Positions 1 to 10,214 of a DNA stretch of 10,214 nt are shown piece by piece. Within the stretch, counting starts at the first letter, position 1. Every line of letters starts with the position of its first letter. Source of the DNA: an uncultured archaeon (lineage in GTDB: Archaea > Halobacteriota > Methanosarcinia > Methanotrichales > Methanotrichaceae); NCBI GenBank assembly GCA_902385025.1, contig CABMDX010000048.1, positions 1 through 10,214 on the forward strand, written 5' to 3'. The notes under the pieces were generated by a model. That model had not been told where the DNA came from. It did no database searches and was given only the letters and a program-made list of their open reading frames with translations. The position numbers were made by a program, and so were the translations under genes.

Positions 1-47
1 GCCAGGTTGCCGGAAGGCTGCAAGTTAGGAATGTTCTTGAATCGCAT
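1..47 (-). CDS. possible 5' end of an unidentified gene running off the window
   Basis: An ATG at 47-45 opens a minus-strand frame that stays open to the window edge and reads MRFKNIPNLQPSGNL. The only support is its position: it lies about 50 bp downstream of a good TATA box (96-103) in the same direction. No Shine-Dalgarno sequence is visible. Two plus-strand frames are also open here and would be the C-terminal tail of a gene entering from the left: frame 1 ends in TAA at 79-81 and frame 3 in TGA at 63-65. Fifteen codons are too few to choose between these readings, and no family can be named. Confidence 0.2.
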   Translation of the reverse strand, partial: MRFKNIPNLQPSGNL

Positions 48-93
48 GGAGACAGAATTAAATGATAGAAAAAGAATGTAAAACTCTGGTGGG

Positions 94-105
94 AGTATAT
101 AAAGT
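94..105 (-). promoter_or_regulatory. TATA box (box A) of a minus-strand promoter
   Basis: Read on the minus strand this is CTTTATATAC, essentially the archaeal box A consensus. A start site about 26 bases downstream would fall near 72, just ahead of the ATG at 47. On the plus strand the same bases read gtatataaag, but no plus-strand gene follows within reach. It therefore best fits a promoter for the next gene downstream of ileS. Confidence 0.4.
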
Positions 106-153
106 CCAAACATTCGGGACTCTACATAAAACTCCAGCGATCAAATTCAGCAG

Positions 154-180
154 AAGCAGATCGAAGAAGCCGATCTGCTT
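154..180 (-). terminator. perfect 10-bp stem-loop just after ileS
   Basis: AAGCAGATCG (154-163) and CGATCTGCTT (171-180) are exact reverse complements around a 7-base loop. The hairpin lies 20 bases past the ileS TAG and partly covers the next in-frame stop (TAA, 181-179). Only a weak T-rich stretch follows on the minus strand, so it may be a transcript-end or RNA-stabilising hairpin and not a classical intrinsic terminator. Confidence 0.4.
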
Positions 181-199
181 ACTGAGATGTATTGCCAAT

Positions 200-3100
200 C
201 TATGCGGCTTTATCTATGCCGATCCGGACACATACGCCTTCGATATCCCAGTCCTTGATCAGCTTGCCCTGCAGCTTCAGGCCCAGCCCGAGCTGGAAGT
301 CTGCAGCCCGGACCTCGCTTGCTATGTGCTCCTTCTTTTGCGCTGCCAGGTCCAAAATGGGCTTGCTCTCAATGTCTACCACTGCCCGGATCTGATCTTC
401 CACGCGCAGATCCAGCTCTTTTCTCATGTCCTGAATGCGTCTGATGATCTCGCGGGCATATCCTTCCGCCTCCAGCTCAGGAGTAAGTGTGGTGTCCACA
501 TAGACGAATCCTCTGGAGAACTCTGCTGCGGAGAGGTTCTCGGGCGGCAGCTCCTTGAAGAGCACCATTTCCGGCGTTATCCTGTATTCCTTTCCACCGT
601 GCTTGAGAATTGCCTCTCTCTGACTTATCTCTCCCTGATCGAACATTCTCTTGACCTCAAACGGGTCAGCAGCAGCGATGGCCTCCACCACAGCCCTTGC
701 CTCGCCCTTGAACACCGGTCCGATCTTCTTATGAACAGGCGCCATTTCCAGGTCCATCTTTGGTTTTTGGCCGGGCGAGAGCACTGTTATCTTCTTGGAA
801 TTTGTCTGGCCGCGAAGCACGCTGTCCAGATTATCCAGGTCCACCATGTCCCTGGAAGGCGCAATGACTATCTCAGAGACAGGCCAGCGCAGCTTGCGGC
901 CTCCTTTCTGGCGGGCATTGGACGCGGCCTCTGAGACCTCTCTGACCAGGAGCATGCTGGCTTCCAGCCTTTTATCGATCCAATCCTTGTCGGCCCTGGG
1001 CCAGTCGCACATGTGCACCGATGGCAGCGCCTTCTCATCCAGTCCCCTTACCAGATTCTGGTAAATTGTCTCTGAGAGGAACGGCGTGAAGGGTGCCATG
1101 ATCTTAGAGAGCTTCACCAGAACCTCGTAGAGCGTGGCATAGGCAGCCAGCTTATCGGGATCGTCCTGTTCTATCCAGGTGCGAGGCCGAACGAGCTGTA
1201 TATACCAGCGAGAGAGGTCTTCCAGGATGAAATCAGATATCAAGCGAATTATGCGGTGAAGCAGGTATTGCTCCATGCAATCCGTCACTGCCTCTGTAAG
1301 GCTGTTTATGCGGGACAAGATCCAGCGATCCTCGGGGCGCAGGCTGCTCTTGTACTGGGAAAGATCAGCCTTGCTGGCATCGAAGTTATCCAGAACCATG
1401 TAGGGCAGGGCAAAACGATAGGCATTCCAGAAGATATTGAGCATGCGGCCCGTGTTCTCCACTGCATCCCAGGAGAAGTGCAGGTCCTCCCAGGGCGCAT
1501 TGGCTCCCAGCACATAAGCTCGAAGGATATCGGCTCCGAACTTGGCTACAACCTCTTCCGGCTGCACGATGTTTCCGATGCTCTTGGACATCTTGCGGCC
1601 CTGATCGTCCAGAGTGAAACCGTGCATAAGAACGCTCTTGTAGGGCGCTCTTCCAAATGAGACCATGGATGCGCCGAGCTGCGAATAGAACCAGCCGCGC
1701 GTTTGATCATGGCCCTCGGTGATGAAGTCCGCAGGCCACCAGTCATTGAACTCGGACTCGTGGCTTGGGAAGCGCAGAGTTGCCCAGGAGGCTACGGCGC
1801 TGTCAAACCAGACATCAAAGACATCAGGCGAGCGCTTCATTTTTTCCCCGCATGGGCAGTCCAAAACGATTGAGTCCACATCAGGCCGGTGCAGGTCGGC
1901 AAGCTTCTGGCCGCTTCTATGTTCCAGCTCCTCTGCAGTGCCGATGACTTCTATTTTGCCGCAGGCGGGACATGTCCAGATGGGCAGGGGAATTCCCCAG
2001 TATCTCTGCCGGGAGATGCACCAGTCGCGGGCATTTCGTATCCAGTCAGAGAAGCGTGCAGATCCTGCCCATTCAGGGTACCACGTAACACGGGAAACCT
2101 CATCGAGCATCTTGTCCCGAAGGTCTGAGATTCTGAGGAACCACTGGCTCGTGGCGATGAAGATGATGGGCGTCTTGCAGCGCCAGCAGTGCCCATAGCG
2201 ATGGGCGAGCCTGCCCTGGGCTACAAGCTTTCCGCGCTCCTCCAAATCGGCGATGACGTCTCCGTCCGCCTCCTTGACATACAGGCCCACATACTTCTCT
2301 CCAGCCTCGGCAGTGTAGTGCCCGTCCTCGCCCACCGGGCAGAAGATCTTCAGATGATGGTCGAGCCCCAGCTCATAATCCTCAAGACCGTGGCCTGGAG
2401 CGATATGAACGCAGCCAGTGTTCTCTGCCGTGACAAAGTCGGCAGCATAAACGCCATGCTCGATGTCCTTTTGCCCCGGCACCAGATCCAGCAGAGGATG
2501 GCTGTATTTCAGCTCCTGCATTTCCTTGGCAGAGAGAGTTCCAAGAAGCTCATAATCCTTGTAGCGGCCCACCTTCAGAACCGGCTCGACGAGATCCGAG
2601 GCCATAATCAGAGTATCCACCTGTCCGTCCTTCCAGGCCCGCACCTTGGAATACTCGAAGGTGGGGTTCACGGCCACGGCCACATTGGCAGGAATGGTCC
2701 AGGGAGTGGTGGTCCAGATCACGATATAGGTATTCTCCTCGCCGAGTACCTGGAATTTAACATAGATGGAATAATCGGTCTCATCACAGTACTAAACCTC
2801 GGAATCGGAAATGGCCGTCTGGCAGCGGGGGCACCAGTTTACGACACGCAGTCCCCTCTCCAGGAGGTTATTCTCATGAGCCTTCTTCAGAGTCCACCAG
2901 GCAGCCTCAAGATACTCATTCTTGAGTGTCATGTAGGGGTCATCCCAGTCGAGCCAGGCGCCCAGGATCTTGAACTGGCGTGTCATGTCATCTTTTTGGC
3001 GCAGCGCGAACTCCTTGCACCTCTGAATGAACTTATCGACTCCATAGGCCTCGATATACTTCTTGCTGCGAAATCCAAACGACTCCTCGACCTTGACCTC

Positions 3101-3376
3101 GATTGGTAGGCCATGCATGTCCCAGCCGGCTCTGTCCTTGACGGCAAAGCCGTTCATGGATTTGTAGCGGAGCACCGAGTCCTTGATCACCTTGTTCCAG
3201 GCAGTGCCCAGGTGAATGCGGCCTGTGGTGTAGGGCGGCCCGTCTACGAAGAAGAACTTCTTGCCGCCAACTCTCAATTCCCGAACCTTGCGGTAGGTTT
3301 GGGCCCTCTCCCACAGAATTCTGACCTGGCTTTCCAGATCCTCTGCATTATACTGTCCAGCCACCTCGGTGATCAC
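200..3376 (-). CDS. ileS: isoleucyl-tRNA synthetase (IleRS) interrupted by one in-frame amber codon
   Basis: Class I synthetase that charges tRNA-Ile with isoleucine in the cytoplasm and edits mischarged valine. The frame spans 1058 residues plus stop, normal for archaeal IleRS. In order: the HIGH-type motif HLGT (55-58); a CxxC pair (CPRC, 182-185) whose partner CWRC follows the editing insert (397-400), matching the first zinc site; the CP1 editing domain from [11 protein letters not shown] (221-231) through [10 protein letters not shown] (328-337); the second zinc site CPAC/CPC (469-472, 507-509); KMSKS (595-599); and the anticodon-binding C-terminus. The GTG start at 3376 is chosen because GGAGG lies 7 bases upstream and a TATA box sits at 3420-3427; the ATG at 3418-3416 would precede the expected transcript start. 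Codon 195 is TAG (2794-2792) between SDSEV and YCDETDY, with no frameshift on either side. An annotation pipeline may call this a pseudogene or two ORFs (3376-2792 and 2722-200). Identity is certain; whether full-length protein is made is not. Confidence 0.93.
2792..2794 (-). other. ileS: in-frame UAG codon 195 of ileS
   Basis: The minus strand reads GAG GTT TAG TAC TGT GAT GAG. E. coli IleRS reads AEVEYYDKTS at this place, so the expected residue is glutamate. GAG to TAG needs one change, base 2794 being a on the plus strand instead of c. The codon sits between the first zinc CxxC and the start of the CP1 editing insert. No obvious stem-loop follows it. Confidence 0.9.
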
Positions 3377-3383
3377 TGACAAT

Positions 3384-3388
3384 CCTCC
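3384..3388 (-). promoter_or_regulatory. ribosome binding site that fixes the ileS start
   Basis: GGAGG on the minus strand lies 7 bases before the GTG at 3376-3374. It decides for this GTG over the upstream ATG (3418) and over the TTG only one base after the motif. Confidence 0.7.
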
Positions 3389-3418
3389 GAAAAACAGATT
3401 TGCCTTGATGTAGCACAT

Positions 3419-3428
3419 CTATATTTAG
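3419..3428 (-). promoter_or_regulatory. TATA box of ileS
   Basis: CTAAATATAG on the minus strand. A start site about 26 bases downstream falls near 3397, giving a leader of roughly 20 bases that contains the GGAGG site. The upstream ATG at 3418 overlaps the promoter and so is not a usable start. Confidence 0.55.
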
Positions 3429-3470
3429 CCTTTGTGACCTCTGAACCGAAATGGTGCGCTCTTTGGGAGA

Positions 3471-3483
3471 ATATTGATATAAC
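3471..3483 (+). promoter_or_regulatory. AT-rich TATA region of rfcS
   Basis: atattgatataac lies 16-28 bases ahead of the rfcS ATG. Depending on which half is bound, the transcript would start at or within a few bases of that ATG, so the message is either leaderless or begins just inside the annotated frame. Together with the ileS box it forms a compact divergent promoter pair. Confidence 0.4.
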
Positions 3484-3498
3484 GGATAGCTCTAACCC

Positions 3499-4470
3499 AT
3501 GAAAGGAGGGTTGCTTATCAAAGAGGAGATCTGGATCGAGAAGTACCGTCCCGAGAAGCTGGATGACATCGTGGGCCAGGACGAGATCATTCGCCGTCTC
3601 AAGTCCTATGTCAAGACCCGAAACCTACAGCATCTGCTGTTCTCCGGACCTCCGGGGGTTGGAAAGACAGCTGCTTCCATATCCATCGTTAAAGAGGTCT
3701 TCGGCGAGACATGGAAGAACAACTTCATTGAGCTGAACGCCAGCGACGAGCGTGGTATCGACATTATTCGCCACAAGGTAAAGGACTTCGCCCGCATGGC
3801 GCCTCTGGGAGAGGCAGACTTCAAGGTCATATTTTTGGATGAGGCCGATGCCCTGACCAATGATGCCCAAAGCGCTCTGCGACGCACTATGGAGCGCTAT
3901 TCGGCCACCACCAGGTTCATCCTCTCCTGCAATTACTCGTCAAAGATCATCGAGCCCATTCAGTCACGCTGCGCAGTCTATCGATTCAAACCCCTGTCAT
4001 CCGAGGCCGTGGCCAAAAGGGTCAAATTCATTGCCTCACAGGAGATGCTGCAGGTCTCGGATGCAGGTCTGTCTGCCATACAGTATGTTGCCGGCGGAGA
4101 TATGCGAAAGGCCATCAACTCCCTGCAGGCCGCGGCCCTGCTTGGTGACAAGGTGGACGAAGAGACAATTTACCAGATCACCTCCACCGCCAAGCCTGAG
4201 GAGATTCGCAATTTTATAAAAACGGCGCTCTCAGGAGACTTCGTGGGAGCACGAGCGGTCTTGGATGATTTCCTGCTCTCCAAGGGCCTTTCGGGACAGG
4301 ATGTGGTAGTTCAGATTCACCGGTCCATGATGGATCTGGATATTCCGGACAAGGAGAAGATCAAGCTCATCGACCGCATAGGAGAAATCGATTTTCGCAT
4401 GACTGAAGGCGCAAATGAGAGAATTCAGCTCGAAGCTCTGCTGGCCTATTTTGCCCTGAGCAAGGCCTAA
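3499..4470 (+). CDS. rfcS: replication factor C small subunit (clamp loader)
   Basis: AAA+ ATPase subunit that, with the large subunit, opens PCNA and loads it on primed DNA during replication and repair. The 323-residue length is normal for archaeal RfcS. Visible motifs: the N-terminal box IWIEKYRPEKLDDIVGQ (11-27); Walker A GPPGVGKT (50-57); Walker B VIFLDEAD (110-117); sensor-1 region ILSCNYSSKI (141-150); the SRC arginine-finger motif (156-158); and sensor-2 GGDMRKAINSLQ further on. The C-terminal third is the helical collar that holds the subunits together. The start is uncertain by a few codons: after the ATG at 3499 comes a strong AAAGGAGGG, which normally precedes a start codon. The TTG at 3511 and even the ATC at 3517 are alternatives, and MIKEEIWIEKYRP-like N-termini are typical of the family. 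It is divergent from ileS and convergent with the kinase gene, so probably monocistronic. Confidence 0.96.
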   Translation: MKGGLLIKEEIWIEKYRPEKLDDIVGQDEIIRRLKSYVKTRNLQHLLFSGPPGVGKTAASISIVKEVFGETWKNNFIELNASDERGIDIIRHKVKDFARMAPLGEADFKVIFLDEADALTNDAQSALRRTMERYSATTRFILSCNYSSKIIEPIQSRCAVYRFKPLSSEAVAKRVKFIASQEMLQVSDAGLSAIQYVAGGDMRKAINSLQAAALLGDKVDEETIYQITSTAKPEEIRNFIKTALSGDFVGARAVLDDFLLSKGLSGQDVVVQIHRSMMDLDIPDKEKIKLIDRIGEIDFRMTEGANERIQLEALLAYFALSKA

Positions 4471-4480
4471 TGGCGTCAGC

Positions 4481-4503
4481 AAAAGAAAGCCGGCGCGGGC
4501 CGG
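4481..4503 (-). terminator. intrinsic-type terminator of the cyclase-kinase operon
   Basis: On the minus strand, directly after the kinase stop, CCGGC and GCCGG pair around a 4-base loop (CCGC) and are followed by CTTTCTTTT. The hairpin fills most of the 34-base gap between the convergent rfcS and kinase stops. It could also block read-through from rfcS, though on that strand no T-tract follows. Confidence 0.5.
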
Positions 4504-4504
4504 A

Positions 4505-7327
4505 TCAATCGTCTGCAGCATGAGAATAGCTGCGCTCAATTGCTTTCAGAAGCTCATCTATGCGCACCGGTTTTGAGACATAATCATTCATGCCGGCCTC
4601 CAGGCACTCCTCTCGATCGCCCTTCATGGCATGGGCAGTCATGGCTATGATGTAGGGCTGGCGGCCAGGAGAATTGCGAATTCTTCTGGTGGCATCGAGC
4701 CCGTCCATCTCCGGCATCTGCACATCCATGAGCACCACGTCATAGGGAATGCTCTGCAGCGCCGCCAGGACCTCGATACCTGTTGCTGCAACATCAGCCC
4801 GAAAGCCCTGACGCTCAAGCATGAGCATCGCCACCTTCTGGTTCACAAGATTGTCCTCGGCAAGCAATATCCGAAGAGGCATTCCAACCGCGGAGGCAGA
4901 GGCTGCAGACGGCATAGCATAGGTTGCATAAGGCTTCAATGGCATCGAATCGCCCGAAGCCTCGGCGGGGATGCTGAAATAGAAGACCGAACCTGCGCCA
5001 GGCTCGCTTTCCGCCCAGATCCGTCCACCCATGAGCTCCACAAGATGCCGGCAAATGGCAAGGCCGAGGCCCGTGCCACCGTACTTGCGAGTGGTCGAGG
5101 CATCCACCTGGCTGAAGGATTGAAATAGTCGGCCCATGAGATCCCTGGATATGCCTATCCCGGAATCCCGGACCTCAAATTGAATCTCGTGCCACTCCTT
5201 CATTGGCCTGGAGGAAACACGGATAATTACCTCGCCTTTTTCAGTAAATTTGACGGCATTGCTGAGGAGATTTACCAGTATCTGCCACAGGCGGGTCAGG
5301 TCTCCCACAATTCTGTGGGGGACATTTGGATCGACTGTCTCTGCCACTGTGAGCCCCTTTCGGGCAGCAGCTTCAGAGACCAGGCTCAGGGAGGCTTCCA
5401 GACATTCTTGCAGGCTGAACGGCTCCATTTCCAGATCCATCATCCCTCCCTCGATCTTGGAGAAGTCCAGTATGTCGCTGATGATGGTCAGGAGCGAGTC
5501 CCCGCTACTGCGAATGGTCTCAATATAATCCCGCTGCTGCGAGTCGATGTTCGTATTTAGAAGAAGCCCGGTAAGCCCTATGACGGCATTCATGGGCGTG
5601 CGAATCTCGTGGCTCATATTGGCCAGGAACTCGGATTTGGCCTTGGTAGCCGACTCAGCCTTCTCCTTGGCCAGGAGCAGATCCTGTTCCGCCCTTTTTC
5701 TCTCTGTGAGATCGGTGCTAACGCCCACAAATCCGATGATCTTTCCCTGAAGATCTTTCAGTATATTGAAAATGTATAGAGCCGGGAAGGTGCTGCCATC
5801 TTTTCTTCGGACCGGCAGCTCGCATTCGAGAAAGCCGTCTCGGTAGATGTCCGCCATTACGGTCCTCATGCAGTCGCCCATATTTTCAGGCACGATCGTC
5901 TCAGAAATGCTGCTGCCAATCATCTCTTCTGACTTCCATTGATAGAGCACCTCGGAGAAACGGTTCCAGTAAGTGATTCTGCCTGTCAGATCCGTGGCTA
6001 TAACGGCATTACGAACCTGATCCAGGAGGGATGCCTGGAAGAGAACCTTCTCCTGGGCGTGTATGCGTTCGGTAATATCCTGGCCCTGGGCAATGGTGGC
6101 CAGGACCTTCTGTCCCTCCTCGTCATAAATGGCAGCCGAGTTCCAGAGCACTGTCCGCACCGATCCGTCCCGATGCAGAATTGGAATCTCGACCACATCC
6201 CAGGACTCTCCGGACTGGGTTCTCTCTATGCGGGCCATGGACTCTGCCCTGCTATCTCCAGGAAAGAGAATCCCTAGAGGCCTGTTCAGGACGTCTTCAG
6301 CCATGCGGCCGGTCAATCTCTCAAAGGCATGGTTGAACCTAGTAATGCGAAAGGATGGATCCCAGACGATTATGGGTGCATTGGCATGCCCGAAAAGGTT
6401 CTCCAGATAATCACTGGTCTCTCGCAGAGCATCTTCTGCTTTCAGACGGCTGATGAATCCACCAGCTGCGCTGGCCATGGTCATCAGGATCGATACCTCG
6501 CCCCAGCTCCAAATTCGCTCTCTTTGGCAGTCAGAAAAGCCTATGAAGCCCCAGAAGCGATCCGAAGCGAAGATAGGCACGATTAAGAATGAGAGCACAC
6601 CCATCTCTTCGAGCTGACGCTTTATTGCAGGGAGCTGATTTGTGGCTAAACCCCGCAGAGGCATGCCCCCGGAGAGGCTCTCATACCATTCTGGCGGGAG
6701 GCGAACGCAAGAGACATTGGAGTCGGAGCTGTTTGTATTGGGAAGTGCTGTATCCATGACCCATTCATAACGAAGAAGGAAACTATGCTTGCCGCCTTCA
6801 TCCAGATTATGCTCATAGATATAAGCCCAGTCCACGTTCGCCGAGCATCCCAGAATCTCCAGAGCCTGGTTCAATGTCCTGTCCACCTCACCCGTGATCA
6901 GGAGCTGATTTGTGGCCAGAGCCGCGCCTGCCAGGATCCTGTCCCTTTTGCGAGAATCGTCCTCAGAGCGCAGGTCATCTGCAACGGCAGCAGACGGACG
7001 ACTTTCTACCAGCGAAACGATATAGCCGCATTGCCCCTCCAGGTCTTGCCAGAAAGATATGGAGTACTCAAGAATTCTGCCACTTAATTCCAGCTCACCA
7101 CGGCGCATTTTGTTTCCATTCAATTCAAGGGATTCGAGACTTTCTGCGAAGAGATCCCCGAAAATCTGGCGGCAGCTCATCCCCAGCACTTCATTATCCG
7201 GCATCCCAAGGAGACTTTTGGCAGCATGATTCAGGTAAAGAATATTTCCACTGAGGCTGCATAGGCAGATTGCCTCTTCCAGACAGTCCATTGCAGATTT
7301 GCACACAGTCTCGATATCCGTTTGCAT
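4505..7327 (-). CDS. soluble PAS-GAF-PAS-PAS hybrid sensor histidine kinase with C-terminal receiver
   Basis: About 940 residues with no membrane segment, so a cytoplasmic sensor. Order by sequence: PAS (about 8-112), GAF (about 145-295), PAS (about 305-425), PAS (about 430-548) ending in the typical [11 protein letters not shown], a short helical linker, HisKA with the phospho-accepting His573 in [15 protein letters not shown], HATPase with N-box [10 protein letters not shown] (686-695), G1 DSGIGI (721-726) and G2 GGTGLGLAI (750-758), then a low-complexity Ala/Ser/Met linker and a receiver with acidic pair Glu824/Asp825, phospho-acceptor Asp868 ([11 protein letters not shown]) and Lys919. 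All catalytic residues are present. There is no output domain and no regulator gene nearby, so its partner lies elsewhere. The ATG at 7327 shares its A with the TGA of the cyclase gene; a GTG one codon earlier (7330) is equally possible. The ligand cannot be told from sequence. Confidence 0.93.
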
Positions 7328-8001
7328 CACCTCAATAAAACCGCTCTGACCGGAGAAGCTTCAGCATCTTTTATTTTTAAGGGCAGACAGAGGAGATGAT
7401 AGCTGCCAGCGGAGACGTTCGCCAGATCGAGTCCCTCAAGGATCAGAATATCGTTCTCCAGGAGAATGTTATGCACCGGCAAAATGGGATCATCATATTT
7501 ATCCACGGAAAGACAGTCTATGCCCACTATGCTGGCACCAGAAGCTGCACAGATCCGGGCAGCCTCAACTGACAGATAAACATACTCTTCAGAAAAGACG
7601 GGACTATGCAAGAGGCCTTTGCTGGAGTTGGCAGTCTTGAACAGCAGGGCCTCACCCTTATTCAATTTCATGCCCTGCAATGCAGAGGCAGGGACTGATT
7701 CTCCCCTGCCGGCAGAGATGATCACCTGTGCAGGGAGTATGAAGCTATGCAAAGGATACTGATCTGAGCTCTTGCCGTTTCGGAGAATATGAGCTGGAAA
7801 ATCCAGATGGGTTCCAGCATGAGAGCAAAGCGACAGAGCTGAGAGTGAGCAGTCTGCACCGTCCTCCAATCTTGCCATCCACTCAAGAGAGAACTTTCTG
7901 TCGCCGGGATAGGAGGAAACGAGATCCAGAGGCACACTTATGTCATGCACTTCTCGGTAGTTCAAAATACCGCTCGAATGAAATTCAGATTCAGGCGACA
8001 T
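7327..8001 (-). CDS. cyclase / kynurenine-formamidase-like metal-dependent hydrolase
   Basis: Member of the cyclase family (Pfam PF04199 type), soluble metal-dependent amide or ester hydrolases that include bacterial arylformamidase KynB and isatin hydrolase. The 224-residue protein has the diagnostic metal site HAGTHLDFPAH (61-71), the early YPGD motif (31-34), and the family's C-terminal block GIDCLSVD (160-167), then HNILLENDILILEGLDL (177-193). No tryptophan-degradation genes are nearby, so kynurenine formamidase activity should not be assumed; many archaeal members have unknown substrates. The ATG at 8001 is used, but no ribosome binding site precedes it and the TATA-like box lies only 11-19 bases upstream, so the GTG at 7950 (starting just before HDISVPL, where relatives begin) is a serious alternative. 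Its stop overlaps the kinase start by one base, implying translational coupling. Confidence 0.87.
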   Translation of the reverse strand: MSPESEFHSSGILNYREVHDISVPLDLVSSYPGDRKFSLEWMARLEDGADCSLSALSLCSHAGTHLDFPAHILRNGKSSDQYPLHSFILPAQVIISAGRGESVPASALQGMKLNKGEALLFKTANSSKGLLHSPVFSEEYVYLSVEAARICAASGASIVGIDCLSVDKYDDPILPVHNILLENDILILEGLDLANVSAGSYHLLCLPLKIKDAEASPVRAVLLR

Positions 8002-8011
8002 GGACAAGGCT

Positions 8012-8020
8012 CTTTTTAAA
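8012..8020 (-). promoter_or_regulatory. TATA-like box upstream of the cyclase-kinase operon
   Basis: TTTAAAAAG... on the minus strand is the only TATA-like element close to the cyclase start. The expected transcript start, near 7990, falls inside the frame that begins at ATG 8001. That would make the message begin after this ATG and favour the GTG at 7950, unless another promoter further upstream is used. Confidence 0.3.
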
Positions 8021-8083
8021 GCGCAATCCCACAGAAGCGCCCTGCTACTATTTAGGCTGCTCGCTGTTTTGTATTGGAGGGTT

Positions 8084-8242
8084 ATGGGGAGAGAAGCTCA
8101 CACAGAGACGAGGCCGTTGATCGTCCCAGTGCCAGGGCAACCTATTGCCATCACTTATATCTTTGGCCTGGCACCTGAACAACTTCAGCCGGAAATATCG
8201 CTCGATGAATATCCTGATGTACCTGCAGGAAATACGGAATAG
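8084..8242 (+). CDS. possible small protein of unknown function
   Basis: A 52-codon frame reads MGREAHTETRPLIVPVPGQP and continues to an acidic, proline-rich end (PEISLDEYPDVPAGNTE) before TAG. A GGAGG at 8076-8080 stands only 3 bases ahead of the ATG, and ctatttagg (8047-8055) could serve as a TATA box. The frame is also open upstream to an ATG at 8000. No family is recognised and no conserved motif is visible, so it may be a chance ORF in a gene-poor stretch. It would be transcribed divergently from the cyclase gene. Confidence 0.22.
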   Translation: MGREAHTETRPLIVPVPGQPIAITYIFGLAPEQLQPEISLDEYPDVPAGNTE

Positions 8243-8526
8243 ACCACATTTCCGCGATGGCCAAGAAATTCATGCATGCAGAGGTCTATTTATAGTTCTG
8301 CACCAAAAGACTGATACAAATCATCGGCATCCATTGGCCTCGCAACACGGCTAATAAGTATCGATCTTTGGGTTCTCGACTATAAAATGGAGTGACCATC
8401 ACGTTGAAATCACCTCGTTCGTGATCTCCCAAAAAAAGGTTTTGAGTCCGAATCGAATTCTCACAAGCTTCAGCAAACTTTCGATCTTGACTCTTTGGAA
8501 TTAGTTCTAGACTAATATGGCTGCAT
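8243..8526. other. gene-free intergenic stretch
   Basis: No convincing gene is seen on either strand. A short frame at 8145-8354 (plus) and another of about 40 codons from 8273 (minus, starting MNFLAIAEMWSIPYFLQVHQ) lack ribosome binding sites and recognisable motifs. Isolated TATA-like strings occur at about 8286-8295 and 8389-8396. A small imperfect palindrome, attag-ttctaga-ctaat (8500-8516), lies just past the stop of the secreted-protein gene and could mark its transcript end. No tRNA fold, CRISPR repeat or insertion-sequence end could be made out by eye. Confidence 0.5.
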
Positions 8527-8892
8527 CTATGCCATGGTGGTAGAATTTGTCATGTTCTGTGGCAGGGTTACGTTTGTGGATTGGTTTGTCATATTCAGAG
8601 GAATTGCGGCATTCTGGGGCTTGGCCAAATTAATCCCAATCATGCTTTTCGATGAATCTGATTTTGGAATCGGGTTATTGAAGAGGGCAATATTAGGTAT
8701 CTCACCGGTGGGAATGGCACTTGGTTGTCCTTTGTAAGCCATCTCTCCAGTCGAGAAGGCATTCAGTTGCCCTGTATAAGCTATCTCTCCGGAAAATATG
8801 CCGGGGCTTGTCCCGTTGGCGTTGAGCAGCGAAATAAAAAACGCAGCCAAGATTATTGCCAAACTTCCGAAAATATGCTTTGCACTCTGCAA
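8527..8892 (-). CDS. small secreted repeat protein with a sequon-rich tail
   Basis: About 121 residues, no family recognised. The N-terminus is a Sec-type signal peptide: a lysine, then the hydrophobic run IFGSLAIILAAFFISLL and a plausible cleavage region around NANG. The mature part starts with three 14-residue repeats built around SGEIAYTGQ, TGEMAYKGQ and TGEIPNIAL, then a low-complexity segment, and ends with five N-x-S/T sites in about 20 residues (NMT, NQS, NVT, NMT, NST). No C-terminal anchor is seen, so it is probably released or loosely held at the surface and N-glycosylated, as S-layer-associated proteins of methanogens are. The TTG at 8892 is chosen because AAAGGTG ends 6 bases before it; the GTG at 8901 lies within that site. 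A TATA box at 8928-8936 places the transcript start near 8906. The stop is TAG. Confidence 0.6.
   Translation of the reverse strand: MQSAKHIFGSLAIILAAFFISLLNANGTSPGIFSGEIAYTGQLNAFSTGEMAYKGQPSAIPTGEIPNIALFNNPIPKSDSSKSMIGINLAKPQNAAIPLNMTNQSTNVTLPQNMTNSTTMA
8680..8805 (-). repeat. three tandem 42-bp (14-residue) coding repeats
   Basis: The Gly-Glu pairs recur exactly 14 codons apart within the secreted-protein gene. At DNA level the first two copies are clearest: minus-strand GGAGAGATAGCTTATACAGG and GGAGAGATGGCTTACAAAGG. The third has diverged after Gly-Glu-Ile. The phase is kept and no stop intervenes. Confidence 0.6.
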
Positions 8893-8896
8893 TTCA

Positions 8897-8936
8897 ATCA
8901 CCTTTATTTATTGTTGATTCGTTGAGCTATTTAATT
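8897..8936 (-). promoter_or_regulatory. promoter and ribosome binding site of the small secreted protein gene
   Basis: Minus-strand ATTAAATAG (8936-8928) is a TATA box. The predicted start site near 8906 leaves a leader of about 14 bases that contains AAAGGTGAT, complementary to the 16S 3' end. The spacing supports TTG 8892 as the start codon. Confidence 0.5.
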
Positions 8937-9053
8937 TTTTCCAGGAGACATCAGGGGTTGATTTCATGCCTTGTGATGGAGCAGAACGATCATAACTGAC
9001 ACACGATGGATTGGCGGTATTTTATAAATAGAGCCTTGACAAAATAGATCGGT
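8937..9053. other. intergenic region with an orphan TATA box
   Basis: This stretch between the two surface-protein genes holds no convincing gene. tattttataaatag (9019-9032) is a TATA-like element usable in either direction. In the minus direction it could drive a longer leader for the small secreted protein gene. A 19-codon frame (8967-8908, MKSTPDVSWKKLNSSTNQQ) lies in that leader, but nothing shows it is translated. Confidence 0.35.
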
Positions 9054-9067
9054 CAAAAAAAAAGAAA
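9054..9067 (-). terminator. T-tract terminator of the large surface-type gene
   Basis: On the minus strand the run TTTCTTTTTTTTTG lies 34 bases after the TAG at 9101. Long U-tracts are sufficient for termination by archaeal RNA polymerase. Only a weak 4-bp stem (CAGC/GCTG, around 9073-9085) precedes it. Confidence 0.55.
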
Positions 9068-9100
9068 GCTGACAGCATAGAGCTGCCTAAAATTAAGCCC

Positions 9101-10214
9101 CTAAGAGACCGGAGTTTCCGCCCCAAGCTTTGTTATCTCCTTTCCAATGGCTGCTACCTTATTTTCACCTGCAAATCCCAGTAGGAAGGCGCTGGAGAAC
9201 CTTTTAGTTAAGACTGCGTCCTTTGAGGATGTGATCAATGTTACATGGCGGGTATCCTCATTGTAATAGGGGTAGTAGTATCCATTGGATATTCGAGAGA
9301 CCGCAGATAAGCGGAACTGATATGCGCATGTGATCGGAGGAACAAATACCGTACTGGGAACGGTCTTATTCAGCTCTCCTGTCCACAGGTGCAAGGCAGC
9401 ATGATTTGCATAGGAATCCTTAAAGAGCTCTTTGTACTGATTGTCTCCATAATACGCATAAAGGGCATAGGATTCGAGAAGCCCATCGGGATCGTTGGCC
9501 TTAACCCTCAACTGTACGCCATCATTTTTATCTGCCATATTCACAATGGAGCAGGATGGGATCGAGACACCCTTATGCAGTATGTCCAGGATCTGCACCT
9601 CAGCAGGGCTATTATCCAGCATCAGCGTCAAAGTTTGAGGTGGTGTGGCCACGATTGCTCCGTCCGGCTTGAAGAATTGAGCCTGGAACTGGTGGACCCC
9701 TTTATTGTAGCCCAATGAATGCCATATCAGAAGAAGATCATCGATGGAATAATCCTCAAATGGATTCAAGAGATCGTATTTGTCTTCCGCGTCCGGTCCA
9801 AAGCTCATCAGAATGGAGTCGCTTCCAACGTTGTGATAATTCATCCAGCTTTGCCGAATGGGCGCAAATCCGCCAGATTTGCCTTCTCTATGAAGGATCT
9901 TGTACTTTCTGGCACCCAGATTCCAGAGGGTTTGCATGAGTGTATTGTTGCCGATTAGATGCAAATCTCCGCCGAATGCAGCGTCCATAACGTAAATGGA
10001 ATAGCCCGAATCTGTAGTGGGATATCCGCCATCGTTTATCTTGCCTGCGGGAATCAGGCCCACTCCGCCGATGACGGCTCCGGCAGTGCCCGGTGGATAG
10101 TTGTCCGGGGCAGTTGCCAGTATTATTTTATGCAAATTTTTGAAATCGGCATAGAAATTTGTGGGATAATAGTAGGTAAATGAGGGATTCGTCGACGAGA
10201 CCATGACCCCGAAC
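9101..10214 (-). CDS. C-terminal part of a large, probably surface-exposed protein of unknown family
   Basis: The frame is open to the window edge and ends in TAG. The first ATG in view (10204) is preceded by sense codons and is followed by neither a signal peptide nor a typical N-terminus, so the true start is probably outside. About 370 residues are visible. The first 190 are rich in Gly, Tyr, Asp and Asn, with segments such as DSGYSIYVMDAAFGGDLHL and FAPIRQSWMNYHNVG; they match no family I can name. From about residue 200 the pattern (VQILDILHKGV, LRVKANDPDGLLESYALYAY, CAYQFRLSAVSRISNGY) suggests an Ig/fibronectin-III-like beta-sandwich, as in extracellular proteins of methanogens. Sequons (NNT, NKT) fit an outer location. 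No catalytic motif or membrane anchor is visible in this part. Confidence 0.75.
   Translation of the reverse strand, partial: FGVMVSSTNPSFTYYYPTNFYADFKNLHKIILATAPDNYPPGTAGAVIGGVGLIPAGKINDGGYPTTDSGYSIYVMDAAFGGDLHLIGNNTLMQTLWNLGARKYKILHREGKSGGFAPIRQSWMNYHNVGSDSILMSFGPDAEDKYDLLNPFEDYSIDDLLLIWHSLGYNKGVHQFQAQFFKPDGAIVATPPQTLTLMLDNSPAEVQILDILHKGVSIPSCSIVNMADKNDGVQLRVKANDPDGLLESYALYAYYGDNQYKELFKDSYANHAALHLWTGELNKTVPSTVFVPPITCAYQFRLSAVSRISNGYYYPYYNEDTRHVTLITSSKDAVLTKRFSSAFLLGFAGENKVAAIGKEITKLGAETPVS

What the first reader, a model, noticed from the sequence alone, without database searches (positions are those of the whole stretch)
2792..2794. Amber codon inside the essential ileS gene with both flanks intact
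IleRS is indispensable and a second ileS is rarely present. Here the frame is perfect from a GTG start with its own TATA box and GGAGG through every motif (HLGT, both zinc sites, CP1, KMSKS) to a normal C-terminus, except for one TAG at codon 195. E. coli IleRS has Glu there, one base away (GAG). Possible explanations: a sequencing or assembly error; a recent nonsense mutation covered by a second ileS; UAG read as sense (pyrrolysine, known in Methanosarcinales, or another suppressor tRNA); or a split enzyme. A sense reading would put an unusual residue at the entrance to the editing domain of a synthetase.
Basis: partly seen in the sequence, partly recalled or inferred. Interest (0 to 1): 0.8.

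Follow-up and report, generated by a model that had tools for sequence, protein, structure and literature searches.

The report
Probable sequencing error in methanogen ileS
A stop codon that seems to cut an essential archaeal enzyme gene in two is most likely a base-calling or DNA-damage error in a draft environmental genome, so it is probably an ordinary artefact and not a sign of a changed genetic code.

Summary
In detail: an in-frame TAG at 2792-2794 (minus strand) interrupts an otherwise intact ileS. The window is one whole contig of a 78.6%-complete draft genome in 390 contigs, of the genus Methanothrix.

The recoding readings are not supported. No pyrrolysyl-tRNA synthetase passes the cut-off in this genome or 24 congeners, while 16 of 16 outgroup genomes have one. 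TAG ends 55 of 175 long coding frames here and 34 of 120 in a complete relative. No recovered tRNA reads UAG, though recovery is partial.

The evidence favours error. The stop lies in a 59-bp patch with three other changes at positions invariant in 20 relatives; all four alter the protein and are G>T or C>A. In 559 kb of the same genome, gatB (TAG), an alpha-glucan phosphorylase (TAG) and carB (TGA) are each cut once, each time by a first-position G>T. So stops are not only TAG and share one substitution class.

Best explanation: an uncorrected G>T-type error. Reads were not available, so a real nonsense mutation is not excluded. Interest low.

The parts
200..3376 (-). ileS reading frame from the likely GTG start to its terminal TAG (202-200)
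3384..3388 (-). GGAGG, likely ribosome-binding site of ileS
   Evidence: read from the sequence printed; function inferred
2792..2794 (-). internal in-frame TAG (codon 195 from GTG, 209 from ATG); Glu in 90 of 92 relatives; private first-position G>T
2751..2809 (-). 59-bp patch holding four private protein-altering G>T/C>A changes (2809, 2794, 2786, 2751) at positions invariant in 20 relatives
3058..3058 (-). fifth private G>T in ileS (Asp in 88 of 90 relatives, Tyr here)
200..2791 (-). ileS downstream of the stop; open frame, 80-85% identical to 17 congeners' copies that cover nearly all of it
4324..4332 (+). rfcS codons 276-278: two private protein-altering G>T/C>A changes seven bases apart or less; possibly a second patch

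Best explanation
The TAG is an uncorrected G>T-type error (oxidised guanine in the library, or poor base calls) in a thinly supported stretch of a fragmented draft genome; the living organism most likely has a sense codon, probably Glu, at this site and an ordinary IleRS. Shown: the stop sits in a local cluster of private changes of one substitution class, and the same class makes premature stops of two kinds (TAG and TGA) in other conserved genes of the same assembly. Inferred: that reads would not support the base, that coverage is thin there, and that the cause is chemistry or base calling and not mutation in the cells.
For: Four private G>T/C>A changes, all protein-altering, within 59 bp of ileS at columns invariant in 20 relatives; 4 of 5 falling within 59 bp has p about 1e-4 under random placement, a test framed after seeing the data. 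gatB and alpha-glucan phosphorylase (TAG) and carB (TGA) are each cut by a first-position G>T; in gatB a private C>A lies 33 bp away and in carB a private G>T 70 bp away, both at residues conserved in 11 of 11 relatives. Pooled over six genes, stops are 4 of 102 private changes here and 0 of 840 in relatives. With the relatives' spectrum about 0.20 of nonsense changes would be G>T, so 4 of 4 has p about 0.002. No PylS; TAG in normal use as terminator.
Against: No read coverage could be seen. Four of the six pooled genes were chosen because they are cut; without the four stops the excess of G>T/C>A among non-synonymous changes is 10 of 46 against 70 of 494, p = 0.19, and among synonymous changes there is none (9 of 52 against 67 of 346). 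Four of any 16 private changes within 59 bp has p = 0.033 only. The glgP stop has no such neighbour. Five departures from 605 invariant residues is not many by itself: 20 relatives show 0 to 24. At least two short stretches of this genome hold internal stops that are not of the G>T class by their aligned residue (L232:13176 TAA against Gln, L219:1792 TGA against Arg).
Confidence: 0.78

Rival explanations
1. A real, recent nonsense mutation in the sampled cells: a minor or dying strain, or one covered by a second ileS missing from the assembly, perhaps with a raised GC-to-TA mutation rate.
For: A single base separates the stop from Glu; the rest of the frame is intact; the genome is 78.6% complete, so a second copy could be missing. 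A GC-to-TA mutator would also give one substitution class.
Against: It must hit ileS, gatB and carB alike, and does not explain four protein-altering changes in 59 bp. No second ileS was found, nor two full-length copies in any of the 40 relatives.
Confidence: 0.15
2. UAG is read as a residue here, by pyrrolysine or by another suppressor tRNA such as a Glu tRNA with a CUA anticodon.
For: Three of the four interruptions confirmed by homology are TAG, at sites where relatives have Glu (ileS, gatB) or Glu/Asp (phosphorylase). About half of the tRNAs of a genome may be missing from this one, so a suppressor could be too (the expected number is recalled).
Against: PylS over cut-off in 0 of 25 Methanothrix against 16 of 16 outgroup genomes. 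TAG ends 55 of 175 long frames. carB is cut by TGA. Missense changes of the same class lie beside the ileS stop. No CUA anticodon among recovered tRNAs.
Confidence: 0.04
3. A split IleRS made as two polypeptides.
For: Both sides of the stop are open and coding-like.
Against: The break falls inside the tRNA-synt_1 match, the next listed start is 24 codons after the stop (GTG at 2722), and no ileS match in 40 relatives has an internal stop.
Confidence: 0.02

Closest known systems
Methanothrix isoleucyl-tRNA synthetase (ileS)
   Same: Same gene, same order of domains, 80-85% identical over the part after the stop in 17 congeners.
   Different: An internal TAG and three neighbouring residues not seen in 20 close relatives.
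Amber codons read as pyrrolysine in methanogens (PMC4153887, passages seen)
   Same: In-frame TAG in a conserved archaeal gene; the paper predicts such codons in conserved genes of 'Ca. Methanomethylophilus alvus'.
   Different: That organism has the pyl genes and, as I read the passage, ends only 1.6% of genes with amber; here no PylS and 55 of 175 long frames end with TAG.
G>T artefacts from oxidised guanine in sequencing libraries
   Same: One substitution class, G>T or C>A, in private changes that harm the protein.
   Different: Usually described at read level; here only an assembly was available. Source seen: abstract opening of PMC11666792 on 8-oxoG causing G>T; Costello et al. 2013 seen only as a citation.

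Membership tests
Pyrrolysine-encoding archaea | pyrrolysyl-tRNA synthetase (TIGR02367) | tested here: not met
   Best match 20.2 bits against a cut-off of 178.15; 0 of 25 Methanothrix, 16 of 16 outgroup genomes over the cut-off. The own genome is 78.6% complete.
Pyrrolysine-encoding archaea | tRNA with CUA anticodon | tested here: inconclusive
   24 tRNA matches, none CUA; the set is incomplete and tRNA-Pyl is unusual in shape (recalled), so it could be missed.
Pyrrolysine-encoding archaea | pylB, pylC, pylD | not tested
   Not searched.
UAG recoded as a sense codon | UAG rare as terminator | tested here: not met
   55 of 175 long coding frames end with TAG, against 34 of 120 in 400 kb of G004.
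UAG recoded as a sense codon | interruptions are TAG only | tested here: not met
   carB is cut by TGA at a Gly/Ala site.
Sequencing or DNA-damage error | one substitution class, clustered, recurring in unrelated genes of the assembly | tested here: met
   ileS patch; gatB, phosphorylase, carB. Pooled excess without the stops is not significant (p = 0.19).
Sequencing or DNA-damage error | weak or mixed read support at the base | not testable with these tools
   No reads or coverage available.
Pseudogene | several lesions spread over the gene | tested here: not met
   One stop and no frameshift in 1072 codons; private changes at conserved residues are concentrated near the stop.

The most novel reading that the evidence does not exclude
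This Methanothrix lineage carries a tRNA-Glu with a CUA anticodon that reads UAG, at least in part, as glutamate, so that amber codons at Glu sites in ileS, gatB and an alpha-glucan phosphorylase are tolerated; the TGA in carB would then be an unrelated error.
Probability: 0.03. Interest if true: 0.8.

Novelty: not a real feature. Interest (0 to 1): 0.1.

Why it matters
If the stop were real it would mean recoding, or loss of an essential enzyme, in a group with no known recoding system. As it stands the case is a caution: before recoding is proposed from a draft genome, a lone amber codon in an essential gene should be checked for neighbouring changes of the same substitution class and for interrupted genes elsewhere in the same assembly.

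Tried and rejected
Second ileS: besides this gene the own genome gives only two weak matches, 34% and 31% identical; that they are valine- and leucine-type synthetases is inferred. Suppressor tRNA: three RF00005 matches for which ARAGORN without introns gave no gene, or another gene, were run with introns: tRNA-Lys, one called tRNA-Ala that I doubt, tRNA-Trp; none reads UAG. Intact copy of the same species elsewhere: not seen; of 7998 scored proteins (a capped set) 120 were listed, best identity 86% over nearly the whole length and 87% over 78% of it; three were read.

Relatives are not free of faults. In one search no ileS match has an internal stop, but in G003 and G016 ileS is spread over two frames of one contig (probably frameshifts), in G014 over two contigs, and G020 has no ileS match at all.

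Census of in-frame stops in 101 own contigs: 19 candidates at a strict setting, 94 at a looser one, mostly shadow frames or neighbouring genes by my reading. Seventeen of the 94, and ileS, were scanned with Pfam; a domain above its curated cut-off spans the stop only in carB, gatB and ileS. The phosphorylase rests on alignment to nine relatives. A histidine kinase on C83 (L219:4852, TAG) is cut between PAS and HisKA; its former residue was not determined and it is not counted. A comparison with 400 kb of G004 aligned 8,962 residues in 32 stretches and met 15 stops. Two are gatB and the phosphorylase; I looked again at ten of the other thirteen: seven lie at the very ends of the aligned stretch, L157:432 (TAA against Ser) may be a gene boundary, and L232:13176 (TAA against Gln, 80 residues) and L219:1792 (TGA against Arg, 43 residues) are internal, not of the G>T class, and were not followed. 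The remaining three, all in L149, lie in an alignment gap.

The table of nonsense paths omits some codons (TGT among them), a minor effect.

Papers: 'Methanothrix' with 'pyrrolysine', 22 papers, 15 listed, none read; five terms on amber and pyrrolysine, 38 papers, 15 listed; 'pyrrolysine', 'Methanosaeta', 'TAG', 11 listed; 'Methanothrix' with 'amber suppress', none; premature stops in metagenome-assembled genomes, none; oxidation artefacts, 54 papers, 12 listed. Passages were seen of PMC4153887, PMC9723677 (nothing of use) and PMC5994075 (citations only).

Full report
Observation. The minus strand of the window encodes one isoleucyl-tRNA synthetase, from GTG 3376 (or ATG 3418) to a terminal TAG at 202-200, interrupted once by TAG at 2794-2792. 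Read with X at the stop it is a normal IleRS by Pfam. The part after the stop is 80-85% identical to the 17 congeners' copies that cover nearly all of it. The window is the whole contig C48 of a draft genome of 2,278,623 bases in 390 contigs, 78.6% complete. The nearest named records are Methanothrix (Methanosaeta) metagenome genomes. In 92 distinct relatives out of 109 loci the codon is Glu in 90, Val in 1, Asp in 1.

Second copy and recoding. No second ileS was found. PylS (TIGR02367) reaches 20.2 bits here against a cut-off of 178.15. Over 41 genomes it passes the cut-off in 16 of 16 outgroup genomes of the class and in 0 of 25 Methanothrix, own genome included. pylB, pylC and pylD were not searched. 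Of 24 tRNA matches none has a CUA anticodon; as the genome is incomplete, and as contigs under 3,000 bases read N among those fetched (12 of 101), this is weak by itself. TAG ends 55 of 175 long coding frames in 559,220 readable bases of this genome and 34 of 120 in 400 kb of the complete relative G004, so UAG looks like a working terminator. If UAG were sense, ileS would gain only seven residues at its own end, so the end of this one gene says little.

The local patch. Twenty close relatives' ileS genes give 605 columns with a single amino acid; the window departs at five, codons 121, 204, 211, 223 and 525. Five is not many: left out in turn, the relatives depart at 0 to 24 columns. What is odd is where and how. 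By nucleotide, the window has 16 private changes at invariant columns. Five are of the G>T/C>A class, all protein-altering, at codons 121, 204, 209 (the stop), 211 and 223; four lie within 59 bp, window 2751-2809. Codon 204 is Ala in 92 of 92 relatives. Codons 211 and 223 are Trp and Pro in 29 of 29 of the genus and family set but vary beyond it. Random placement puts 4 of 5 within 59 bp about once in ten thousand trials, though the test was framed after seeing the data; any 4 of all 16 has p = 0.033. In the 20 relatives the listed G>T/C>A changes show no such group.

Other genes of the same assembly. In 101 contigs I looked for in-frame stops with coding-like sequence on both sides and checked likely ones by Pfam or with relatives. 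Three further conserved genes are cut once: gatB on C90 (L226:4622, TAG; Glu in 11 of 11 relatives), an alpha-glucan phosphorylase on C69 (L205:7716, TAG; 5 Glu and 4 Asp) and carB on C21 (L158:1453, TGA; 9 Gly and 2 Ala). Each differs from every aligned relative by a first-position G>T. In gatB a private C>A at a Leu conserved in 11 of 11 lies 33 bp away; in carB a private G>T at a Met conserved in 11 of 11 lies 70 bp away; the phosphorylase has no such neighbour. No match listed has an internal stop. Two short stretches with internal stops of other classes were met and not followed (L232:13176, L219:1792).

Pooled numbers over ileS, rfcS, gatB, gatA, carB and the phosphorylase, four of them chosen because they are cut: stops, 4 of 102 private changes here and 0 of 840 in relatives; non-synonymous changes of the G>T/C>A class, 14 of 50 against 70 of 494 (p = 0.021); synonymous, 9 of 52 against 67 of 346 (p = 0.85). 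Without the four stops the first contrast is 10 of 46 against 70 of 494 (p = 0.19). So the weight rests on the stops and on the ileS patch and not on a general excess. With the relatives' own spectrum about one nonsense change in five would be G>T, so four of four has p about 0.002; given G>T alone, three TAG, one TGA and no TAA is ordinary (p = 0.18), because GAG is much commoner than GAA or GGA in this genome.

Judgement. A sense reading of UAG does not explain the TGA in carB, the missense changes beside the ileS stop, or the ordinary use of TAG as terminator. A real mutation does not explain the clustering and would have to cut ileS, gatB and carB in one living lineage. An error of the G>T class in thinly covered stretches would explain these points. 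Oxidised guanine is a known source of that class (abstract opening of PMC11666792; Costello et al. 2013 seen only as a citation); poor base calls would do as well. Reads were not available, so this is an inference, held at 0.78.

Noticed in passing
L226:4622-4624 (own contig C90): gatB cut by an in-frame TAG where 11 of 11 relatives have Glu; first-position G>T.
   Followed up: yes
L158:1453-1455 (own contig C21): carB cut by an in-frame TGA where relatives have Gly (9) or Ala (2); first-position G>T.
   Followed up: yes
L205:7714-7716 (own contig C69): Alpha-glucan phosphorylase cut by an in-frame TAG where relatives have Glu (5) or Asp (4); first-position G>T.
   Followed up: yes
L219:4850-4852 (own contig C83): Histidine kinase frame cut by TAG between its PAS and HisKA domains; the former residue was not determined.
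   Followed up: partly
L232:13176 and L219:1792 (own contigs C96, C83): Short internal stops, TAA against Gln and TGA against Arg of G004, in stretches of 80 and 43 residues; not of the G>T class by the aligned residue.
   Followed up: no
window 4324-4332: rfcS codons 276 and 278 carry private protein-altering G>T and C>A changes close together; in rfcS 3 of 7 private non-synonymous changes are of this class against 1 of 11 in relatives.
   Followed up: partly
G009:C77:29123-30616: In a congener, a weaker match to the query (32% identical, probably a valyl-tRNA synthetase) is listed with one internal TAG.
   Followed up: no
G003:C182 and G016:C230: In two other draft congeners ileS is spread over two frames of one contig, probably frameshift errors.
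   Followed up: no
own genome, contigs under 3,000 bases: 12 of 101 contigs held read wholly N, all 2,533-2,962 bases long, so genes on them could not be examined.
   Followed up: no
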